From NCBI RefSeq assembly GCF_006912135.1, contig NZ_VIRS01000017.1, positions 1 through 64,000 of the forward strand: a stretch of DNA of 64,000 nt. Reading direction: 5' to 3'. The notes beneath the pieces were generated by a model that had not been told where the DNA came from, searched no databases, and worked only from the letters and a program-made list of their open reading frames with translations. A program made the position numbers and the translations under genes. Every line of letters begins with the position of its first letter. Positions within the stretch are counted from its first letter, which is position 1. Origin of the DNA: Cryptosporangium phraense (GTDB lineage: Bacteria; Actinomycetota; Actinomycetes; Mycobacteriales; Cryptosporangiaceae). This document shows positions 1 through 64,000 of the stretch, piece after piece.

Positions 1-1208
1 GCGAAGGCGCCGGCCGCTGGTCCGCCGCGCGGAGCGGTGACGGCGCCGGCCGGAGCGGCGGCGCTCGGGGCGGCGACCGTCTGCGGGCGGCCGGTGGTGG
101 CCGGGACGGTGGTGGCCGCGGTGGCTCGTCGCGGGATGGCGACGGCGGCGGCCGCGGTGGCGCGCCCCGCACCGGAGGCTCCGGCGGTGCGTCGCGCGGC
201 GGTGGCGCATCGCGCGGCGGTGGCGCATCGCGCGGCGGCGTTTCGGGCGGCGGTTCGCGCGGAGGAGGAACCGGCGCTTCGCGGTCGGGCGGGACCCGCG
301 GTGCTGACCAGTCGCGGCGCAGTGCCTCCTCGGAGCCGCTGGGCCGCGACGGGGCACCCGCCCCGCGGCGGGCGTCGCGCACCGTCGGCTACGGGAAATC
401 CGCTACGGACGACCGTCCGTATCAGGACGTGTGGGAAGAAGAAGAGGGCGACCCGAACTGGGCCGCCAAGCTCGACGAGCCCAAGGAAGGCGAGCGCCTG
501 CAGAAGGTGCTGGCGGCCGCGGGCATCGGGTCCCGCCGGGCCTGCGAGGACCTGATCGAGCAGGGGCGGGTCAGCGTCGACGGCAAGGTCGTCACCGTGC
601 AGGGCAAGCGGGTCGACCCGCTGACCGCGGTGATCCACGTCGACGGCCAGCGGGTCATCGTCGACGACCGCATGGTCTACATGGCGTTCAACAAGCCGAC
701 CGGCGTGCTCTCGACGATGAGCGACGACAAGGGCCGGCTGAACATCGGCGACTACGTGCAGGACCGCGAGGTGCGCGTGTTCCACGTCGGGCGCCTGGAC
801 GCCGAGTCCGAGGGCCTGCTGCTGCTCACGAACGACGGTGCGCTCGCCCACCGGCTCACCCACCCGTCGTACGGCGTGCTGAAGACGTACCTGGCCGAGG
901 TGCCCGGCCCGATGCACAGCGACGTGAAGAAGCGCCTGCTGGAGGGCGTCGAGCTCGAGGACGGGCCGGTCAAGGTCGACGACTTCCGGGTCGTCGACAA
1001 CCTGCCGGGCCGGCTGCTCGTCGAGGTCACGATCCACGAGGGGCGCAAGCACGTCGTCCGGCGGCTGCTGGAGGAGGTCGGGCACCCGGTGAGCCGGCTG
1101 GTCCGGACCGCGATCGGGCCGATCCAGCTGGCCAACATCAAGCCGGGCAAGGCCCGGCACCTCAGCCAGGCCGAAATCGGCCAGCTGCACTCGCAGGTCG
1201 GGCTCTAG
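1..1208 (+). CDS. rluB: 23S rRNA pseudouridine synthase, RluB/RsuA family (5' end missing)
   Basis: Enzyme that isomerises a uridine in 23S rRNA to pseudouridine. The frame is open from the window edge (first whole codon at base 3), so the start lies upstream. The visible part is 401 residues: about 140 residues of Gly/Arg/Ser-rich low-complexity leader, then an S4-like RNA-binding domain (ERLQKVLAAAG, about codons 167-225) and the catalytic domain with the GRLDAESEGLLLLTNDG block, whose Asp is the catalytic residue in the family. Long basic Gly-rich leaders are common on actinobacterial RluB. An alternative start at 429 would lose the leader, but the uninterrupted frame and the repeat-coded GGASRG motif argue the leader is translated. 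The stop overlaps the next start by one base (TAGTG). Confidence 0.9.
   Translation, partial: EGAGRWSAARSGDGAGRSGGARGGDRLRAAGGGRDGGGRGGSSRDGDGGGRGGAPRTGGSGGASRGGGASRGGGASRGGVSGGGSRGGGTGASRSGGTRGADQSRRSASSEPLGRDGAPAPRRASRTVGYGKSATDDRPYQDVWEEEEGDPNWAAKLDEPKEGERLQKVLAAAGIGSRRACEDLIEQGRVSVDGKVVTVQGKRVDPLTAVIHVDGQRVIVDDRMVYMAFNKPTGVLSTMSDDKGRLNIGDYVQDREVRVFHVGRLDAESEGLLLLTNDGALAHRLTHPSYGVLKTYLAEVPGPMHSDVKKRLLEGVELEDGPVKVDDFRVVDNLPGRLLVEVTIHEGRKHVVRRLLEEVGHPVSRLVRTAIGPIQLANIKPGKARHLSQAEIGQLHSQVGL
186..236 (+). repeat. 18-bp in-frame tandem repeat in rluB leader
   Basis: Two identical 18-base units lie at 201-218 and 219-236, preceded by a 15-base variant at 186-200. Each unit codes Gly-Gly-Ala-Ser-Arg-Gly, so copy-number change would lengthen or shorten the disordered leader without a frameshift. 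Confidence 0.7.
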
Positions 1209-1570
1209 TGGCGGTCAGGGCCCTGCGGGGGGCGATCCAGATCGACGAGAACTCGCGGGACGCGATCCTGGAGGGCACGACCGAGCTGATCAACGCGGTC
1301 ATGGACCGCAACACGATCACGACCGACGACCTCATCAGCGTCATCTTCACCGCGACGCCCGACCTCGACGCCGAGTTCCCGGCCTACGCCGCGCGGCAGC
1401 TCGGGTTCACCGACGTCCCGCTGCTGTGCACGACCGAGATCGGGGTGCCCGGGGCGATGCCGCGGGTGCTGCGGTTGATGGCCCACGCCGAGATCGACCG
1501 GCCCCGGTCGGAGCTGCACCACTGCTACCTGCGGGGCGCCGCCGCGTTGCGGAGGGACCTGCCTCAGTGA
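1208..1570 (+). CDS. aroH: Monofunctional chorismate mutase, AroH type
   Basis: Converts chorismate to prephenate for phenylalanine and tyrosine synthesis; cytoplasmic trimer in this family. The 120-residue protein has the full AroH length. Family motifs are visible: the N-terminal VRALRGA with the active-site Arg, TTEIGVPGAMPRVLR carrying the catalytic Glu and Arg, and CYLRGA with the active-site Tyr. The GTG start overlaps the rluB stop by one base, and its stop overlaps the next GTG by four bases, so the three genes are probably co-translated. This is the trimeric beta-barrel AroH fold, not the all-helical AroQ type. Recognition is strong. Confidence 0.93.
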   Translation: MAVRALRGAIQIDENSRDAILEGTTELINAVMDRNTITTDDLISVIFTATPDLDAEFPAYAARQLGFTDVPLLCTTEIGVPGAMPRVLRLMAHAEIDRPRSELHHCYLRGAAALRRDLPQ

Positions 1571-2259
1571 CCTCCCCGGCCATCCGGGCGGTGACGCTCG
1601 GCGTTCTGCTGCTGGTTCTCGTGGGGTTCCTGCTCACCTACGGTGTGCCTGAGCCGTCCGCGTTGCGGTCCTTCGTGGCCGACGCCGGGCCGTGGACGCC
1701 GATCGGGGTGGCCGCGGTGGCGGTGGTCACGTCGGTGGCGATGGCGCCCCGCGGGGTGCCCGCGCTGCTGGCCGGGTTGCTGTTGCCGCCGGTGGTCGCG
1801 GTGGGGGCGGCGCTGTGCGGGATCGTGGTCGGGGCGTCGGTGGCGTTCCTGCTCGGGCGGTGGCTCGGGCGGCCGTATCTGTCCGGGCGGACGGCGGCGG
1901 CCGGGCCGGACGCGCGGCTGGCCCGCTTGCAGGCGTGGCTCGATCGGGACGGGACCCGGGCCGTGGTGTACGCGCGGATCCTGCCGGTGTTTCCGTTCGG
2001 GTTGCTGAACTATCTGTTCGGGGCGACGACCGTGCGGATGGTGCCGTTCGTGTTCGGGACGGCGGCGGCGATCGTGCCCAGTACGACGGCGTACGTGCTG
2101 GTGGGGGCGTCGGCGTCGGATCCCGGGTCGCCGGCGTTCTTCTTCTCGGTGGGGTTGGTGGCGTTGGTCGGGGCGCTGGGGCTGGCGCACGCGTGGTGGG
2201 CGCGCCGCCGCGCGCGAGCGACGCCCGAGGCGCAGCTCGCGCTCACCGCCGCCGAGTAG
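1567..2259 (+). CDS. TVP38/TMEM64 (SNARE-associated Golgi, DedA-like) membrane protein
   Basis: Polytopic inner-membrane protein of 230 residues. About five hydrophobic segments are visible (roughly residues 5-25, 45-65, 70-95, 140-175 and 185-210). The family signature appears as the FLLGRWLGRPYL stretch followed by the re-entrant-like ARILPVFPFGLLNYLFGAT loop. TVP38/DedA proteins are proposed lipid or proton-coupled transporters; the substrate here is unknown. The GTG start at 1567 overlaps the aroH stop (GTGA), which decides it against an upstream ATG at 1426 lying inside aroH. The C-terminal tail is basic and cytoplasmic-looking. Confidence 0.85.
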   Translation: MTSPAIRAVTLGVLLLVLVGFLLTYGVPEPSALRSFVADAGPWTPIGVAAVAVVTSVAMAPRGVPALLAGLLLPPVVAVGAALCGIVVGASVAFLLGRWLGRPYLSGRTAAAGPDARLARLQAWLDRDGTRAVVYARILPVFPFGLLNYLFGATTVRMVPFVFGTAAAIVPSTTAYVLVGASASDPGSPAFFFSVGLVALVGALGLAHAWWARRRARATPEAQLALTAAE

Positions 2260-2372
2260 CGGCGGGGTGGCCGGGATCGGCCATTGGGGTGGATGGCCGG
2301 TTGTGGCGATGCGGTGGGGGCCCGCGAGTTCTTACAACTGAGGGGTCAGGAAGTCCGACCTCGCAGGAGAGC

Positions 2373-3017
2373 ATGATGTTGGTCAATCGGGTGTTTGCGG
2401 CGATCTACGATCCGTTCCTCGCGCTGGGCGAGCGGCGGAGCATGGGGCAGCAGCGGGCCGGGCTGCTCGCCGCGGCCAAGGGCGACGTCCTGGAGATCGG
2501 GGCGGGCACCGGCCTCAATCTGCGCCACTACCCGGACACCGTGAACGCGCTGACGGTATCCGAGCCGGACGCCGCGATGCGAGCCGTGCTCCAGCGCCGC
2601 GTCGCCGGGATCGCGACGCCGTTCGCGGTGACCGTGTCGCCCGCACCGGCCGAAGCGCTGCCCTTTCCCGACGGCGTGTTCGACGTCGTCGTGTCGACGC
2701 TGGTGCTGTGCACGGCGGGCGACCCGGCCGCGTCCCTGGACGAGGTCCGGCGGGTGCTGCGGCCGGGCGGCCGGCTGTTGCTGATCGAGCACGTGCGGGG
2801 CGCGGACGGGTCGAGGCTGGCCCGCCGTCAGCGGCGGCTCGCCCGGCCGTGGCGGGCGTTCGCCGGCGGCTGCCGGTGCGATCAGGACACGGTCCGGTTC
2901 CTGTCCGACGCCGGGTTCAGCGTCGCCTCCCTGCGGACGGAGTCGTGGGCCGGGATGCCGGCGATCGTGTCGCCGCTGGTGGTCGGGTCGATCGGCGACG
3001 ACGTATGGGCGTGTTAG
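2373..3017 (+). CDS. Class I SAM-dependent methyltransferase (UbiE/type 11-like)
   Basis: Soluble methyltransferase of 214 residues. The SAM-binding motif I is VLEIGAGTGLNL near residue 32; motif II/III follow as PFPDGVFDVVVSTLVLC and LRPGGRLLLIEH. The C-terminal half contains ARPWRAFAGGCRCDQDT, resembling small-molecule or quinone/phospholipid methyltransferases that end in a Cys-rich GGC motif. Start ATG at 2373 is preceded by CAGGAGA at 2364-2370, a good ribosome site. It stands alone: 113 bases separate it from the TVP38 gene, and the next gene is convergent. The substrate cannot be assigned. Confidence 0.85.
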   Translation: MMLVNRVFAAIYDPFLALGERRSMGQQRAGLLAAAKGDVLEIGAGTGLNLRHYPDTVNALTVSEPDAAMRAVLQRRVAGIATPFAVTVSPAPAEALPFPDGVFDVVVSTLVLCTAGDPAASLDEVRRVLRPGGRLLLIEHVRGADGSRLARRQRRLARPWRAFAGGCRCDQDTVRFLSDAGFSVASLRTESWAGMPAIVSPLVVGSIGDDVWAC

Positions 3018-3026
3018 AACGGCCTG

Positions 3027-4064
3027 CTAGATCAGGCCTAGGCGGATGCCGGTGGCGGCGGCCGCGGCCCGGGACGGCTGGTCGAGCTTGCGCCGGATGT
3101 TCGCGACGTGCCGATGCACGGTGTGCGCGCTCAGCACGAGCTCGGAGGCGATCTCGGCGTCGTTGAAGCCGCGCGCCACCAGCCGCAGAACCTCCCGCTC
3201 CCGCTCGGTGAGCACCCCGGTCTCGACGGCGGCCTCGGGCGGAGCATCGGCGCCCAGGAACGGGAGCAGCGCGTCCAGGACCGGAGCCGGATCCCCCAGC
3301 CAGGGCGGGTGGACGTTGCCGTCCAGCGGCACCAGGCGCGCCCCCGCGATCCCGGCCGCCACCTCGCGGCCCAGTGCGAACGGGATCGCCCGGTCGTCCC
3401 GCCGGTGCAGCACCAGCGTCGGCGCCTCGATCGACCCCAGCACCCCGCGAATGTCGACGTCGTACACGGCCGCCAGCACCGCCGCCGCTGTCTCGGCGTC
3501 GGCCGCCGACCGCTGCAGCCGGACGAAGTCCTCCCGCACCGACGCGGGCTCACCCGGCATCCAGACGTCGGCCAGCACCCGCGACCCCGCGCCCCAGTGC
3601 GCCCGGATCGTCGCCAGGATCGCCTCCCGCAGTGCGTCCGGCGCGGTGCGGGCGCCCTCGGCGTATCCGCCGAACACGGCCAGCCGGCTCACCCGGCCGG
3701 GATGCGCGGCCGCGTAGCCGAGCGCCGCACCGGCGCCGATCGAGAACCCGAACAGCGCGGTCGTCTCGAGCCCGAGCCCGTCGATCAACGCCGACAACAC
3801 CGCGGTGTCGTGCGCGACGCTCGGCGCCACCGCCCCGACCAGCTCCGGACGATCGGACAGCCCGCACCCGAGCCGGTCGTACCGGACCACCCGGTGCGTG
3901 CGGGCCAGCGCGCCCAGGAACGTCCGGTACTCCGGCGACTCCCAGTCGAGCTCGAGATGGCTGATCCACGGCGTCGGCAGGACGAGCGGCGGCCCGCTGC
4001 CGACCTCGGCGTACGCGATCCGACCGCCGGGGACGGCGACGAACCCGATCCGTTGGTCGGTCAC
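3027..4064 (-). CDS. Alpha/beta hydrolase fused to a LuxR-type DNA-binding domain
   Basis: 345-residue fusion. Residues 1-270 are an alpha/beta hydrolase: nucleophile elbow GFSIGAG with Ser108, RYDRLGCGLSDRP after the oxyanion region, an acidic residue in the LVLHRRDDRAIP strand and a His in GNVHPPW. Residues about 283-340 are a LuxR/GerE helix-turn-helix, starting LTEREREVLRLVARG and containing SAHTVHRHVANIRRKL. Known relatives combine an adenylate cyclase or hydrolase-like sensor with this HTH; here the hydrolase probably senses or cleaves a small ligand. The GTG start at 4064 overlaps the Nudix stop by four bases (GTGA), so it is translated with the Nudix gene upstream of it. Confidence 0.85.
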   Translation of the reverse strand: MTDQRIGFVAVPGGRIAYAEVGSGPPLVLPTPWISHLELDWESPEYRTFLGALARTHRVVRYDRLGCGLSDRPELVGAVAPSVAHDTAVLSALIDGLGLETTALFGFSIGAGAALGYAAAHPGRVSRLAVFGGYAEGARTAPDALREAILATIRAHWGAGSRVLADVWMPGEPASVREDFVRLQRSAADAETAAAVLAAVYDVDIRGVLGSIEAPTLVLHRRDDRAIPFALGREVAAGIAGARLVPLDGNVHPPWLGDPAPVLDALLPFLGADAPPEAAVETGVLTEREREVLRLVARGFNDAEIASELVLSAHTVHRHVANIRRKLDQPSRAAAAATGIRLGLI

Positions 4065-4525
4065 TCCAGCGCCTCCGCGAGCCGGTCGAGGAACGCCCGC
4101 TGGCCCTTGATCAGTTTCTCCCGGGCGGTGTCCAGATCGAACCACTCGACCCGGTCGAGCTCCGGGAACTCCTGCATCCGCCCGGAGCGCGGTGGCCACT
4201 CGGTCGTGAACGTGCCCGGCACGACGTCGTCGGGGGAGAGGTCACCCTCGATCGCCCAGACCGTCACGGTCTTGCCGCCGGACTGCTTCACGTCGCCGAG
4301 CGGCAGCAGCGCGCCGTCCGGGGCCGGCAGCCCGAGCTCCTCGGTGAACTCGCGCCGGGCCGCGGCCTCGGCCGTCTCGGACTCGTCGTACTCGCCCTTC
4401 GGCACCGACCAGGCGGCCTCGTCCTTGCGGGCCCAGAACGGGCCGCCCATGTGCCCGAGCAGCACCTCCGGCCGATCCCCGGAGACCCGGTAGACCAACA
4501 AACCCGCACTACGCCTCGCCGCCAT
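4061..4525 (-). CDS. Nudix hydrolase (Ap4A-hydrolase/MutT-like)
   Basis: 154-residue single-domain pyrophosphohydrolase. The Nudix box is complete at residues 44-66: G44, five residues, E50, seven residues, then REFTEELGL with the metal-binding glutamates. Proteins with this architecture (NUDIX plus WSVPKGEYD approach and a C-terminal EWFDLDTAREKL helix) hydrolyse dinucleoside polyphosphates or oxidised nucleotides; the substrate is not settled by sequence. The ATG at 4525 is the first of a two-gene minus-strand unit, with the hydrolase-LuxR protein immediately downstream. It is divergent from the LacI operon, 174 bases away. Confidence 0.9.
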   Translation of the reverse strand: MAARRSAGLLVYRVSGDRPEVLLGHMGGPFWARKDEAAWSVPKGEYDESETAEAAARREFTEELGLPAPDGALLPLGDVKQSGGKTVTVWAIEGDLSPDDVVPGTFTTEWPPRSGRMQEFPELDRVEWFDLDTAREKLIKGQRAFLDRLAEALE

Positions 4526-4607
4526 GCCCGAACGCTAGCCCGTAACCGGCCCCCGCACCGGACGACCACGTGGCGGACCCGGCCCCCATCGCCGGTGAAA
4601 GTGATCC

Positions 4608-4637
4608 TTGACACGCTGCCCGCGGAAGTCCCATATT
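4608..4637 (+). promoter_or_regulatory. Probable sigma-70 promoter of the LacI-arabinoside operon
   Basis: A perfect TTGACA at 4608-4613 is followed after 18 bases by CATATT at 4632-4637. This is a consensus-like promoter in very GC-rich DNA, directly upstream of two LacI-type palindromes and the regulator gene. Confidence 0.5.
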
Positions 4638-4644
4638 GCCTTAC

Positions 4645-4679
4645 GCGAACGTTCGCCTAACCGTTGTGAACGCTCACAT
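4645..4679 (+). promoter_or_regulatory. Two LacI-family operator candidates
   Basis: The first is a perfect 12-base palindrome GCGAACGTTCGC at 4645-4656. The second, TTGTGAACGCTCACAT at 4664-4679, has TTGTGA/TCACAt arms round a CG-centred core and is close to the classical LacI-type operator. Both lie between the promoter and the LacI start, so autorepression of the whole operon is the natural reading. Confidence 0.6.
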
Positions 4680-4699
4680 GTGCGGAATGAGGTGACCCC

Positions 4700-5695
4700 G
4701 TGTACGTCTCACTCAAAGACGTCGCCGAGCGCGCCGGGGTCAGCTTCCAGACCGCCAGCAAGGTGCTCAACGGCAACTCCGCGGTCGTCTCCGCGGCCAC
4801 CCGTCAGCGGATCCTCGACGCCGCCCGCGAACTCGGCTACGTCCCGAACGCGCTGGCCCGCGGCCTCGTCCGCCGCGACTCGCTCACCGTCGGCATCCTG
4901 GCCGACGACTTCTCCGACGTCGCGCTCTCCCGGTTCGTCGTCGCGGCCCAGCAGGCGATCGAACGGCAGGGCCACGCCGCGCTGGTGACCACGACCGGCC
5001 AGTCGAGCCAGGCCCCGCTGCGCACCCTGCAGGAGCACCGCGTCAGCGGCGTCCTCGTCATCGCCCCGAGCCTCGAGGAGGACGACGGCATCGGCGAGTA
5101 CCTCCGCGGGCCGCTGCCGGCCGTGACGCTCAACCACATCCCGGGCGGCGGCGTCCCCGCCGTCGGATCCGACCACCGGCAGACCGGCGTGCTCGCCGCC
5201 GAACACCTGCTGGCCCTCGGCCATCGGACGGTCGGCACGGTCACCGGTCCGACCGGCCGGCGGGTCGTCGTCAGCCGCCTCGACGGCTTCCGGACGACGC
5301 TCGCCGCCGCCGGCGTCGAGCTTCCCGCCCACCGGATCCACCCGTCCGGCTGGGAGGCCAGCGATGCCGCCGCGGCCACCCATCACCTGCTGGACGCCGA
5401 TCCCGGCGTCACCGCGATCTTCGTGCACAACGACAACATGGCGTTCGGGGTGCTGTCCGCGCTCCGGGCCCGCGGGGTCGGCGTGCCCGACCAGCTCTCG
5501 GTCGTCGGCTGTGACGACGCCCCGCTGGCCGAGTTCGCGGCCCCTCCGCTGACGACGGTCCGGGTGCCGTTCGAGGAGACCGGCGCTCGCGCCGCCGAGC
5601 TGCTCCTGACCCGGATCCGCGGCGAACCCATCGAGCGCAAGAACCTGCTCCCGGTCGAACTCGTCGTCCGCGAATCCACTGCCCCACCTGCCTGA
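4700..5695 (+). CDS. LacI-family transcriptional regulator of arabinoside utilisation
   Basis: 331-residue repressor. The N-terminal helix-turn-helix is canonical: VSLKDVAERAGVSFQTASKVLNG, with the hinge helix at about residues 45-60 (VPNALARGLV). The rest is a periplasmic-binding-protein-like sensor domain (EHLLALGHRTVGTVTG, SVVGCDDAPLAEF). GTG start at 4700. It is the first gene of the operon, only 18 bases before the sugar-binding protein, and two LacI-type palindromes sit upstream. The neighbours suggest that arabinose or an arabino-oligosaccharide is the inducer; that is inference. Confidence 0.92.
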   Translation: MYVSLKDVAERAGVSFQTASKVLNGNSAVVSAATRQRILDAARELGYVPNALARGLVRRDSLTVGILADDFSDVALSRFVVAAQQAIERQGHAALVTTTGQSSQAPLRTLQEHRVSGVLVIAPSLEEDDGIGEYLRGPLPAVTLNHIPGGGVPAVGSDHRQTGVLAAEHLLALGHRTVGTVTGPTGRRVVVSRLDGFRTTLAAAGVELPAHRIHPSGWEASDAAAATHHLLDADPGVTAIFVHNDNMAFGVLSALRARGVGVPDQLSVVGCDDAPLAEFAAPPLTTVRVPFEETGARAAELLLTRIRGEPIERKNLLPVELVVRESTAPPA

Positions 5696-5713
5696 CCTCC
5701 GGGAAGGACAAAG

Positions 5714-7045
5714 ATGACCTCTCCGCCACGTTTCTCCCGACGAACGTTGTTAGGTGGCGCCGCCGGTATCGGAGCTCTGGCCGCGCTCAGCGGCTGCGGC
5801 TCGGTACTCGACGGGCTGTCGACCGCCGGCGAATCCGCCGACACGCTCCAGTACTGGGACCTGTTCGGCGGCGGGGACGGCGTCCGCATGCAGTCGATGC
5901 TGGACACCTACCGGAAGCAGAACCCCGGCATCACGCTGAAGGGGACCACGTTCAACTGGGGAAACCCGTACTACACGAAGCTGTCGCTGGCGACGGTCGG
6001 GAACAAGCCGCCGGACGTGGCCGTCGCCCACCTGACCCGGGCCAAGTCGATGGTCGAGGGTGACCTGCTGCAGGAGCTGACGCCGGACGCGCTGGAGCGG
6101 GCCGGCCTGTCGGCCGACAAGTTCAACAGCAAGGTCTGGCAGGCCGGTCTGGTCGACGGCAAGTCGTACGTGATCCCCCTCGACACGCACCCGTTCGTGA
6201 TGTTCTACAACACCGAGATCTGCAAGAAGGCCGGCCTGCTCGGCGCGGACGGCCTGCTCACGCCGTTCAAGGGCGAAGCCGCGTTCCTGGACGCGATGAA
6301 GAAGGCCAAGGCCGCGAGCGGCGGGTACGCGGGCGCGATCGCGCTCGGCTCCGAGGTCGTCACCGCCTGGCGCGCGTTCCAGTCGCTCTACTCCCAGCTC
6401 GGCGGGCAGGTCCTGGCCGACAACGGCACGAAGGTCGTCCTCGACGACGAGAAGGCGTTACGGACGCTGACGTTCCTGCGGTCGCTCACCAAGAGCGGCC
6501 TGTTCCCGGAGGCGACCGACTACCAGGGCTCGATCGCCGACTTCGCGGCCGGCCGGACCGCGTTCCTCTTCCAGGGCGAATGGGAGATCACGACGTTCCA
6601 GACGGCCAAGACGCCGTTCTCGATGACGCTGTTCCCGCACGTGTTCGATGAAGGCCCGTACGCGGTGCAGGCCGACTCGCACACGCTCGTCGTCCCCAAG
6701 AGCCCCAAGCTGACGCCGGCCCGGCTCGACCGGGCGCTGGCGTTCGTCCGCAACCTGCTCGACCAGAGCAAGACCTGGGCCGAGGGAGGCCACGTCCCGG
6801 CCTGGCTGCCGTACCGCGACAGCGCCGAGTACAAGGCCCTGCAGCCGCAGGCCCAGTACGCGGCGGCGGCCGACAGCGCGGCCTACGACCCGGCGGGCTG
6901 GTACTCCGGTTCCGGGTCGAACTTCGAGACCGTCACCGGCTCCGCGGTCGGCGCCACGATGGCGGGCCTCACCGAGCCGAGGCAGGCGCTGGACGACATG
7001 CGCACCAAGCTCGACAACCTCGCCGCCACCGCGTCGCCGATCTGA
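5714..7045 (+). CDS. ABC transporter sugar-binding lipoprotein
   Basis: 443-residue family-1 extracellular solute-binding protein that presents sugar to the two permeases that follow. The N-terminus carries a twin-arginine-like signal (SRRTLLGG, residues 8-15) together with a lipobox LSGC ending at Cys28, so it is probably Tat-exported and lipid-anchored. The mature part begins with LQYWDLFGGGDG, typical of the family. The start is preceded by GGGAAGGA. It sits 18 bases after the LacI gene and 12 bases before the first permease. No ATPase gene is present; actinobacteria usually share an MsiK-type ATPase encoded elsewhere. Confidence 0.92.
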   Translation: MTSPPRFSRRTLLGGAAGIGALAALSGCGSVLDGLSTAGESADTLQYWDLFGGGDGVRMQSMLDTYRKQNPGITLKGTTFNWGNPYYTKLSLATVGNKPPDVAVAHLTRAKSMVEGDLLQELTPDALERAGLSADKFNSKVWQAGLVDGKSYVIPLDTHPFVMFYNTEICKKAGLLGADGLLTPFKGEAAFLDAMKKAKAASGGYAGAIALGSEVVTAWRAFQSLYSQLGGQVLADNGTKVVLDDEKALRTLTFLRSLTKSGLFPEATDYQGSIADFAAGRTAFLFQGEWEITTFQTAKTPFSMTLFPHVFDEGPYAVQADSHTLVVPKSPKLTPARLDRALAFVRNLLDQSKTWAEGGHVPAWLPYRDSAEYKALQPQAQYAAAADSAAYDPAGWYSGSGSNFETVTGSAVGATMAGLTEPRQALDDMRTKLDNLAATASPI

Positions 7046-7057
7046 CCGGAGTCAACG

Positions 7058-7960
7058 ATGACCACACCCTCGGTGCGGCCCGGCCGCGCCCCCGGGCAGG
7101 GGCGTTCCGCCGCTGCCTTCCTCGCCCCGTTCCTCCTCCTGTACGTCCTGTTCATCGTCGGGCCGGCCCTCTACGGCCTGCTGATGAGCTTCTTCGACAC
7201 GTCGATGGTGAAGGCCGGTCTGTCGACCTTCGCCGGTCTGCAGAACTATGTGGACGCGTTGGGCAGCTCGGATTTCTGGTCCTCGCTGTGGCACACGGTG
7301 TGGTTCACGATCCTGACCACCCCGCCGCTGGTGATCATCGCGCTGGCGCTGGCCCTGCTCGCGAACCGGGTCGGCCGCGGCCAGTGGTTCTACCGGCTGG
7401 CGTTCTTCCTGCCCTACGTGCTGCCGTCCGCGGTCGTCGCGCTGATCTTCATGTGGATCCTGTCGCCCGGCATCGGGCTGCTGGACACCTCGCTGGGCAA
7501 GATCGGCATCACCCCGCCGAACTGGCTCGGTGACGAGAACTGGGCGATGCCCGCGCTGGCGTTCACCACGGTCTGGTGGACGATCGGCTTCAACTTCGTG
7601 CTCTACCTGGCCGGTCTGCAGGAGATCCCGCGCGACCTGTACGAGGCGGCCGCGCTGGACGGCGCCACCCCGTGGCAGCAGATCCGGCACGTGACGATCC
7701 CGCTGCTCGGCCGCACGACCACGCTGGTGGCGGTGCTGCAGGTCATCGCGTCGCTGAAGGTGTTCGACCAGATGTACATCATGACGTCCGGCGGACCGAA
7801 CTACTCCACCCGCTCGCTGCTCGAATACGTCTACGACGAGAGCTTCACGAACTACCGGGTCGGCTATTCGTCCGCGGTCTCGATGTTGTTCTTCGTCGTC
7901 GTGCTCGCGGTGTCGGTGGTCTGGTTCCGGCTCGTCCGCTCGCAGCAGAAGGAGGTCTGA
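7058..7960 (+). CDS. Sugar ABC transporter permease, MalF/UgpA type
   Basis: 300-residue inner-membrane permease with six predicted transmembrane segments (first about residues 22-45). The EAA loop that contacts the ATPase is visible as LYEAAALDGATPWQQIRHVTIPLL near residues 190-212. It pairs with the MalG-type permease that starts 3 bases after its stop. Start ATG at 7058, 12 bases after the binding-protein gene. Carbohydrate importers of the CUT1 group have this gene order; the downstream GH51 enzyme points to arabino-oligosaccharides. Confidence 0.93.
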   Translation: MTTPSVRPGRAPGQGRSAAAFLAPFLLLYVLFIVGPALYGLLMSFFDTSMVKAGLSTFAGLQNYVDALGSSDFWSSLWHTVWFTILTTPPLVIIALALALLANRVGRGQWFYRLAFFLPYVLPSAVVALIFMWILSPGIGLLDTSLGKIGITPPNWLGDENWAMPALAFTTVWWTIGFNFVLYLAGLQEIPRDLYEAAALDGATPWQQIRHVTIPLLGRTTTLVAVLQVIASLKVFDQMYIMTSGGPNYSTRSLLEYVYDESFTNYRVGYSSAVSMLFFVVVLAVSVVWFRLVRSQQKEV

Positions 7961-7962
7961 TC

Positions 7963-8841
7963 ATGGCTACCGACACGCTGGCGCCTCCGCTGCGAGCCCG
8001 GGTGGTCACCGTGGAGACCGTCGATCGGCGGGTCACGATCTTCAACCGCATCTGCGTCGGGGTGCTGATCGCGTTCGCGCTGCTGTGGCTGGTCCCGATC
8101 CTGTGGGCGCTGGACACCGCGCTGAAACCGAACGCCGAGACCGTCAACACCACCTGGTGGATCGAGAACCCGACGTTCGCGGCCTTCGGCCGCGTCTTCA
8201 CCGACACCGACATGCTGCGGTGGTGGGCGTCGACGTTCATCGCGTCGGCGTTGTCGACGGTGCTGACCGTGATCACCGCGAGCCTGGCCGCGTTCGCGCT
8301 GTCGCGGATGCGGTTCCGGTACCGCAACCTGGTGTTCTGGTTCATCCTGGCCGGGATCATGGTGCCGTCGCAGGTGCTGATGGTGCCGCAGTTCCGCGAG
8401 TTCCAGTCCCTCGGCCTGCTGAACACGTTCTGGGCCGTCGCGCTGCCGCAGGCGCCCACCGCTATCGCGGTGTTCATCTTCAAGCAGTTCTTCGACGGGT
8501 TGCCCGCCGACCTGGAGGAAGCGGCCCGCGTCGACGGGGCGTCGTTCTTCCGGATCTACCGGCAGATCGTGTTGCCGCTGTCCCGGCCGGCCGTCGCGGC
8601 GGTCGCGATCTTCTCGTTCGTGTGGGCCTGGAACAGCCTGCTGTGGCCGCTGCTGGTGCTGACCAACCCGGACCTGATGACGATCCCGGTGGGGCTGGCG
8701 ACCGTGCAGGGCGCGTTCGGCATCCGGTACGCCGACACGATGGCGACCGCGGTGTTGGGCGCGGTGCCGCTGGTCGCGCTGTTCCTGCTGTTCCAGCGCA
8801 ACATCGTCGAGGGCATCGCCGGGACGGGGATCAAGGGATGA
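7963..8841 (+). CDS. Sugar ABC transporter permease, MalG/UgpE type
   Basis: 292-residue second permease of the CUT1 importer, with six membrane segments and the EAA loop LEEAARVDGASFFRIYRQIVLPL near residues 185-208. The ATG at 7963 is preceded by a strong GGAGG (7951-7955) that overlaps the end of the previous gene. Its stop overlaps the GH51 start by four bases (ATGA), so transporter and glycosidase are translationally coupled. Confidence 0.93.
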   Translation: MATDTLAPPLRARVVTVETVDRRVTIFNRICVGVLIAFALLWLVPILWALDTALKPNAETVNTTWWIENPTFAAFGRVFTDTDMLRWWASTFIASALSTVLTVITASLAAFALSRMRFRYRNLVFWFILAGIMVPSQVLMVPQFREFQSLGLLNTFWAVALPQAPTAIAVFIFKQFFDGLPADLEEAARVDGASFFRIYRQIVLPLSRPAVAAVAIFSFVWAWNSLLWPLLVLTNPDLMTIPVGLATVQGAFGIRYADTMATAVLGAVPLVALFLLFQRNIVEGIAGTGIKG

Positions 8842-10352
8842 TCAGGGCGTCGCTGGCGCTGGACCCGGCGTTCACGGTCGGGGACGTCGATCCGCGGTTG
8901 TTCGGGTCGTTCGTCGAGCACATGGGCCGGTGTGTGTACACCGGCATCTACGAGCCGGGTCATCCCACTGCTTCTGATGCGGGCTTTCGGGGAGACGTGC
9001 TCGACCTGGCCCGGGAGCTCGGGGTGCCGCTGATCCGGTACCCCGGGGGGAACTTCGTGTCGGGGTACAAGTGGGAGGACGGCATCGGGCCGTCGGCCGA
9101 CCGGCCGACCCGGCTCGACCTGGCCTGGCGGTCGCTCGAGACCAACCAGGTCGGCGTCGACGAGTTCGTGCCCTGGGCGTCCGGCCTCGGGGCCGAGACG
9201 ATGATGGCGGTCAACCTGGGCACGCGGGGGATCGACGCGGCCCGGGACCTGATCGAGTACTGCAACATCCCGGGCGGCACGTACTGGTCGGATCTGCGCC
9301 GGAAGAACGGTGCTCTGTCTCCCTACGGGATCCGCACGTGGTGTCTCGGGAACGAGATGGACGGGCCCTGGCAGATCGGCCACAAGACCGCGTACGAGTA
9401 CGGGCGGCTGGCGTCGGAGACCGCGAAGGCGATGCGGCTGGTCGACCCGTCGATCGAGCTGGTCGCGTGCGGGAGCTCGAACTCGTCGATGCCGACGTTC
9501 GGGTCCTGGGAGGCGACGGTCCTGGGGGAGGCGTACGACCAGGTCGACTACGTCTCGATGCACGCGTACTACGAGCAGCGCGGCGACGACCGGGACAGCT
9601 TCCTCGCGGCCAGCGTCGACATGGACCGCTTCATCGACGCGGTGGTCGCGACCGCCGACCACGTCCGGGCGGTGAAACGGCGCTCGAAGCGCGTCGACAT
9701 CTCGTTCGACGAGTGGAACGTCTGGTACCTCAAGAAGTTCGCCGGCGAGGCGTCGCTGTCGATCACCGAGGCGCCGGCGCTGATCGAGGACGTCTACTCG
9801 GTGACCGATGCCGTCGTCGTCGGGAACATGCTGATCAGCCTGCTCAAGCACGCCGACCGGGTGAAGATCGGGTGCCAGGCCCAGCTGGTGAACGTGATCG
9901 CCCCGATCAGGACGACGCCCGGCGGGCCGGCCTGGAAGCAGTCGACGTTCCACCCGTTCGCGCTGACCTCTCGCTACGGGCGGGGGACCGTGCTGCGGGT
10001 CGAGCAGCGGTCGCCGCTCTACGAGACGAAGTGGCTGGGGGAGGTGCCCCTGCTCGACGCGGTCGCGGTCCAGGGCGAAGACGGCGTCTCGATCTTCGCG
10101 GTGAATCGCTCCCAGACCGAGCCGATGGTGGTGGACGTCGACCTGCGGGCCTGGCCGGGCTACCGGGTCGAGTCCCACACCGCGATCGCCGACGACGACC
10201 CGGACGCGGTGAACACGGCCGAGGACCCGGAGAGGGTGGTGCCGAAGTCGCTGAAGGTTCCTGACGTCGACGGCGGCCGCGTGGCGTTGGAGCTCCCGCC
10301 GTTGTCGTGGAACCTCGTCCGGCTGGGTCGATCAGGATCGGCGAGCCACTGA
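8838..10352 (+). CDS. GH51 alpha-L-arabinofuranosidase
   Basis: 504-residue intracellular retaining glycosidase that removes alpha-L-arabinofuranosyl groups from oligosaccharides. The catalytic acid/base is E173 in GNEMDGPW and the nucleophile is E292 in FDEWN; the N-terminal LFGSFVEHMGRCVYTGIYEP and RYPGGNFVSGY stretches are GH51 hallmarks. Length fits the family, with a C-terminal beta-sandwich. There is no signal peptide, so it acts on sugars imported by the coupled ABC transporter. It is the last gene of the operon and is followed by a long hairpin. Confidence 0.95.
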   Translation: MIRASLALDPAFTVGDVDPRLFGSFVEHMGRCVYTGIYEPGHPTASDAGFRGDVLDLARELGVPLIRYPGGNFVSGYKWEDGIGPSADRPTRLDLAWRSLETNQVGVDEFVPWASGLGAETMMAVNLGTRGIDAARDLIEYCNIPGGTYWSDLRRKNGALSPYGIRTWCLGNEMDGPWQIGHKTAYEYGRLASETAKAMRLVDPSIELVACGSSNSSMPTFGSWEATVLGEAYDQVDYVSMHAYYEQRGDDRDSFLAASVDMDRFIDAVVATADHVRAVKRRSKRVDISFDEWNVWYLKKFAGEASLSITEAPALIEDVYSVTDAVVVGNMLISLLKHADRVKIGCQAQLVNVIAPIRTTPGGPAWKQSTFHPFALTSRYGRGTVLRVEQRSPLYETKWLGEVPLLDAVAVQGEDGVSIFAVNRSQTEPMVVDVDLRAWPGYRVESHTAIADDDPDAVNTAEDPERVVPKSLKVPDVDGGRVALELPPLSWNLVRLGRSGSASH

Positions 10353-10354
10353 TC

Positions 10355-10406
10355 GGCACTATCTGGTCTTGGTGGCCCCGCAGGGGTCACCAAGACCAGA
10401 TGTGCC
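10355..10406. terminator. Long bidirectional terminator hairpin
   Basis: Arms at 10355-10379 and 10383-10406 pair almost completely (GGCAC, one bulged base, a 14-bp block, a G-T wobble, then CCCC/GGGG) round a GCA loop. It lies between the convergent GH51 gene and the orphan minus-strand gene ending at 10440, so it can stop transcription from both sides. Confidence 0.75.
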
Positions 10407-10439
10407 GTCACCACGCTCAGAATGGTGGACCGCTGGAGA

Positions 10440-11330
10440 TCATGCTCGCTCGAGCGACCGAACGATCTCGTCAACGGTCCGGTCATCACCTTGTTTTCGC
10501 ACGCACCCCGCGACGATCGCCATGATCAGGTAACCGAGAAGCGAGCGCTCTTCGACTTCGTCGATGACGCGCGGACGCCGATCGACCAGCTGACGCAGCG
10601 CTACGCCTTCCGCTGCGGCGGTCAACATATCGGCGAATCTCTCCATGGGGACGTCGGATCGCAGATGGCAGTTGTGTAGATCGAGCAGATGCTGGTAGAC
10701 GTCTGTCCAGGATGAACCAATGACGTCATACAGTTCTTGGATCGCCTCGTGCAGCGCTGGCTCCTGTTGTGCGAGCACTGCGGCGATGATCTGAACTCTG
10801 AAATACAGATTGTTGCGGGCGGCGCGTAGATCCTTCAATGCGATGTCGTGCATCAGCGCCGGTAGATCGGGGTAGCCAGACACCTGCTGAAGCATCGATT
10901 CCTGCTGGACGATGTTCGCGTGCCAATTGCCCTTCCACAGCGCGTAAGACAGAAGGTCTTCGACGAAGTGATCGTGGGCCGGCCATCGCTCGCGCAGCGC
11001 GCCCATTCCCGATCGCGGCCGCTTGCCGGTCTTCATCTCTGCGACGACGGCGCGCTGAGAGAGCCACGGCAGGAGGCTGTGCGGTTCACGGCTTTCCGCG
11101 TTACCGGGGCCCATCTGTATTGCATCCACGCGTTTCGCGAGCAGTCGCAAGCCTGCGTCGAGGAATTCTCTAGTCACGTCGTCGCGGGCTAAGCGGCGTC
11201 GACTTTCGGCATGGGCTCGTTGGCTGTTGGCCGTGACCCGCCGAAGGATTACTGACCAATCCTCCGGTTCGAGCGCGCGCTCTCCCCTTGTCCAAAAATT
11301 GTTTCTCGTCACCGGATCCCCCGACGCCAC
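10440..11330 (-). CDS. Orphan regulator-like or hypothetical protein
   Basis: 296-residue soluble, mostly helical protein that I do not recognise with certainty. The N-terminal third has a faint TetR-like pattern: a helix DVTREFLDAGLRLLAKR, a middle helix LPWLSQRAVVAEM, and WPAHDHFVEDLLSYAL where TetR proteins have the Y/W-x-x-K-E segment. The C-terminal part is helical with Leu/Ala-rich stretches. Start is ambiguous: GTG at 11330 has a G-rich tract (GGGGGG) about 8-13 bases upstream and is chosen; GTG at 11396 would add 22 residues with a CSDC pair but has no visible ribosome site. GC is lower than in neighbouring genes, hinting at transfer. Convergent with the arabinoside operon. Confidence 0.6.
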   Translation of the reverse strand: MASGDPVTRNNFWTRGERALEPEDWSVILRRVTANSQRAHAESRRRLARDDVTREFLDAGLRLLAKRVDAIQMGPGNAESREPHSLLPWLSQRAVVAEMKTGKRPRSGMGALRERWPAHDHFVEDLLSYALWKGNWHANIVQQESMLQQVSGYPDLPALMHDIALKDLRAARNNLYFRVQIIAAVLAQQEPALHEAIQELYDVIGSSWTDVYQHLLDLHNCHLRSDVPMERFADMLTAAAEGVALRQLVDRRPRVIDEVEERSLLGYLIMAIVAGCVRKQGDDRTVDEIVRSLERA

Positions 11331-11567
11331 AGTAGAGCCCCCCGACTCCTCGTGTTCAGCGAAGAACGGATGGTAACAGTCGCTGCACTGCCACACTCAT
11401 GCACGCAGGAGTGTGCGCTAGGGCGAAAATCTCGTTTTGTGGCTCTTGTCCCCTCGCAGGCGCGCGGTCTCAGATGTAAGTACGCGTGCGCGACCCCTGT
11501 TTGGGGGCAAATTCCTGATTGGCTTGACACGCCAAATGCTCAGCCGTCGCAGGAGTGAACAAGACCA

Positions 11568-12155
11568 GTGGAACGTAACCCATCGACACGTTCAAGGAGC
11601 GTCGCTCGCACCACTCTGTACTGGACGGTCGCCGGCGTGGTCATTGCCGCGGCCGCGGCTGCCTGGGCCGTCTTCGTCGCGAACGACGCGGAGCCGGACT
11701 CGCCGTGCAGCATCACCGTGAGCGGACACAACGAGGGACCCATCAACGCGAACTGTGAGGAGTTCACAGACGAGGTGAGTAGCGGCACCCTGAGGGAAGC
11801 GCGTGACGCCGCTAGAAAGTACGCCGACGTGCCGCCGCCGCGCAGTGGGCCGTCGCCCTTCCTCATCGCCGGCGCGCCCCATGGACTCAAGGTGAGGACG
11901 TCCGGGACCGTCGACGGAGTACAGATCGGTGCAGTCATCAACCAATCGGTCGTCTGGGGTGAGTGCCAGACTCGCACCGATTTCGACCCTGACCGGACAG
12001 ACAACACCGGCGCGGCCTGGCTTCGCATCAAATGGGGCACGAACCAGCCGAACGCTCAGGTCGGCTTCTCGGAACCGTCGGGCAAGTACTCCGGATGGGT
12101 CTACATGGGCTTCACGGTGCCGGCAGGCCACAACGGAGCAGTCCGGTCCTGCTAA
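11568..12155 (+). CDS. Membrane-anchored secreted protein of unknown function
   Basis: 195-residue protein with a short basic N-terminus, one hydrophobic segment at about residues 15-38 (LYWTVAGVVIAAAAAAWAVF), then an extracellular domain. Four Cys lie after the membrane segment (PCSI, NCEEF, GECQT, RSC), which suggests disulphides. The C-terminal third (SVVWGECQT, WLRIKW, YSGWVYMGF) faintly resembles a bacterial SH3-like domain; that is a guess. GTG start at 11568 with AGGAG at 11551-11555, a rather long spacing. The neighbours on both sides are minus-strand genes, so it is transcribed alone. Confidence 0.6.
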   Translation: MERNPSTRSRSVARTTLYWTVAGVVIAAAAAAWAVFVANDAEPDSPCSITVSGHNEGPINANCEEFTDEVSSGTLREARDAARKYADVPPPRSGPSPFLIAGAPHGLKVRTSGTVDGVQIGAVINQSVVWGECQTRTDFDPDRTDNTGAAWLRIKWGTNQPNAQVGFSEPSGKYSGWVYMGFTVPAGHNGAVRSC

Positions 12156-13465
12156 CCGCGGACGCGGTGGTTTTCCAGGTGGGCCATCATCGTCTGGTTG
12201 GCGGCCCATCCGTCCGGGAACTTCACCGGATCACCGAGGTGCACCGGGGCGCTCGACGGGTGGGCATCCAGCAGATCGCGGATGCCCGCCCGGGCCACCA
12301 CCACACAGGCCTGCCGGTGCCGGGACGCCAGCACGCACAAGCGGCCCGCCTCCAAATGGAACGCGGTCGCGTCGCGGCGGCCCGAGAGCGGGTGCAGGAA
12401 GACCGTCACCTCGTACTCGCGGCCCTGCAGCCGGTTCGCGGTGTCGACGGTGACCGGCACCGGTCCCAGCGCCGCTCGGATCGCGGCCACCTGGTCGCGG
12501 TGGGCGGCACCGACCGCGATCCGGTCCGGGCCGACCGGCCCCGACGACGAACCCGACCGGGCCACGGCTCCGCGCTGCAACAGGCGCGTCGTCACGTCCG
12601 CTACCGCCTGGACCGCCGAGGCGTCGGTCCTCATCGTGTGCCTCGCCGGCAATTCCAACAGACCCCAGCCCGACTCGGCGGCCACCGCGAGCACCTCGTC
12701 GGCCGGCGTCCGCCCCAAGGCCGAGGCGGCGAACGTCAGTTCGCGCTCGCCCGGGCCGGTGCCGGTGCGGAACCCGGTGTACGGGTAGAACGCCGACGCG
12801 ACCACGTCCTGGGCCGAGTACGGCAGCCGCCACGACACCGGCAGGCGGTGGACCGGCACCGACGGGTTGTTGCGGAGCAGCACCGAGACCGCGCTCTGCA
12901 TCGGGTCCCAGAGCAGGCCCCGCCAGCGATCGTTCTCCACGGTGGAGAACGGGTCGAGCTGCCCTGGATCGCCGACGAACAGCGCCCGCTCGAACCGCGG
13001 AGCCAGCGTGAGCAGCGCGTCCGAGCGCATCTGGTAGGCCTCGTCGACGATCGCCCAGGGCCAGGTCCGATCGCGGACGTGCGCCCACTTGGCCGCGGTC
13101 GCGATCGTCACCAGCGGGTCGCCGAGGTCCGGCAGCCCACTCCCGACCACCACGTTGGCCAACGCGCCCAGCCGAGCGGGCGCGACGAACCCGGCTCGCG
13201 ACAGCCGGCCGATCCGCGCCTCCGGCCGGATCACCGCGAGGTCCGGCGCCAGCCGCAGGATCAGATCGTCCACCTGCTCGTTCGTCTGCGCGACGATCAT
13301 CAGCGGCTGTCCGCTCCCGGCCAGCTCCAGCGCCGCCCGCACCACGAGCGTCGACTTCCCGGCCCCCGGCGGCGAGTCCACGACCACCCCGCGATGCTCG
13401 CCAGAAAGCAGGTCGGCCAGGATCGCCGCGGTCACCGACGCCGCCGCCACCGCGGGGGCCGTCAT
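12152..13465 (-). CDS. SF1 helicase, Dna2/Upf1-like
   Basis: 437-residue ATP-dependent helicase core. Motifs in order: Walker A SPPGAGKST (31-39), Walker B VDEAYQ (140-145), motif III GDPGQL (165-170), motif IV SWRLP (211-215), motif V TVDTANRLQGREYEV (339-353), motif VI VLASRHRQACVV (378-389). The VDxxQGxExxVV-type motif V places it in the Upf1/Dna2 branch of superfamily 1. It lacks the N-terminal beta-barrel and nuclease that Dna2 carries; those appear to be encoded by the two genes just upstream, which overlap in series. The start overlaps the 474-aa protein's stop by four bases. Last gene of a four-gene minus-strand operon. Confidence 0.85.
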   Translation of the reverse strand: MTAPAVAAASVTAAILADLLSGEHRGVVVDSPPGAGKSTLVVRAALELAGSGQPLMIVAQTNEQVDDLILRLAPDLAVIRPEARIGRLSRAGFVAPARLGALANVVVGSGLPDLGDPLVTIATAAKWAHVRDRTWPWAIVDEAYQMRSDALLTLAPRFERALFVGDPGQLDPFSTVENDRWRGLLWDPMQSAVSVLLRNNPSVPVHRLPVSWRLPYSAQDVVASAFYPYTGFRTGTGPGERELTFAASALGRTPADEVLAVAAESGWGLLELPARHTMRTDASAVQAVADVTTRLLQRGAVARSGSSSGPVGPDRIAVGAAHRDQVAAIRAALGPVPVTVDTANRLQGREYEVTVFLHPLSGRRDATAFHLEAGRLCVLASRHRQACVVVARAGIRDLLDAHPSSAPVHLGDPVKFPDGWAANQTMMAHLENHRVRG

Positions 13466-14886
13466 TCCCAGTCCTCCCCGGCGTCCAAATCAGACGGCAC
13501 GTACGGCGTCGGCGGGCCGCCGTGCGTCCACGGGGTCTCGTCCGCGCTCGGCAGCGCCGGTCCGCGGATCGCCGACGCCAGCACGCTGCTGTACGTGATC
13601 GGCTCGCCCGGCGACGGAAGCACGCCCGGGGCCGGCGTCTTCCCCCGCCCGAATCCCTTGTCGAGCTCGACCGTGACCAGGTCCGAGGTCACGTCGAGCA
13701 CGGTGCCGCTCTGCTTGGGCCGGCTCGGCGCGCCCACCTGCGTCCCGACCGGCAGGTGCACCGGGTCCGACGACTGCACCAGCACGAGCGGCCGGGTCAC
13801 CAGGTTCCCCTTGTCGTTGGTGATCCGCCGGGTCGCGTCCACCGACAACACGGTTCCGGCGAACGCCTCTCCGGTGACCCGGTACTGGGCCATCACCAGC
13901 GGATCGTCGAACGAGCGGGCCACGTCGTACGACGCCTGGGCCCGCTCCAGCTGGGCCAGCCGCCGGGCCGCGGCCACCGCGCCGTCCCGGCGCGCCTGAG
14001 GGAGGCCGTCCTCGGCCAGGTACGTCCAGAACCCCGCGTACGCGTCACAGTCCGACGCCCAGCGCGATGCCACCGACGCGCCGGCGGGTAGCGCCGACAG
14101 CGTGGCCAGAGCCCGGAACATCAGCCCCCACGTGGGCTCCAACTGCGAGGCCAGCGCCCGCTCCAGCGCCGAGACCGAGCCGCCGCGGATCAGCGGGCCG
14201 AGGACCTCGTTGTCGAAGGTCGGGTCGGTCGCCGGGCCGGCTGGCGGCCAGCGCAGCGGGTCCTCGGCCGCGCGGGCGGCGGCCGCCCCACTGACCCCGG
14301 GCGGGGGTTCGATCCACCCCATCAGAGCAGCCAGGTTGTTGTCCTCGAACGCGCTCTGGCCGGTCGCCCAGTGCAGGGTCAGTGCCTCGGTGGCGGCCAG
14401 CGCCGACGACGAGCCCGGGTGCTCGGACCGCTCGGCGAACCAGGTCAGCCAGCGGCCCAGCACCGGCACCGACGGGTCCACCGGGTACGGACCGGTCGCC
14501 CGCCGGAACCGCGTCGAGCGGCCCAGCAGTCGCACGAACGCGAGACCGGCCCGGTTGGGCACCAGCACCTGCGGGGAGTCGGCGGCGAACGGCCCGTCGT
14601 CGGACGACGACACCGGGAACGACGCCAGGTAGTCGAGAAAGACCCGCGCCAACCGGGCCGCGAACTCGAACCGCAGGGCTCGGTCCCGGGGCTGCGGCAC
14701 GATCAGCAGCTCGGGCTCGTCCACCGACGTGCCGACCATCGCGGCCAGCGGCGCGTTCGCCTCACCGGCCAGCGACAGGGGCACGAACACCAGCGGGCGC
14801 GACGACAGATGGACGTGAGCGACGGTCGCGATCGGTTGCGCGACTCCCGCCTCCACCGCGCGCGCTTTGGCGTAAGCGCTTATCAC
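13462..14886 (-). CDS. Unrecognised 474-aa partner of the SF1 helicase
   Basis: No family recognised. Mostly soluble, Ala-rich and helical for about 340 residues, then a beta-rich part (VTGEAFAGTVLSVD, TRPLVLVQSSD, QSGTVLDVTSDLVTVEL) at about residues 345-430 that looks like small beta-barrels. In Dna2 and Upf1 a beta-barrel (domain 1B) is inserted beside the helicase core, so this gene may supply that element as a separate subunit; this is inference. It overlaps the nuclease gene by four bases on one side and the helicase by four on the other, so the three proteins should be made in fixed proportion. Confidence 0.7.
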   Translation of the reverse strand: MISAYAKARAVEAGVAQPIATVAHVHLSSRPLVFVPLSLAGEANAPLAAMVGTSVDEPELLIVPQPRDRALRFEFAARLARVFLDYLASFPVSSSDDGPFAADSPQVLVPNRAGLAFVRLLGRSTRFRRATGPYPVDPSVPVLGRWLTWFAERSEHPGSSSALAATEALTLHWATGQSAFEDNNLAALMGWIEPPPGVSGAAAARAAEDPLRWPPAGPATDPTFDNEVLGPLIRGGSVSALERALASQLEPTWGLMFRALATLSALPAGASVASRWASDCDAYAGFWTYLAEDGLPQARRDGAVAAARRLAQLERAQASYDVARSFDDPLVMAQYRVTGEAFAGTVLSVDATRRITNDKGNLVTRPLVLVQSSDPVHLPVGTQVGAPSRPKQSGTVLDVTSDLVTVELDKGFGRGKTPAPGVLPSPGEPITYSSVLASAIRGPALPSADETPWTHGGPPTPYVPSDLDAGEDWE

Positions 14887-15977
14887 GGGACCGGCGCCAG
14901 AACCACTGGACGGACGGTTCGCCGCAGAGCGTCGTCATAGATACGGGCGGACGACCGGAGGACCTCAGCGGTCTCGGCTTCCTCGGGCGGGACGGGGTGA
15001 TCGCCGTGGGCGATCCGCAGGGCCTCAGCCACCGTCTCGACGCCGCCGAGCTGCTCGCGGACGCTCGTGCCGAGCGCATCGGTGCACCCCGCGGACTCCT
15101 CGCGGCAGAAGAAGCCGAGCTCGCAACTGGACAGACAGCCGGGCGCGTAGCGCGCCTCCAGCGGCCCGAGCGCGGCGGCGAGGTCGGCCGGGGGCTGGGC
15201 CGGGTCGAGGGTCAGGCCCGGGGGCAGCAGGTCGAGCAGCGCCTCGACCCGGGTCAGGCGGCTGAGCTGGTGATCGAGGATGATCAGCTGCTTGCGGACG
15301 TCGACCTTGGTCGCGACCGGACGGTTGGAGAAATTCTCCGGGCAGACCAGCACGACGTCGGGGGAGACCGCGTCGTCGCCGCGGCCGAGCAGCCGCCGCA
15401 GCGCGAGCACGTAGACCGCGGACTGGATCGCCGCCGCCGCGACCTTGCCCGGGTCGGCCTGCCCGTCGATCACCGCGAACGACTTGATCTCGACGACGTG
15501 GAACACGCCGTCGTGCTGGAACGCCACCAGATCGGGCTCGAGGTACACGTTCTGCCCGGCCACCGCGAGGCGGAGCAGCGGGTGGTCGAAGAGCGTCTCG
15601 GCGCCCCGGGTCAGCTTCTGGGCCGAGTACGCGTGCCGGATCTCCTGGCTGTCGTCGCCGCCGACGTCCTCCAGGTTCGTGTAGGCCGCCTCGGCGAGGT
15701 CGAGCCCGAGCGTCTCCCGCAGCAGTCGCAGCAGTTCGGCGCACCCGTCGGCCTTCACCTGGGCCTCGAACGCGTTGCCGCGGGTGATCGCGAACGACGA
15801 CTGTCCGAACGGCGCCGGGAACCCGATCGTGCGGGCGAGCGCGTCCTTGTCGACGCCCGCGCTGTCGAGGATCGCCCGGCGCGCGCAGCCGGGGTTCGTG
15901 GTGAGCGCGGCGATCGTGCGGGCGTTGTGGCGCTTCGGCGCGGTGTTGCCGCGGAGCTGGGCGAGGCGTTGGTCCAT
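14883..15977 (-). CDS. RecB-like PD-(D/E)xK nuclease with a probable Fe-S cluster
   Basis: 364-residue nuclease. Catalytic motifs: a Glu in GNAFE (residue 71), EPD at 147-149, EIK at 163-165 and the RecB-type QSAVY (Q185 to Y189). Four Cys are placed as in the Fe-S nucleases Dna2, AddB and Cas4: one near the N-terminus (C31 in NPGCARR) and a C-terminal cluster C281-x3-C285-x5-C291 followed by C298. That spacing is close to the C-x2-C-x5-C of the known families. The ATG overlaps the preceding gene's stop by one base (TGATG). It is the second gene of the operon and probably works with the helicase encoded two genes downstream. Confidence 0.85.
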   Translation of the reverse strand: MDQRLAQLRGNTAPKRHNARTIAALTTNPGCARRAILDSAGVDKDALARTIGFPAPFGQSSFAITRGNAFEAQVKADGCAELLRLLRETLGLDLAEAAYTNLEDVGGDDSQEIRHAYSAQKLTRGAETLFDHPLLRLAVAGQNVYLEPDLVAFQHDGVFHVVEIKSFAVIDGQADPGKVAAAAIQSAVYVLALRRLLGRGDDAVSPDVVLVCPENFSNRPVATKVDVRKQLIILDHQLSRLTRVEALLDLLPPGLTLDPAQPPADLAAALGPLEARYAPGCLSSCELGFFCREESAGCTDALGTSVREQLGGVETVAEALRIAHGDHPVPPEEAETAEVLRSSARIYDDALRRTVRPVVLAPVP

Positions 15978-16804
15978 CAGGTTCCGGTTCTTCCCCGTAC
16001 GGTCTGCAGTCGGCTGCCGAACAGTTGCTGGACGTCGTCGAGCTGGGCCCGGGCCCGGGCCGCGCCGTCCTCGCGGTGGACCCCGTCGGCGTCGCAGTGG
16101 ATCTGCCGCTCGGCCTCGGCGGCCCGGGCGACCGCGGCCGGATCCTGCTTGGCGCCCGGGATGTTCGCGGCGAAGCGCCAGAGCAGCCGGGTGGCGGCCG
16201 GGCCGGGGTCGGGGATGCGCTGCAACTGCTCGGCCAGGTGGATGGCCGCGGTGAGGAAGTCGACGCGCGGGCTGAGCGGCCCGATGATGCGGGTCGCCAT
16301 CGGCCAGGTCGAGATCGCCAGCAGGCCGCGGGAGGGCGCGAGCAGGTCGTGGGTGAGGGCCGCGCAGAGGTAGTACGGACGCGCGTGCGGCGCCGAGCGG
16401 TAGGAGCGCTCCTCGTCCCGCCGTAGCGACGTCAGCCTCGCCGACGGCACCTCGCCGCCGGAGAACGCCTCGTGCACGGCCACGATCAGCCGCGGTGCGG
16501 CCGGCGCCCCGAGCAGCGCCAGCGCCTGGTGCACCTGTTCCCGGAGCGGAAGCAGCGGTGGTGCGCCGCCGTCGTCGTCTTTGCCGTCAATGCCTACGCC
16601 CGGCGCGGGGGCGCCGATGGGCATGTTGGCGTCCGGGGTCTGGTCTTGGAGGTCTTCGAGGGCGTCGTCCCAGGCCGCCTCGGCGGCGCGGAGGTCGGCG
16701 CGGAGGGTGCGGGCGGTCGCGCGGTCGCCGCGCACGACGGCGCGACGCACTTCGGAGCGGAGCTCGTCGATGCGCCGCTCGAGTGCCTCGGCGGACTCTC
16801 CCAC
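15977..16804 (-). CDS. Coiled-coil, winged-helix-like protein heading the nuclease-helicase operon
   Basis: 275 residues with the GTG start at 16804; a TTG at 16840 would add 12 residues, and neither has a clear ribosome site. Residues about 5-50 form a charged coiled coil (EALERRIDELRSEVRRAVVRG). After a Pro/Gly/Asp linker, residues 85-200 read like a winged-helix DNA-binding region (LREQVHQALALLGAP, VPSARLTSLRRDEERSY, PYYLCAALTHDLL). The C-terminal part has further helices. Family not known to me. As first gene it could be a regulator of the operon or a DNA-binding subunit of the complex; the one-base overlap with the nuclease favours a subunit. Confidence 0.65.
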   Translation of the reverse strand: MGESAEALERRIDELRSEVRRAVVRGDRATARTLRADLRAAEAAWDDALEDLQDQTPDANMPIGAPAPGVGIDGKDDDGGAPPLLPLREQVHQALALLGAPAAPRLIVAVHEAFSGGEVPSARLTSLRRDEERSYRSAPHARPYYLCAALTHDLLAPSRGLLAISTWPMATRIIGPLSPRVDFLTAAIHLAEQLQRIPDPGPAATRLLWRFAANIPGAKQDPAAVARAAEAERQIHCDADGVHREDGAARARAQLDDVQQLFGSRLQTVRGRTGT

Positions 16805-17569
16805 GTCGGCACCGTAACGGCTTCCAGTGATCTCCAGCAATAGCCAGGGTTTGCCGGTGTGTCGAGTAACGAGTGGTGGCCACTGAAGAGACGTCAGTGG
16901 TGCGACTTCCCAACTTCTCCAGCAGATTCCAGTATTGAGGGGCGTCGGTGCACTGGAGGGGCGTGCACCGCCGCCCTACTCCGTGCGTCGCCGATTCTCG
17001 CGCCCGCCGTAGACCCCGGGTCGCGGTCCCCGGGTCGCGGATCCGGCGCCGGCCGCGTCGGACGAGGTGGCCGCGTTCGTGGTGGGCGGGCTGGAGCAGG
17101 ACTGAAGGAGGGCTGGGGCCCTCGGCAGGTCCAAGGCAGGCCGGCCGAGGGTTCGTCGACCGGCCGTAGATGTGCGGTGTCCCACGACACGGTCTCAGTC
17201 CTTGTTCGTGCAGACCCGGGGGCGGCTGCGCTGCGAGCTGAGCCCGCGCCCGCGCGCCGGCGGTCGATGCGCAAGCCCCGCGCCCGGGCCCGCGCCGAGA
17301 CCGCGAAGCAAAGCCGCTGATCGCGCGGTCCCGGGTCAGGGAGAACGCGACCTGATCCCAGCAAAGACGGCAGGTCGGCGATCGGGACGATCGCCGGTTC
17401 GAAGGTGCCATCGCGAATTGCCGCTGTGGTGGCCCACTGGGTCGTCAGCAACCCGCCCGGTCCGACGAGTTCCACGCCCTCGGCCCGCGCGGTGTCCATC
17501 ATGTCCTGGTCCCCCCGCCAAGCCGCCTGTGCTCGGCGGGTCAGACCGGGCCGGAGCGGTGGCCCCGCA
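16805..17569. other. Gene-poor 0.77-kb stretch with possible transposase scar
   Basis: No convincing intact gene. A minus-strand frame opening at 17502 starts with MMDTARAEGVELVGPGGLLT, which recalls the conserved N-terminal segment of IS256-family transposases, then loses all resemblance. A hairpin with arms CGGTGCA/TGCACCG lies at 16946-16970. The stretch must also hold the promoter of the four-gene nuclease-helicase operon that starts at about 16804. Base composition is high-GC like the surroundings, and open frames here are low-complexity Arg/Pro-rich shadows. Confidence 0.4.
17445..17502 (-). pseudogene. Possible N-terminal remnant of an IS256-type transposase
   Basis: About 19 residues (ARAEGVELVGPGGLLT and flanks) resemble the start of IS256-family transposases. 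What follows in the frame does not, and no DDE domain or inverted repeats were found. It may be chance; listed because it would explain the empty region between the nuclease-helicase operon and the TetR gene. Confidence 0.25.
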
Positions 17570-18142
17570 CTACCTCGCAGCCGGAAAGAGGCGCTCCACT
17601 GCGGCGACGATCGCCGCCCGCCGTGCGGCGAGGAACTGCGACCGCTCGTCCGCGGGAACGGCGGCGATCAGGTCGGGCTGGTTGGCCCAGGCCATCGCGA
17701 TCTCGTTGACCAGCATCAGCGCGTCGATCGGCTGGAGAGCGCCGGTGAACTGCCCGGTGCCGCCGAGCTGCTCGAGCTTGTAGGCGACCGCGCGCCGGAG
17801 CGGGTCGTCCGCCGGGATGCCGCTCCGCTCGAGCCGGCCCCAGCCGATGATGCGGGCATGCTCCGGGTGGGCCTGGTAGTAGTCGTGCACCCGGCCGGCG
17901 TAGGCGGGCAGGTCGTCCGGGTCCATCCGGGTGGCGTCGGCGACGGCCGCCAGCACGTCGCCGGAGACCTCACGGTACAGCGCCTCCTTGCTGCTGAAGT
18001 ACGCGTAGACGCGTTCCTTGCTGGTGCGGGCGGCCTTGGCGATCCGGTCGACGCGGGCGCCGGCGATGCCGAAGTCGGCGAACTCGGCGGTGGCGGCCTT
18101 GACGACGCGGTCGCGCGTCGAGTCTTCGGCCCGGGGAGTCAC
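17570..18142 (-). CDS. TetR-family regulator, divergent from aldo/keto reductase
   Basis: 190-residue repressor. The DNA-binding domain is at residues 10-55: DRVVKAATAEFADFGIAGARVDRIAKAARTS followed by the diagnostic VYAYFSSKEALY. The C-terminal ligand domain is of the TetR_C type with HPEHARIIGWGRLE. GTG start at 18142. It is transcribed away from the aldo/keto reductase; the 84-base gap contains two related imperfect palindromes, so it most likely controls both genes. The effector is probably an aldehyde or ketone handled by the reductase (inference). Confidence 0.9.
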   Translation of the reverse strand: MTPRAEDSTRDRVVKAATAEFADFGIAGARVDRIAKAARTSKERVYAYFSSKEALYREVSGDVLAAVADATRMDPDDLPAYAGRVHDYYQAHPEHARIIGWGRLERSGIPADDPLRRAVAYKLEQLGGTGQFTGALQPIDALMLVNEIAMAWANQPDLIAAVPADERSQFLAARRAAIVAAVERLFPAAR

Positions 18143-18153
18143 GGAGGCAGGCT

Positions 18154-19189
<1,036 letters not shown>

Positions 19190-19545
19190 TCCCGCAGGGG
19201 TTCGGTTTGCTGCGGTTGTAAGAGTCACCGCTCCAAGGCGCGACCTGGAGCAAAGCCATCAGCTCGGCGTAGGAGGGAAGCGCGTCGGCCGGTAAGGCGA
19301 TGAGCTGATCGAGCGCTTCGCCGTCTGTCTCGACTTCGTACACCTACAGGCCCAGGCGAGACCGGGTGACGGCCCAGGATTCGGTGGGGAGGTCTGATAA
19401 CGACCGGGCCGGCCGGGCGTGGCCGGGCGGTCGGGCGGGCTGCGTCGGTTCGGAGGTTGGGGTTGTAGCGGGCATGATAGGAGGGGCGTCGAGGGACGAC
19501 AGCTCTGCGCCACCTGAAGTTCATGGCGCACGAGGAGGTCAGGCG
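19190..19545. other. Intergenic stretch before cmk
   Basis: 356 bases. It holds a weak hairpin (CCGCAG/CTGCGG, 19192-19215) just after the aldo/keto reductase stop, a truncated toxin-like frame on the minus strand (19200-19343), and presumably the promoter of the cmk-der operon. Nothing else is recognisable. Confidence 0.4.
19200..19343 (-). pseudogene. Truncated small toxin-like (RelE/ParE-superfamily-like) gene
   Basis: A 48-residue fragment starting MYEVETDGEALDQLIALPAD and continuing ALPSYAELMALLQVAPW resembles the first half of a small actinobacterial protein of about 90-100 residues that I associate with the RelE/ParE toxin fold. The expected second half (a beta-rich segment ending in a short hydrophobic strand) is missing; the frame instead runs into the 3' end of the aldo/keto reductase gene. 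No antitoxin gene is adjacent. It looks like a decayed leftover of a toxin-antitoxin or related unit. Confidence 0.45.
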
Positions 19546-20265
19546 TTGAGTACACCCGCCGAGGCGGCACACCCGGCTGCGGGATTCCGGGGCGTGATAG
19601 CCGTCGACGGCCCCTCCGGATCGGGTAAATCCAGCGTCTGCCGTGCCGTCGCCCGGCGGCTCGGACTGCGTTACCTCGACACGGGCGCGATGTACCGGGC
19701 CGTGACCTGGGCCGCGATCGACCGGGGCCTCGACCTCGACGACCAGCCCGCGGTCGCCGCGCTCAGTCGTGGATTGACCCTGGGCATCTCCACCGACCCG
19801 GCCGCCCCCGGCATCGCCGTCGACGGGGTCGACGTCGACGGGCCGATCCGGACGCCGAAGATCTCCGAGTCGGTCAGCGCGATCGCGACGAACCTCGACG
19901 TCCGCGCGGACCTGATCGCCCGGCAGCGGGCGATCATCGCCGACGACGGCGGCATCGTCGCCGAGGGGCGGGACATCACGACGGTCGTCGCGCCCGACGC
20001 CGACGTGCGCCTCCTGCTCACCGCCGACGAGAACGCCCGGATCGCCCGGCGGGCCCGCGAGCTGCACGGCACGGCCGACCAGGAAGCCCTGAAAGCCACG
20101 CACGCCCAGATCGCCACCCGCGACGCCCGCGACTCGACCGTCGTCGATTTCCTGGTGGCGGCCGACGGAGTGGTCACGCTCGACACGTCGGCATTGACGT
20201 TCGAGCAGGTGGTCTCGACGGTCCTGCAGATCGTCGACGAGCAGGCCGGAGCGCGGGTCCGATGA
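19546..20265 (+). CDS. cmk: Cytidylate (CMP) kinase
   Basis: 239-residue P-loop kinase that phosphorylates CMP and dCMP. The N-terminus has [15 protein letters not shown] (Walker A); [13 protein letters not shown] and [15 protein letters not shown] are CMP-kinase signatures, and RRARELHG with ATRDARDS belongs to the lid region. The TTG at 19546 is chosen because GAGGAGG lies at 19532-19538 and the homologous domain begins shortly after; longer in-frame starts lack support. Its stop overlaps der by four bases (ATGA). The cmk-der pair is conserved in actinobacteria. Confidence 0.95.
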
Positions 20266-21683
20266 CCGAGAGCAACTGGACCGCGATCGCCGACGAATAC
20301 GAGATCACCGACGCCGAGCTCGCCGCGCTCGACGACGACGGAGACGGCGACGAGGGCGCGCCGGTCTCCCTCCCGGTGCTGGCCGTCGTCGGACGGCCCA
20401 ACGTCGGCAAATCGACGCTGGTCAACCGCATCCTCGGCCGCCGCGAGGCGGTCGTGCAGGACGTTCCCGGCGTGACCAGGGACCGGGTCGCGTACGACGC
20501 GAACTGGAACGGCAGGCGCTTCACGCTGGTCGACACCGGCGGCTGGGAGCCCGACGCCCAGGGCCGCGCGGCCGCGATCGCGAACCAGGCCCGCTACGCG
20601 ATGTCGGTCGCCGACGCCGTGCTGCTGGTCGTCGACGCCCGGGTGGGCATCACCGACACCGACGCGGCCGTGGCCCGCGTGCTCCAGCGCGGCGGCAAGC
20701 CGGTCGTCGTCGCGGCCAACAAGGTCGACGACACGAAGGGCGAGGCCGACGTGGCCGAGCTCTGGCGGCTGGGCCTGGGCGAGCCCTGGCCGGTCTCGGC
20801 CCTGCACGGACGCGGCTCCGGTGACCTGCTCGACAAGGTGCTCGAGGTGCTGCCCGAGGCCCCGGCCGAGGGTCGGTTCGGCACCGGCGGGCCGCGACGG
20901 GTCGCGCTCGTCGGGCGGCCCAACGTCGGCAAGTCGAGCCTGCTCAACGCGCTGACCAAGGAAGACCGCGCGGTCGTCGACTCGGTCGCCGGCACCACGG
21001 TCGACCCGGTCGACAGTTTGGTCGAGCTGGGCGACGAGGTCTGGCGGTTCGTGGACACGGCCGGCCTGCGCAAGAAGGTCACGTTCTCCAGTGGCGCCGA
21101 GTACTACGCGAGCCTGCGCACGGCCGCGGCGATCGAGGCCGCCGAGGTCGCGGTCGTCCTGCTCGACGCCAGCGAGCCGCTCTCCGAGCAGGACCAGCGC
21201 GTCATCACCGGCGTCGTGGAGGCCGGTCGGGCGCTGGTGATCGCGTTCAACAAGTGGGACCTGATGGACGAGGACCGCCGGGAGCTGCTCGATCGGGAGA
21301 TCGACCGCGACCTGCAGCGGGTCCGCTGGGCCCCGCGGATCAACGTCTCGGCCCGCACCCGGCGCGCGGTCGACAAGCTCGCGCCGATGCTGCACACCGC
21401 GCTGGAGGGCTGGGAGCAGCGCATCCCGACCGGCCGGCTCAACTCGTGGATGTCCGAGCTGGTCGCGGCCCACCCGCACCCGGTGCGCGGCGGCAAGCAG
21501 ACGCGTATCTTGTTCGCGACCCAGGCCGGCAGCAAGCCGCCCCGGTTCGTGCTGTTCACCACCGGCCCCGTCGATGTGGCCTATCAGCGGTACATCGAGC
21601 GGCGCCTTCGGGAAGACTTCGGCTTCGTCGGCACGCCGATTCAGATCTCGGTCCGTATCAAGGAGAAACGGAAGCGACGATGA
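20262..21683 (+). CDS. der: Ribosome-biogenesis GTPase Der (EngA)
   Basis: 473-residue tandem-GTPase needed for 50S subunit assembly. Two G domains are plain: GRPNVGKST near residue 45 with DTGGWE, and GRPNVGKSS near residue 220 with DTAGLRKK. The C-terminal KH-like domain includes [23 protein letters not shown] and the basic end KEKRKRR. An acidic N-terminal extension of about 38 residues ([15 protein letters not shown]) precedes the first G domain, common in actinobacteria. It overlaps cmk at the start and the molybdopterin oxidoreductase at the end, each by four bases. Confidence 0.97.
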
Positions 21684-22276
21684 GCGTCATCTCTCCCGGT
21701 TTCACCGGCCGCCGCAGACACGACCGGGACCTTCCCCCGGGCCAGTACCTCACCGACGGGTTCCCCGTCCTCACCTACGGCCCGACCCCGAAGGTCGACC
21801 TGGCCGAGTGGAACTTCGGCATCGTCACCGAGACCGGTGCGACGCACGGGTGGGGCTGGGAAGCGCTGCAGGCGCTCCCGCACGAGACCCCGCACGTCGA
21901 CATCCACTGCGTCACGAAGTGGTCGAAGCTCGACACGGACTGGGAGGGCGTGTCGCTGGACACGCTGTTCGAGAACGTCGAGACCGAGGCCGAGTACGCG
22001 AAGATCTACTCCTACGGCGGGTACACCACGAACCTGCCGCTCGAGGACCTGCTCGACGGCAAGGCCTGGATCGCGTTCGGCTTCGACGGCGAGCCGCTCG
22101 AGGCCGAGCACGGCGGCCCGGCCCGGCTGCTCGTCCCGCACCTGTACTTCTGGAAGAGCGCGAAGTGGGTGCGGGGCATCCAGCTCCTCACCGAGGACGA
22201 GCCGGGCTTCTGGGAGGAGAACGGCTACCACAACTACGGCGACCCGTGGCGCGAGCAGCGCTACCAGGGGGACTGA
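21680..22276 (+). CDS. Sulfite-oxidase-like molybdopterin oxidoreductase
   Basis: 198-residue protein with only the molybdopterin-binding core of the sulfite oxidase fold. The likely molybdenum ligand is C77 in [18 protein letters not shown] and [21 protein letters not shown] are family motifs. No signal peptide or heme domain, so it is a cytoplasmic single-domain member, shorter than true sulfite oxidases. The next gene, one base away, codes a flavin reductase that probably supplies or takes its electrons. The ATG overlaps the der stop. Substrate unknown. Confidence 0.88.
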
Positions 22277-22277
22277 G

Positions 22278-23000
22278 GTGGTTCGGAGGCTGGCCTGGCA
22301 GGTCGGCACGGTCGCGTCGGTGCGCGAGGAGACGGCTACCGCGCGGACCCTCGTCCTCGACGTCCCGGACTGGCCCGGGCACCTGGCCGGCCAGCACCTC
22401 GACGTCCGCCTGACCGCACCGGACGGGTACTCGACCGAGAGGTCGTACTCGATCGCCTCGGCGACCGCCGAGGGGCGGGTCGAGATCACCGTGCAGGTGG
22501 TGGCCGACGGCGAGGTCTCGCCGTACCTGGCCCAGGTCCTGTCGGTCGGGGACCCGCTGGAGCTGCGCGGGCCGGTCGGTGGCTACTTCGTCTGGCGTCC
22601 GGCCGACACCCAGCCGGTGCAGCTGATCGCCGGTGGGTCGGGGATCGTCCCGCTGATGGCGATGGCCCGTACCCGGGCTCAGGTCGGCAGCTCCGTCCCG
22701 TTCCGGTTGCTGTACTCGGTCCGCAGCCCCGCCGAGGCGATCTACGCCGACGAACTCGCGAAGCTCGGCCTCGAGGTCACCTACGCCTACACCCGGCGGA
22801 CGCCGCCGGACTGGCCGACGCCGGCCGGCCGGGTGAACGCCGCGTTGCTGGCCGACGTCACTTTCCCGGCGGACGCCACCCCGCGGACGTACGTGTGCGG
22901 GCCGACGCCGTTCGTCGAGACCGTCGCTGACCTGCTGGTTGACGCGGGGTACGACCCGGCGGCCATCCGAACGGAGCGGTTCGGTCCCACGGGAGGATGA
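22278..23000 (+). CDS. Ferredoxin-NADP reductase-like flavoprotein
   Basis: 240-residue FAD/NAD(P)H oxidoreductase. The FAD site is ERSYSIAS near residue 55, followed by GPVGGYFVW; the pyridine-nucleotide domain begins with LIAGGSGIVPLMAM and ends with YVCGPTPFVE. There is no ferredoxin or heme domain, so it needs an external partner; the sulfite-oxidase-like gene immediately before it (one base gap, shared operon with cmk-der) is the obvious one, and such pairs are frequent in actinobacteria. GTG start at 22278. Confidence 0.9.
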   Translation: MVRRLAWQVGTVASVREETATARTLVLDVPDWPGHLAGQHLDVRLTAPDGYSTERSYSIASATAEGRVEITVQVVADGEVSPYLAQVLSVGDPLELRGPVGGYFVWRPADTQPVQLIAGGSGIVPLMAMARTRAQVGSSVPFRLLYSVRSPAEAIYADELAKLGLEVTYAYTRRTPPDWPTPAGRVNAALLADVTFPADATPRTYVCGPTPFVETVADLLVDAGYDPAAIRTERFGPTGG

Positions 23001-23029
23001 GTGCGTGGGGATGGTAGCGTCGCGCCCCG

Positions 23030-25993
23030 ATGAGCGCGACGCAGGAACTCACGGACCAGGCGCCCGAGGTGGCTGACGAGCCCTCGCCGAAGGCGCGGCG
23101 CTGGTGGAGACGGCGTCCCGACGCGCTGAGCGCTGTCGTCGTGTTCGCGATCGCGCTGTTCGCGCTGGCCGGCATCGGGTCGCCGCTCTGGGGCCAGACG
23201 TCGATGACCGAGACCGGCCTGCTCGGGCGGGTCAGCCCGTACACCGACACGACGTTCCTCAATACCCCGCGGCAGACGCTCGACCTGGGTGACACGGTCG
23301 ACGCGGCGATCCCGAACGCGGCGCTGTTCGGGGACGCGATCCGGGACGGCGAGTGGCCGTCCTGGAACCCGTACGTCCTCGGCGGCGGGACGCTCGGCGG
23401 CACGCCGAACGCGGGCATGGCCTCGCCGGTCGCGGTGCCGTTCTGGTTCCTGCCGGCCTGGCTCGCGCCCACGTACATGCTGGTGCTCGAGCTGATCGTG
23501 GCGATCGGCGGCACGTACCTGTTCCTGCGCCGGCTCCGGCTGGGCAAGCCGGCCGCGCTGCTCGGTGGGCTGGCGTTCGCGACCAGCGCGTTCATGGTCG
23601 TGTGGCTGAACTGGCCGCAGACCCGGGTCGCCGCGTTCATCCCGGCGCTGTTCTGGTCGCTGGAAATGGTCGTGCAGAACCGGCGGATCCGGGACATGGC
23701 GCTGGTCGCGCTGTCGGTGGCGGCCATGCTGCTCGGTGGGTTCCCGGCGGTGACCGGGTACGCGCTGGGAACGGGTGCGCTGTACGTGCTCGCCCGGTCG
23801 GGCTGGGGGCGTCGGGCGTTCGCGACCTGGGTGCGGGCTTTCGTCGCGGTGGGCGCGGGGGCCGCGCTGGTCGCGATCCAGCTGGGGCCGTGGGTGTCGG
23901 TCATGTCGACGGTGCTCGTGCGCGGCCGCGCCCAGACGCCCGACCAGCACATTCCGACGCAGGTCCTGCTGACGTCGATCGCGCCGTACGTGTTCGGCAC
24001 GGTTCGTCCCGGGCAGGGGCCGGCCTGGTACGAGGCCCGGATCTTCCTGGAGGAGGTCTCGTACGTCGGGGCCGGCGTCGCGGTGCTGGCGGTCGTGGCG
24101 GTGGCACTGGCCCGGTCCGGACGGGCGACGCTGCCCCGGGGCGTCTGGTGGTTCTTCGTCGTGCTGACCGGCGCCTGGGGCGTCGTCATCTATCTGGGTG
24201 GACCTCCGCTGGAGATCCTGCAGAAGCTTCCGTACCTGTTCTCGGACAACGCGGTGGAGCGGGCGCGGAGCATCCTGGGGTTCCTGATCGCGGTGCTGGC
24301 GGCGGTGGGGTTCCAGGTTCTGCTGGACCGTTCTCGCTCGTATCGGCCGCTGGCCGACCGTCGGCGTCTCGTGTGGGGCGTCCTCGTGTGGGGCGGGGTG
24401 GCCGTCGCCGGGGCCGGGCTGTACTTCATGGCCCGGCGCTTCGCGCTGGTGCACGACGCCGGGTGGGGCTTCCCCGGTGGTGGGCCGCACCTGGGCTGGC
24501 TCAACCGGGAGCTGGCGATCGGGCTGATGTTCGTCGCGGTCGCGATGGGGGCCGCGTTCTGGCTGTGGTTCTTCCCGCGCCCGGCCCTGCTGCGCTTCGC
24601 GGCCGCGGCGCTGCTGCCGTTGCTGGTCGCCGGGCAGGGCGCGCTCTGGGTGCACAACTACTGGCCGCGCACCGACCCGAAGGACTTCTATCCGGTCACC
24701 GACGTCCACCGGTACCTGTCGGCGAACCTGGGGCACGAGCGGTTCTGGGGCTCGAACGGCGCCGTGCTCGGCGGGGTCCACCAGGTCGACGAGCTGCGTG
24801 GGCTGCAGGGGCACTCGTTCATCGAGACCCGGTTCGCCGAGATGCTCGACAAGCTGCCCGGGTACCAGTTCAGCGCGCCGCCGAAGCCGGCCACGTTCCT
24901 CTGGCCGCAGCCGCTGAACGACGGCACGTCGCCGACCAGCCCGCTGCTCGACCGGCTGTCGATCGCCGAGTACGTGACCCCGCCGACCCAGATCCCGTAC
25001 GGCCCGCAGAAGGTCGACGTCGGAGACGGGTCGACCTACACGCTGGCCCCCGGGAAGCCGGTGACCGTGCCGGTGCCGGTGACCGGGGCGTTCCGGGGGA
25101 TCGGGATCACACCGACCGGCCCGGGGATCACCGGGACGCTGCACCGGCACATCACGGTGACCGTGCGGGACGCGACCGGGCGGGTCGTAGCCTCGGCGAC
25201 CCGGCTGGATCGCTACCTGACCGCGGGGAAGCAGTTCTACGTGCCGCTGGCCGGTGAGGACGTGGCCGCGGGGACTTCGCTCACCGCTTCCGTCTCCCTC
25301 GACCACGGCCCGGCGATTCCGCTGCTGGCTCGGGCCGGCGCCCCGGCGATCTCGGTCGTCTCCAGCACGAACGACGGGCTCAAGCTCGTCTTCGACGGTG
25401 ACTCGGAGATCTACCAGCGCACGACCGCGCTCCCGCGGGCCCGGTGGGCGTCGAGCACGGTCGTGGAGCCGTCCGGTCCGAAGCGCCTGGACCTGCTGGC
25501 CAGCGGCACGCTGGCCGCGGACGCGGTCGTTCTGGACGCCCCCGGCCCGGCCGCCGACGGCAAGCCGGCCGACGTCCGCTGGGACGTCGACGGCTACGAC
25601 GAGTTCAAGCTCTCGGTCGACGCGGCCGGGGCCGGTTATCTGGTGCTGGCGGACGCGATCCAGCCGACGTGGCAGGTCACTGTGGACGGTGAGAGGGCCG
25701 ACCTGGTGCGGGCCGATCATGGGCTGGCGGCCGTGCACGTACCGGCGGGGAAGCATGTCGTCGATTTTCGGTACGGGCCGAAGTATGCGGATCTGGGGGC
25801 GTGGGTCAGCGGGATCACGCTGGCGATCGTGATCGGGGCGGTGGCGATCGAGTGGTGGTACCTCCGCCGCCGACGCTCGGCCGGGCCGGCCGAGGAGGCC
25901 ACGGCCCCCGAGGCCCCGCCGGCCGCCGCGCCGTCTGGGGCCGTCGACGACCCGCTGCCGGCACCGGGCAGTGGGCCGGACGCGCCCCACTAG
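23030..25993 (+). CDS. YfhO-like multi-pass membrane protein (GT-C type glycosyltransferase candidate)
   Basis: 987-residue integral membrane protein. A charged cytoplasmic start (about 30 residues) is followed by roughly 12 hydrophobic segments in the first 560 residues, a large extracytoplasmic beta-rich region (about 570-900) and one final membrane helix near residue 925 before a Pro/Ala-rich tail. The early PNAALFGDAIRDGEWPSWNPYVLGG loop matches the YfhO/GT-C pattern. In Bacillus YfhO is linked to wall-polymer glycosylation; function here is inferred only by family. Start ATG at 23030; isolated from the previous operon by 29 bases, convergent with the TIR gene. Confidence 0.8.
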   Translation: MSATQELTDQAPEVADEPSPKARRWWRRRPDALSAVVVFAIALFALAGIGSPLWGQTSMTETGLLGRVSPYTDTTFLNTPRQTLDLGDTVDAAIPNAALFGDAIRDGEWPSWNPYVLGGGTLGGTPNAGMASPVAVPFWFLPAWLAPTYMLVLELIVAIGGTYLFLRRLRLGKPAALLGGLAFATSAFMVVWLNWPQTRVAAFIPALFWSLEMVVQNRRIRDMALVALSVAAMLLGGFPAVTGYALGTGALYVLARSGWGRRAFATWVRAFVAVGAGAALVAIQLGPWVSVMSTVLVRGRAQTPDQHIPTQVLLTSIAPYVFGTVRPGQGPAWYEARIFLEEVSYVGAGVAVLAVVAVALARSGRATLPRGVWWFFVVLTGAWGVVIYLGGPPLEILQKLPYLFSDNAVERARSILGFLIAVLAAVGFQVLLDRSRSYRPLADRRRLVWGVLVWGGVAVAGAGLYFMARRFALVHDAGWGFPGGGPHLGWLNRELAIGLMFVAVAMGAAFWLWFFPRPALLRFAAAALLPLLVAGQGALWVHNYWPRTDPKDFYPVTDVHRYLSANLGHERFWGSNGAVLGGVHQVDELRGLQGHSFIETRFAEMLDKLPGYQFSAPPKPATFLWPQPLNDGTSPTSPLLDRLSIAEYVTPPTQIPYGPQKVDVGDGSTYTLAPGKPVTVPVPVTGAFRGIGITPTGPGITGTLHRHITVTVRDATGRVVASATRLDRYLTAGKQFYVPLAGEDVAAGTSLTASVSLDHGPAIPLLARAGAPAISVVSSTNDGLKLVFDGDSEIYQRTTALPRARWASSTVVEPSGPKRLDLLASGTLAADAVVLDAPGPAADGKPADVRWDVDGYDEFKLSVDAAGAGYLVLADAIQPTWQVTVDGERADLVRADHGLAAVHVPAGKHVVDFRYGPKYADLGAWVSGITLAIVIGAVAIEWWYLRRRRSAGPAEEATAPEAPPAAAPSGAVDDPLPAPGSGPDAPH

Positions 25994-26007
25994 CGGGACT
26001 CGCCTGC

Positions 26008-27408
26008 TCAGAGGAGTTCGCGGAGCGCTTCCCGAAGCTGCTGGAAGTCGGCGTCGAACGATTGTGACCCGATCGGTAGTCCGGCCTTCGCGGCCAGCTT
26101 GGCGATGTCAGCGGGAAAATCGCGCGCCCTGGGCATCCGGGCGTTGTTATCGAGAATCGGGATGATCGGGAACCCCGCGTCGAGACCCTGCCGAATCTCC
26201 GACCGGACGACGCTGTCGTCCTCGGCGAGCCAGGCGATCCCGGCACCGTCGGCCGCGGGTGTCCAGGTAGGCCCGATCACGACCAGCATCACGACCGACT
26301 CCGCGATGGCGTCCCGTATCGCTTCTTCGAAGTCGGCGCCCGGCTTCACGCCCTTGACGGCGTAGAAGACCCGGAAGCCCGGCAACTCGGCATTGATCCG
26401 TTCGAACAGCAGGCGAGGAAGGTGGCTGCGGTCGGCGGTGCGGTACGAGATGAAGATGCGAGGTCGCCCATCCGCCGGCGCGTCGGGGGCCGGAACCGGC
26501 ACCCGGGGCAGGTCGCTGTAGCGGGCGTCGAGTTCGCGGATTCGGGTGACCTGTGCGTTCCACTGCCGGGTCAGGCCGACCGTCCGTTCCAGGCCCTCCC
26601 AGTACGGTTGAACCGTCGAGTCACCGTGCGCAGCGGGCATCCACAGATGGAGCAGGCGATCAGTGACCGGGCGGAGGCGGGAGCTTGCCGCGCTGTCGTC
26701 CGCTGAGGCGAAGCCGCTGGTGTCGATCGCCCGCAGCAACGTACTCAGCAACCAGTCGTGGAGGGCGAGGTCTTCGCAGAACCCGACGGCCGCGTCCGCA
26801 TCGAGATCCGTCCCGCTCAGCGACAGCGTCCGGAGACCGTCCGCGTCGATGTTGAACGCGATCCGTCCCGGTGCGACGCCGGGCTCGTCCTGGCGCAACA
26901 CCCAGCGGAGGGACGAGCGCGGGGCACGGAACGGCGTCGGCCCGGTCAGGCCCGGTGCGTTCGTGACGCTTTCCAGTAAGCGACGATTTATCGCCGGGAA
27001 GTCGGGTGAGCGGACATCGCTCGTCAACCACGACTCGGCGAGGTCGGGCCACTTGGCCGCGCCGAGCAGCTCGAGGGTGCCGGGCCGGCTGAGGTAGTAG
27101 GACCACGGCCGGCGGCGGCTACTCTCGCCTTCTCGTAGCACCGCGAAGGTCGACGACTGCAGGATCTGTCCGCCGGTGATCAGCGCGTGGGTGAGCGCCG
27201 TACCCACACCGCGCGGGCCCGCCCCCCGGCGCACCGGCAGACGTGCGTCGAGCCCGGTGGACAGGTCCGGCGACACGGCGCGGTTGATCGGGCGGGTGGT
27301 CACGGCCACGTCGTCCCCGGGCCGGAGCGCGAGGAGCCGCACCGCTGCCGCTGCCGACACCGGAGGTGAGGGCAGCAACGCCGTCTCGACTTCGCCGACG
27401 ATCAGCAC
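26008..27408 (-). CDS. SCO2521-like protein fused to a C-terminal TIR domain
   Basis: 466 residues in two parts. Residues 1-300 resemble the actinobacterial SCO2521 family as I remember it (LIVGEVETALLP, RPINRAVSPDLSTGLD, HALITGGQILQSSTF, FCEDLALHDWLLSTLLRA); its function is unknown. After a Pro-rich linker, residues 316-466 form a TIR domain: PRIFISYRTADRS, FRVFYAVKGVKPGADFEEAI, VMLVVIGPTW and PIIPILDNNARMP. E404 in VVRSEIRQGL sits where TIR NADases have the catalytic Glu. GTG start at 27408, 13 bases after the SCO2522-like gene. TIR domains of this type act as NAD-consuming or signalling modules in immunity, so the pair may be a defence or stress unit. Confidence 0.75.
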   Translation of the reverse strand: MLIVGEVETALLPSPPVSAAAAVRLLALRPGDDVAVTTRPINRAVSPDLSTGLDARLPVRRGAGPRGVGTALTHALITGGQILQSSTFAVLREGESSRRRPWSYYLSRPGTLELLGAAKWPDLAESWLTSDVRSPDFPAINRRLLESVTNAPGLTGPTPFRAPRSSLRWVLRQDEPGVAPGRIAFNIDADGLRTLSLSGTDLDADAAVGFCEDLALHDWLLSTLLRAIDTSGFASADDSAASSRLRPVTDRLLHLWMPAAHGDSTVQPYWEGLERTVGLTRQWNAQVTRIRELDARYSDLPRVPVPAPDAPADGRPRIFISYRTADRSHLPRLLFERINAELPGFRVFYAVKGVKPGADFEEAIRDAIAESVVMLVVIGPTWTPAADGAGIAWLAEDDSVVRSEIRQGLDAGFPIIPILDNNARMPRARDFPADIAKLAAKAGLPIGSQSFDADFQQLREALRELL

Positions 27409-27421
27409 CCGCGGCCCCCGA

Positions 27422-28387
27422 CTAGAAACCCGAGTCGAGAACGTAGTTGATCCGGCCGGTGACCTCGGCCGTCAGCGAGATCCCCTCCGCGCTGCTGCGC
27501 TGCACGATCTGCTGCTGCACCGCGGTGTCGATGCTGATCTGGCCGAGGATCATCCGCGCGGCCACACCGACGGTTTCCGTGCGTGCGTTCAGCACGCTGA
27601 GCGTCCGGTAGGCGGCGAACGGAGCAGCGGAGGAGTTGAGCTGCACGATCGGCGGCAGGTCCGGCCAATCGTCCGGCAGTGGCTGCTCGACGTCGACGGG
27701 CACCGCGATCGGGGCGCCGTTGTTGCGGAGAAGTCCGAGGCGGAGCAATTGCCACACCGCGGTGAGAAATGCGAGTGACCAGAGCCGTTGTCCCGAGGGC
27801 TCGTCCCGCCAGAGTTCCACGTCGAGGAAGATCGAATGGTCCCTGGCGGTGGTCTGCCTCGGCGGCACCCACTCCCGGGGAGCGGCGGGCATCGCGTCGG
27901 CGAAATCCGTGGCCGATCGCTGGCCGTTGCTCAGCCACCCGGACCAGTCGACGGGCGGCCGGGATCCGGTGGTGTCGAACAGCGGCTCCGGAACCAGCCG
28001 AGCCCTGACCAGCTCCGCGACGTCGACGCCGTCGGCCCGGACGCACGCCGACTGGCGAGCGACGTAGTCGATCTGCAGTCCCACGCTCTCGGCGGCGCCG
28101 ATCAGCTCCGGCAACACCTCGGCCGGGCCATGGGGTGGATTCCCGAAATAGTCGTCCAGCACCACACAGGTGCTCCACCGCGGCCGGCCGCGCGTGTCGT
28201 CGCCGTAGACCCGGCGGGCCGTCTCAGCCCACGGCGCGGCGCGCGCGAATCGGTCACTCAGGTATCGAGGGCCTTTGAGCAGATCGTCGAAGTCGAGGTA
28301 GGCGAGCTGAACGGAGAGATGCGACAGCGGCACCGCGGCCACCCTCCGGCGACCGGTCGTCTCGCCGAACGTGGTCTCGACCGCCAT
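27422..28387 (-). CDS. SCO2522-like protein, partner of the SCO2521-TIR protein
   Basis: 321-residue soluble protein. PLSHLSVQLAYLDFDDL, APWAETARRV, STCVVLDDYFG and GLQIDYVARQSACVRADG match my memory of the SCO2522 family, a protein found beside SCO2521 in streptomycetes and relatives with no known activity. No catalytic motif is evident. ATG start at 28387. It is transcribed first, the SCO2521-TIR gene follows after 13 bases, and the other genes of the Streptomyces group (P-loop, methyltransferase) are not in the window. Joint occurrence suggests a physical or functional pair. Confidence 0.65.
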   Translation of the reverse strand: MAVETTFGETTGRRRVAAVPLSHLSVQLAYLDFDDLLKGPRYLSDRFARAAPWAETARRVYGDDTRGRPRWSTCVVLDDYFGNPPHGPAEVLPELIGAAESVGLQIDYVARQSACVRADGVDVAELVRARLVPEPLFDTTGSRPPVDWSGWLSNGQRSATDFADAMPAAPREWVPPRQTTARDHSIFLDVELWRDEPSGQRLWSLAFLTAVWQLLRLGLLRNNGAPIAVPVDVEQPLPDDWPDLPPIVQLNSSAAPFAAYRTLSVLNARTETVGVAARMILGQISIDTAVQQQIVQRSSAEGISLTAEVTGRINYVLDSGF

Positions 28388-28456
28388 GCGCTACCTCGCT
28401 GGTATGGACGCCCGGACAGTGCCTTCGATCGCCATTATCGCCGCGGTGGCCAGCGC

Positions 28457-29167
28457 TCAGGACGGGGGTGTGCGGACCGAGCTGAAGAGCGTCATCTTTC
28501 GGAGGGTGAAGCCCAGCTTCTCGTAGAGCGCTATCGCCCCCGTGTTCGTCGCGGCCGCGTGCAGGAACGGGACCTCGCCGCGGGAGCGGATCTCGTGGGC
28601 TATCGCTCGTACCAGGCGCCCGGCCAGCCCCTGGCCCTGGTGGCCCGGTGCCGTGCACACCGCGCTGATCTCGGTGTGCCCGGGCGGATGCATGCGCTCA
28701 CCGGCCATCGCGACCAGGGCGCCGTCCCGGCGGATGCCCAGGTACGTGCCGAGCTCGATCGTCCGCTGCTCGAACGGGCCCGGCCGGGTGCGTGCGACCA
28801 GGTCCAGCATCTCCGGCACGTCGGCCGCGGTCAGCCGGACCGCCTCCGGGTCGGGCTCCGCGTCGACCGACTCGTCGATCATCTGGACGCCGGGCAGCGA
28901 CCACTCGACCGTGAACCCCTCGGGCGGGGTCGCCTCCAGCGCGGCCAGCGGGAACACCGCGTCCGGGCCGGCCAGCGTCAGCAGATCGGCCCAGGCCTGG
29001 GGAGTCGTGTCGCCGAGGACGCCGAACGGCGAGACGTCCGGCTGGTAGCGGGCGGCCAGCCCGCTGATCAGCGCGAACTCGCGGTGGGCGCCGGTCAGCG
29101 ACGCCCACGCGGGGTTGTCCAGCGGATGCGACGAAACGGCGGAAACAGGATCCCCGAGAAGACTCAC
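28457..29167 (-). CDS. GNAT-family N-acetyltransferase
   Basis: 236-residue acetyltransferase whose GNAT fold lies in the C-terminal 120 residues. The acetyl-CoA motif A is VCTAPGHQGQGLAGRLVRAI, followed by HAAATNTGAIALYEKLGF. The N-terminal half is a predicted second, degenerate GNAT-like or FR47-like domain. GTG at 29167 overlaps the LLM gene's stop by four bases (GTGA), which fixes the start. It is the last gene of a three-gene minus-strand unit with two flavin monooxygenases; acetylation of a product or detoxification is possible, but the substrate is unknown. Confidence 0.88.
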   Translation of the reverse strand: MSLLGDPVSAVSSHPLDNPAWASLTGAHREFALISGLAARYQPDVSPFGVLGDTTPQAWADLLTLAGPDAVFPLAALEATPPEGFTVEWSLPGVQMIDESVDAEPDPEAVRLTAADVPEMLDLVARTRPGPFEQRTIELGTYLGIRRDGALVAMAGERMHPPGHTEISAVCTAPGHQGQGLAGRLVRAIAHEIRSRGEVPFLHAAATNTGAIALYEKLGFTLRKMTLFSSVRTPPS

Positions 29168-30501
29168 CTGGAGAAGCCTAGACCGAGGTGTTCCCGCAAC
29201 GTCGTGCCCTCGTACTCGGTGCGGAACACGCCCCGCTCCTGCAGCAGCGGCACGACCGTGTCGGCGAACTCGTCGAGGCCGCCGGGCGTGATGTGCGGGA
29301 CGAGGATGAACCCGTCGCTGGCGTCGGCCTGCACGAGCGTGTTGATCTGCTCGGCGATCGTCGCGGCCGACCCGATGAAGTTCTGCCTGCCGGTCACCTC
29401 GATGATCACCTCCCGCATCGAGAGGTTCTTCTCGGCCGCCAGAGCCCGCCACTGGTTGGCCACCGCGATCGGGTCTCGGTTCATCCGGACGCTCGCGCGT
29501 CCCTTCGAGATCGTGCTCTCGCCGACGATCGGGTCGACGTCGGGCAGCGGGCCGTCCGGGTCGTAGCCGGACAGGTCGCGGTTCCAGAGCTGCTCGGCGA
29601 ACTTGATCGCGGTCGCGCCGCTGACCTGCTGGCGGCGCACGACCGCGGCCTTCTCCTGGGCGTCGGCGTCCGTGTCACCGAGGACGAACGTCGCCGCCGG
29701 GAGCACGACGAGCTGGTCGTGCCGCCGCCCGTACTTGGCCAGCCGGCCCTTGACGTCGGCGTAGAACGCCTGGCCGGCCTCGAGAGTGCCGTGCCGGCTG
29801 AAGATCGCGTCGGCGGTGGCCGCGGCGAACTCTCGTCCCTCGTCCGAATCGCCGGCTTGCAGGATCACCGGACGACCCTGCGGGGAGCGGGGGACGTTGA
29901 ACCGGCCGGAGATGTCGAACTGCTCGCCCCGGTGCCGGAAGGCACCGGCGGCCGGGTTGCCGAGGAAGACACCGGAAGACTTGTCGGCGACGATCTCGTC
30001 GCCGCGCCAGGAATCGAACAGCTCGGCCGCGGTGCTGAGAAATTCGCGCGCCCGCGAGTACCGCGCGGACTCCGGCAGGAACCCGCCGCGGCGGAAGTTC
30101 TCGCCGGTGAACGCGTCCCAGGACGTGACGACGTTCCACCCGGCCCGCCCGGCCGACAGGTGATCGAGCGACGCGAACTGGCGCGCGACCTCGTACGGCT
30201 CGTTGAACGTCGAGTTGATCGTGCCGGTCAGGCCGAGCCGGTCGGTGACCGCGGCCAGCGCGGCGAGCACCGTGAACGTGTCGGGGCGGCCGACGACGTC
30301 GAGGTCGTAGATCTGGCCGCCCTGCTCGCGCAGGCGCAGGCCCTCGGCCAGGAAGAAGAAGTCGAACTTGGCCCGCTCGGCGGTCTGGGCCAGGTGGACG
30401 AACGACGAGAACTCGATGTGGCTGCCGCCGGCCGGGTCGCTCCAGACCGTGGTGTTGTTGACGCCGGGGAAGTGGGCGGCCAGATGGACCTGCTTCGTCA
30501 T
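29164..30501 (-). CDS. LLM flavin-dependent monooxygenase, NtaA/SnaA/DszA type
   Basis: 445-residue FMNH2-dependent monooxygenase of the bacterial-luciferase fold. Recognised by HLAAHFPGVNNTTVWSDPAGG, LDHLSAGRAGWNVVTS and RPVILQAGDSDEGREFAA. This subgroup oxidises nitrilotriacetate, dibenzothiophene sulfone and similar compounds with FMNH2 from a separate reductase. Overlaps its neighbours at both ends by four bases (LLM partner upstream, GNAT downstream). No reductase gene is adjacent, so FMNH2 must come from elsewhere. Confidence 0.92.
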   Translation of the reverse strand: MTKQVHLAAHFPGVNNTTVWSDPAGGSHIEFSSFVHLAQTAERAKFDFFFLAEGLRLREQGGQIYDLDVVGRPDTFTVLAALAAVTDRLGLTGTINSTFNEPYEVARQFASLDHLSAGRAGWNVVTSWDAFTGENFRRGGFLPESARYSRAREFLSTAAELFDSWRGDEIVADKSSGVFLGNPAAGAFRHRGEQFDISGRFNVPRSPQGRPVILQAGDSDEGREFAAATADAIFSRHGTLEAGQAFYADVKGRLAKYGRRHDQLVVLPAATFVLGDTDADAQEKAAVVRRQQVSGATAIKFAEQLWNRDLSGYDPDGPLPDVDPIVGESTISKGRASVRMNRDPIAVANQWRALAAEKNLSMREVIIEVTGRQNFIGSAATIAEQINTLVQADASDGFILVPHITPGGLDEFADTVVPLLQERGVFRTEYEGTTLREHLGLGFSR

Positions 30502-31658
30502 GACGCCGCCTTTGCGTAGCGATTGGCGGGGCGGGCCAGGCCGAGCCGCCCGCGCAGGGTGCCGGCCTCGTACTGCGTCCGGAAGGCGTCCCGGCGTTGA
30601 AGTTCGGGAACGAGGCCGCGGGTGATCGCGGTGAGGTCGGTAGGAACGGACCCGGGCCGGAGACGGAAGCCGGTGAGGCCGGCGCGCTGCCAGTCGAGCA
30701 GCAGGTCGGCGAGGCCGGCCGGGGTGCCGGTGAAGACGTGGGCGTCGGACGTGAACTCGGCGCGCTCGTCGAGCCGGGCCTTCCGCTCCGCGGCGTCGTC
30801 CCCGAGGAAGACCACCAGATCGCCGAAGACGTGCAGCGGCTCCGACGCCCGGCCGGCCGCCTCCTGCTCGGCCCGGATCTCGTCGATGATCGCGCGGGCC
30901 GACTCGGCGTCGGTCGGGGTGACGTAGACGACGTCGGCGCTGCGGGCGCCGAGCCGGTAGGGGATCGTCGCGTGCGCGAGCGCGGTCACCAGCGGCTGGC
31001 CCTGCGGCGGACGCGGGGTGATCGACGGGCCCTTGACGCTGAAGAACCGGCCCTCGAAGTCGATGTAGTGCAGCTTCTCGCGGTCGACGAACCGGCCGGT
31101 GGCGGCGTCGCGGATCTCGGCGTCGTCCTCCCAGGAGTCCCAGAGCCTGCGGAGCACCTCGACGTAGTCGGCGGCCTCGTCGAACAGGTCGCGGAAGGCC
31201 TCCACGTCGCCGTCGAATGGCGGGATCGTGCGCCGGCCGAAGTGCGCGGCCTCGTGGGCGCGGGCCGAGACCTGGACCCGCACCCCGGCGCGGCCGGTGC
31301 TGACGTAGTCGAGCGTCGCGATCGCCTTGGAGAGGTGGAACGGCTCGGTATGGGTGACGGTCGCGGTCGGGACCAGGCCGACGTGCCGGGTGAGCGGCGC
31401 GACCCGGGCCGCGATCAGGACCGCGTCGAGGCGGCCGCGGACCTCGTCGACCCGGTCGTCGGGCGGGCCGAACCCGGACGTCTGCAGGCCGACCGCGTCC
31501 TCGATCGTGACGAAGTCCAGCAGGCCGGCCTCGGCCTCGCGAACCTGGTCGACCCAGTAGCCGGCGGTGAAGAGTTCGGTGGGGCGCGCGTCGGGTTCAC
31601 GCCAGGCCGCGGGGTGCCACCCCGCACCGTCCAACGCGACCGCTAAGTGCAGGGGCAA
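30498..31658 (-). CDS. LLM flavin-dependent oxidoreductase (second copy of the pair)
   Basis: 386-residue luciferase-like protein: LHLAVALDGAGWHPAAW, VTIEDAVGLQ, TLDYVSTGRAGVRVQVSARAHE and FRLRPGSVPTDL. Start is the TTG at 31658 because GAGGAGG lies 5 bases before it; a GTG at 31697 has no such site. It is the first gene of the LLM-LLM-GNAT unit. It is only distantly similar to the enzyme encoded next, so it is a paralogue, not a recent duplicate. Likely a substrate-specific partner or an enzyme for a related sulfur- or nitrogen-containing compound. Confidence 0.9.
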   Translation of the reverse strand: MPLHLAVALDGAGWHPAAWREPDARPTELFTAGYWVDQVREAEAGLLDFVTIEDAVGLQTSGFGPPDDRVDEVRGRLDAVLIAARVAPLTRHVGLVPTATVTHTEPFHLSKAIATLDYVSTGRAGVRVQVSARAHEAAHFGRRTIPPFDGDVEAFRDLFDEAADYVEVLRRLWDSWEDDAEIRDAATGRFVDREKLHYIDFEGRFFSVKGPSITPRPPQGQPLVTALAHATIPYRLGARSADVVYVTPTDAESARAIIDEIRAEQEAAGRASEPLHVFGDLVVFLGDDAAERKARLDERAEFTSDAHVFTGTPAGLADLLLDWQRAGLTGFRLRPGSVPTDLTAITRGLVPELQRRDAFRTQYEAGTLRGRLGLARPANRYAKAAS

Positions 31659-31737
31659 CGAAGACCTCCTCGGCGCGGGAGTACCTGCCCCCGACACTAA
31701 CCGCGGATTCCGCCCTCGTCCAATTCCTATCGGTTAA

Positions 31738-32928
31738 CTAGGCTTTGGCGGGGGCCCAGATGACGACGCCGAGGCACATCTCGTCGGCGGTGCCGTCGCC
31801 CCAGACGACGTAGCGGGGCTTCAGCCCCTTCAGTGCCGGGAGCTTCTGCCGGAGCGTCGCGTCGTGGGTGCAGGTCACCCGCAGGGTGTCGCCCGGTTTG
31901 ACGACGGCCGGTCGCGCCAGCGGGCGCGCGGCCTGGTTGTCGAAGTCGTACTGGGGGACGTCGAGCAGCGTCTTCGCGTTCGGGGTGCCTGGGTTGAGGT
32001 CGACGCGGATCGACTTGCCGAGCAGGTGCATGTGCCCGGCGACCGCGTAGATCGTCCCGGCGCTGTTCACCCGGTGGTCGCAGTGCTGGGTCGGGTTGGG
32101 GACCGGGGTCCGGCCGCCATTGCAGATCGCGTTCAGGCCCGCGACGGTTCCGCCGGCGTCGCCGCCGAACCGGTGGATGACGTCGAGGACGGCCTTCTCG
32201 CGGTCGCAGAGGTTGCCGTTCTCGCCGGGTGGGCAGGCGAGCTCGATCGGCGCGGTGAGCAGCCGGGTCTGCAGCTTGATCAGCGGGGTCTTCGCGTCGG
32301 CCAGCCGGAGCCGGATGCTCGAGCGGTCGGTACCCGCGGGCTGGCCCCCGGTCGCCAGCAGGCTGTAGTGCACCTGCATGACGAGCTGGCTGCCGGCGTC
32401 GAGCGGGTAGCCGGTGCCGGTGGTGGTGAGGCTCTCGCCCGCGCCCGGGGCCCAGGCCGCGACCCAGGCGCCGCCGCCGGCCAGCTGGGCGCCGGGGTCG
32501 TTGCCGCCGATGCCAGTGCCGCCGAAGCAGCGCCAGCCCTCGCCGGGTTCGGCGTCGTCCAGCTGTCGCGCCTCGGCGACCTGGCCCGGTTGGATCCGGT
32601 AGAAGATCGCGTGGTGGACGATGTCGGCGTTCTCGGGCAGGAACTGGCTGCCGGTGAGGTACGCGGGCGACGTCAGGCCGGGGTCGACGAGGAAGCAGCG
32701 GTACTCGTCGGTGCCGCCGCCGGTCGGCTGCGGGGTGTAGGGCGACGTCATCGTCAGCGCCTCGAAGTGCTCGCCGGTGCGGAGCGGCGACGGCGGCGGG
32801 GCCGAGGCGGTCGAGTGGTGCGTGGGTGTCGCCGGGGCGTCGGCGGTGCTCGCGGCGGACTGCGGCTCGCTGCACGCGCTGACCAGGAGCAGCAGTGCGG
32901 CCAGGGCGCCGATGACCCGGTGTTTCAT
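31738..32928 (-). CDS. Copper type II monooxygenase-like lipoprotein (PHM/DBM-like)
   Basis: 396-residue exported lipoprotein: signal peptide with lipobox VSAC ending at Cys19, then a Thr/Ser/Pro-rich spacer to about residue 60. The body shows the copper-ligand pattern of the ascorbate-dependent monooxygenase family: IVHHAIFY (first His pair), MQVHYS, AGHMHLLG (His-Met-His) and a Met in ADEMCLG. Many Cys suggest disulphides. ATG at 32928 gives the signal peptide; the open frame upstream is a shadow. It is monocistronic, with an unrelated + strand gene behind. Substrate unknown; in actinobacteria such proteins are uncharacterised. Confidence 0.75.
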   Translation of the reverse strand: MKHRVIGALAALLLLVSACSEPQSAASTADAPATPTHHSTASAPPPSPLRTGEHFEALTMTSPYTPQPTGGGTDEYRCFLVDPGLTSPAYLTGSQFLPENADIVHHAIFYRIQPGQVAEARQLDDAEPGEGWRCFGGTGIGGNDPGAQLAGGGAWVAAWAPGAGESLTTTGTGYPLDAGSQLVMQVHYSLLATGGQPAGTDRSSIRLRLADAKTPLIKLQTRLLTAPIELACPPGENGNLCDREKAVLDVIHRFGGDAGGTVAGLNAICNGGRTPVPNPTQHCDHRVNSAGTIYAVAGHMHLLGKSIRVDLNPGTPNAKTLLDVPQYDFDNQAARPLARPAVVKPGDTLRVTCTHDATLRQKLPALKGLKPRYVVWGDGTADEMCLGVVIWAPAKA

Positions 32929-33036
32929 CTCGGTGACGGTACTCGCCAGTACCGGCGTCGACCGCGTGAATCGGGGAATCCGACTCGCCGGGAAGATCCG
33001 CGCGACCTGACACAATCTAAGGTGGAATGGGTGGCG

Positions 33037-33447
33037 ATGAGCGACAAGACCCGATTCACCGAGCGTGGCGTCGAGGAGTTCCTCACCGGGCCCGAGATCG
33101 TCTCGACGTTCACCTGGGGGAACACCCCGCAGTTGCTGCATGTCGGGCTGACCGACCTGTACTCCGGCGGCATGCACGGCGGCAAGCTCGCCACCGTGTC
33201 GACGGTCTGGCTGCCCGCGAACCGGGCGATGGGCGACAACATCGCCGAGTTCGAGACGCTCGTCAGCGGCCTGGCCGAGCACCACGACGATCTGTCGCGG
33301 ATCTACCGGTGGCGCAGCCGGGCCGAGGCCGAGGTCGGTCACGGCTCGGTCGTCGAGTCGACGCGGGACCAGCTGATGGCCGCCCACTCGTACGTCGAGA
33401 TCCACATCGTCGACCGCGACCACCGGTACCGGGTCGAGAACATCTAG
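33037..33447 (+). CDS. Conserved-looking small protein of unknown function
   Basis: 136 residues, soluble, no signal peptide. Sequence features are LTGPEIVSTFTWGNTPQLLHVGL, GGKLATVSTVWLP, and a basic C-terminal RWRSRAEAEVGHG followed by YVEIHIVDRDHRYRVENI. No family recognised. ATG at 33037 is chosen; a GTG at 33022 in frame is possible. Its 3' end overlaps the end of the convergent MDR gene by four bases. Coding is supported by the codon pattern and by fitting exactly between its neighbours. Confidence 0.6.
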   Translation: MSDKTRFTERGVEEFLTGPEIVSTFTWGNTPQLLHVGLTDLYSGGMHGGKLATVSTVWLPANRAMGDNIAEFETLVSGLAEHHDDLSRIYRWRSRAEAEVGHGSVVESTRDQLMAAHSYVEIHIVDRDHRYRVENI

Positions 33448-34460
33448 GGCACGAGGACGACCTTGCCGGTCACCGTCCCGGATTCGGCGAGCTTCAGGGC
33501 GTCGGCCGCGTTCCGGAGGGGGAGCCGGGCCGCGACCTGAGCGGTGATCGCACCCTCGGCGAGCAGCTGGAGGACCTGGCCGAGGTCCTCCCGGAGGCGG
33601 GCCTGGAAGACCGCGCGGCGCAGTCGGCGGCCGGACCAGATGTTGTAGAACGTCGCGCGGTGGCCGTTCGGCAGGACGTTCCACCAGGCGAGCTTGGCGA
33701 TCAGCCGCAGCACCGGCAGCTGCGAGTTGCCGGGGTCGTTCTTGGTCGCGGCCGAGCCGTACGAGACGAGCGTGCCGCCCCGGCCGAGCAGGCGGTAGGA
33801 GTCGGTGAGGCCGGGGCCGCCGACGTGGTCGAACACCGCATCGACGCCGTCGGGGGCCAGCTCGCGCACCCGCGCCGGGACGTCGCCGCGGTAGTCGATC
33901 GGCTCGGCGCCGAGCTTCTCGATCGCCGCCTGGTTGCGCGCCGACCCGGTGCCGAGCACGCGGATCCCGGCGTGCCGGGCCAGCTGGACGAGCGTCGAGC
34001 CGACCCCGCCGTTCGCGCCGTGCACGAGGATCGTGCCGCCGCGACGGACGCGGGCCCGGCGGTGCAGCATCTGCCAGGCCGTGATGCCGTTGACGACGAC
34101 GGTCTCGGCGTCGGCCGGGTCGATGCCCGCGGGCACGCCGACCAGGTCGCCGGCGTCGACGATCGCGTCGGTGGCCCAGCCGCCGGTCTTCGTGAGCACG
34201 GCGACGCGGCGGCCTTTCTGGGTCGGGTCGACGCCGGGGCCGGTCTCGGCGACGGTACCGACCAGGTCGTAGCCCGGGGTGAACGGGAACGGCGGCTGGT
34301 CGTAGTACTTGCCCCGGCGCATCTGCTGTTCGGCGAACGAGACGCCGGACGCTTCGACGGAGACCCGGACCTGGTTCGGGCCGGGGGTGGGGGTGGGGCG
34401 CTGCTGGACGAGCAGGCCGTCGGGCTCGACGATCCCGGGCAGTACGACGTGGGTCATCAT
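33444..34460 (-). CDS. MDR-family NADPH quinone oxidoreductase-like dehydrogenase
   Basis: 338-residue medium-chain dehydrogenase without the structural zinc Cys set, so of the quinone oxidoreductase/enoyl-reductase branch. Features: GYDLVGTVAETGPGV near residue 63, the NADPH-binding LVHGANGGVGSTLVQLA near 145, then HVGGPGLTDSYRLLG. ATG at 34460. It is divergent from the serine hydrolase at 34580; the 119-base gap contains two direct repeats that look like regulator sites. Substrate not assignable. Confidence 0.88.
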   Translation of the reverse strand: MMTHVVLPGIVEPDGLLVQQRPTPTPGPNQVRVSVEASGVSFAEQQMRRGKYYDQPPFPFTPGYDLVGTVAETGPGVDPTQKGRRVAVLTKTGGWATDAIVDAGDLVGVPAGIDPADAETVVVNGITAWQMLHRRARVRRGGTILVHGANGGVGSTLVQLARHAGIRVLGTGSARNQAAIEKLGAEPIDYRGDVPARVRELAPDGVDAVFDHVGGPGLTDSYRLLGRGGTLVSYGSAATKNDPGNSQLPVLRLIAKLAWWNVLPNGHRATFYNIWSGRRLRRAVFQARLREDLGQVLQLLAEGAITAQVAARLPLRNAADALKLAESGTVTGKVVLVP

Positions 34461-34479
34461 GTTCTGCTCCTGCGCAGGT

Positions 34480-34524
34480 GTGGTTGACCACTCACTGTTT
34501 TAACGAGAGTGATTGAACACTCAC
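34480..34524. promoter_or_regulatory. Two direct-repeat operator candidates
   Basis: GGTTGACCACTCAC at 34482-34495 and GATTGAACACTCAC at 34511-34524 differ at two of 14 positions and are spaced 29 bases apart, so they lie on about the same side of the helix. Each is also partly palindromic: GTGGTTGACCAC at 34480-34491 and GAGTGATTGAACACTC at 34507-34522. They sit between the divergent MDR dehydrogenase and serine hydrolase genes. No regulator gene is adjacent. Confidence 0.5.
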
Positions 34525-34579
34525 ACCTGGGACCTGTCAAATGGGGCAGGATGCTCGTACGGGCGCACTGGGAGGAACC

Positions 34580-35755
34580 ATGGGATTCGAGCGGATCGAT
34601 CGTCACTTCGCCCAGTACGTCGACGACGGGCGGTTACCGGGCTGGTCGGTCCTGGTCAGCCGGGGTGGCGAGGTCGTGCACGCGTCCACCTACGGGCTCC
34701 GGGACGTCGAGGCCGGCGCGCCGGTCGAGGACGACACGCTGTTCCGCATCTACTCGATGACCAAGCCGGTCACGGCGGTGGCCGCGCTCATGCTCTACGA
34801 GGAGGGCGCGTTCGAGCTCACCGACGCGATCTCGACGTACCTGCCGGCGTTCCGGGACATGCAGGTGCTGGCCGGCGGCACCGCGGCCCGCCCGAAGCTC
34901 GTCCCCGCGACCGAGCCGATCCGGATCTGGCACCTGCTCACCCACACCGCCGGCCTCACCTACGGCTTCCACCACGTCGACGTCCTCGACGAGATCTACC
35001 GCAACGCGGGCTTCGAGTGGGGCACGCCCGCGGGACTCGACCTGGCCGGCTGCGTCGACGCCTGGGCCGCGCTGCCGCTGGCCTTCGAGCCCGGCACCGA
35101 GTGGAACTACTCGGTCGCCACCGACGTCCTCGGGCGCCTCGTCGAGGTGGTCTCCAAGCAGTCGCTCGACGCGTTCTTCGCCGAGCGGATCTTCGGCCCG
35201 CTCGGGATGACCGACACCGGGTTCCAGGCGCTGGACGCCGGCCGGCTGGCCGCGCTGTACACCCCGGACGGGCGCACCGGAAAAGCCGTGCGCAGCGACC
35301 GGATGGGACGGGCGATTCTCGCCGAGCCGCGCTACCTCTCCGGTGGCGGCGGGCTCGTCTCCACCCGGTCGGACTACCACCGCTTCGCGCGGATGCTGCT
35401 CGGCCGGGGTTCGCTCGACGGCGTCCGTCTGCTGGGCGACCGGACCGTGCGCTTCATGGCGTCCAACCACCTGCCCGGCGGGGCCGACCTCGCGGCCTTC
35501 GGCCGCCCGCTGTTCGCCGAGACCTCGTTCGCCGGCGTCGGCTTCGGGCTCGGCGTCTCCGTCCTCCTCGACCCGATCACGACGCGGACGCTCGGCAGCG
35601 CCGGCGAATTCGGGTGGGGAGGAGCGGCGAGCACCGCGTTCTGGGTCGACCCGGCGGAGGAGCTGGTGGTCGTGTTCCTCACGCAGCTGCTGCCGTCGAG
35701 CACGTATCCGATCCGGAGCCAGTTGCGTCAGCTCGTCTACTCGGCGCTGGAGTAG
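34580..35755 (+). CDS. Beta-lactamase-fold serine hydrolase (class C/esterase type)
   Basis: 391-residue penicillin-binding-protein-fold hydrolase. The nucleophile motif SMTK is at residues 59-62 and the second motif Tyr is Y177 in WNYS. The third KTG-like box is not obvious; the GEFGWGG stretch near residue 345 may replace it. No signal peptide, so probably a cytoplasmic esterase or beta-lactam-fold enzyme, not a resistance enzyme. Start at 34580 has GGAGG at 34571-34575 and agrees with the homologous N-terminus. The last 19 bases overlap the end of the convergent MFS gene. Confidence 0.88.
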   Translation: MGFERIDRHFAQYVDDGRLPGWSVLVSRGGEVVHASTYGLRDVEAGAPVEDDTLFRIYSMTKPVTAVAALMLYEEGAFELTDAISTYLPAFRDMQVLAGGTAARPKLVPATEPIRIWHLLTHTAGLTYGFHHVDVLDEIYRNAGFEWGTPAGLDLAGCVDAWAALPLAFEPGTEWNYSVATDVLGRLVEVVSKQSLDAFFAERIFGPLGMTDTGFQALDAGRLAALYTPDGRTGKAVRSDRMGRAILAEPRYLSGGGGLVSTRSDYHRFARMLLGRGSLDGVRLLGDRTVRFMASNHLPGGADLAAFGRPLFAETSFAGVGFGLGVSVLLDPITTRTLGSAGEFGWGGAASTAFWVDPAEELVVVFLTQLLPSSTYPIRSQLRQLVYSALE

Positions 35756-36900
35756 GCGCGGGTACGGGCGCGGCCGACGGCCGCGGCGACTCCCAGCGGC
35801 ACGGTGATGGCGGCGGCGATCGCGAAGATCGCGCGGTACTGGCCGTTCCCGGCCGGGGCGGCGGCGAGGAGGGCGGCGATCGCGCTGCCCAGGAACAGCG
35901 AGGCGGCGAACAGCGAGATGACCGTCGCCCGGGCCGACGGCAGGACCTCGGTGGCCCAGGTCTGCATCGTCGAGTGGAGCCAGGCCCAGGCGAGCCCGAG
36001 CATGAACGCGGTCACGACCGCGACCGCCGGTACCTGGCTCACCGCCACCACCACGCAGGCGACGCCGGCCCCGGCCGCGCCGAGGGCGGGGAGTTGCCAA
36101 CGGCCGAGCCGGGACGAGAGCGCTCCGGCGAGCCGGGCGAACAGCAGCACTGAGAGCCCGTAGACGCCGTTGACCGAGCCGGCCAGCGCGGTGCCGACGC
36201 CGGTCGCCTCGACCGCGGCCGGGAGCAGGGTCAGGACGCCGAGCAGGACGAAGCCGTCGCCGAACGCGAGCAGGAGCACCAGCCAGGTCACGCGGGACCG
36301 GGTGACCGCGCGGATCGCGGTGCGGAACCGCTGGTCGCGGCGGCTCACCCCGGGCGGTGGGACTCTCTTCAGGACGATCACCAGCAGGAGTGCAGCGGCG
36401 CTGGTGATCAGGAACGTGACCCGCCAGCTCGCGAGTTGCGCGATCACGCCCGCCGACGAGGCGCCCAGGGCCATGCCGACCGCGCTGCCGGACATGAAGT
36501 TCGTGATCTCGCGCTGGCGGTCCTCGGTGGGGACGGTGTCGCCCAGGTACACCAGCCCGGCCGGGATTGCCGCGCTGAAGCACGCGCCGGCCAGTCCGCG
36601 GGCCGCGGCCAGCGCGACCGGACCGTCGACCAGGGCCGAGACCCCGGTCGCGATCGACGCGACGACCAGCGCGCCACGCATCGTCCGGACGAGACCGACG
36701 CGGTCGGAGACGACGCCCCAGACCGGCTGCATGAGCCCGTAGGCGAGGAAGTAGAGGCTGGCGGCCTGGACGACCGGGGCGAGAGTGGAGCCGATGTCCC
36801 GGGCGATCGCGACCAGCATGGCCGGCATCGCGAATCGATCGAACGTGCTCACCAACGCCATGACCTGCAGTGACCGACGCGCCGTCAGGAAGCCACGCAC
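35737..36900 (-). CDS. MFS transporter
   Basis: 387-residue permease with 12 predicted membrane segments. Motif A-like GVVSDRVGLVRTMRG is in the loop between TM2 and TM3, and the pattern ARGLAGACFSAAIPAGLVYLGD fits TM4-TM5 of drug/sugar exporters. GTG at 36900 is chosen; the open frame extends further upstream but contains low-complexity codons and overlaps the next gene's promoter. A drug-efflux role is plausible. Overlaps the serine hydrolase tail to tail by 19 bases. Confidence 0.85.
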   Translation of the reverse strand: MRGFLTARRSLQVMALVSTFDRFAMPAMLVAIARDIGSTLAPVVQAASLYFLAYGLMQPVWGVVSDRVGLVRTMRGALVVASIATGVSALVDGPVALAAARGLAGACFSAAIPAGLVYLGDTVPTEDRQREITNFMSGSAVGMALGASSAGVIAQLASWRVTFLITSAAALLLVIVLKRVPPPGVSRRDQRFRTAIRAVTRSRVTWLVLLLAFGDGFVLLGVLTLLPAAVEATGVGTALAGSVNGVYGLSVLLFARLAGALSSRLGRWQLPALGAAGAGVACVVVAVSQVPAVAVVTAFMLGLAWAWLHSTMQTWATEVLPSARATVISLFAASLFLGSAIAALLAAAPAGNGQYRAIFAIAAAITVPLGVAAAVGRARTRAYSSAE

Positions 36901-36955
36901 CTGACGACCGTATGCTGTCGGTGGCTCTTTCCGGCCCGGGATCTGGTGATCGCGA

Positions 36956-37693
36956 ATGAGTACCGAGGATGGTCTGCGAACCGTTGCTCTGGTCGGCGCG
37001 TGTGCGGCTTTCGTCGTCGTGCCGAATGTCGGGTCCGATGAGCGGACCGAACGGTACGACACGGTGATCACGCCGCCGGACTACGCGTTCGCGGTGTGGG
37101 CGCCGATCTTCGCCGGATGCGTCCTCTCGACGGTGGGGCAGGCGCTGCCGGGCGGGCAGGCGGTGAGCCGGGCGACCGGGTGGCCGCTGGCCGGCGCGTA
37201 CGCGCTGAACGCGGCCTGGTCGCTGGCCGCCCAGACCGACCGCTTCGCCGCGACGCCGGTCCTGTTGCCGGTGGCCGCGGGCTTGGCGTTGGTCGCGCAC
37301 GCGCGTCAGCAGGGTCTCCCGGCCGCGCGGGGGTTGGCCGGAGTGACGCCGGTCAGTACCGGCCTGCTGGCCGGCTGGACCACGCTGGCGAGTGTGGTGA
37401 ACGTCGCCGCGGGCGCGAACCTCGCCGGGGCGTCGGCGGGCTCGCCGCGGACGGTGGCCCGCTCGGCCGCCGCCCTGGTCGCGGTGAGCGGCGCCGTCGC
37501 GGTCGGGGTCGCGACGAGCCGACGCGGGGCATTGTCGCTGGCGGCGGCGGCCGGGTGGGGGCTGATCACGTTGGCGCTGACTCCCGGGCGCCCCCGTAGC
37601 GTCCGCTGGAGCGCGGCCGCCGGCGCGTCGGCCGTCGGAATGGGTGCACTGGTCGCGCGGAGACGGAGACCCGTCTCGGCGTTCGCTGCGTAG
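36956..37693 (+). CDS. TspO/MBR-like membrane protein
   Basis: 245-residue hydrophobic protein. The signature VITPPDYAFAVWAPIFAG resembles the PPGWVFGPVW-type segment of TspO/MBR proteins, and about seven hydrophobic stretches follow, more than the five of classical TspO. Related actinobacterial proteins are uncharacterised; tetrapyrrole or lipid-like ligands are known for TspO. ATG at 36956. Divergent from the MFS gene with 55 bases between. Confidence 0.7.
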   Translation: MSTEDGLRTVALVGACAAFVVVPNVGSDERTERYDTVITPPDYAFAVWAPIFAGCVLSTVGQALPGGQAVSRATGWPLAGAYALNAAWSLAAQTDRFAATPVLLPVAAGLALVAHARQQGLPAARGLAGVTPVSTGLLAGWTTLASVVNVAAGANLAGASAGSPRTVARSAAALVAVSGAVAVGVATSRRGALSLAAAAGWGLITLALTPGRPRSVRWSAAAGASAVGMGALVARRRRPVSAFAA

Positions 37694-37695
37694 CA

Positions 37696-37745
37696 GCCGC
37701 CGCTGGGCGGCGGGGGGAGGTGGCGCCCGGGAGTCCCCGGGCGCC
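37696..37745. terminator. Tandem hairpins between convergent genes
   Basis: Two hairpins: GCCGCC-GCTG-GGCGGC at 37696-37711, and a 10-bp perfect stem GGCGCCCGGG/CCCGGGCGCC with an AGTC loop at 37722-37745. They lie between the ends of the TspO-like gene and the convergent LLM gene. Confidence 0.6.
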
Positions 37746-37751
37746 GGTGGG

Positions 37752-38531
37752 TCAGGCGTTGACTTCGTCGCGCCAGGCCACCCAGTCCCGCAGGGCCGAG
37801 AGGTCGTAGTCGGGCCCGCCGACACCGATCGTGAACAGCGAGACGCCCAGGTCGCGCAGCTGCGGACCGACCTCGGACGGCTTGCCCTCCACGGCCGACG
37901 AAATTTCGATCTCGGCCGGGTCGCGCCCGACGTCGGCGCAGTGCTGGCGCAGGATGCCGATCTTGCGCTCGATCGTCGGGACGTCGCCGAAGCTGTGCCA
38001 GATGTGGGCGTGCTTCGCGACCAGCCGCAGCGTCTTCTTCTCGCCACCGCCGCCGATCAGCACCGGGATGTCGCGGGTCGGCGCCGGGTTCAGCTTCGCG
38101 AACCGGGACTCGATCCGCGGCAGCGCCTCGGCCAGATCGTCGAGGCGCCCGCCGGCGGTACCGAACTCGTAGCCGTACTCGTCGTAGTCTTTCTCGAACC
38201 ACCCCGAGCCGATGCCGAGAATGAGCCGGCCATTGCTGATGTGGTCGACGGTCCTGGCCATGTCGGCGAGCAACTCGGGATTGCGGTAGCTGTTGCAGGT
38301 GACCAGCGCGCCGATCTCGACGCGGGAGGTCTGCTCGGCCCAGGCCGCGAGCATCGTCCAGCACTCGAAGTGCTTGCCTTCGGGCTCGCCGTAGAGCGGG
38401 TAGAAGTGGTCCCAGTTGAACAGGATGTCGGCGCCGATCTCCTCGGCCTCGGCCGCGGTGCGACGGATGGTTTCGTAGTCAGCATGCTGGGGCTGGAGCT
38501 GCAGCCCCACACGGACGCGCCTGGTGCTCAT
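37752..38531 (-). CDS. LLM-class F420-dependent oxidoreductase
   Basis: 259-residue luciferase-fold oxidoreductase of the actinobacterial F420-dependent group. Signature pieces are RVGLQLQPQHADYETIRRTAAEAEEIG, WDHFYPLYG, ALVTCNSYRNPELLADMARTVDHISNGRLILGIGSGW and PVLIGGGGEKKTLRLVAKHA. ATG at 38531. It is downstream of the 152-residue membrane protein by 51 bases on the same strand, but unrelated. F420 is likely given the motif set; the substrate is unknown. Confidence 0.92.
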   Translation of the reverse strand: MSTRRVRVGLQLQPQHADYETIRRTAAEAEEIGADILFNWDHFYPLYGEPEGKHFECWTMLAAWAEQTSRVEIGALVTCNSYRNPELLADMARTVDHISNGRLILGIGSGWFEKDYDEYGYEFGTAGGRLDDLAEALPRIESRFAKLNPAPTRDIPVLIGGGGEKKTLRLVAKHAHIWHSFGDVPTIERKIGILRQHCADVGRDPAEIEISSAVEGKPSEVGPQLRDLGVSLFTIGVGGPDYDLSALRDWVAWRDEVNA

Positions 38532-38582
38532 GGCCCGAGCCTAAACGGACGATCATCGCCCGCTCGGGAGGCACCGAGCGTT

Positions 38583-39041
38583 TCAGCGACCGCACTCCGC
38601 GAGCGCGATACGGACCTGCTGGTTGACCGACACGAGATCGAGGTCGGAGCTGGACAGATAGGCCTGCCTGGTGGTGCGGGCCAGCGCGCGGTACTGCTCG
38701 TCGGACCGGGCGGCGGCCGCGCTGAGCTCGCTGGCCCGGTTGAGCTTGGTTCCGTCGGACAGGGTGAAGTTGCCGGCGGAGAATTCCGGCAGTCCGCGGA
38801 GAATCGTGCAGGCGTCGGCGACGTCCTTGGCCGGGCCGTCGGCCGGCCGGCCGAGCAGGGAGCCGCCGAGCCAGACGCTCCCGACGAGGAAGGCGCCGCA
38901 CACGAGACCGACGAGCGCGGCGGCGAGCAGGCGCCGCCGGGGGCGCTGCTCGGTAGGTGGCGGTGGGGCTGCGGGCCACTCGATCGGCCGCAGGGAGTAG
39001 GTCTCGACCGGAGCGATCTCCGTCGTTTGGAGGCTGGTCAT
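38583..39041 (-). CDS. Single-pass membrane protein of unknown function
   Basis: 152 residues: a Pro-rich cytoplasmic start (about 35 residues), a hydrophobic segment at residues 38-62 (LLAAALVGLVCGAFLVGSVW), then an extracellular helical domain with Cys at CTILRG and near the C-terminus (LAECGR). ATG at 39041 is chosen over the GTG three bases upstream because GAGGAG is 7 bases before it. No family recognised. Upstream lies an unusually A+T-rich gap. Confidence 0.65.
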   Translation of the reverse strand: MTSLQTTEIAPVETYSLRPIEWPAAPPPPTEQRPRRRLLAAALVGLVCGAFLVGSVWLGGSLLGRPADGPAKDVADACTILRGLPEFSAGNFTLSDGTKLNRASELSAAAARSDEQYRALARTTRQAYLSSSDLDLVSVNQQVRIALAECGR

Positions 39042-39186
39042 CACCGTGCTCCTCTCGTCGACGGTTGAGTGTTCATACGTTGCCCAGAATAGGAATACTC
39101 CGGTGACGAATTTAGCCCCGACCTCTGCTAATTAATGTTCCCTTAAGCATCTCGCATTCGAATTCTGTCGTCCGGAGACAGGAAGT

Positions 39187-39213
39187 TTGAATGAGGTTCA
39201 AAACACCATTCAA
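39187..39213. other. Inverted repeat in an A+T-rich intergenic gap
   Basis: TTGAATG (39187-39193) and CATTCAA (39207-39213) form 7-bp arms round a 13-base loop, between the membrane-protein promoter and the end of the quinone oxidoreductase gene. The surrounding 39050-39230 is much richer in A and T than the rest. It may be a terminator or protein site. Confidence 0.35.
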
Positions 39214-39227
39214 GGACATTCGGGCGT

Positions 39228-40169
39228 TTATTCGAAGCGGAGAACCAGGCGTCCGCGGGTGCCTCCGGCCTCCAGGCGGTGGTGGGCCTCGGCGGCCCGG
39301 TCGGCCGGGTACGTGTCGGCCACCCGCAGGGTGACCGCGCCCTGTTCGACGAGTTCGCGCAGGCCGTCGAGCCGCTCCAGGTCCTCGGCGTACTTCCGGA
39401 CGATCACCGGCCGGACCCGCAGCCCCCGCTGCCCGTCCCCGGCATAGCCCCGGACGGTGGTCACGACCCCGCCGTCGCGCACCGCCGGGAGTGCGGCGGC
39501 GTCCAGGAGCGCGCCGTCGGCCAGCCCGTCGACCCCGTCGGGGTACTGCTCGCGGATCCGTTCCGCGACGTCGTCTCCTCGTTGGACGACGACGTCCGCG
39601 CCGAGGTCGCGGACCAGTGCTTCGTCCGACGGCGAGGCGTCGGCGACGACCGTGAGCCCGTGCGCCTTGGCCAGCTGGATCACGTAGCCGCCGAACGCCC
39701 CGGCCGCGCCGGTCACGGCGAGCACCTGACCGGGGCCCAGCTCCATGAGGTCGAGCGCCTGGCGGGCGGTCAGCCCGTTCATCGGGAGCGTCGCCGCCTC
39801 GACGTCGCTCGCGCCGGCCGGTACGCGGGTCGCCGAGCGCTCGGGCAGCACCAGGTCCTCGCGGTAGCCGCCGTGTGCGCCGGACGGGACGACGATGCCC
39901 ATCACGCGCGTCCCCGGTGTGAGGTCGTCGCGGACGCCGTCGCCGATCTCGGTGACGACGCCGGCGACGTCCATGCCGGGCACGTCGGCGCCGTCGGCCG
40001 GGTGGCCGGTGGTCGAGCGTAGGCCCGCGCGAATGCCGGTGTCGGTAGGGTTCACGGCCGCGGCGGTCACCCGCACCCTTACCTGCCCGGGGCCCAGTGG
40101 CTCGGCCCGCAGATCGAGCACCCGCAGGACGTCCGGCCCGCCGTATTCGGTCACTCCGATAGCACGCAT
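39228..40169 (-). CDS. MDR-family quinone oxidoreductase (zeta-crystallin-like)
   Basis: 313-residue NADPH-dependent reductase with MRAIGVTEYGGPDVLRV, PGMDVAGVVTEIGDGV, VTGAAGAFGGYVIQLAK and ending in GGTRGRLVLRFE, all typical of the quinone oxidoreductase branch without catalytic zinc. ATG at 40169 starts the homologous region; an upstream ATG at 40259 would add a non-conserved tail. It has no operon partner, 249 bases from the ArsR gene upstream. Confidence 0.9.
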   Translation of the reverse strand: MRAIGVTEYGGPDVLRVLDLRAEPLGPGQVRVRVTAAAVNPTDTGIRAGLRSTTGHPADGADVPGMDVAGVVTEIGDGVRDDLTPGTRVMGIVVPSGAHGGYREDLVLPERSATRVPAGASDVEAATLPMNGLTARQALDLMELGPGQVLAVTGAAGAFGGYVIQLAKAHGLTVVADASPSDEALVRDLGADVVVQRGDDVAERIREQYPDGVDGLADGALLDAAALPAVRDGGVVTTVRGYAGDGQRGLRVRPVIVRKYAEDLERLDGLRELVEQGAVTLRVADTYPADRAAEAHHRLEAGGTRGRLVLRFE

Positions 40170-40418
40170 ATCTCGACTATTACGCCCCTCCGCCGCCAAC
40201 CGCACCGCCGGGATCCCGGCCCCGCCCGCTCCGCTGCGCGCCGCGAAGCGCGCCCGCACGGCCCCTATGTCGGGCGGCAGTGGAGGCGCATGCAGCGCGG
40301 CGCGAGACTCGGGCGCTTGGGTGTGGGGATCTGAGCGCGGTTCGGCACACAGTTACGGCGTGGTTGCCGCCGGGAAGCCGGGGCACTCCGGATCCAGGTT
40401 GGACAGTGGCCGCGGGCG

Positions 40419-41165
40419 TCAGCGATCGGTTCCGGTCAGGGGCAACGACTCGCCGGTCGCGGGCGAAGGATCGGTCAGAGCGTGGCACGGGCCGGGGCAG
40501 CCCAGCCAAGCCAGCACCTCGCCCCAGCCCGACGGGCCAACCTCCACGTGCCGCCCCGCGCCACGCACCAGCCATCGCCGGCCTACCAGCGCGTCCAGCA
40601 GCGCGGCCGGGAGCGCCCCGGCCAGGTGCGGGCGGCGCTCGGTCCAGTCGAGGCACTCGCGCACCAGCGGGCGGCGGGCGCGCTGCAGAGCGTCCAGAGG
40701 GATGTGCAGTTCGGCGAGGCGGGCCGCCGCCCGGGGCGGAACCGAATTGTCGGCGGCCACCACACCGTGGTCGACCAGCGCGTCGCGCAGCCGGACGCCG
40801 GCGCGGCCGGCCAGGTGGTCGTAGCAGGTGCGCGCGGCGGCCAGCCGTCGCGCGGCGGTGCTCTGCTTGAGGCTCCGGACCGGCACCGGCGGGGCGATGA
40901 GCGCGAGCGACTCCACGGCGAGCGCGACCTCGGGCCGGGCGATCCGGTGGTAGCGGTGCCGTCCCTGGGCGACGACCTCGACGTAGCCGGCCTCGACCAG
41001 CTGCTTCAGGTGCGCGCTGGCGGCCGGGCGGCCGATCCCGGCCGCGCGGGCGAGCGCGCCGGCCGGGTGGGCGCGGCCGTCGAGCAGCAGGGTCAGCATC
41101 GCCGACCGCGACGGGTCGGCCAGCAGACGCGCGGCGAAGGCCACGTCGACGTCGGCGATCGTCAT
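40419..41165 (-). CDS. ArsR-family regulator with extended C-terminus
   Basis: 248-residue winged-helix regulator. The N-terminal 100 residues are ArsR-like: LLADPSRSAMLTLLLDGRAHPAGALARAAGIGRPAASAHLKQLVEAGYVEVV. No CxC metal-binding pair appears in the expected recognition-helix position. The C-terminal 140 residues (DALVDHGVV, LHIPLDALQ, CLDWTERRPHLAGALPAALLDAL) match the actinobacterial type found next to MFS genes. Divergent from such an MFS gene, with an 18-base palindrome between, so it probably represses it. Confidence 0.88.
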   Translation of the reverse strand: MTIADVDVAFAARLLADPSRSAMLTLLLDGRAHPAGALARAAGIGRPAASAHLKQLVEAGYVEVVAQGRHRYHRIARPEVALAVESLALIAPPVPVRSLKQSTAARRLAAARTCYDHLAGRAGVRLRDALVDHGVVAADNSVPPRAAARLAELHIPLDALQRARRPLVRECLDWTERRPHLAGALPAALLDALVGRRWLVRGAGRHVEVGPSGWGEVLAWLGCPGPCHALTDPSPATGESLPLTGTDR

Positions 41166-41189
41166 GGGGTCGACGGTAGTGCGCGGACG

Positions 41190-41207
41190 GTTCGGCCGGG
41201 ACCGAAC
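41190..41207. promoter_or_regulatory. ArsR operator candidate
   Basis: GTTCGG, six bases, CCGAAC at 41190-41207: perfect 6-bp arms in the gap between the divergent ArsR gene (41165) and the MFS gene (start 41233). Its place argues that the MFS start is GTG 41233, not the ATG at 41164. Confidence 0.55.
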
Positions 41208-41232
41208 GATCGCCGCCCTAGCGTCGCTCGAC

Positions 41233-42456
41233 GTGAACCGTGCCTATCACTGCCTGTTCTGGTCGCAGGCCTGCGTCGAGCTGGGCGAGCAGTTGCTGAT
41301 CGTGGCGCTGGTCTGGGCCGCGCTCCGATCGCCGGGCGGCGGTTTCGTCGGCGTGGTGCTGGCCGCGTGGGCGCTGCCGCGCGGGGTGTTGTTGCTGGTC
41401 GGGGGAGCGCTGAGCGACCGGTACGACCGGCGGGCGCTGTCGGTGGGCGTGGGGTGCGGGCTGACCGGGGTCGCGGGGGCGCTGGCCGTCGTGACCCGGA
41501 CCGACGTTCGGTGGGCCTGGCTCGTCGCGGCGGCGCTGTTCGGGGTGCTGGACGCGGTGCGGCTGCCGGTCGCGGCCGGGGTGCTGCCGAGCGTGGTGCC
41601 GCGGGAGCGGCTCGCGGAGGCGAACCGGTGGGTCGGGATGCGGGAGTGGGCCGCGCTCGCGGCCGGCCCGGCCGCCGGGGGTGCGCTGGTGGCCGCGGTC
41701 GGCTCGTCGGCGGCGATCGCGGTGGTGGCGCTGCTCTACGCGCTCAGTGTGCTCGTGCTGGTGCCGGTCGGCCCGCTCCCACCCGCCGCCCCGGAGACGG
41801 CCGGGTTGCTGGCTGAGCTCCGGGACGGGGTGCGGTTCGTGGGTGGGCACCGGGAGCTGCGGACTCTGCTGGCCATGTTCGCGGTCGCGAACCTGTTCGT
41901 GCTGGGCCTCCTCGGCGTCACCGTGCCGGTCTTCGCGACGACCGTCCTGCACGGCGGCCCGGCCACCCTCGGCCTGCTCTCGGCCTCGTTCGGCACCGGG
42001 CTGGTCCTCGGCACCCTGGCCTCGACCCGGCTTCCGGAAGCACTCCGCACCCCCGCGGCCACGATGACGCTGTTCGCGGCCAGTGACGCGCTGCTGGCCT
42101 CGGTGGGCCACGCCGCCACCGCCCTCACCGCCGCCGTGCTGTACGGCGCCAGCGGATTCGCCGCCGGGCCGGCGTCGACGTTCTACCGGACGCTGCTGCA
42201 GACGCTGCCGCCCGCGGCCTACCTCGGCCGGGTCAGCGGCATCGCCCGCACGCTCTCGTTCGGCCTCGAACCGCTCTCCGCCGCCGGGGCCGGTGCACTC
42301 ACCGCACGCGCCTCGGCGTCCGTCGTGCTGGTCGTGGGCGGCGCGGTAGCGACGCTGGCCGACCTGACCGGCGCGGTGGTCACGCGCGTAGGAACGTCAG
42401 GACCGCGCGCACGCGACGATGTTCCCGGTCGTCGGGCGCCAGGCCGAGCTTCGTGA
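41233..42456 (+). CDS. MFS efflux-type transporter
   Basis: 407-residue permease, about 12 membrane segments. Motif A is GALSDRYDRRALSV in the TM2-TM3 loop, as in proton-driven drug exporters; residues 125-160 carry GVLPSVVPRERLAEANRW. GTG at 41233 is preferred because the operator-like palindrome lies upstream and the first membrane segment follows at once. Likely induced when the divergent ArsR repressor releases. The 3' end overlaps the response-regulator gene by 77 bases tail to tail, which is unusually long. Confidence 0.88.
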   Translation: MNRAYHCLFWSQACVELGEQLLIVALVWAALRSPGGGFVGVVLAAWALPRGVLLLVGGALSDRYDRRALSVGVGCGLTGVAGALAVVTRTDVRWAWLVAAALFGVLDAVRLPVAAGVLPSVVPRERLAEANRWVGMREWAALAAGPAAGGALVAAVGSSAAIAVVALLYALSVLVLVPVGPLPPAAPETAGLLAELRDGVRFVGGHRELRTLLAMFAVANLFVLGLLGVTVPVFATTVLHGGPATLGLLSASFGTGLVLGTLASTRLPEALRTPAATMTLFAASDALLASVGHAATALTAAVLYGASGFAAGPASTFYRTLLQTLPPAAYLGRVSGIARTLSFGLEPLSAAGAGALTARASASVVLVVGGAVATLADLTGAVVTRVGTSGPRARDDVPGRRAPGRAS

Positions 42457-43024
42457 AGATCGCGCCGATGTGCGACTCCACGGTCTTCACCGACAGGTGC
42501 AGCTCGTCGGCGACGGCCGCATTCGAGAGCCCCTGGGCCATGAACCCGAGCACGGCCCGCTCGCGCGCGGTCAGCTCGTCGAGCGGGTCCTCCTCGCGAC
42601 GGCGCCGGACCAGCCGGGTCACGAGCTCGGGATCGATCACGGTCTCGCCGTGCCCGATCCGCCGGACGTCGCCGGCGAACGTCGTCAGGTCCGCGACGCG
42701 GTCCTTGAGCAGGTACCCGACCCCGCCGTCGAACTGGGTGATCAGCCGCAGCGCGTGGTGCACCTCGACGTACTGGGACAGCAGCAACAGCCCGACCTGC
42801 GGGGCGATCGTCCGGATCGCCGCCGCCGTGTCGATCCCCTCGGCCGAGAACCCCGGCGGCATCCGCAGGTCGATCACGGCCACGTCCGGCGGGTCCCGGC
42901 GCACGAGCGCGAGCAGCCCGTCGGAGTCCGACGCCTGGCCGGTGACCGTGAAGCCGGTCTCGGCCAGGATCCGGGCGACGCCCTCGCGCAGCAGCATCGA
43001 GTCGTCGGCGAGCATCACCCGCAC
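42380..43024 (-). CDS. NarL/FixJ-type response regulator
   Basis: 214-residue regulator. Receiver domain at residues 1-120 with D8/D9-type acidic pocket (MLADDSMLL), phosphoacceptor D52 in VIDLRMPP and KDRV Lys near residue 106; LuxR-type HTH at about 148-210 (LTARERAVLGFMAQGLSNAAVADELHLS). ATG at 43024 overlaps the end of the kinase gene by 10 bases. Its last 77 bases are antisense to the MFS gene. Confidence 0.93.
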   Translation of the reverse strand: MRVMLADDSMLLREGVARILAETGFTVTGQASDSDGLLALVRRDPPDVAVIDLRMPPGFSAEGIDTAAAIRTIAPQVGLLLLSQYVEVHHALRLITQFDGGVGYLLKDRVADLTTFAGDVRRIGHGETVIDPELVTRLVRRRREEDPLDELTARERAVLGFMAQGLSNAAVADELHLSVKTVESHIGAIFTKLGLAPDDREHRRVRAVLTFLRA

Positions 43025-44922
43025 GCGATCACCGCCCCGAGCCGGGTTCCCCGCACACCACTGTCGACCTGCAGCCGCGCCCCGAGCGTCGCCAGCCGGT
43101 CGGCCAGCCCCTCGAGCCCGCTCCCGGCCCGCACGACGGCGCCGCCTCCTCCGTCGTCCGCGATCTCGACCGTGAGACCGGCGTCGGTGAGCTCGACCCG
43201 GACGTGGACCACCGTCGCCCCGGAATGCTTGGCCGCGTTGGTCAGCCCCTCGCTGACCACGAAGTAGGCCGTCGCCTCGACCTCGGGCGGAAGCCGTCGC
43301 CCGACGTCGACCGCGACCCGGACCGGCACCGCGGACCGGTCGGCGAGGTAGCCGACCGCGGCCTCGATCCCGTCCTGGGTCAGTACCGCGGGGTGCAGGC
43401 CGCGAGCCATCTCCCGGAGCTCCGCGGTCGCCGCGAGCAACTGGCCGCGGGCGGCCTCGGCCCGGCCGGTCAGTTCCGCGTCCCCGGACTCCTCGGCCAG
43501 CCGGACCAGCCGGCCGAGCTCCAGCGAGGCCGTCACCAGGTGCTGCTGCGCGCCGTCGTGCAGGTCCCGCTCCAGCCGCCGCCGGGCCGCGTCGCCTGCG
43601 GCGACCAGCCGTTGAGCGGTTCCCTGCAGCTCGAGGATCAGCCCGGCCTGCGCGGCCAGCTCGCCGACGAGGCGGCTCTCGGCGCCCGAGAGCGCCTTCC
43701 GGACGCTGAGGACGCCCCGGAACCGGCCGTCGTGCACGATCTGGACGCCGACGAGCTCGGCCGCCGTGCGGACGCCGACCGGTAAGGCCCCGTCGGGCCA
43801 GGCCGCAACCGCACGCAGCTCGTCGGCGGGACCGGCCCAGATCACGACCTCGCCGGCCCCGACGCCGTCCGCGACGGTCAGGCAGATGCCGTCCAGCGGA
43901 CGCCCGGCCGGGGCCGCGAGGTGCGCGGAGAGCCGGCCGAGGGCCTCGTACGCGGTGGCCCGGTGCCCGTACACGAGGCGGTCGGCGAGCCGTTGCACCC
44001 GCCGTCGCAGCGGCTCGAACGCGACCGCGATCGCGGCCGTCGCCAGCAGCGACAACAGGGTTCCGTAGCCGTGGACCAGTCGGCCGGCGCCGGTCACGAC
44101 GACGGCGTAGCCCAGCGTGATGATCCCGGCCATCACCGCGAACACGAACGCCTTGTTGATGACCGGGTCGAGGTCGTAGAGCCGGTACTGGAGGATCGCC
44201 GCCCCGGCGGCCGCCGCCACCAGCGGCACCGTGAGGACGCCCGGCAGCGGGGAACCCCAGATCGCGATGCCGACGGCCAGCACCAGCAGTGACGCGGCGG
44301 CGGCGAACACGAGCAGCCGGAGCTGACGTTTCTCGTCGTCACCGGCCCGGCGCAGCCGGACGATCACGCAGACGACCCAGGCGAGCTGGAACAGCGGGTA
44401 CGCGATCGGGCGGGCGACCTGGTAGAACGCCGTGGCGGTCGGTTCGCCAGGCAGGGCGAGCGGGTGGACCAGGCCGGTGCGCTCGTACTCCACCGGCCAC
44501 AGCGCCGACACCGCGGACAGCACCGCGCCGGCTGCGCCGAGGACGACGACGACCGGCCGCCAGCCCGGCGACGGCAGACGTCCGGTCGGAAAGCACATCA
44601 CGGTGACGCCGATCAGCACCATGACCAGCGGCAACGGCCAGACGCCGAGCCAGCCGACCCAGGCGGAACCGTCTCCGCCGGCCAGGCCGTACTCGCGGGC
44701 GGCGAACATCCCGGCGTGGGCGGCGCCGGTGGCCACGAACAGCCAGCCCTCCCGCACCGCGGGCCGGCGCGCGACGACGTAGAGCCCGACCGCGCCGAAC
44801 GAGGCCGCGATCAGCCCGTTGTGCAAGTTGCCGAGGTGCGGGCCGAGCACGAACCCGGTGGCGAGCAGCGAGGTCAGGACCGCGCCGATGGCGGCGATTC
44901 GGGCCCGTCCGGTGCTCGGCAT
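43015..44922 (-). CDS. Membrane sensor histidine kinase, HisKA_3 type
   Basis: 635-residue kinase. Up to ten hydrophobic segments fill residues 8-300, forming a membrane sensor that resembles other 7TM-like actinobacterial kinases. A GAF-like region follows (about 325-430). The dimerisation/phosphoacceptor motif RRLERDLHDGAQQHL has H455; the ATPase domain has SEGLTNAAKHSG (N box) and ADDGGGGA (G1). It pairs with the NarL-type regulator downstream by 10-base overlap. Signal unknown. ATG at 44922. Confidence 0.9.
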   Translation of the reverse strand: MPSTGRARIAAIGAVLTSLLATGFVLGPHLGNLHNGLIAASFGAVGLYVVARRPAVREGWLFVATGAAHAGMFAAREYGLAGGDGSAWVGWLGVWPLPLVMVLIGVTVMCFPTGRLPSPGWRPVVVVLGAAGAVLSAVSALWPVEYERTGLVHPLALPGEPTATAFYQVARPIAYPLFQLAWVVCVIVRLRRAGDDEKRQLRLLVFAAAASLLVLAVGIAIWGSPLPGVLTVPLVAAAAGAAILQYRLYDLDPVINKAFVFAVMAGIITLGYAVVVTGAGRLVHGYGTLLSLLATAAIAVAFEPLRRRVQRLADRLVYGHRATAYEALGRLSAHLAAPAGRPLDGICLTVADGVGAGEVVIWAGPADELRAVAAWPDGALPVGVRTAAELVGVQIVHDGRFRGVLSVRKALSGAESRLVGELAAQAGLILELQGTAQRLVAAGDAARRRLERDLHDGAQQHLVTASLELGRLVRLAEESGDAELTGRAEAARGQLLAATAELREMARGLHPAVLTQDGIEAAVGYLADRSAVPVRVAVDVGRRLPPEVEATAYFVVSEGLTNAAKHSGATVVHVRVELTDAGLTVEIADDGGGGAVVRAGSGLEGLADRLATLGARLQVDSGVRGTRLGAVIACG

Positions 44923-45052
44923 GTCGGCATCGTCGCATCGCGGCGGCGATTGCGAATCGGGGCTGGCCCTGAGGTGTGCGAGGGGCGGCCCCGATGTCTT
45001 TCCCGGTCGCGGTGAGGAGGGTGGCGGGCAACCGGATGGAGGAGGGGTATCG

Positions 45053-45607
45053 ATGAGGGATCGAGTCGTTCTGGTGGCCGGCCCGGTGATCTACCTGGGG
45101 GCCGATCTGGTCTACGCACTGCGGGGGTGGGATTCGCCGGCCGCCGGGGTGCTGCACGTGCTCGGGGCCACCGCGTACGCCGTGCTGGTGTTCACGGCGG
45201 TGGGCTGGTTCCGCGGGCCGCTCGCGGTGGTGCTATTGGTCGTCGGGGCGCTGGGCGCGGCCGGGAACATCGGGTACGGCTTCAACACGATCCACGTCTC
45301 GCTCGGCGACACCGACCTCAACGACGCGAGCGGCGCGGCCGTGCTGATCAAGGTGCTGGGGCTGTGCTTCCCGTTGTCGCTGCTGCTGATCGCGGGCGGG
45401 TTGCGGTGGCAGCGGATCGGCCCCGGGTGGGTCGCGGTGGCCGTGGCGGTCGCCGCGGTCGGGTGGCCGGTCGCGCACATCGCGAACGTGGGCTGGCTGG
45501 CGATCGTCGTGAACGTGGTGCTGGTGGCCGCGTTCGGCGCCCTGGCCTTTCCGGGCGCCGACGCGGCTCGCCGTCAGGACGCCAGGATGTCCAGCGTCGC
45601 TCCGTAG
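45053..45607 (+). CDS. Hydrophobic membrane protein of unknown function
   Basis: 184 residues with about six hydrophobic stretches (LVAGPVIYLGADLVYAL, VLGATAYAVLVFTAVGW, LLVVGALGAAGNIGYGF and others). No family recognised. Start ATG at 45053 is preceded by GGAGGAGGGG at 45039-45048, a strong ribosome site. Its 3' end overlaps the convergent S8 protease gene by 34 bases. Divergent from the histidine kinase. Confidence 0.75.
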   Translation: MRDRVVLVAGPVIYLGADLVYALRGWDSPAAGVLHVLGATAYAVLVFTAVGWFRGPLAVVLLVVGALGAAGNIGYGFNTIHVSLGDTDLNDASGAAVLIKVLGLCFPLSLLLIAGGLRWQRIGPGWVAVAVAVAAVGWPVAHIANVGWLAIVVNVVLVAAFGALAFPGADAARRQDARMSSVAP

Positions 45608-46728
45608 CCGTCAGCGGTGGGTCGCCCGGCCAGCAGGGTGGCCAGCGACTCCCGCGGGGTGACGCCGTGCTCGGCGCACCCGGCCGCGACCGCGGCCGCG
45701 ACCTGCGGAGCCGCGAACGACGTGCCGGTCCAGGACGCCCAGGGGTCGGCGCCGAACGTCGCCGGTCGGCCGCCCTCGATCGCGCGGTGACCCTCGACGA
45801 ACGTCGAGACGACGTCCTCGGCCCGGGCCGAGCACAGCACCCAGCCGCCCCGGTTCGACCACGCCGACGGGGTCCGGTCGCGCGTGAGGCCGGCGACCGC
45901 GGCCACGTCCGGGAACGCGGCCGGCCAGCACGGACGGTCCTCGCCGTCGTTGCCGGCGGCCGCGACCACCAGCGTCTGCGGGTGACGTTCGGCCAGCAGC
46001 TCCAGTGCGGCCTCGAACGCGATCGGGGGCTCGTCGCCGATCGTGCGGGTGCCCAGCGACAGGTTGAGTACGTCGGCGCCGTCGTCGGCGGCCCGGAGCA
46101 TCGCCGCGGCGACCCGGGCGTCGCTGCCCGCCCCGTCCGCGTCCATCACCCGGTAGGCGCGGACGGTCGCCGACGGGGCGACCTGCTGGACGATCCCGGC
46201 GACGAACGTGCCGTGCCCGGTGCCGGCCGCGAGCGTGCCGGTGGGTTCGACGTTGTCGGCGTCGGCCAGGCCCGCGAGCCACCCGTCGCCGCGCGGCCGG
46301 GCGTCCGCGCCGGTGTCGAGGACCGCCACCACGCACGAACCCGCGCCCGACCGCTCGAACGGACGGCCGGCCTCGGCCGGCCGTGGCCCGTCCAGGGCCT
46401 TGATGTACCCGGCCATCGGAGCGACGTGGTGCGCGGTCACCGGCACGCCCCCCTCCCGGGCCTCGTGCAGGAGCCCGGCGAGGTCGGCGAGCAACGCCGG
46501 ACCGGCGAGACGGACGACCCGGCCGGCCAGGCCGGGCACCGGCTCGGCCCGCAACCCGTGCGCGACGGCGAACCGCCGGGCCGCGGGCAGATCACCGCGA
46601 CGGACCAGCACCTCACCGGCGACGACGAGCACCGACGAACCACGGCCGTCGGGGAGTACGACGAACGGTGACGAGCGCGTCACCCGGGGAACAGCGGAAG
46701 GAGCCACCAACTCGAGGGTGGGAGTCAT
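45574..46728 (-). CDS. Subtilisin-like (S8) serine protease without export signal
   Basis: 384-residue S8 peptidase. Triad: D138 in VAVLDTGAD, H172 in GTGHGTFVAG, S337 in WTGTSFAAP, with oxyanion N260 in AAAGNDG. The N-terminal 120 residues are a non-catalytic extension. No signal peptide or C-terminal membrane anchor, unlike type VII mycosins, so it may act inside the cell or be secreted by another route. ATG at 46728. The next gene upstream (GAF-ANTAR) is on the same strand, 19 bases away, but functional linkage is unproven. Confidence 0.9.
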   Translation of the reverse strand: MTPTLELVAPSAVPRVTRSSPFVVLPDGRGSSVLVVAGEVLVRRGDLPAARRFAVAHGLRAEPVPGLAGRVVRLAGPALLADLAGLLHEAREGGVPVTAHHVAPMAGYIKALDGPRPAEAGRPFERSGAGSCVVAVLDTGADARPRGDGWLAGLADADNVEPTGTLAAGTGHGTFVAGIVQQVAPSATVRAYRVMDADGAGSDARVAAAMLRAADDGADVLNLSLGTRTIGDEPPIAFEAALELLAERHPQTLVVAAAGNDGEDRPCWPAAFPDVAAVAGLTRDRTPSAWSNRGGWVLCSARAEDVVSTFVEGHRAIEGGRPATFGADPWASWTGTSFAAPQVAAAVAAGCAEHGVTPRESLATLLAGRPTADGYGATLDILAS

Positions 46729-46747
46729 GCCGCCAGGGTCCCACCGA

Positions 46748-47461
46748 TCAGCGGCGGCTCCAGGGCAGTTCGCCGGTTTCGACCACTTGCTGGGCCACCT
46801 CCCGCAGCTTGACGTTCAGATGCTGGGACGCCTCCCGCAGCAGCGTGAAACCGTCGTCCGCGGGGACCTTGCGCTGCGCCATCAGCACGCCGATGGCCTG
46901 GTCGATGACCGTGCGGGAGCGGATCGCCTCCCGGAGCTGCTCGGCCAGGTCACGGTGGCGGAAGAACGCGGCGGCGACCTGGCTGGCCTGTCCGGCGTGG
47001 CTGGCCAGCACCTGGGCCAGCGCGACGGCCTCACCGGTGAACGCGTCGGGATCGCGCGAGTACAGGTTCAGCGCGCCGAAGTTCACACCCTCGGAGTGCA
47101 GCGGGAGCGACACCACGCTCCGGGCGCCGAACGCCACCGCCCGTTCGACGTAGGCCGGCCAGCGGCCCTCGGTCGCCAGGTCGCGGACGCGGAACAGGTT
47201 GCCGGTGCGGGTCGCGTCCAGGCACGGGCCCTCACGTTCGGCGAACTGCATCTCGTCGAGTTCCCTTGACCACTCGTCGCTGAACGCGACGGCGGCCGGA
47301 CGCCCGTCCTGCAGGGCGGTGATCGACGCGGCCTCCGCGCCCGGCACGATCCGGGCCGCGATGCGGGTGACTTCCTGCAGCGTGCTGATCAGGTCGGTCT
47401 GGGAGAGAACCAGACCGCTGAGCGCCATGAGCTCCCGCAGCTGCTCGTCCGAGAGTTCCAT
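46748..47461 (-). CDS. GAF-ANTAR RNA-binding regulator
   Basis: 237-residue transcription antitermination regulator. GAF sensor at about residues 20-165 (EREGPCLDATRTGNLFRVRDL, SVVSLPLHSEG, GALNLYSRDP); ANTAR RNA-binding domain at 170-228 (LREAIRSRTVIDQAIGVLMAQ, DGFTLLREASQHLNVKLREVAQQVV). ANTAR proteins bind paired hairpins in target mRNAs. ATG at 47461 starts 14 bases after the STAS gene, so the two are co-transcribed, a common actinobacterial stress-response pair. Confidence 0.93.
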   Translation of the reverse strand: MELSDEQLRELMALSGLVLSQTDLISTLQEVTRIAARIVPGAEAASITALQDGRPAAVAFSDEWSRELDEMQFAEREGPCLDATRTGNLFRVRDLATEGRWPAYVERAVAFGARSVVSLPLHSEGVNFGALNLYSRDPDAFTGEAVALAQVLASHAGQASQVAAAFFRHRDLAEQLREAIRSRTVIDQAIGVLMAQRKVPADDGFTLLREASQHLNVKLREVAQQVVETGELPWSRR

Positions 47462-47475
47462 GCGGTTATTTTGCT

Positions 47476-47793
47476 CTATGCCGCACCGCCCGGCTCGATG
47501 GCGAACAGCCGGTCGTCGCCGGTGGCCGTCAGCACCCGGCGGACCAGCGGCGACGGGCAGCGCAGGAGCAGGTCGGCGGCCGCGGCCCGGGCCAGCACCA
47601 GCGCCCGGATCCCGGCCGAGTTGATGAACCGGACCCCGGCCAGGTCGAGCACGACCAGGCCCGGGTCCACCGCGCGCACGACCCGTTCCACCAGCGCGGG
47701 GAGATGGGGAGCGGTCTCGTGGTCGAGGTCGCCCTCGATCCGGATCGACGGATACGGGGCACACACCGAGAGAGTCAACGAAAGTGCGGACAC
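47476..47793 (-). CDS. STAS-domain anti-sigma-factor antagonist
   Basis: 105-residue SpoIIAA-like protein. The STAS core is SIRIEGDLDHETAPHL and VVLDLAGVRFINSAGIRALVLA, where the Ser in INSAG is the phosphorylatable position. Such proteins release sigma factors by binding kinase-type anti-sigma factors; none is encoded next door. GTG at 47793. First gene of the pair with GAF-ANTAR. Confidence 0.92.
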   Translation of the reverse strand: MSALSLTLSVCAPYPSIRIEGDLDHETAPHLPALVERVVRAVDPGLVVLDLAGVRFINSAGIRALVLARAAAADLLLRCPSPLVRRVLTATGDDRLFAIEPGGAA

Positions 47794-47858
47794 TGGTCCC
47801 CTCGCAACAACCCGAGGCTCTGGTCCGAACCGGTACCAACTTTATCCGGTCGCGGCCG

Positions 47859-48413
47859 TTACTGCCGCATGATCCAGATCGGAAGCGGATCGGCGAGGGT
47901 CCGGACGACCTCCCAGCCGGCCCGCCGGTAGAACTCGACGTTCGACTCCGTGCTGGTCTCCAGCACGGCGGGCAGCCCGTCGGCGGCCGCGCGGCTCAGC
48001 CCGGCCCCCATGACCGCGCGCCCCCAGCCCCGGCCGGCGCGATCGGGCCGGGTGCCCAGCACCCCGAGGTACCAGAACGGCCCCGACGGCAGGCCGCCGT
48101 GCACCGCCTCGTCGTAGGCCCGCATCCGGGCCAGCGCGTCCGCGGGCAGTTCCGGTTCCGCCGTCTCCGAGGCACCGCCGGGGGGCTCCCAGATCGCGGT
48201 CGCCGCCCCGCTCTCGATCGTCCAGATCGTGGACCGGCCGACCCGCTTGTCGAAGAGGTGGCCGAAGAACGCGGCCGCCCGCGCCGGGTAACTCGACTCG
48301 TCCGGGAACAGGTAGCGCAGCACGGGGTCGCGCTGGAACGCGGCGACCAGCGACGTGACGACGTCGGCACGGTCGCGCGGGGTGGCGACGGACAGGTCGG
48401 GGACTGGATTCAT
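47859..48413 (-). CDS. GNAT-family N-acetyltransferase
   Basis: 184-residue acetyltransferase. Acetyl-CoA motif A is YLGVLGTRPDRAGRGWGRAVM and the C-terminal LETSTESNVEFYRRAGWEV is typical. It belongs to the group with N-terminal DVVTSLVAAFQRDPVLRYLFPD. ATG at 48413 is used; another ATG at 48422 is in frame. Divergent from the CBS gene at 48546. Confidence 0.9.
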   Translation of the reverse strand: MNPVPDLSVATPRDRADVVTSLVAAFQRDPVLRYLFPDESSYPARAAAFFGHLFDKRVGRSTIWTIESGAATAIWEPPGGASETAEPELPADALARMRAYDEAVHGGLPSGPFWYLGVLGTRPDRAGRGWGRAVMGAGLSRAAADGLPAVLETSTESNVEFYRRAGWEVVRTLADPLPIWIMRQ

Positions 48414-48545
48414 GCCCTCCATCGTGCGCAATCCCCTAGTGCTGGCACTGAGTCGCCCCACCCGAACGGGCCCTTGCCCGAAACGACCGCTGACCTCACG
48501 CTGGATCGGCCACACGCGACGAGTCCGGTCGTCCCAGGGGGATAC

Positions 48546-48989
48546 ATGCTGGTGCAGGACGTCATGACCAGATTTCCGGCGTGTATTCACCTGGGGGCCG
48601 ATATCCGCCGAGCGGCCGAATTGGTGAGCATTTCGCAAGTCAGCGAGCTGATGGTGCTCGACCACGACGACGAGTTCGTCGGCGCCCTGTCCGAGGGCGA
48701 TCTGATCCGCGCGATCCTGCCGACCTGGGACGAGAGCCTGCGCGCGGGCGGCTCGCTGAACGACGCGTTCGGCGACCTCGCCCGGAAGGCCCGCGACCTG
48801 GCCGGGCGCCCGATCGATCCGCTCGTCGTGCGGAACGCGATCACGCTCCGGCCGACCGACGAGGTGGCCAGGGCGGCCGTGGTCATGACCGAGAAGCAGA
48901 TCCGCCGGCTGCCGGTCGTCGACGGGCGCAAGCTCGAGGGCACGGTCGCCCGGGCCGACATCTGCCGCGCCGTCATCTACTACGCCTGA
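48546..48989 (+). CDS. CBS-domain pair protein
   Basis: 147 residues made of two CBS motifs (MLVQDVMTRFPACIHLGADIRRAA and RNAITLRPTDEVARAAVVMTEKQIRRLPVVDG), a Bateman module that binds adenine nucleotides. No other domain. ATG at 48546; G-rich tract GGGGG lies just upstream. Its stop overlaps the start of the FHA-heme-reductase fusion by one base (TGATG), so it is probably its regulatory partner, sensing energy or NAD state. That link is inference from gene order. Confidence 0.92.
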   Translation: MLVQDVMTRFPACIHLGADIRRAAELVSISQVSELMVLDHDDEFVGALSEGDLIRAILPTWDESLRAGGSLNDAFGDLARKARDLAGRPIDPLVVRNAITLRPTDEVARAAVVMTEKQIRRLPVVDGRKLEGTVARADICRAVIYYA

Positions 48990-51900
48990 TGGCCCGCGTA
49001 GAGCTGGTGGTGACCAACCGGCGGACGGGCGCGGTCACCGAGCACACCGGCGAACTCCCGCTGACGATCGGCCGGGACGCGGCGCTCAGCGCGGTCGCGC
49101 TCGACGACCGCTCGGTCTCCCGCCGCCACGCCCGCCTCGAACTCGACGGCATCGACCTCGTCGTCGTCGATCTGAAGAGCTCGAACGGGACGTTCGTCGA
49201 CGGCGAGCGGGTCGAACGGCGGGTGCTGCGCGGGACCGACCACCTGCGGGTCGGCAACAGCGACGTGGCCTGGACACTCACGGTCGAGGACGAGTCCGAC
49301 CGGACGATCATCGGCGACATGACGATCCTGGCGCCGTTCCGGGTGCCGTCCCGGGCGACGACCGGCCCGGTGCGGGTGATCTCCCCGGCCCGCCAGGTCG
49401 TCGAGAAGGCCGAGGCCTACAACCGGCAGCACGGCCACGAGCTCGACGGATTCCTCTCGATCGAGCACGGCTTCCTGCCGGTCGAGCCCCCGCTGCTCGC
49501 GCTGCCGCCCTCCCACCAGGCCTGGGACGCGCTCGTCGACCGGCTGCCCGACCTCTACGCGAACCTCGGTATGCGCCGCGAGTTCGACCGGCTGCCGGTG
49601 CTCGACGCGTCGGCCGAGGCGCTGCCCGACCGGTACGTGCTGCGGGCGTCGGCGATGCTCGGCGTGTTCGCGCACGCCTACCAGTACGTCCAGACCGACC
49701 CGCCGGCCACGCTGCCGCCGAGCATCCTCGAGCCCTGGCGGCAGGTGTCGCGCCGGCTGGGCAAGGACGTGCCGTCGGTCTCCTACATCGACCTGTTCTT
49801 CTACAACTGGAGGCTCCGCGATCCGGCCGGCCCGCGCCGCCTGGACAACCTCGAGCTGCTCGTCCCGGCCTGGCGCAACCGGGCCGAGAAGATCTTCTAC
49901 CTGGTCACGACCGAGTTCGCGATGGAGCTGACCCCGCTGCTCGACGCGATGCTGCGGGCCCAGGACGCGGTGCTGGTGGAAGACCGGGACGCGCTCACCG
50001 CCGCGCTGCTCGTCATGCTCGAGCGGCTGCAGCACGTCACGCAGGAGATCTACCCGCAGATCGACCCGAACCCGCTGTCGTCGAACCACCTCGACCTGGT
50101 GCTCTGGGCCAAGACCGTCGGGACGTCCGGGGTGCCGATCTTCGACGGGGCGCCGAGCCCGGCCGGCACCGCGCAGCCGCAGATCCACGCGCTCGACGCG
50201 TTCTTCGGCCGCGCGTCCTACGCCACCACGGTCGGGCAGCAGAGCCTCTCGCTGCGCAAACAGATGCCCCGGCACTGGCGCGAGCTGATCGACGCGCTCG
50301 GCCAGGTCTCGGTGCGCCAGTTCGTCGAGAAAGACCGTGCGCTGCGTGGCCTGTACGCGGCCGTGCTCGACTCGTACCTCGGCGACCGGGGCTGGATGGG
50401 GCTGCACCGGATCAAGGCGTACGGGTTCCTCGAGGTCGCGTTCAAGGTCGGCCGGTCGGTCACCACCGGCGCGAAGTTCACCGGGCTGTTCCGCGACAAG
50501 ACCTGGGAGGCGATCGACGCCGAGCTGGCCGAGGTCCGCGACGAGCGCTGGCCGGCCGCCAACCAGCAGGTCTACACCGGACGGGTGCGGCGCGGGATCA
50601 CGACGACCGACCCGGACTCGTCGGCCTGGACGACGCACCTGCGGCTCGACGTGGCCGGCCAGGGCATCCGTCACCGCCCCGGCGACCGGCTCGGCGTCCT
50701 GCCCGAGAACGACGACGCGCTGGTCCGGGCCACCTTGCGGGCGCTGCGGGCCACCGGCGACGAGCTCGTCCCGCTGACTGCCGACTGGCAGGAGGCGATC
50801 CGGTTCCGGGCCGGGCACGAGGACGGCGCCGAGGTGCTGCCGCTGAAGACCCTGCTGACGTTCGGCCGGATCCGCCCGGTCGGCCGGACCACCGCGAAGC
50901 GTCTGCTCGGGTTCTCGGCCGCCGGGGCGCTCGACCGGATCGTGTCGGCCCGGATGGAAGACCAGTGGGAGCTGTGGGACCTGCTCGACCTGGTCCGCTC
51001 GGCCGGGTACGACGTGACCCGGCTGTGGTCGGCGGGCGCCGACGAAGCCGAGAGCATCGGCCGGATCGTGCCGCCCGAAGTGTTCCGGCTGTACTCGATC
51101 GCGTCCGCGGCCGACGGCCCGGCCGAGAGCATCGACCTGGTGGTCGGCGGGCTCACCTACGACACCCCGCGCACCACGTACTCGTACGAGCGGCAGCGGG
51201 CCGGCAGCGCGTCGCACTTCCTGCGCCGGATGACCACCGAGGTGCGCTACCGCGACAAGCCGCTGTCGCTGACGATCGTGCCCACGCCGAGGTTCCGGCT
51301 CCCGGCCGACCCGGCCACACCGGTCGTGATGTTCGCGGCCGGCTCGGGCATCGCGCCGTTCCACGGCTTCGCCGCGGCCCGCTCCGGCGGTCCGGGCGCG
51401 AACACGCTGTTCCTGGGCCTGCGCCGGCCCGAGGATTTCGTCGACCCGTCGGTGTTCGAACGCCTCGCGGCCGAGGGACGGCTCGAGCTGTACGCCGCGT
51501 TCTCCCAGGCCGACAAACGGCTGCGGTTCGACGTCGGCAAGTACGTGGTGGAGGACGGGACGCGGCAGCGCGTCGACCGGTTGATCTCCGAGCAGGCCGA
51601 CGGCCTGCGGGCCGCGGCCGGTGACGGCGGGCACCTGTACGTCTGCGGGAGCGCCGGCTTCGCCGGGTCGGTCCTGGCCGCGCTGAAGAACGTCGGTCTG
51701 GACGTCCGGCAGCTGATCGCCGAGGGACGCCTCGGGCTGGACATCTTCACCACCTACCGCGGGCACGCGCAGCAGGGCAGGCAGTACGACATCTCCGCGC
51801 TGATCGACCGGAACAGCCCTTCCGCGGGGTATTGGATGGTGGTCAGCGGCAAGGTCTACGACGTCTCGGAGTTCATCCACCAGCACGTCGGTGGGCCGCA

Positions 51901-52780
51901 GATCATCCGGCACTACGTCGGGATGGATGCGACCAGCGCGTACCAGGGCGTGCTGCACCACGTGAACTCGGAGGTCGACGCGCAGCTGAGCCTGTACGAG
52001 CTCGGGCACATGCGCCGGCTGTCGTTCGGCGACCGGTGGGGGGTCGTGCTCACCGCCGAGGGCCTGCGTTTCGAGCGGCTGGAGAACCTGTTCACGGCCT
52101 GGGTCCGGTACGTGTACCTGGTCGTCGCGATGGAGAACGCGCTGGCCAACGACTACGGGTTCGCGTCGGCCGAGGCGACCGCGGGCCAGCGCGGGCCGAC
52201 GCCGTTCTCGCTGCAGTTCCTGGTCGAGGCGCACCGCCGGTTCCTGGGCAGCTACCTCGACGGGCTGTTCGACGACGACCTGGCCGCGCTCTGGCGGGCC
52301 ACGGTCGGGTTCTGCGCGCCGTCGACCGACGTGCGGGGGCTCGGGCTCACGCTCGAGACGCTCCGCGACCAGCCGGCCTACCGGCTGGCCCGGGAGTCGG
52401 TGACGTACCTGCGCGGGCTGCTGACCGGTGACCTGAGCGCGTCCGACCGGCATCGCATCGAGGGGCTGGCCAAGGGCTACGCCGAGGCCGACCAGGCCGT
52501 GCTGCGGGCGCTGAAGGCCGCGTTGCGCGACGGGATCCTCGCGTTCGAGCAGCACGAGGCCGCGGTCGTCGAGCGGGCGTCGGACCGGCTGCTGGGGGCG
52601 ATCCGGGGCGCGGTCGACGCGGTCGGCGAGTACTACCGGCGGGTGGCCGCGCTGACCGAGCGGCACGGTCTGACGCTCTCGTCGTTGCCGCCGGGGCTGG
52701 TCGAGGAGCCGATCCCCGAGGACCGGGGAATTCCGGGCCACGGGACGCCTGTCACGATCCCGCCGGAGCCGGTGTCCTAG
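48989..52780 (+). CDS. FHA / IDO-like heme / diflavin-reductase (FNR) / cytochrome b5 fusion protein
   Basis: 1263 residues, apparently a complete electron chain in one chain. Residues 1-100: FHA phosphothreonine-binding domain (IGRD at 27-30, SRRHARL at 44-50, SSNGTF at 64-69). About 150-520: resembles indoleamine 2,3-dioxygenase; HGFLPVEPPLLALPPSHQ matches the IDO start, and H473 in GLHRIKAY aligns by eye with IDO's proximal heme His. 525-915: FAD/NADPH reductase module as in cytochrome P450 reductase (RLYSIAS at 700-706, GSGIAP at 785-790). 930-1010: cytochrome b5 domain (HVGG with H966; H990/H991 second ligand). 1025-1240: helical C-terminus, unassigned. ATG overlaps the CBS stop by one base. 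The reaction is unknown; NADPH-driven tryptophan-like oxygenation is a guess. Confidence 0.8.
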   Translation: MARVELVVTNRRTGAVTEHTGELPLTIGRDAALSAVALDDRSVSRRHARLELDGIDLVVVDLKSSNGTFVDGERVERRVLRGTDHLRVGNSDVAWTLTVEDESDRTIIGDMTILAPFRVPSRATTGPVRVISPARQVVEKAEAYNRQHGHELDGFLSIEHGFLPVEPPLLALPPSHQAWDALVDRLPDLYANLGMRREFDRLPVLDASAEALPDRYVLRASAMLGVFAHAYQYVQTDPPATLPPSILEPWRQVSRRLGKDVPSVSYIDLFFYNWRLRDPAGPRRLDNLELLVPAWRNRAEKIFYLVTTEFAMELTPLLDAMLRAQDAVLVEDRDALTAALLVMLERLQHVTQEIYPQIDPNPLSSNHLDLVLWAKTVGTSGVPIFDGAPSPAGTAQPQIHALDAFFGRASYATTVGQQSLSLRKQMPRHWRELIDALGQVSVRQFVEKDRALRGLYAAVLDSYLGDRGWMGLHRIKAYGFLEVAFKVGRSVTTGAKFTGLFRDKTWEAIDAELAEVRDERWPAANQQVYTGRVRRGITTTDPDSSAWTTHLRLDVAGQGIRHRPGDRLGVLPENDDALVRATLRALRATGDELVPLTADWQEAIRFRAGHEDGAEVLPLKTLLTFGRIRPVGRTTAKRLLGFSAAGALDRIVSARMEDQWELWDLLDLVRSAGYDVTRLWSAGADEAESIGRIVPPEVFRLYSIASAADGPAESIDLVVGGLTYDTPRTTYSYERQRAGSASHFLRRMTTEVRYRDKPLSLTIVPTPRFRLPADPATPVVMFAAGSGIAPFHGFAAARSGGPGANTLFLGLRRPEDFVDPSVFERLAAEGRLELYAAFSQADKRLRFDVGKYVVEDGTRQRVDRLISEQADGLRAAAGDGGHLYVCGSAGFAGSVLAALKNVGLDVRQLIAEGRLGLDIFTTYRGHAQQGRQYDISALIDRNSPSAGYWMVVSGKVYDVSEFIHQHVGGPQIIRHYVGMDATSAYQGVLHHVNSEVDAQLSLYELGHMRRLSFGDRWGVVLTAEGLRFERLENLFTAWVRYVYLVVAMENALANDYGFASAEATAGQRGPTPFSLQFLVEAHRRFLGSYLDGLFDDDLAALWRATVGFCAPSTDVRGLGLTLETLRDQPAYRLARESVTYLRGLLTGDLSASDRHRIEGLAKGYAEADQAVLRALKAALRDGILAFEQHEAAVVERASDRLLGAIRGAVDAVGEYYRRVAALTERHGLTLSSLPPGLVEEPIPEDRGIPGHGTPVTIPPEPVS

Positions 52781-52785
52781 GGGGC

Positions 52786-53652
52786 ATGACCACCGACGCG
52801 TTCGTCGCCCACCGGAGCCTGCTGTTCACGGTCGCCTACGAGATGCTCGGCTCGGCCGCCGACGCCGAGGACGTCGTGCAGGAGACCTGGCTGCGGTGGG
52901 CGTCTTCGTCCGCCGATGTCCGTGACCCGCGGTCCTACCTGGTGCGGATCGTCACCCGGCAGGCGCTCAACCGGCTGCGGACGCTGGCCCGGCGGCGCGA
53001 GGACTACGTGGGGGAGTGGCTCCCCGAGCCGCTGCTGACCAGCCCCGACGTCGCCGACGACGTCGAGTTGGCGGAGAGCGTCTCGGTGGCGATGCTGACC
53101 GTGCTCGAGACGCTGGGCGCGGTCGAGCGGGCGGTGTTCGTCCTGCGCGAGGTGTTCGACACCTCGTACGACGAGATCGCCGAGGCGGTCGGGAGGACGC
53201 CCGCCGCCGTGCGCCAGATCGCCCACCGCGCCCGCGATCACGTGGCCGCGCGCCGTCCGCGGGTGCGGGTCAGCCGGGCCGAGCAGGACGCGGTCGTCGA
53301 GCGGTTCCTGGCCGCCGTCCGCGGCGGCGACCTGCAGGAATTGCTGGACGTCCTGGCTCCGGACGTCGTGGTCGTGGCCGACGGCGGCGGCGTGGTCACC
53401 GCGGCGCGTCATCCGGTGGTGGGAGCCGAGCGGGCGGCCGCGTTCCTGGCCATGCTGCCGAAGGTGGCGGACGACTTCGCGGTCGCGGCGACCGTGGTGA
53501 ACGGTGGGCCGGCGATCCGGATCGATCTGAACGGGGCGCTCGATGCGGTGGCGAGCCTGGTGATCGAGGGCGGCCGGATCACCCACGTGTACGCGGTCCG
53601 CAACCCGGCGAAACTGTCCCGCCTGACGGAAGAATCCCACCTCAGTCGCTGA
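52786..53652 (+). CDS. ECF sigma factor with SnoaL-like C-terminus (ECF41/SigJ type)
   Basis: 288-residue ECF sigma factor. Region 2 is at residues 8-75 (LLFTVAYEMLGSAADAEDVVQETWLRW, the sequence that melts the -10 element), region 4 at about 110-160 (LGAVERAVFVLREVF, YDEIAEAVGRTPAAVRQIAHRAR). Residues 165-288 form a SnoaL/NTF2-like domain containing DLNGALDAVASLVIEGGRI near the end, the hallmark of ECF41. In ECF41 the C-terminal domain acts as a built-in regulator. It starts 5 bases after the heme fusion gene, so it may be co-transcribed with it. The usual carboxymuconolactone decarboxylase-type partner is absent. Confidence 0.92.
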   Translation: MTTDAFVAHRSLLFTVAYEMLGSAADAEDVVQETWLRWASSSADVRDPRSYLVRIVTRQALNRLRTLARRREDYVGEWLPEPLLTSPDVADDVELAESVSVAMLTVLETLGAVERAVFVLREVFDTSYDEIAEAVGRTPAAVRQIAHRARDHVAARRPRVRVSRAEQDAVVERFLAAVRGGDLQELLDVLAPDVVVVADGGGVVTAARHPVVGAERAAAFLAMLPKVADDFAVAATVVNGGPAIRIDLNGALDAVASLVIEGGRITHVYAVRNPAKLSRLTEESHLSR

Positions 53653-53714
53653 GCCCCGCGCGGCCACCGCCCGCGCCGCGGCGCGGATTGACGCGAAACC
53701 GGCTCTTCGCGGGG

Positions 53715-53747
53715 CCGCGGAAGGCCCGCTTTCCCGTCATTCCGCGG
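53715..53747. terminator. Possible terminator hairpin
   Basis: CCGCGGAA and TTCCGCGG give 8-bp arms with a 17-base loop at 53715-53747, between the convergent ECF41 gene and the membrane protein. The 184-base gap holds nothing else recognised. Confidence 0.35.
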
Positions 53748-53836
53748 TCGCGGTCGCGGCCGTCCGCGCACCTCGCGGCCAGGCCGGGCGTCCGCTGGAC
53801 GGCATCGGCCCTACCGGTCCGCGCCCCGCGGCGCGA

Positions 53837-54868
53837 TCAATTTCCCGACGGTAGGGGCTCGGTCGGGCGGGGGGTCAGGTCGGTGGGTAGGCGTTGCTTG
53901 CGGCGGATCAGGAGCCAGACGATCCAGCCCGCCGTGATGATGAACCCGAGGCTGATGATCCGGTAGAGCACCACGGCCGCGATCGCCGAGCTCGTCGTCA
54001 GCCCCCCGGCGACCAGGCCGACGATCAGCGCACCGTCCACGACCCCCAGGTTCCCCGGCACGAGCGGAATGCTCGCCGCCGCCATGCCCGCGCAGTAGGC
54101 CAGGATCAGGTGCGCGGCCGTGATGTCGGGCGCCCCCACGGCCCGGCAGCACAGCCACAGGCAGAGCGCGTCCAGCAGCCAGTTCGCCAGCGCGAAGTAC
54201 GACGCGACGGCCAGGTCGAGCGGACGGATCCGCACCGCGGTCAGCTCCCGCACCAGCCCGGTCACCCGCCCGTCCCCGTCGGCCGGCCGGTGACGCACCC
54301 GGCCGACGGCCGTCTCCAGCCCCCGCGCGACGGTCATCAGCCACTGCGGATGCCGCGCCATCGCGCGCACGGCGAGCGCCAGCGCGAGTCCGACGGCCAG
54401 GTACGTCACCAGCGTCGACCACCCGCCGCCGCTGCCGGCCAGGATCGCGCTCCCGGCGCCGATCACCACCAGGGCGACGCTCGACAGCACGCCGCTCAGC
54501 GCGATGCACCAGGACGCGGCCCCGGCCGTCGCCCCGTACCGACGCATCTGCTGGAAGTTGTAGCGGGTCGAGAACAGCGGGCCGCCGGGCAGGCTGACCG
54601 AGAGCGAGTGGGCCGCGAACGCCAGCGCGACGTGGCGCCCCAGGTGCACGGTCGTGCCGGCCGACCGGAGCAGCCGCCGCTGCATGCGCGCGTAGCCACC
54701 CATCGACACGAGCTCGGCCAGGACGGCGAGCGCGACCCAGCCCCAGTGCGGCGCGTGCAGCTGACTGAACGCCGACGCCAGCGACGGCCACCCGACGACG
54801 GCTTCGACGGCCACGATCGCCACGACGACGACCACCGGAACGGCCTTGCGGAGCACGGTCCGACTCAC
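53837..54868 (-). CDS. Lysylphosphatidylglycerol-synthase TM-domain protein (UPF0104-like)
   Basis: 343-residue integral membrane protein with about eight hydrophobic segments and the family patterns LSVSLPGGPLFSTRYNFQQMRR and SIPLVPGNLGVVDGALIVGL. It has only the membrane/flippase part; the soluble aminoacyl-transferase domain is missing. Such stand-alone proteins are thought to move lipids. GTG at 54868 has GGGAGGGAG just upstream. Divergent from the next membrane protein; two palindromes lie in the gap. Confidence 0.85.
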   Translation of the reverse strand: MSRTVLRKAVPVVVVVAIVAVEAVVGWPSLASAFSQLHAPHWGWVALAVLAELVSMGGYARMQRRLLRSAGTTVHLGRHVALAFAAHSLSVSLPGGPLFSTRYNFQQMRRYGATAGAASWCIALSGVLSSVALVVIGAGSAILAGSGGGWSTLVTYLAVGLALALAVRAMARHPQWLMTVARGLETAVGRVRHRPADGDGRVTGLVRELTAVRIRPLDLAVASYFALANWLLDALCLWLCCRAVGAPDITAAHLILAYCAGMAAASIPLVPGNLGVVDGALIVGLVAGGLTTSSAIAAVVLYRIISLGFIITAGWIVWLLIRRKQRLPTDLTPRPTEPLPSGN

Positions 54869-54874
54869 CTCCCT

Positions 54875-54946
54875 CCCGAATCAGATATTCGGGCACCAAT
54901 GCAGCTTTGTAGCTTAAACGACTCCGATTTATCAACGCCTGTTGAT
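54875..54946. promoter_or_regulatory. Two palindromes in the divergent LPG-flippase/membrane-protein gap
   Basis: CCCGAAT-CAGAT-ATTCGGG at 54875-54893 (7-bp perfect arms) and ATCAAC-GCCT-GTTGAT at 54931-54946 (6-bp perfect arms). The second lies about 75 bases ahead of the ABC-2/YhgE-like gene whose operon includes a TetR gene, so it is the likelier TetR operator. The first borders the LPG-flippase start. Confidence 0.5.
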
Positions 54947-55018
54947 TTCTAGTTCGGCCCCGTTCTACCGTGAAGCCGCCGAAATCCACAAGTGTTGAAT
55001 TCCTGCGAGGAGACGGAC

Positions 55019-56029
55019 ATGGACACCGATCGGAAGACGCCGGCCTGGCTCGAAGCGGCCGGTCTCGTCGCCGGGCTGGCGGTCGTCGTCGGCCTGATGC
55101 TGCTGGCGTTCGGGCTGCCCGCGGTGAAGGGCGGCCCGCACGACGTCCCGCTCGGCGTCGTCGCGCCACCGGCGAACGTCGCCGCGGTGACCCAGGCGCT
55201 GGACGAGGCCGCCCCCGGCGGCTTCGACGTCCGGACCTACGGCGACGAGCAGGCGCTCCGGGCCGCGATCGAGGGCCGGGACGTGTACGGCGGCTTCGTG
55301 CTGTCGGGCCGTTCGATCCACGTGCTGACGGCCTCGGCGGCCGGGCCGGCGATCGCCCAGGGCATCACCGCGATCGGCACCGCGCTCGGCGCGCACAGCG
55401 GCGCCACCGTCACCCCGGCTGACGTCGTGCCGCTGCCCGCCGACGACCCGCGGGGGAGCGGTCTGGCCGCGGTCGGGCTGCCGCTGGTTCTCGGCGGGCT
55501 GCTGCCTGCTGTGCTGCTCACCAGGAGGTTCCCGGGTCGGCCGGTCGTGCGGGTGCTCGCCGCGCTGGCGTTCGCGGTGGTCGAGGGGCCGCTCGTCGCG
55601 TCGGTGCTGAACTGGTGGTTCGGGTCGATCGACGGGAACGTGCTGCCGGTCGCGGCCGGGCTGTCGTTCGGCATGGCGGCGGTGTCGCTGACCGTGCTCG
55701 GGCTCGAGTCGCTGCTCGGGGTCGCCGGGCTCGGGCTCGGCGGCGCGCTGTTCGTGCTGCTCGGGAACCCGCTGTCGGGGCTGGTGTCGGGGCCGGAGTT
55801 CCTCCCGGCCGGCTGGGGCACGTTCGGCCAGTTCCTGCCGCCCGGCGCCAGCGCCACGCTGCTGCGGGCCAACGCGTTCTTCGACGGGGCCGGCGCGGGC
55901 CGGGCCCTGCTCGTGCTGACCGGCTGGGTCGTCGGGGCGCTGCTGCTCAACGTCGTGGCCGGGCGGCGGGCCGTCCCCGACCGCTCGCCGGCCGAGGCGG
56001 CCGGCGACCCCGAACCCGCCCTGGCGTGA
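55019..56029 (+). CDS. ABC-2/YhgE-like membrane protein
   Basis: 336-residue membrane protein: one N-terminal hydrophobic segment (VAGLAVVVGLMLLAFGLP), an extracytoplasmic domain of about 110 residues, then five hydrophobic segments. This topology matches the YhgE/ABC-2 permease-like group involved in export. ATG at 55019 has GAGGAG upstream. The adjacent TetR gene starts 42 bases after its stop (or 4 bases inside it if GTG 56026 is used). No ATPase is encoded nearby. Confidence 0.78.
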   Translation: MDTDRKTPAWLEAAGLVAGLAVVVGLMLLAFGLPAVKGGPHDVPLGVVAPPANVAAVTQALDEAAPGGFDVRTYGDEQALRAAIEGRDVYGGFVLSGRSIHVLTASAAGPAIAQGITAIGTALGAHSGATVTPADVVPLPADDPRGSGLAAVGLPLVLGGLLPAVLLTRRFPGRPVVRVLAALAFAVVEGPLVASVLNWWFGSIDGNVLPVAAGLSFGMAAVSLTVLGLESLLGVAGLGLGGALFVLLGNPLSGLVSGPEFLPAGWGTFGQFLPPGASATLLRANAFFDGAGAGRALLVLTGWVVGALLLNVVAGRRAVPDRSPAEAAGDPEPALA

Positions 56030-56070
56030 GGCCAGCCGGCCCCGAGCTCCGCCCGGGATACGCTCCGGAA

Positions 56071-56754
56071 ATGGCAGAGCCGGCGGAACCCGAGGCGGCC
56101 GGGCTGGGGGCGGCCGGGCCCGAGGCGGCCGGGCCGCGGCCTCGGGGGCGGCGGCCGGGGTCGCCCGACACGCGGGCCGCTGTCCTCGCCGCGGCCCGGG
56201 CCGCGTTCGCCGAGCACGGCTACAAGAAGGCCACGATCCGCGGCATCGCCCGGTCCGCGGGCGTCGACCCGGCGCTGGTCATCCAGTACTTCACGAACAA
56301 GGAAGAGCTGTTCCGGGCGAGCCTCGAACTCGTGATCGGCCCGCGCGAGCACCTCGACGCGAGCTTCCGGGCCACCGAAGGCACGCTCGGCTTCCGGCTC
56401 GCGTCGTTCTACTTCGGGCTCTGGGAGACGCCGGGCGTCCGCGAGTCGCTGACCGCGATGGCGTTGAGCGCGGCCTCCGAACCGGAGGCCCAGCGGGCCG
56501 TGCGGGCGCTGATGTCGGGCCGGTTCATCGGCCCGATCGGCGCGGTCATCGGTGCCGAGGAGGCGGCCAGGAGGGTCCCGCTCTGCGCGACCCAGATGCT
56601 CGGCATGGCGTTCCTGCGGTACGTGCTGCCGACCGACCCGATGGCCAGCCTCCCGGTCGAGGACGTGATCCGCCTGGTCGCGCCGGTGCTCGACCGTTAC
56701 CTCACCGACGACCTCGACGACTGCCTGAGCGCCCCCCTCGTCCCCCTCCGGTGA
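56071..56754 (+). CDS. TetR-family regulator
   Basis: 227-residue repressor. A Pro/Ala/Glu-rich tail of about 30 residues precedes the HTH: TRAAVLAAARAAFAEHGYKKATIRGIARSAGVDPALVIQYFTNKEELFRA. The C-terminal domain is of the TetR_C type with VRALMSGRF and LPTDPMASL. Start is ATG 56071 or the in-frame GTG 56026, which overlaps the membrane-protein stop (GTGA). It probably controls the YhgE-like gene, as in many actinobacterial pairs. Confidence 0.9.
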   Translation: MAEPAEPEAAGLGAAGPEAAGPRPRGRRPGSPDTRAAVLAAARAAFAEHGYKKATIRGIARSAGVDPALVIQYFTNKEELFRASLELVIGPREHLDASFRATEGTLGFRLASFYFGLWETPGVRESLTAMALSAASEPEAQRAVRALMSGRFIGPIGAVIGAEEAARRVPLCATQMLGMAFLRYVLPTDPMASLPVEDVIRLVAPVLDRYLTDDLDDCLSAPLVPLR

Positions 56755-56768
56755 TGCCGAAACGTGAC

Positions 56769-56798
56769 TTGTGTCCGTAAATCACCGCGAAATAGGAT
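56769..56798 (+). promoter_or_regulatory. Possible sigma-70 promoter
   Basis: TTGTGT at 56769-56774, an 18-base spacer and TAGGAT at 56793-56798, about 155 bases before the membrane protein at 56956. A small hairpin GTGCAG/CTGCAC follows at 56805-56824 in the leader. Confidence 0.35.
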
Positions 56799-56955
56799 GA
56801 ATATGTGCAGGAGGGGTACTGCACGTTTACGCACCGATCAAGCAGTGGGGTGGCGCGAGGGGCGAAAAGGCCGATATCTGTGACGCGTGGCTGCGGCCAC
56901 ACGATGTCGGCGGCGGGTAGCGGCACTGCTGCGGGTCTCGTTGGGGGGAGCGTCC

Positions 56956-57735
56956 ATGGTGGATCAGGGTTCGGTGGCCACGAGAACGCGAACGGTGTCA
57001 ACCGGCCGCTCGGGCGCCGGGAGCCGCTGGGCAGCCCAGGCGCTCACCCGGCCACCCACGGCTCGCACCGATCCGTCCCGGCCCCCGGCCGGCCCGCGAT
57101 CGACCACCCTGGCGACCCGGCTCCCGATCGCGCCGTGCGCGACGCCGATCCCGAAGCTGCGCCGTCCGTGGGCGTTGGCCACCGCCGACCTGTCGGCCGC
57201 GCCGGCCCTCCCGGCGTACGTGCGGCTGCCACGCCTGCGGCCCGCGATCGTCGTTCCCGCCCTGCCCGGCGGTGGGTTCCGCGTTCCCGATCCGGACGAC
57301 GACCGGCGCGCCGCGCAGATCGTGGTGGCCAGCGGGATCTCCGGGGTGGCCGTGCTGGCGACGATCGCCGCGGTGTCTCTCTTCGTGCCCGGCGTCGCCG
57401 CGGTGGGAGGCTTCGCGCTCGGGTTCCTCGGGCTCGTCGGGGCCTTCTCCGGCTACGCGGCCTGGCGCTGGCTGCGCTGGGCCCGGCACCGGACCGAACG
57501 CCTGCCCTGGTCGGTGATCGCGGCGCTCGGCGCGACGATCACCGCGTCCGAACTGTACGGAGCGGCCGGTATCGCGGTCGCCCACTCCGGATTCTTCGAG
57601 CGGCTGACCGTGCTGGCCGGATTCGGATTCGCGGCCGCGCTGACCGTCGCGGTGACCGGCGTCGCCGCCCTGATCACGTACCATCGCTCGGTGACCGACG
57701 CCCAGCTGAGCCGCTGGGCCCGCCGGTTCGCCTGA
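56956..57735 (+). CDS. Membrane protein of unknown function
   Basis: 259 residues: a 120-residue Arg/Thr/Pro-rich soluble part, then about four hydrophobic segments between residues 125 and 250 (IVVASGISGVAVLATIAAVSLF, AVGGFALGFLGLVGAFSGYAAW, and others). ATG at 56956 has GGGGGGAG at 56943-56950. No family recognised; the soluble N-terminus is low in complexity and probably disordered. Convergent with lsr2 beyond a double hairpin. Confidence 0.65.
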   Translation: MVDQGSVATRTRTVSTGRSGAGSRWAAQALTRPPTARTDPSRPPAGPRSTTLATRLPIAPCATPIPKLRRPWALATADLSAAPALPAYVRLPRLRPAIVVPALPGGGFRVPDPDDDRRAAQIVVASGISGVAVLATIAAVSLFVPGVAAVGGFALGFLGLVGAFSGYAAWRWLRWARHRTERLPWSVIAALGATITASELYGAAGIAVAHSGFFERLTVLAGFGFAAALTVAVTGVAALITYHRSVTDAQLSRWARRFA

Positions 57736-57742
57736 CCGGCCG

Positions 57743-57785
57743 AAAGGAAAGAGCGGCGTGCAACATGCACGCCGCTCTTTTCTTT
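57743..57785. terminator. Strong terminator hairpin
   Basis: A perfect 15-bp stem (57748-57762 with 57766-57780) and ACA loop, extended by AAAG/CTTT tails to about 57743-57785 with one mismatch, followed by T-rich sequence. It ends the membrane-protein gene and, in reverse, lsr2. Confidence 0.75.
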
Positions 57786-57817
57786 GAATTCGTGAATGAC
57801 GATCCATTCACGAATTC
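57786..57817. terminator. Second perfect hairpin before lsr2 end
   Basis: GAATTCGTGAATG (57786-57798) pairs perfectly with CATTCACGAATTC (57805-57817), 13 bp, loop ACGATC. It follows the first terminator directly and stands just beyond the lsr2 stop (57827). Confidence 0.6.
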
Positions 57818-57826
57818 AGCGGGGGA

Positions 57827-58177
57827 TCAGGCCGCCGCGTGGTACTTGGCGACGATGTCGGCCGGAATCCGGCCGCGCTCGCTCACCTGCAGGCCATTGC
57901 GCTTCGCCCAGTCGCGAATCGCCTGGTTCTGTGCGCGGTCGGCGGCCGGGGCGGCCGGCTTCACGGTCGCGGCCGCCCGCCCGGCTTTCGCCGAACCGGG
58001 CCGACCGGCTTTCCGGGCCGCGGCGACGTAGGAGGCCAGCGCCTCGCGAAAAGCCGCCGAGTTGTCGGTGGACAGATCGATTTCGTAGTTCGTTCCGTCT
58101 AGGCCGAACGAGACCGTCTCGTCGGCGGTACTGCCGTCGACGTCGTCGACGAGGAGAACTTGCACTTTGCGAGCCAT
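57827..58177 (-). CDS. lsr2: Nucleoid-associated silencer Lsr2
   Basis: 116-residue H-NS-like protein of actinobacteria that binds A+T-rich DNA and silences foreign genes. The N-terminal dimerisation domain ([29 protein letters not shown]) and the C-terminal AT-hook-like domain ([27 protein letters not shown], with R-G-R at 101-103) are both present. ATG at 58177. Convergent with the membrane-protein gene across two hairpins; a 17-base perfect palindrome lies upstream (58220-58236). Confidence 0.97.
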
Positions 58178-58219
58178 TGGAACCTCATGGAATGGAGGGG
58201 GGATCAAGCGCGCGCCCAA

Positions 58220-58236
58220 CAATACTCTAAGTATTG
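58220..58236. promoter_or_regulatory. Perfect palindrome in the lsr2 promoter region
   Basis: CAATACT-CTA-AGTATTG, 7-bp perfect arms, 43 bases before the lsr2 start. A+T-rich in a high-GC setting, so it may be a regulator site or a site for Lsr2 itself. Confidence 0.45.
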
Positions 58237-58329
58237 AGGACGGTGAGACTTCTCGTTCCCCGAGGCGTGGCGGAATTGCCTGCCGATCCATTCGAGAAGG
58301 GCTCAACCAGGCCCGGGAAAAGACAAAGC

Positions 58330-58354
58330 GGGCCAGCGCCTATGGCTCTGGCCC
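58330..58354 (-). terminator. Terminator of the MFS gene
   Basis: GGGCCAG (58330-58336) pairs with CTGGCCC (58348-58354). On the minus strand it is followed by a T-rich run (CTTTGTCTTTT), giving a normal intrinsic terminator downstream of the MFS stop at 58377. Confidence 0.55.
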
Positions 58355-58376
58355 GGGGCTGGTGAGAAACAACCAT

Positions 58377-59588
58377 CTAGGTTCGCTCGCGGGCCGCTGG
58401 GGCGGCCAGGCCGGCCAGCGCGACCAGCACGAGGACGAGAAGCAACGCGCGGAGCAGCCCGGCGGCGTCGCCGATGAAGCCGATCGACGGCGGCCCGACC
58501 AGGAAGGCGAAGTATCCGACCGTCGCGACGACGCTCACCCGGGCGGTCGCGGTGCGGCGGTCGTCGGCGGCCGCGGACATGCCGACCGGGAACCCGAGCG
58601 ACGCCCCTAGCCCCCACAGCACGACGCCCACCGTGGCCACGGCCGCGTTCGGCACGAAGATCACGGTCAGCAGGCCGACGACGGCCAGCAGCGTGGTGGC
58701 CCGCAGTACCGGCACCCGCCCGTACCGGTCGAGGAACCAGACGCCGGCGATCCGCCCGACGGTCATCGCGGTCACGAATACGCCGTAGATCACCGCGCCG
58801 GTCGAGTTGGTCACCGAGTGACCGTCGACCATGGCCAGCGCCAGCCAGTCGTTCGCCGACCCCTCGGCGAAGGCGAACCCCAGCACGATCAGCCCGATGA
58901 GCAGCGTGCCCCGGTCGGCCCACATCCCGAGCCGCTCGCGCCAGCCCGGATGCGCCTCTTCGGACGACGAAGTGCCCGCTCCCAGAGCGTCCAGATGAAG
59001 GAACCGGACCGAGACCACGACCCCGGCCACCACCGCGGCGCCGACCGCGGAGAAGTGCAGCGCGGTCGAGGCCCCGGCCCACTCGGCGAGCGCGCCGACC
59101 GCCGCACCGGCGATCGTGCCGCCGCTGAAGGCGGCGTGGAACAGCGGCATGACCGTGCGGCCGAGCTCGCGCTCGGCCGCCGCGCCCTCGACGTTCATCG
59201 CGACGTCGCAGCAGCCCATGCCGCCGCCGAGCAACGCGAGGCCGAGCACCACGAGCACGGGGTGCCCGGCGGTGGCCGCGCCGAGCCCGACGACGGCCAG
59301 GCCGAGCGACCCGACGATCACCGCACCGGCGATCGCCCGCCGGGAGCCGACCCAGGCCAGCACGTGACTGGCCGACGACAGTCCGATGATCGACCCGACC
59401 GCGAGGCTGAACACGACCCAGCCCATCTCCGCGGTGGTGGCGCCGAGCGAGTCGCGGACCGCGGGCACCCGGGACATCCAGGTGGCCAGCGCGAACCCGT
59501 TCAGCGCGAACACCGCGAAGACCGCGTTCCGCCAGGCGACGACCACCGACCGGTCGACGGACGATACGGCCGGGGCATCAGCAGACAT
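58377..59588 (-). CDS. MFS transporter (YbjJ/FucP-like)
   Basis: 403-residue permease, 12 membrane segments. ATWMSRVPAVRDSLGATTAEMGWV and GMGCCDVAMNVEGAAAERELGRTVMPLFHAAFSGGT are the hallmark of the YbjJ-like MFS group, which may transport small metabolites. ATG at 59588 has AAGGA upstream; a TTG three bases before is possible. Its neighbour upstream is the GH1 beta-glucosidase, 49 bases away on the same strand, but it is a different transport type from the ABC system there. Confidence 0.88.
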   Translation of the reverse strand: MSADAPAVSSVDRSVVVAWRNAVFAVFALNGFALATWMSRVPAVRDSLGATTAEMGWVVFSLAVGSIIGLSSASHVLAWVGSRRAIAGAVIVGSLGLAVVGLGAATAGHPVLVVLGLALLGGGMGCCDVAMNVEGAAAERELGRTVMPLFHAAFSGGTIAGAAVGALAEWAGASTALHFSAVGAAVVAGVVVSVRFLHLDALGAGTSSSEEAHPGWRERLGMWADRGTLLIGLIVLGFAFAEGSANDWLALAMVDGHSVTNSTGAVIYGVFVTAMTVGRIAGVWFLDRYGRVPVLRATTLLAVVGLLTVIFVPNAAVATVGVVLWGLGASLGFPVGMSAAADDRRTATARVSVVATVGYFAFLVGPPSIGFIGDAAGLLRALLLVLVLVALAGLAAPAARERT

Positions 59589-59637
59589 CAAGGTCCTTCG
59601 GTGGAGCTCATTTCGGTCAGTCGAACCGTAACCGGTG

Positions 59638-60975
59638 TTACCCGCGAGAGGCCCGGAAATCCCTCACGATCTCCGCGTAACGACGGCCGCTCGCCTTCAT
59701 CGTGCGCTGCTGCGTGGCGTAGTCCACGTGGACGAGCCCGAACCGCTTCTCGTACCCATAGGCCCACTCCAGGTTGTCGAGCAGCGACCACACGAAGTAC
59801 CCGGCCAGCGGCACGCCGTCCGCGACCGCCGCGTCGATCGCCTCGAGGTGCTGCTCGAGGTAGTCGATGCGGTCCTTGTCCTCGATGCCGCCGTCGGCGT
59901 CGACGACGTCCGGCCAGGCCGAACCCTGCTCGGTGACGTAGATCTTCGGCGGGCCGTAGTCCTCGGTGACGCGGGTCAAGATCCGCTGCAGGCCGGCCGG
60001 GTAGATCTCCCAGTCCATCGCCGTGTACCGGGCCCCGGGCAGTGTCTCGACCTGCCGGGCGTGCGGCACCGGCCCCTCCGGGTCGTCGGCCACGACGCCC
60101 CGGAAGTAGTAGTTCACGCCCAGGTAGTCGGTCGGGGTCGCGATCGTCTCCAGGTCGCCATCGAGGACCGGCGGCTCCATCCGGTAGAGGTCGACCATGT
60201 CCCGCGGGTACCCGCGTCCGTGGAGCGGGTCCAGCCACCACCGGTTGGTGTGCCCGTCGGCCCGCACGGCCGCGGCCGCGTCCGCCTCGGAGTCGGTCGC
60301 CGGATCGACCGGGCTGAGGTTCAGCACGATTCCGACGTTCGACGTCGCGGAAGCGGCCTTGATCGCCTGGGTAGCGAGACCGTGGCCGAGCAAGACGTGG
60401 TGGGACGCGTCGACGGCCGAGCGGAGATCGGTGAGGCCCGGCGCCATCCGGCCCTCGAGGTGCCCGATCCAGGCCACGCACAACGGCTCGTTGATCGTGC
60501 ACCAGTCGGTGACCCGGTCGCCGAGCGCGGACGCGACCACGGCCGCGTAGTCCGCGAACGCCTGCGCGGTGTCCCGGGCCGGCCAGCCGCCCTTGTCCTG
60601 CAGGACCTGCGGCAGGTCCCAGTGGTAGAGCGTGACGAACGGCCGGACGCCTGCGGCGAGCAGCTCGTCGACCAGCCGATCGTAGAAGCCGATCCCGGCC
60701 GGGTTCACCGCGCCGACGCCGGTCGGGATGACCCGGGGCCAGGCGATCGAGAACCGGTAGGCGTCGACGCCGAGGTCGCGGATCAGCCGGAGATCCTCCG
60801 GCCAGCGGTGATAGTGGTCGCAGGCGACGTCGCCGGTGTCGCCGTTCGCGATCGCGCCCGGGATCTGGCCGAACGTGTCCCAGATCGAGGGGGAGCGGCC
60901 GTCCTCGTCGACCGCGCCCTCGATCTGATAGGCCGCGGTGGCGACGCCCCAGAGGAAATCAGACGGTAGATGCAC
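59638..60975 (-). CDS. GH1 beta-glucosidase
   Basis: 445-residue retaining beta-glycosidase. Acid/base E163 in TINEPL, nucleophile E349 in VTEQGSAW; the usual family motif is TENG, so Asn is replaced by Gln. The N-terminal [14 protein letters not shown] is complete. GTG at 60975. It is the last gene of a sugar ABC operon, 15 bases after the permease. Cytoplasmic, no signal peptide: it probably cleaves imported cellobiose-like sugars. Confidence 0.95.
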
Positions 60976-60990
60976 TGTTCGGTATCCCCA

Positions 60991-61836
60991 TCACTTGACC
61001 GCGCCGGCGGTGAGACCGGCGACGAAGTACTTCTGCAGGAACAGGAACGCGGCCACGACCGGCACGCTGACGACGAGCGACGCGGCCATGATCTGGTTCC
61101 AATAGACGTCGTACTGGGTCGAATAGCCGGACAGGCCGACCGCGACCGTCCGGGTCGTCTCGTCGGTCATCACCGACGCGAACAGAACCTCGCCCCAGGC
61201 GGTCATGAACGCGTAGACGAGAACCGCGAGAATGCCCGGCACCGCGGTCGGGATCAGCACCCGGAACAGGATTCGCATCGGACCGGCGCCGTCGACCGCC
61301 GCCGCTTCGTCCAGCTCGCGAGGAATTGAGTCGAAATAGCCGACGAGCATCCAGATCGAGAACGGGAGCGAGAACGTCAGATAGGTGATGATCAGCCCGG
61401 TGCGGGTCGCGTAGAGCTCGATCCCGGTCTTGTTCCCGATGTTGACGTAGATCAGGAACAGCGGCAGCAGGAACAGGATGCCGGGGAACATCTGCGTGGA
61501 CAGCACGCTGGCCAGGAACACGCCCCGGCCGCGGAAGCGCCACCGGCTGGTCGCGTACGCGGCCAGGATCGCGATCGCGACCGACAGCACCGCGGCCGCG
61601 GTCGAGACGATCAGGCTGTTCACCAGATACCGGCCGAGCGGCACCGTCGACCACATGTCGACGAACGCCTCGCCCGAGAGTTTTTCCGGGAGCCAGGTGA
61701 ACGAGTCGCGGACGTTGCTCAGCGGCTTGAACGCGGTCGAGAGCATCACGTAGAGCGGAACGAGCACGAAGAGCGTCAACAAGGTCAAGATGACGCGGCG
61801 GGACCAGCGTTCCGCGACGGTCTCACGCATCGGCAC
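60991..61836 (-). CDS. Sugar ABC transporter permease, MalG type
   Basis: 281-residue permease with six membrane segments and the EAA loop LDEAAAVDGAGPMRILFRVLIP near residues 175-196. GTG at 61836 (or ATG 61830) overlaps the previous permease's end by 8-14 bases. Third gene of the beta-glucoside operon, followed by the GH1 gene. No ATPase gene; a shared one is likely used. Confidence 0.92.
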   Translation of the reverse strand: MPMRETVAERWSRRVILTLLTLFVLVPLYVMLSTAFKPLSNVRDSFTWLPEKLSGEAFVDMWSTVPLGRYLVNSLIVSTAAAVLSVAIAILAAYATSRWRFRGRGVFLASVLSTQMFPGILFLLPLFLIYVNIGNKTGIELYATRTGLIITYLTFSLPFSIWMLVGYFDSIPRELDEAAAVDGAGPMRILFRVLIPTAVPGILAVLVYAFMTAWGEVLFASVMTDETTRTVAVGLSGYSTQYDVYWNQIMAASLVVSVPVVAAFLFLQKYFVAGLTAGAVK

Positions 61837-62788
61837 GCGCCTTCCTGGTGAAGAACAGGTAGAGCCCGGAGACGATCGACAGGAACACCAGCAGGCAGAC
61901 CGACATGGCCGAGCCGAGGCCGAAGTTCCAGGTCACGAACGAGCTCTCGTAGATGTGGATCGAGATCAGGTCGGCCTGATCCGGTGCGCTCTTGCCGAAC
62001 AGGACGTACGGGGTGTTGAAGTCGTTGAACGTCCACAGGAAGAGCACGAGCAGCAGGACCTGGTTGACCGGGCGCAGCATCGGCAGCGTCACCGCCCGCA
62101 GCCGGCGCCAGAACCCGGCCCCGTCCATGTAGGCCGCTTCGTACAGGTCCTGCGGCACGCTCTGCAGGCCCGCCATCAGGCACAGGAACGCGAACGGCCA
62201 CTGCTTCCACACCATGGTGAGTACCAGCGAGTAGAAGCTGTTGCCGCCGATCAGCCAGAACGGCCGGTCGTTCACCAGGTGCAGCTGGTCGACGAGCACG
62301 TGGTTCAGCGCGCCGGTGTCGCGCTGGAGCAGGAAGCTCCAGGTGATCACCGCCGCGTAGACCGGGAGCGCGTAGGGGGTCAGGAACAGCGTCCGGAGGA
62401 TCGCCCGGCCGCGGAACGGACGCTGCAGCAGCACGGCGGCCATCAGCCCGATCGCCCAGCAGAGCGCGACGACGAGCGCGGTGTAGGCGACCGTGATCCA
62501 GAACGAATGGAGCAGTTCCTTGCCGGTCGCGCTGTTGAAGTCGAGCGAGACCTTGTAGTTGTCCAGGCCGATGAACGGGGCGCCGGACCAGTCGCGGATG
62601 TGGAACTGGGTGAGTTCTCGCAGGCTCATCCAGATGCCGGTGAGCATCGGGATGACGTGCACGGCCAGTTCCAGCACGATGGCCGGAATCAGCAGCAGGT
62701 ACGGCAAGGTCGGGCGGCGGCGGCGTTTCGGCGGCTTCTCGGCCGGGGCCGGGGGCGCTTCGTCCGGTGCGGAGACGGTCGTTGTCAT
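61823..62788 (-). CDS. Sugar ABC transporter permease, MalF type
   Basis: 321-residue permease, six or more membrane segments after a Pro/Arg-rich cytoplasmic start. The EAA loop LYEAAYMDGAGFWRRLRAVTLPM is near residues 210-232. ATG at 62788 has GAGGA upstream; a GTG at 62800 is in frame but weaker. It overlaps the MalG-type gene. Confidence 0.92.
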   Translation of the reverse strand: MTTTVSAPDEAPPAPAEKPPKRRRRPTLPYLLLIPAIVLELAVHVIPMLTGIWMSLRELTQFHIRDWSGAPFIGLDNYKVSLDFNSATGKELLHSFWITVAYTALVVALCWAIGLMAAVLLQRPFRGRAILRTLFLTPYALPVYAAVITWSFLLQRDTGALNHVLVDQLHLVNDRPFWLIGGNSFYSLVLTMVWKQWPFAFLCLMAGLQSVPQDLYEAAYMDGAGFWRRLRAVTLPMLRPVNQVLLLVLFLWTFNDFNTPYVLFGKSAPDQADLISIHIYESSFVTWNFGLGSAMSVCLLVFLSIVSGLYLFFTRKARADA

Positions 62789-62846
62789 GGGAGTCCTCAC
62801 GCGGAGAAACGGCCCGGGACGACAGGCGTCCCGGGCCGGTTGAGCC

Positions 62847-64000
62847 TTACTTGACCTGATCCTGGGCGGTCTTCAGCTTGTCCTGGATCTCGTCCACCGA
62901 GGGGCTCTTGCCCTTGGCGGCCTCGGCGAAGAGGTCCTTCATCAGCCCGCCGACGAGAGTCTCGAACTGGCTCTCGCTCGCGACCTGCGGCAGCGGGGCC
63001 GCGCTGGTGGCCAGCGTGTCCTGGATGGTCTTCTGCTCCGGCTTGGCGAACGCCGGGTCCTTGCCCACGGTGGTGATCGAGGGCAGCGAACCGTAGGTCT
63101 TGTTGAGGATCGTCTGCTCCTCGTCGCTGGTCATGAACTTCACGAAGTTCAGCGCACCCTCCTGGTTCTTGGAGTGCTTGAAGATCGCGATGTTGATGCC
63201 GGCGACCATGCTGTTGACCTTCTTGCCGTTGGCCGGCGGCGACTGCAGGAACGGCACCGGCGCGACGCCCCAGTCGTCGGGGTTCATCTTGCGGAGCTCG
63301 AGCTGCGAGCCGACCGCCTGCCAGAGCAGCATCCCGGCCTTACCGCTGGCGAAGTCGGCCACCGACTGGTTCTGGGCGTACTCGGCGTTGCCGGGGTTCG
63401 TGATCTTGTCGGTGCCGATGAAGTCGATGTACCGCTTGATCGCGGTGGCGTTCTCCTTCGTCGCGAACGTCGGCTTGCCGCTCGCGTCGAACCACTGGCC
63501 GCCGTACTGCTCCGAGAACGCGAACGCGTGGTGCGAGTTCTCCGAGGTGTGAGCGCCCTCGATGGCCAGCCCCCACTTGCCGTCCTTGGTCAGCTTCTTG
63601 CCGTCGGCGACGAGCTCTTCCCAGGTCGTCGGGGGGTTCTGGATGCCGGCCGCGGCGAACATCTTCTTGTTGTAGTAGAGCGCGTAGGCCAGCGAGTAGA
63701 TCGGCACCGCGGTCGGCGGCTTGCCCTCCGCCCCCGCGGCGGCGAGTGCGGCCGGGACGAAGCGGCTCTTCCCGCCGATCTTGTCCAGCGTCTTGTCGTC
63801 GAACTGGACGAACGCGTCGGTGGCCTGCAGGGACGCCGACCAGGTGTTACCGATGTTGACGACGTCCGGGCCCTGGCCGCTGGTGGCCGCGGCCAGCAGG
63901 CGGTTGAGCAGGTCGGACCACGGAACGACCTCGAGCTTGACCTTGATGCCGGTCTGCTTCTCGAACTTGGCCAGCTCCGGCTTCAGGATCTCGGCGTCTT
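62847..64000 (-). CDS. ABC transporter sugar-binding protein (N-terminus outside window)
   Basis: At least 383 residues of a family-1 extracellular solute-binding protein; the reading frame is open to the window edge, so the signal peptide and start lie beyond. Motifs: QTGIKVKLEVVPWSDLL, GPDVVNIGNTWS, TAVPIYSLAYALYYNK and FAKPEQK. It precedes the MalF-type permease by 58 bases. Together with the GH1 gene it makes up a beta-glucoside uptake and hydrolysis operon. Confidence 0.92.
   Translation of the reverse strand, partial: DAEILKPELAKFEKQTGIKVKLEVVPWSDLLNRLLAAATSGQGPDVVNIGNTWSASLQATDAFVQFDDKTLDKIGGKSRFVPAALAAAGAEGKPPTAVPIYSLAYALYYNKKMFAAAGIQNPPTTWEELVADGKKLTKDGKWGLAIEGAHTSENSHHAFAFSEQYGGQWFDASGKPTFATKENATAIKRYIDFIGTDKITNPGNAEYAQNQSVADFASGKAGMLLWQAVGSQLELRKMNPDDWGVAPVPFLQSPPANGKKVNSMVAGINIAIFKHSKNQEGALNFVKFMTSDEEQTILNKTYGSLPSITTVGKDPAFAKPEQKTIQDTLATSAAPLPQVASESQFETLVGGLMKDLFAEAAKGKSPSVDEIQDKLKTAQDQVK

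Follow-up and report, generated by a model that had tools for sequence, protein, structure and literature searches.

The DNA analysed here, referred to as the window, comprised positions 1 to 64,000 (64,000 nucleotides, forward strand) of contig NZ_VIRS01000017.1 from Cryptosporangium phraense (assembly GCF_006912135.1). Its plus strand carried two overlapping genes, the first encoding a small protein with two CBS domains and the second a stop-free frame in which five protein parts were fused into a single chain. The coordinates of both genes and of the features within the fusion protein are collected in Table 1.

Table 1. Genes, domains and candidate functional residues of the fusion locus (positions within the window; residue numbers refer to the fusion protein).
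Feature	Position	Strand	Residues	Remarks
CBS partner gene	48546..48989	+	147 aa	Two CBS domains; stop overlaps fusion start (TGATG)
FHA / IDO-like / FAD-NAD(P) reductase / cytochrome b5 / C-terminal helical domain fusion	48989..52780	+	1263 aa	
FHA domain	49064..49255	+	26-89	Pfam 9.9e-15; GR, SRRH, SSNG motifs
IDO-like heme domain	49361..50563	+	125-525	Pfam IDO 157-458
W373-x-K375-x-V377	50105..50119	+	373-377	Invariant in 37/37 members; set by MAFFT against [FY][YF]xRxR of ordinary IDOs
H473	50405..50407	+	473	Candidate proximal heme ligand; only invariant His of the IDO core (37/37 members)
CysJ/P450-reductase-type FAD and NAD(P) module	50546..51763	+	520-925	Without flavodoxin (FMN) domain
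FAD motif RLYSIAS	51086..51106	+	700-706	
Cytochrome b5 domain	51821..52009	+	945-1007	Candidate axial ligands H966, H990
C-terminal long-helix domain	52037..52777	+	1017-1263	Helices confident in model

Domain composition of the fusion protein

Matches above the gathering score were obtained in the fusion protein with all five Pfam profiles (FHA, IDO, FAD_binding_1, NAD_binding_1 and Cyt-b5) that the first-pass annotation had named for checking its proposed FHA, IDO-like, reductase and cytochrome b5 domains, and each of these domains was found. The IDO profile PF01231 aligned to residues 157-458 with an E-value of 1.5e-31 and a score of 110 bits, where the cut-off is 26, and the annotated heme stretch at residues 150-520 did therefore hold an IDO match. 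A sequence search of the PDB matched residues ~151-465 to IDO1 and IDO2 chains (best E-value 1.7e-17). The predicted model of the IDO domain had a mean pLDDT of 70 and a pTM of 0.75, and Foldseek searches with this model returned 155 PDB matches at E<=0.001, the best 50 of which were all IDO1 or IDO2 with TM scores by query of 0.61-0.69. Taken together, the profile matches and the predicted model indicate that the heme domain of the fusion protein is a member of PF01231 by descent and has the IDO fold.

Among the 37 family members compared (see below), H473 was the sole histidine conserved throughout in the IDO core and no invariant Cys or Tyr was present. This residue belonged to a G-x-H-R motif close to the N-terminal end of a predicted helix, and the canonical proximal His was displaced from it by one position in the MAFFT alignment and by four in the hhalign alignment, beside an insertion. 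The model surrounding H473 was weak, with block means of 68 and 53. H473 is the best candidate for the proximal heme ligand, and this role is likely.

The reductase part contained FAD_binding_1 at residues 523-599 (7.3e-10) and NAD_binding_1 at residues 781-894 (7.8e-6), together with the FAD RxYS and NAD GxGxxP motifs in the forms RLYSIAS and GSGIAP. Residues ~532-917 matched CysJ, P450 BM3 and P450 reductase in the PDB sequence search, and NCBIfam profiles placed this part nearest to sulfite reductase flavoproteins at scores far below the CysJ equivalog cut-offs. No flavodoxin domain was found in the fusion protein by the Pfam scan at E<=1. An NADPH-site pattern of the AFSR type occurred in 31 of the 37 members, which corresponds to all but four of the 35 members that bear a reductase; two of the six members without the pattern have no reductase, and the window protein and that of locus L050 read AFSQ instead, so that NADH could be the cofactor in the window protein.

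Cytochrome b5 was identified by its profile (2.5e-13) and an HxGG motif, and both heme histidines were kept in all 37 members. These histidines were counted by motif because the alignment of the whole family misplaces the b5 domain of the two reductase-less members, L047 and L048. As these two proteins consist of IDO and b5 parts without a reductase, b5 was the most constant redox partner in the family, and its retention in proteins that have no reductase points to b5 as the direct partner of the IDO-type heme domain. The first-pass annotation had suggested that a whole redox chain was fused in this protein, and the order of its domains fits a chain running from NAD(P)H through FAD and b5 to heme.

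The FHA domain carried the GR, SRRH and SSNG motifs of the phosphothreonine-binding site. It was absent from six of the 37 members (L045, L024, L046, L032, L047 and L048), all of which fell outside one clade. For the C-terminal domain, the lowest Foldseek E-value was 0.057, and the best 50 of 692 matches were weak ones to cytochrome b5 and generic helices.

The fusion family and its CBS partner gene

Six peptide patterns, an approach that reaches close relatives only, were scanned against 84,980 species genomes and gave 32 loci, of which 31 held complete genes that were 43-61% identical and belonged to Actinomycetota, Chloroflexota and Armatimonadota. The complete loci were distributed among Streptosporangiaceae (17), Micromonosporaceae (8), Pseudonocardia (two), Trebonia, Ktedonospora, an Anaerolineae MAG and an Armatimonadota MAG. 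Identity was 61% over the best segment for Ktedonospora (Chloroflexota), 48% for the Anaerolineae MAG and 43% for the Armatimonadota MAG. The order of parts was identical across the loci of the scan, and its recurrence in relatives from three phyla ruled out a chance open frame.

Drawn samples showed that the family is rare. It was present in 3 of 396 genomes sampled from the phylum, a fourth genome having an ordinary IDO alone, and in 5 of 298 genomes sampled from the order, where three full fusions and two IDO-b5 proteins were accompanied by two further matches (one ordinary IDO and one weak stretch). The genus sample contained the family in 2 of 4 genomes. Both of the positive genomes among 301 sampled from Chloroflexota were already in the main scan, and nine other matches in this sample lay in frames of 398-512 aa.

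The 37 members compared throughout were the window protein, 31 of the 32 scan loci and loci L045-L048 and L050. The fragmentary L033 (417-aa frame) was excluded from alignments, tree and residue counts, and L034, a duplicate of L052, was excluded from the alignment of ordinary IDOs. In a maximum-likelihood tree of 50 rows, the IDO cores of the 37 members formed one clade (100/100) apart from 13 rows of ordinary IDOs, two of which were identical and which thus represent 12 ordinary bacterial IDOs. With rooting at the midpoint, applied for drawing only, the IDO-b5 proteins (L047, L048) were basal, followed by the FHA-less proteins with IDO, reductase and b5 parts (L045, L024, L046, L032) and then by a clade of 31 rows (100/100) with FHA domains. 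FHA was recognized by a strict motif in 29 of these rows and by display in L050; L025 misses the strict motif. This order suggests stepwise assembly of the fusion, with loss of the reductase in L047 and L048 as a possible alternative to stepwise gain. Ktedonospora branched basally within the FHA clade, next to actinobacterial members and far from the other Chloroflexota member, a placement that makes transfer of the fusion gene between phyla likely. A plasmid-borne module was unsupported, as 68 of 72,556 plasmid records matched and none covered more than 80% of the query, with the best 20 of the 68 lying in the reductase part.

The partner protein matched the CBS profile at 3.6e-19 in two stretches, and is probably nucleotide-sensing. 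A coupled CBS protein had been proposed in the first-pass annotation from the window alone, and this association held for the reductase-bearing members of the family: a CBS homologue was located upstream of the fusion gene in 31/31 complete loci, at a distance of <=64 bases in 30 of them and 312 bases in L032, and the profile also placed one beside L045, L046 and L050. The CBS protein at L045 was joined to a weak receiver-like stretch. No CBS homologue was found by profile in the 16-kb loci of the reductase-less L047 and L048. In terms of architecture, the CBS gene lay shortly upstream of 35/35 members bearing a reductase (the 31 loci, the window, L045, L046 and L050) and of 0/2 without one. 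Pairwise identities of the CBS and fusion proteins were correlated with r=0.975 over 32 pairs, a value reached in 0 of 2000 permutations and one that shared ancestry alone can give, and the two genes behaved like a unit that is passed on jointly.

Neighbour starts, mostly read by eye, revealed no other widely recurring neighbour that would name a substrate. Many recurring short neighbour frames were taken for mirror frames of high-GC coding sequence, and a mirror frame also lies on the minus strand opposite the fusion gene of the window. An AMP-binding gene adjoins L046. Among the neighbour starts read, a Ser/Thr kinase gene was the adjacent same-strand gene in a single locus, that of Pseudonocardia oroxyli, 12 bases downstream, and a kinase-like start was present on the opposite strand at L024. 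The earlier idea that Ser/Thr kinases control the protein through its FHA domain is possible, but it is set against the lack of FHA in six members and the small number of loci read with kinase neighbours.

Substrate site and candidate functions

Ordinary bacterial IDOs carried the helix motif [FY][YF]xRxR in 12/12 sequences compared, and we take its second Arg to correspond to human R231, the residue that binds the substrate carboxylate. The MAFFT alignment placed this Arg opposite V377, which was Val in 37/37 members, whereas hhalign aligned the motif to about residues 363-366 and the Arg to residue 365, which was Ser in the window protein, Arg in 30/37 members and Lys in 2/37. The usual substrate-site Arg was consequently not found in the window protein with either method (Val377 or Ser365), and the argument from the substrate site depends on the alignment, as the two methods disagree. 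With the hhalign placement, relatives of the window protein may keep a carboxylate-binding Arg; alternatively, the invariant K375 could serve in place of the usual Arg. A second motif, GT[GS]G, was present in the C-terminal loop of 12/12 ordinary bacterial IDOs and was absent from this loop in the 12 fusion-family members displayed, the window protein included. It occurred elsewhere in the core in 3/37 members (window, L002 and L050), at residues 378-381 outside the loop in the window protein.

The genome of the window (99.4% complete) possessed a single PF01231 gene, which is the fusion, and a separate TDO, while kynureninase was not found in it (best match 23 bits, where the cut-off is 246). 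Among 18 fusion genomes searched for kynureninase, namely those of 17 of the 31 complete loci and that of the window, 11 had a match above the cut-off. Matches fell just below the cut-off in G679 and G690 and were weak in G678 and G694, and nothing convincing was detected in G000, G689 and G691. Of the 18 genomes, G694 also contained an ordinary-length IDO and G680 a second long frame. Genes read as kynurenine formamidase and kynureninase adjoin two ordinary IDOs, and none were seen among the neighbour starts within ~3.5 kb of fusion genes.

Our preferred interpretation, which we regard as somewhat more probable than not, is that the fusion protein is a self-sufficient, NAD(P)H-driven heme oxygenase of the IDO fold that acts on a substrate other than plain tryptophan and is under FHA and CBS control. 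In the mechanism that we infer, NAD(P)H would reduce the FAD of the CysJ-like module, from which an electron would pass to the heme of cytochrome b5 and then to the IDO-type heme, the ligand of which is probably H473. The IDO-type heme would bind O2 and oxidise a small substrate, probably an aromatic one and probably different from plain tryptophan. Its CBS partner protein, probably through nucleotide sensing, and in one clade the phosphothreonine-sensing FHA domain may set the activity or the partners of the enzyme. The presence of TDO and absence of kynureninase in the genome of the window were counted in favour of a non-tryptophan substrate.

An unlikely reading, and the first of three to be weighed against the preferred one, is a 2,3-dioxygenase of tryptophan (or indoleamine) that carries its own reductase. 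It accounts for the significant IDO profile match and the recovered IDO fold, and it gains from the Arg at residue 365 in most members under hhalign and from the kynureninases in 11/18 fusion genomes, but it fits poorly with Ser365 or Val377 at the candidate Arg positions of the window protein, with the loop of the displayed members lacking the GT[GS]G that all ordinary IDOs compared have there, with a host genome that has TDO and no kynureninase match above the cut-off (G689 and G691 also being without kynureninase), and with kynurenine genes that were seen beside two ordinary IDOs and not near fusions. The tryptophan substrate considered in the first-pass annotation is doubtful for the same reasons: oxidation of tryptophan in the kynurenine pathway is unlikely for the window protein and possible for other members of the family.

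A less probable reading is a detoxifier of NO or reactive species comparable to flavohemoglobin, in which an IDO-fold heme replaces the globin, the fused flavoprotein reduces it, and NO and O2 are converted to nitrate. Its logic is that of the globin-FAD-NAD(P) flavohemoglobins, and the IDO-like myoglobins described in PMC4191572 show that O2 binding by this fold does not require activity on tryptophan. In the sister species G406, genes for an Rrf2 regulator and a flavohemoglobin follow the fusion gene. This was, however, the sole such locus among those read, a cell with a flavohemoglobin would have no need of another NO dioxygenase, and the b5 step is left without explanation. The least probable reading, a redox or gas sensor in which O2, CO or NO is detected by the IDO heme, FHA and the CBS protein pass the signal on and the reductase only resets the heme, draws on two signalling domains and on the CBS gene beside every reductase-bearing member, but FHA is missing in six members, a dedicated NAD(P)H chain would be costly and the neighbourhood shows no recurrent regulator or output domain.

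Ordinary IDOs share the fold of the heme domain, as judged by sequence and model, and the fusion has one invariant His as ligand candidate; the fusion core nevertheless forms a separate clade, the window protein lacks the usual substrate-site Arg, and the fusion carries its own reductase and b5 where ordinary IDO depends on external reductants. The reductase resembles CysJ, NADPH-P450 reductase and the reductase part of P450 BM3 in its FAD and NAD(P) subdomains and in its RLYS and GSGIAP motifs, but it lacks the FMN flavodoxin, and b5 would take the one-electron place. Flavohemoglobin likewise joins a heme domain to its own reductase, although the fusion has the IDO fold instead of a globin, another type of FAD subdomain, and in addition b5, FHA and a CBS partner. 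NCB5OR is a fusion of cytochrome b5 and cytochrome b5 reductase, and therefore combines b5 and a FAD reductase in one chain, but it has no oxygenase domain and differs in reductase type and order.

A role as physiological reductant of IDO has been suggested for cytochrome b5 (PMC4191572), and PMC12921851 attributes a monooxygenase activity to human IDO as well. Related heme-dependent aromatic oxygenases, relatives of the IDO fold, act in natural-product pathways (PMC11791213, PMC12312684); in the former paper, PrnB failed to form product whichever redox partner was supplied, cytochrome b5 and P450 reductase included. No description of the fusion layout was found in the partial open-access literature searched, and the first-pass annotation likewise knew of no described bacterial protein of this layout. 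The fold and the modules are already known, and to our knowledge their assembly into one chain is new. Which partner reduces the His-ligated heme aromatic oxygenases is still an unsettled question in the field, and a natural chain of reductase, b5 and IDO makes the question directly testable. If the preferred reading is true, the protein would parallel P450 BM3 with an IDO-type heme domain and be useful in biocatalysis, and heme oxidation would be linked to FHA and CBS signalling.

A broader proposal, which we put forward tentatively and consider rather less than evenly probable, is that the family represents a new class of His-ligated, self-sufficient heme aromatic oxygenases whose IDO fold was turned to a new substrate and joined stepwise to b5, reductase and FHA, and which moved between phyla with a nucleotide-sensing CBS regulator that is present wherever the reductase is fused, using a conserved AUU start inside the CBS gene in most actinobacterial members.

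Start codon of the fusion gene

The fusion gene of the window starts with ATG. Among 32 loci (the window and 31 scan loci), 27 read ATT at the expected fusion start, at the very position of the ATG of P. oroxyli, and in these ATT loci the frame contained no ATG, GTG or TTG from the ATT to codon 6. This pattern is most simply explained by a conserved AUU start within the CBS gene, which is also probable. Alternatives for the ATT loci are +1 frameshifting at the stop codon of the CBS gene or initiation at the GTG of codon 20, which was kept in 26/26 loci (L003 was excluded from codon counts). Codons 4-19 showed 24 synonymous and 46 non-synonymous changes in comparison to 21/54 and 12/49 in the other frames and 32/26 in the FHA interior; the lack of a clear synonymous excess, and the smaller number of synonymous changes than in FHA, speak against the AUU start. 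GC content by codon position over the same codons in the 26 loci was coding-like (0.71/0.50/0.91).

Start codon of the fusion gene

Across the 32 loci compared for the start of the fusion gene (31 complete relative loci and the window), 27 (for example L004:9992-9994) have at its apparent start an AUU codon that overlaps with the 3' end of the CBS gene, and Pseudonocardia oroxyli (locus L021) has AUG at the position where these 27 loci show AUU. The His codon overlapping the AUU was CAT in 27/27 loci, compared with 73 of the 944 His codons within the fusion genes of this group. The conserved AUU seems to be the start codon of the fusion gene in 27 of the 32 loci. Alternatively, a +1 frameshift could take the place of an AUU start, or translation of the fusion gene could begin at codon 20, a GTG.

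C-terminal domain and family variants

A search for known relatives of the C-terminal domain found none, and its PGHG tail was common to nearly all aligned family rows. A DyP_N-type gene lies approximately 3.7 kb upstream of the reductase-less gene at L047. Acrocarpospora corrugata carries a fusion-gene fragment (L033:5313-6566) with no CBS neighbour within its locus, and the Acrocarpospora catenulata genome (G680:C93) has a second long fusion-type frame of 1135 aa. The CBS partner at L045:8730-9596 is fused to a weak receiver-like N-terminal part.

Features of the fusion gene, its surroundings and reductase-less relatives
Feature	Location	Remark
C-terminal domain	window 52037-52777	invariant residues, PGHG tail
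GAF-ANTAR regulator	window 46748-47839	flanks unit
STAS-domain protein	window 47476-47793	flanks unit
ECF-type sigma factor	window 52786-53652	flanks unit
IDO-b5 protein, 680 aa	L047:7658-9700	no reductase, FHA or CBS neighbour
IDO-b5 protein, 666 aa	L048:7512-9512	no reductase, FHA or CBS neighbour

Neighbouring genes

The three flanking genes of the window did not recur at the relatives' loci except at L025, where a nearby sigma factor was 63% and a regulator 34% identical to those of the window. Two genes follow the fusion gene in the sister species (G406, L050:11700-13328), one for a regulator of the Rrf2 family and one for a flavohemoglobin. An AMP-binding gene of acyl-CoA synthetase type (L046:3016-4551) lies 3 bases past the IDO-reductase-b5 gene, and at L024 a kinase-like protein start is located just past the fusion-type gene on the opposite strand. 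In P. oroxyli the fusion gene is followed on its own strand, after 12 bases, by a gene for a Ser/Thr kinase whose C-terminal part resembles a beta-propeller (L049:2903-5200; L049 and L021 come from one genome).
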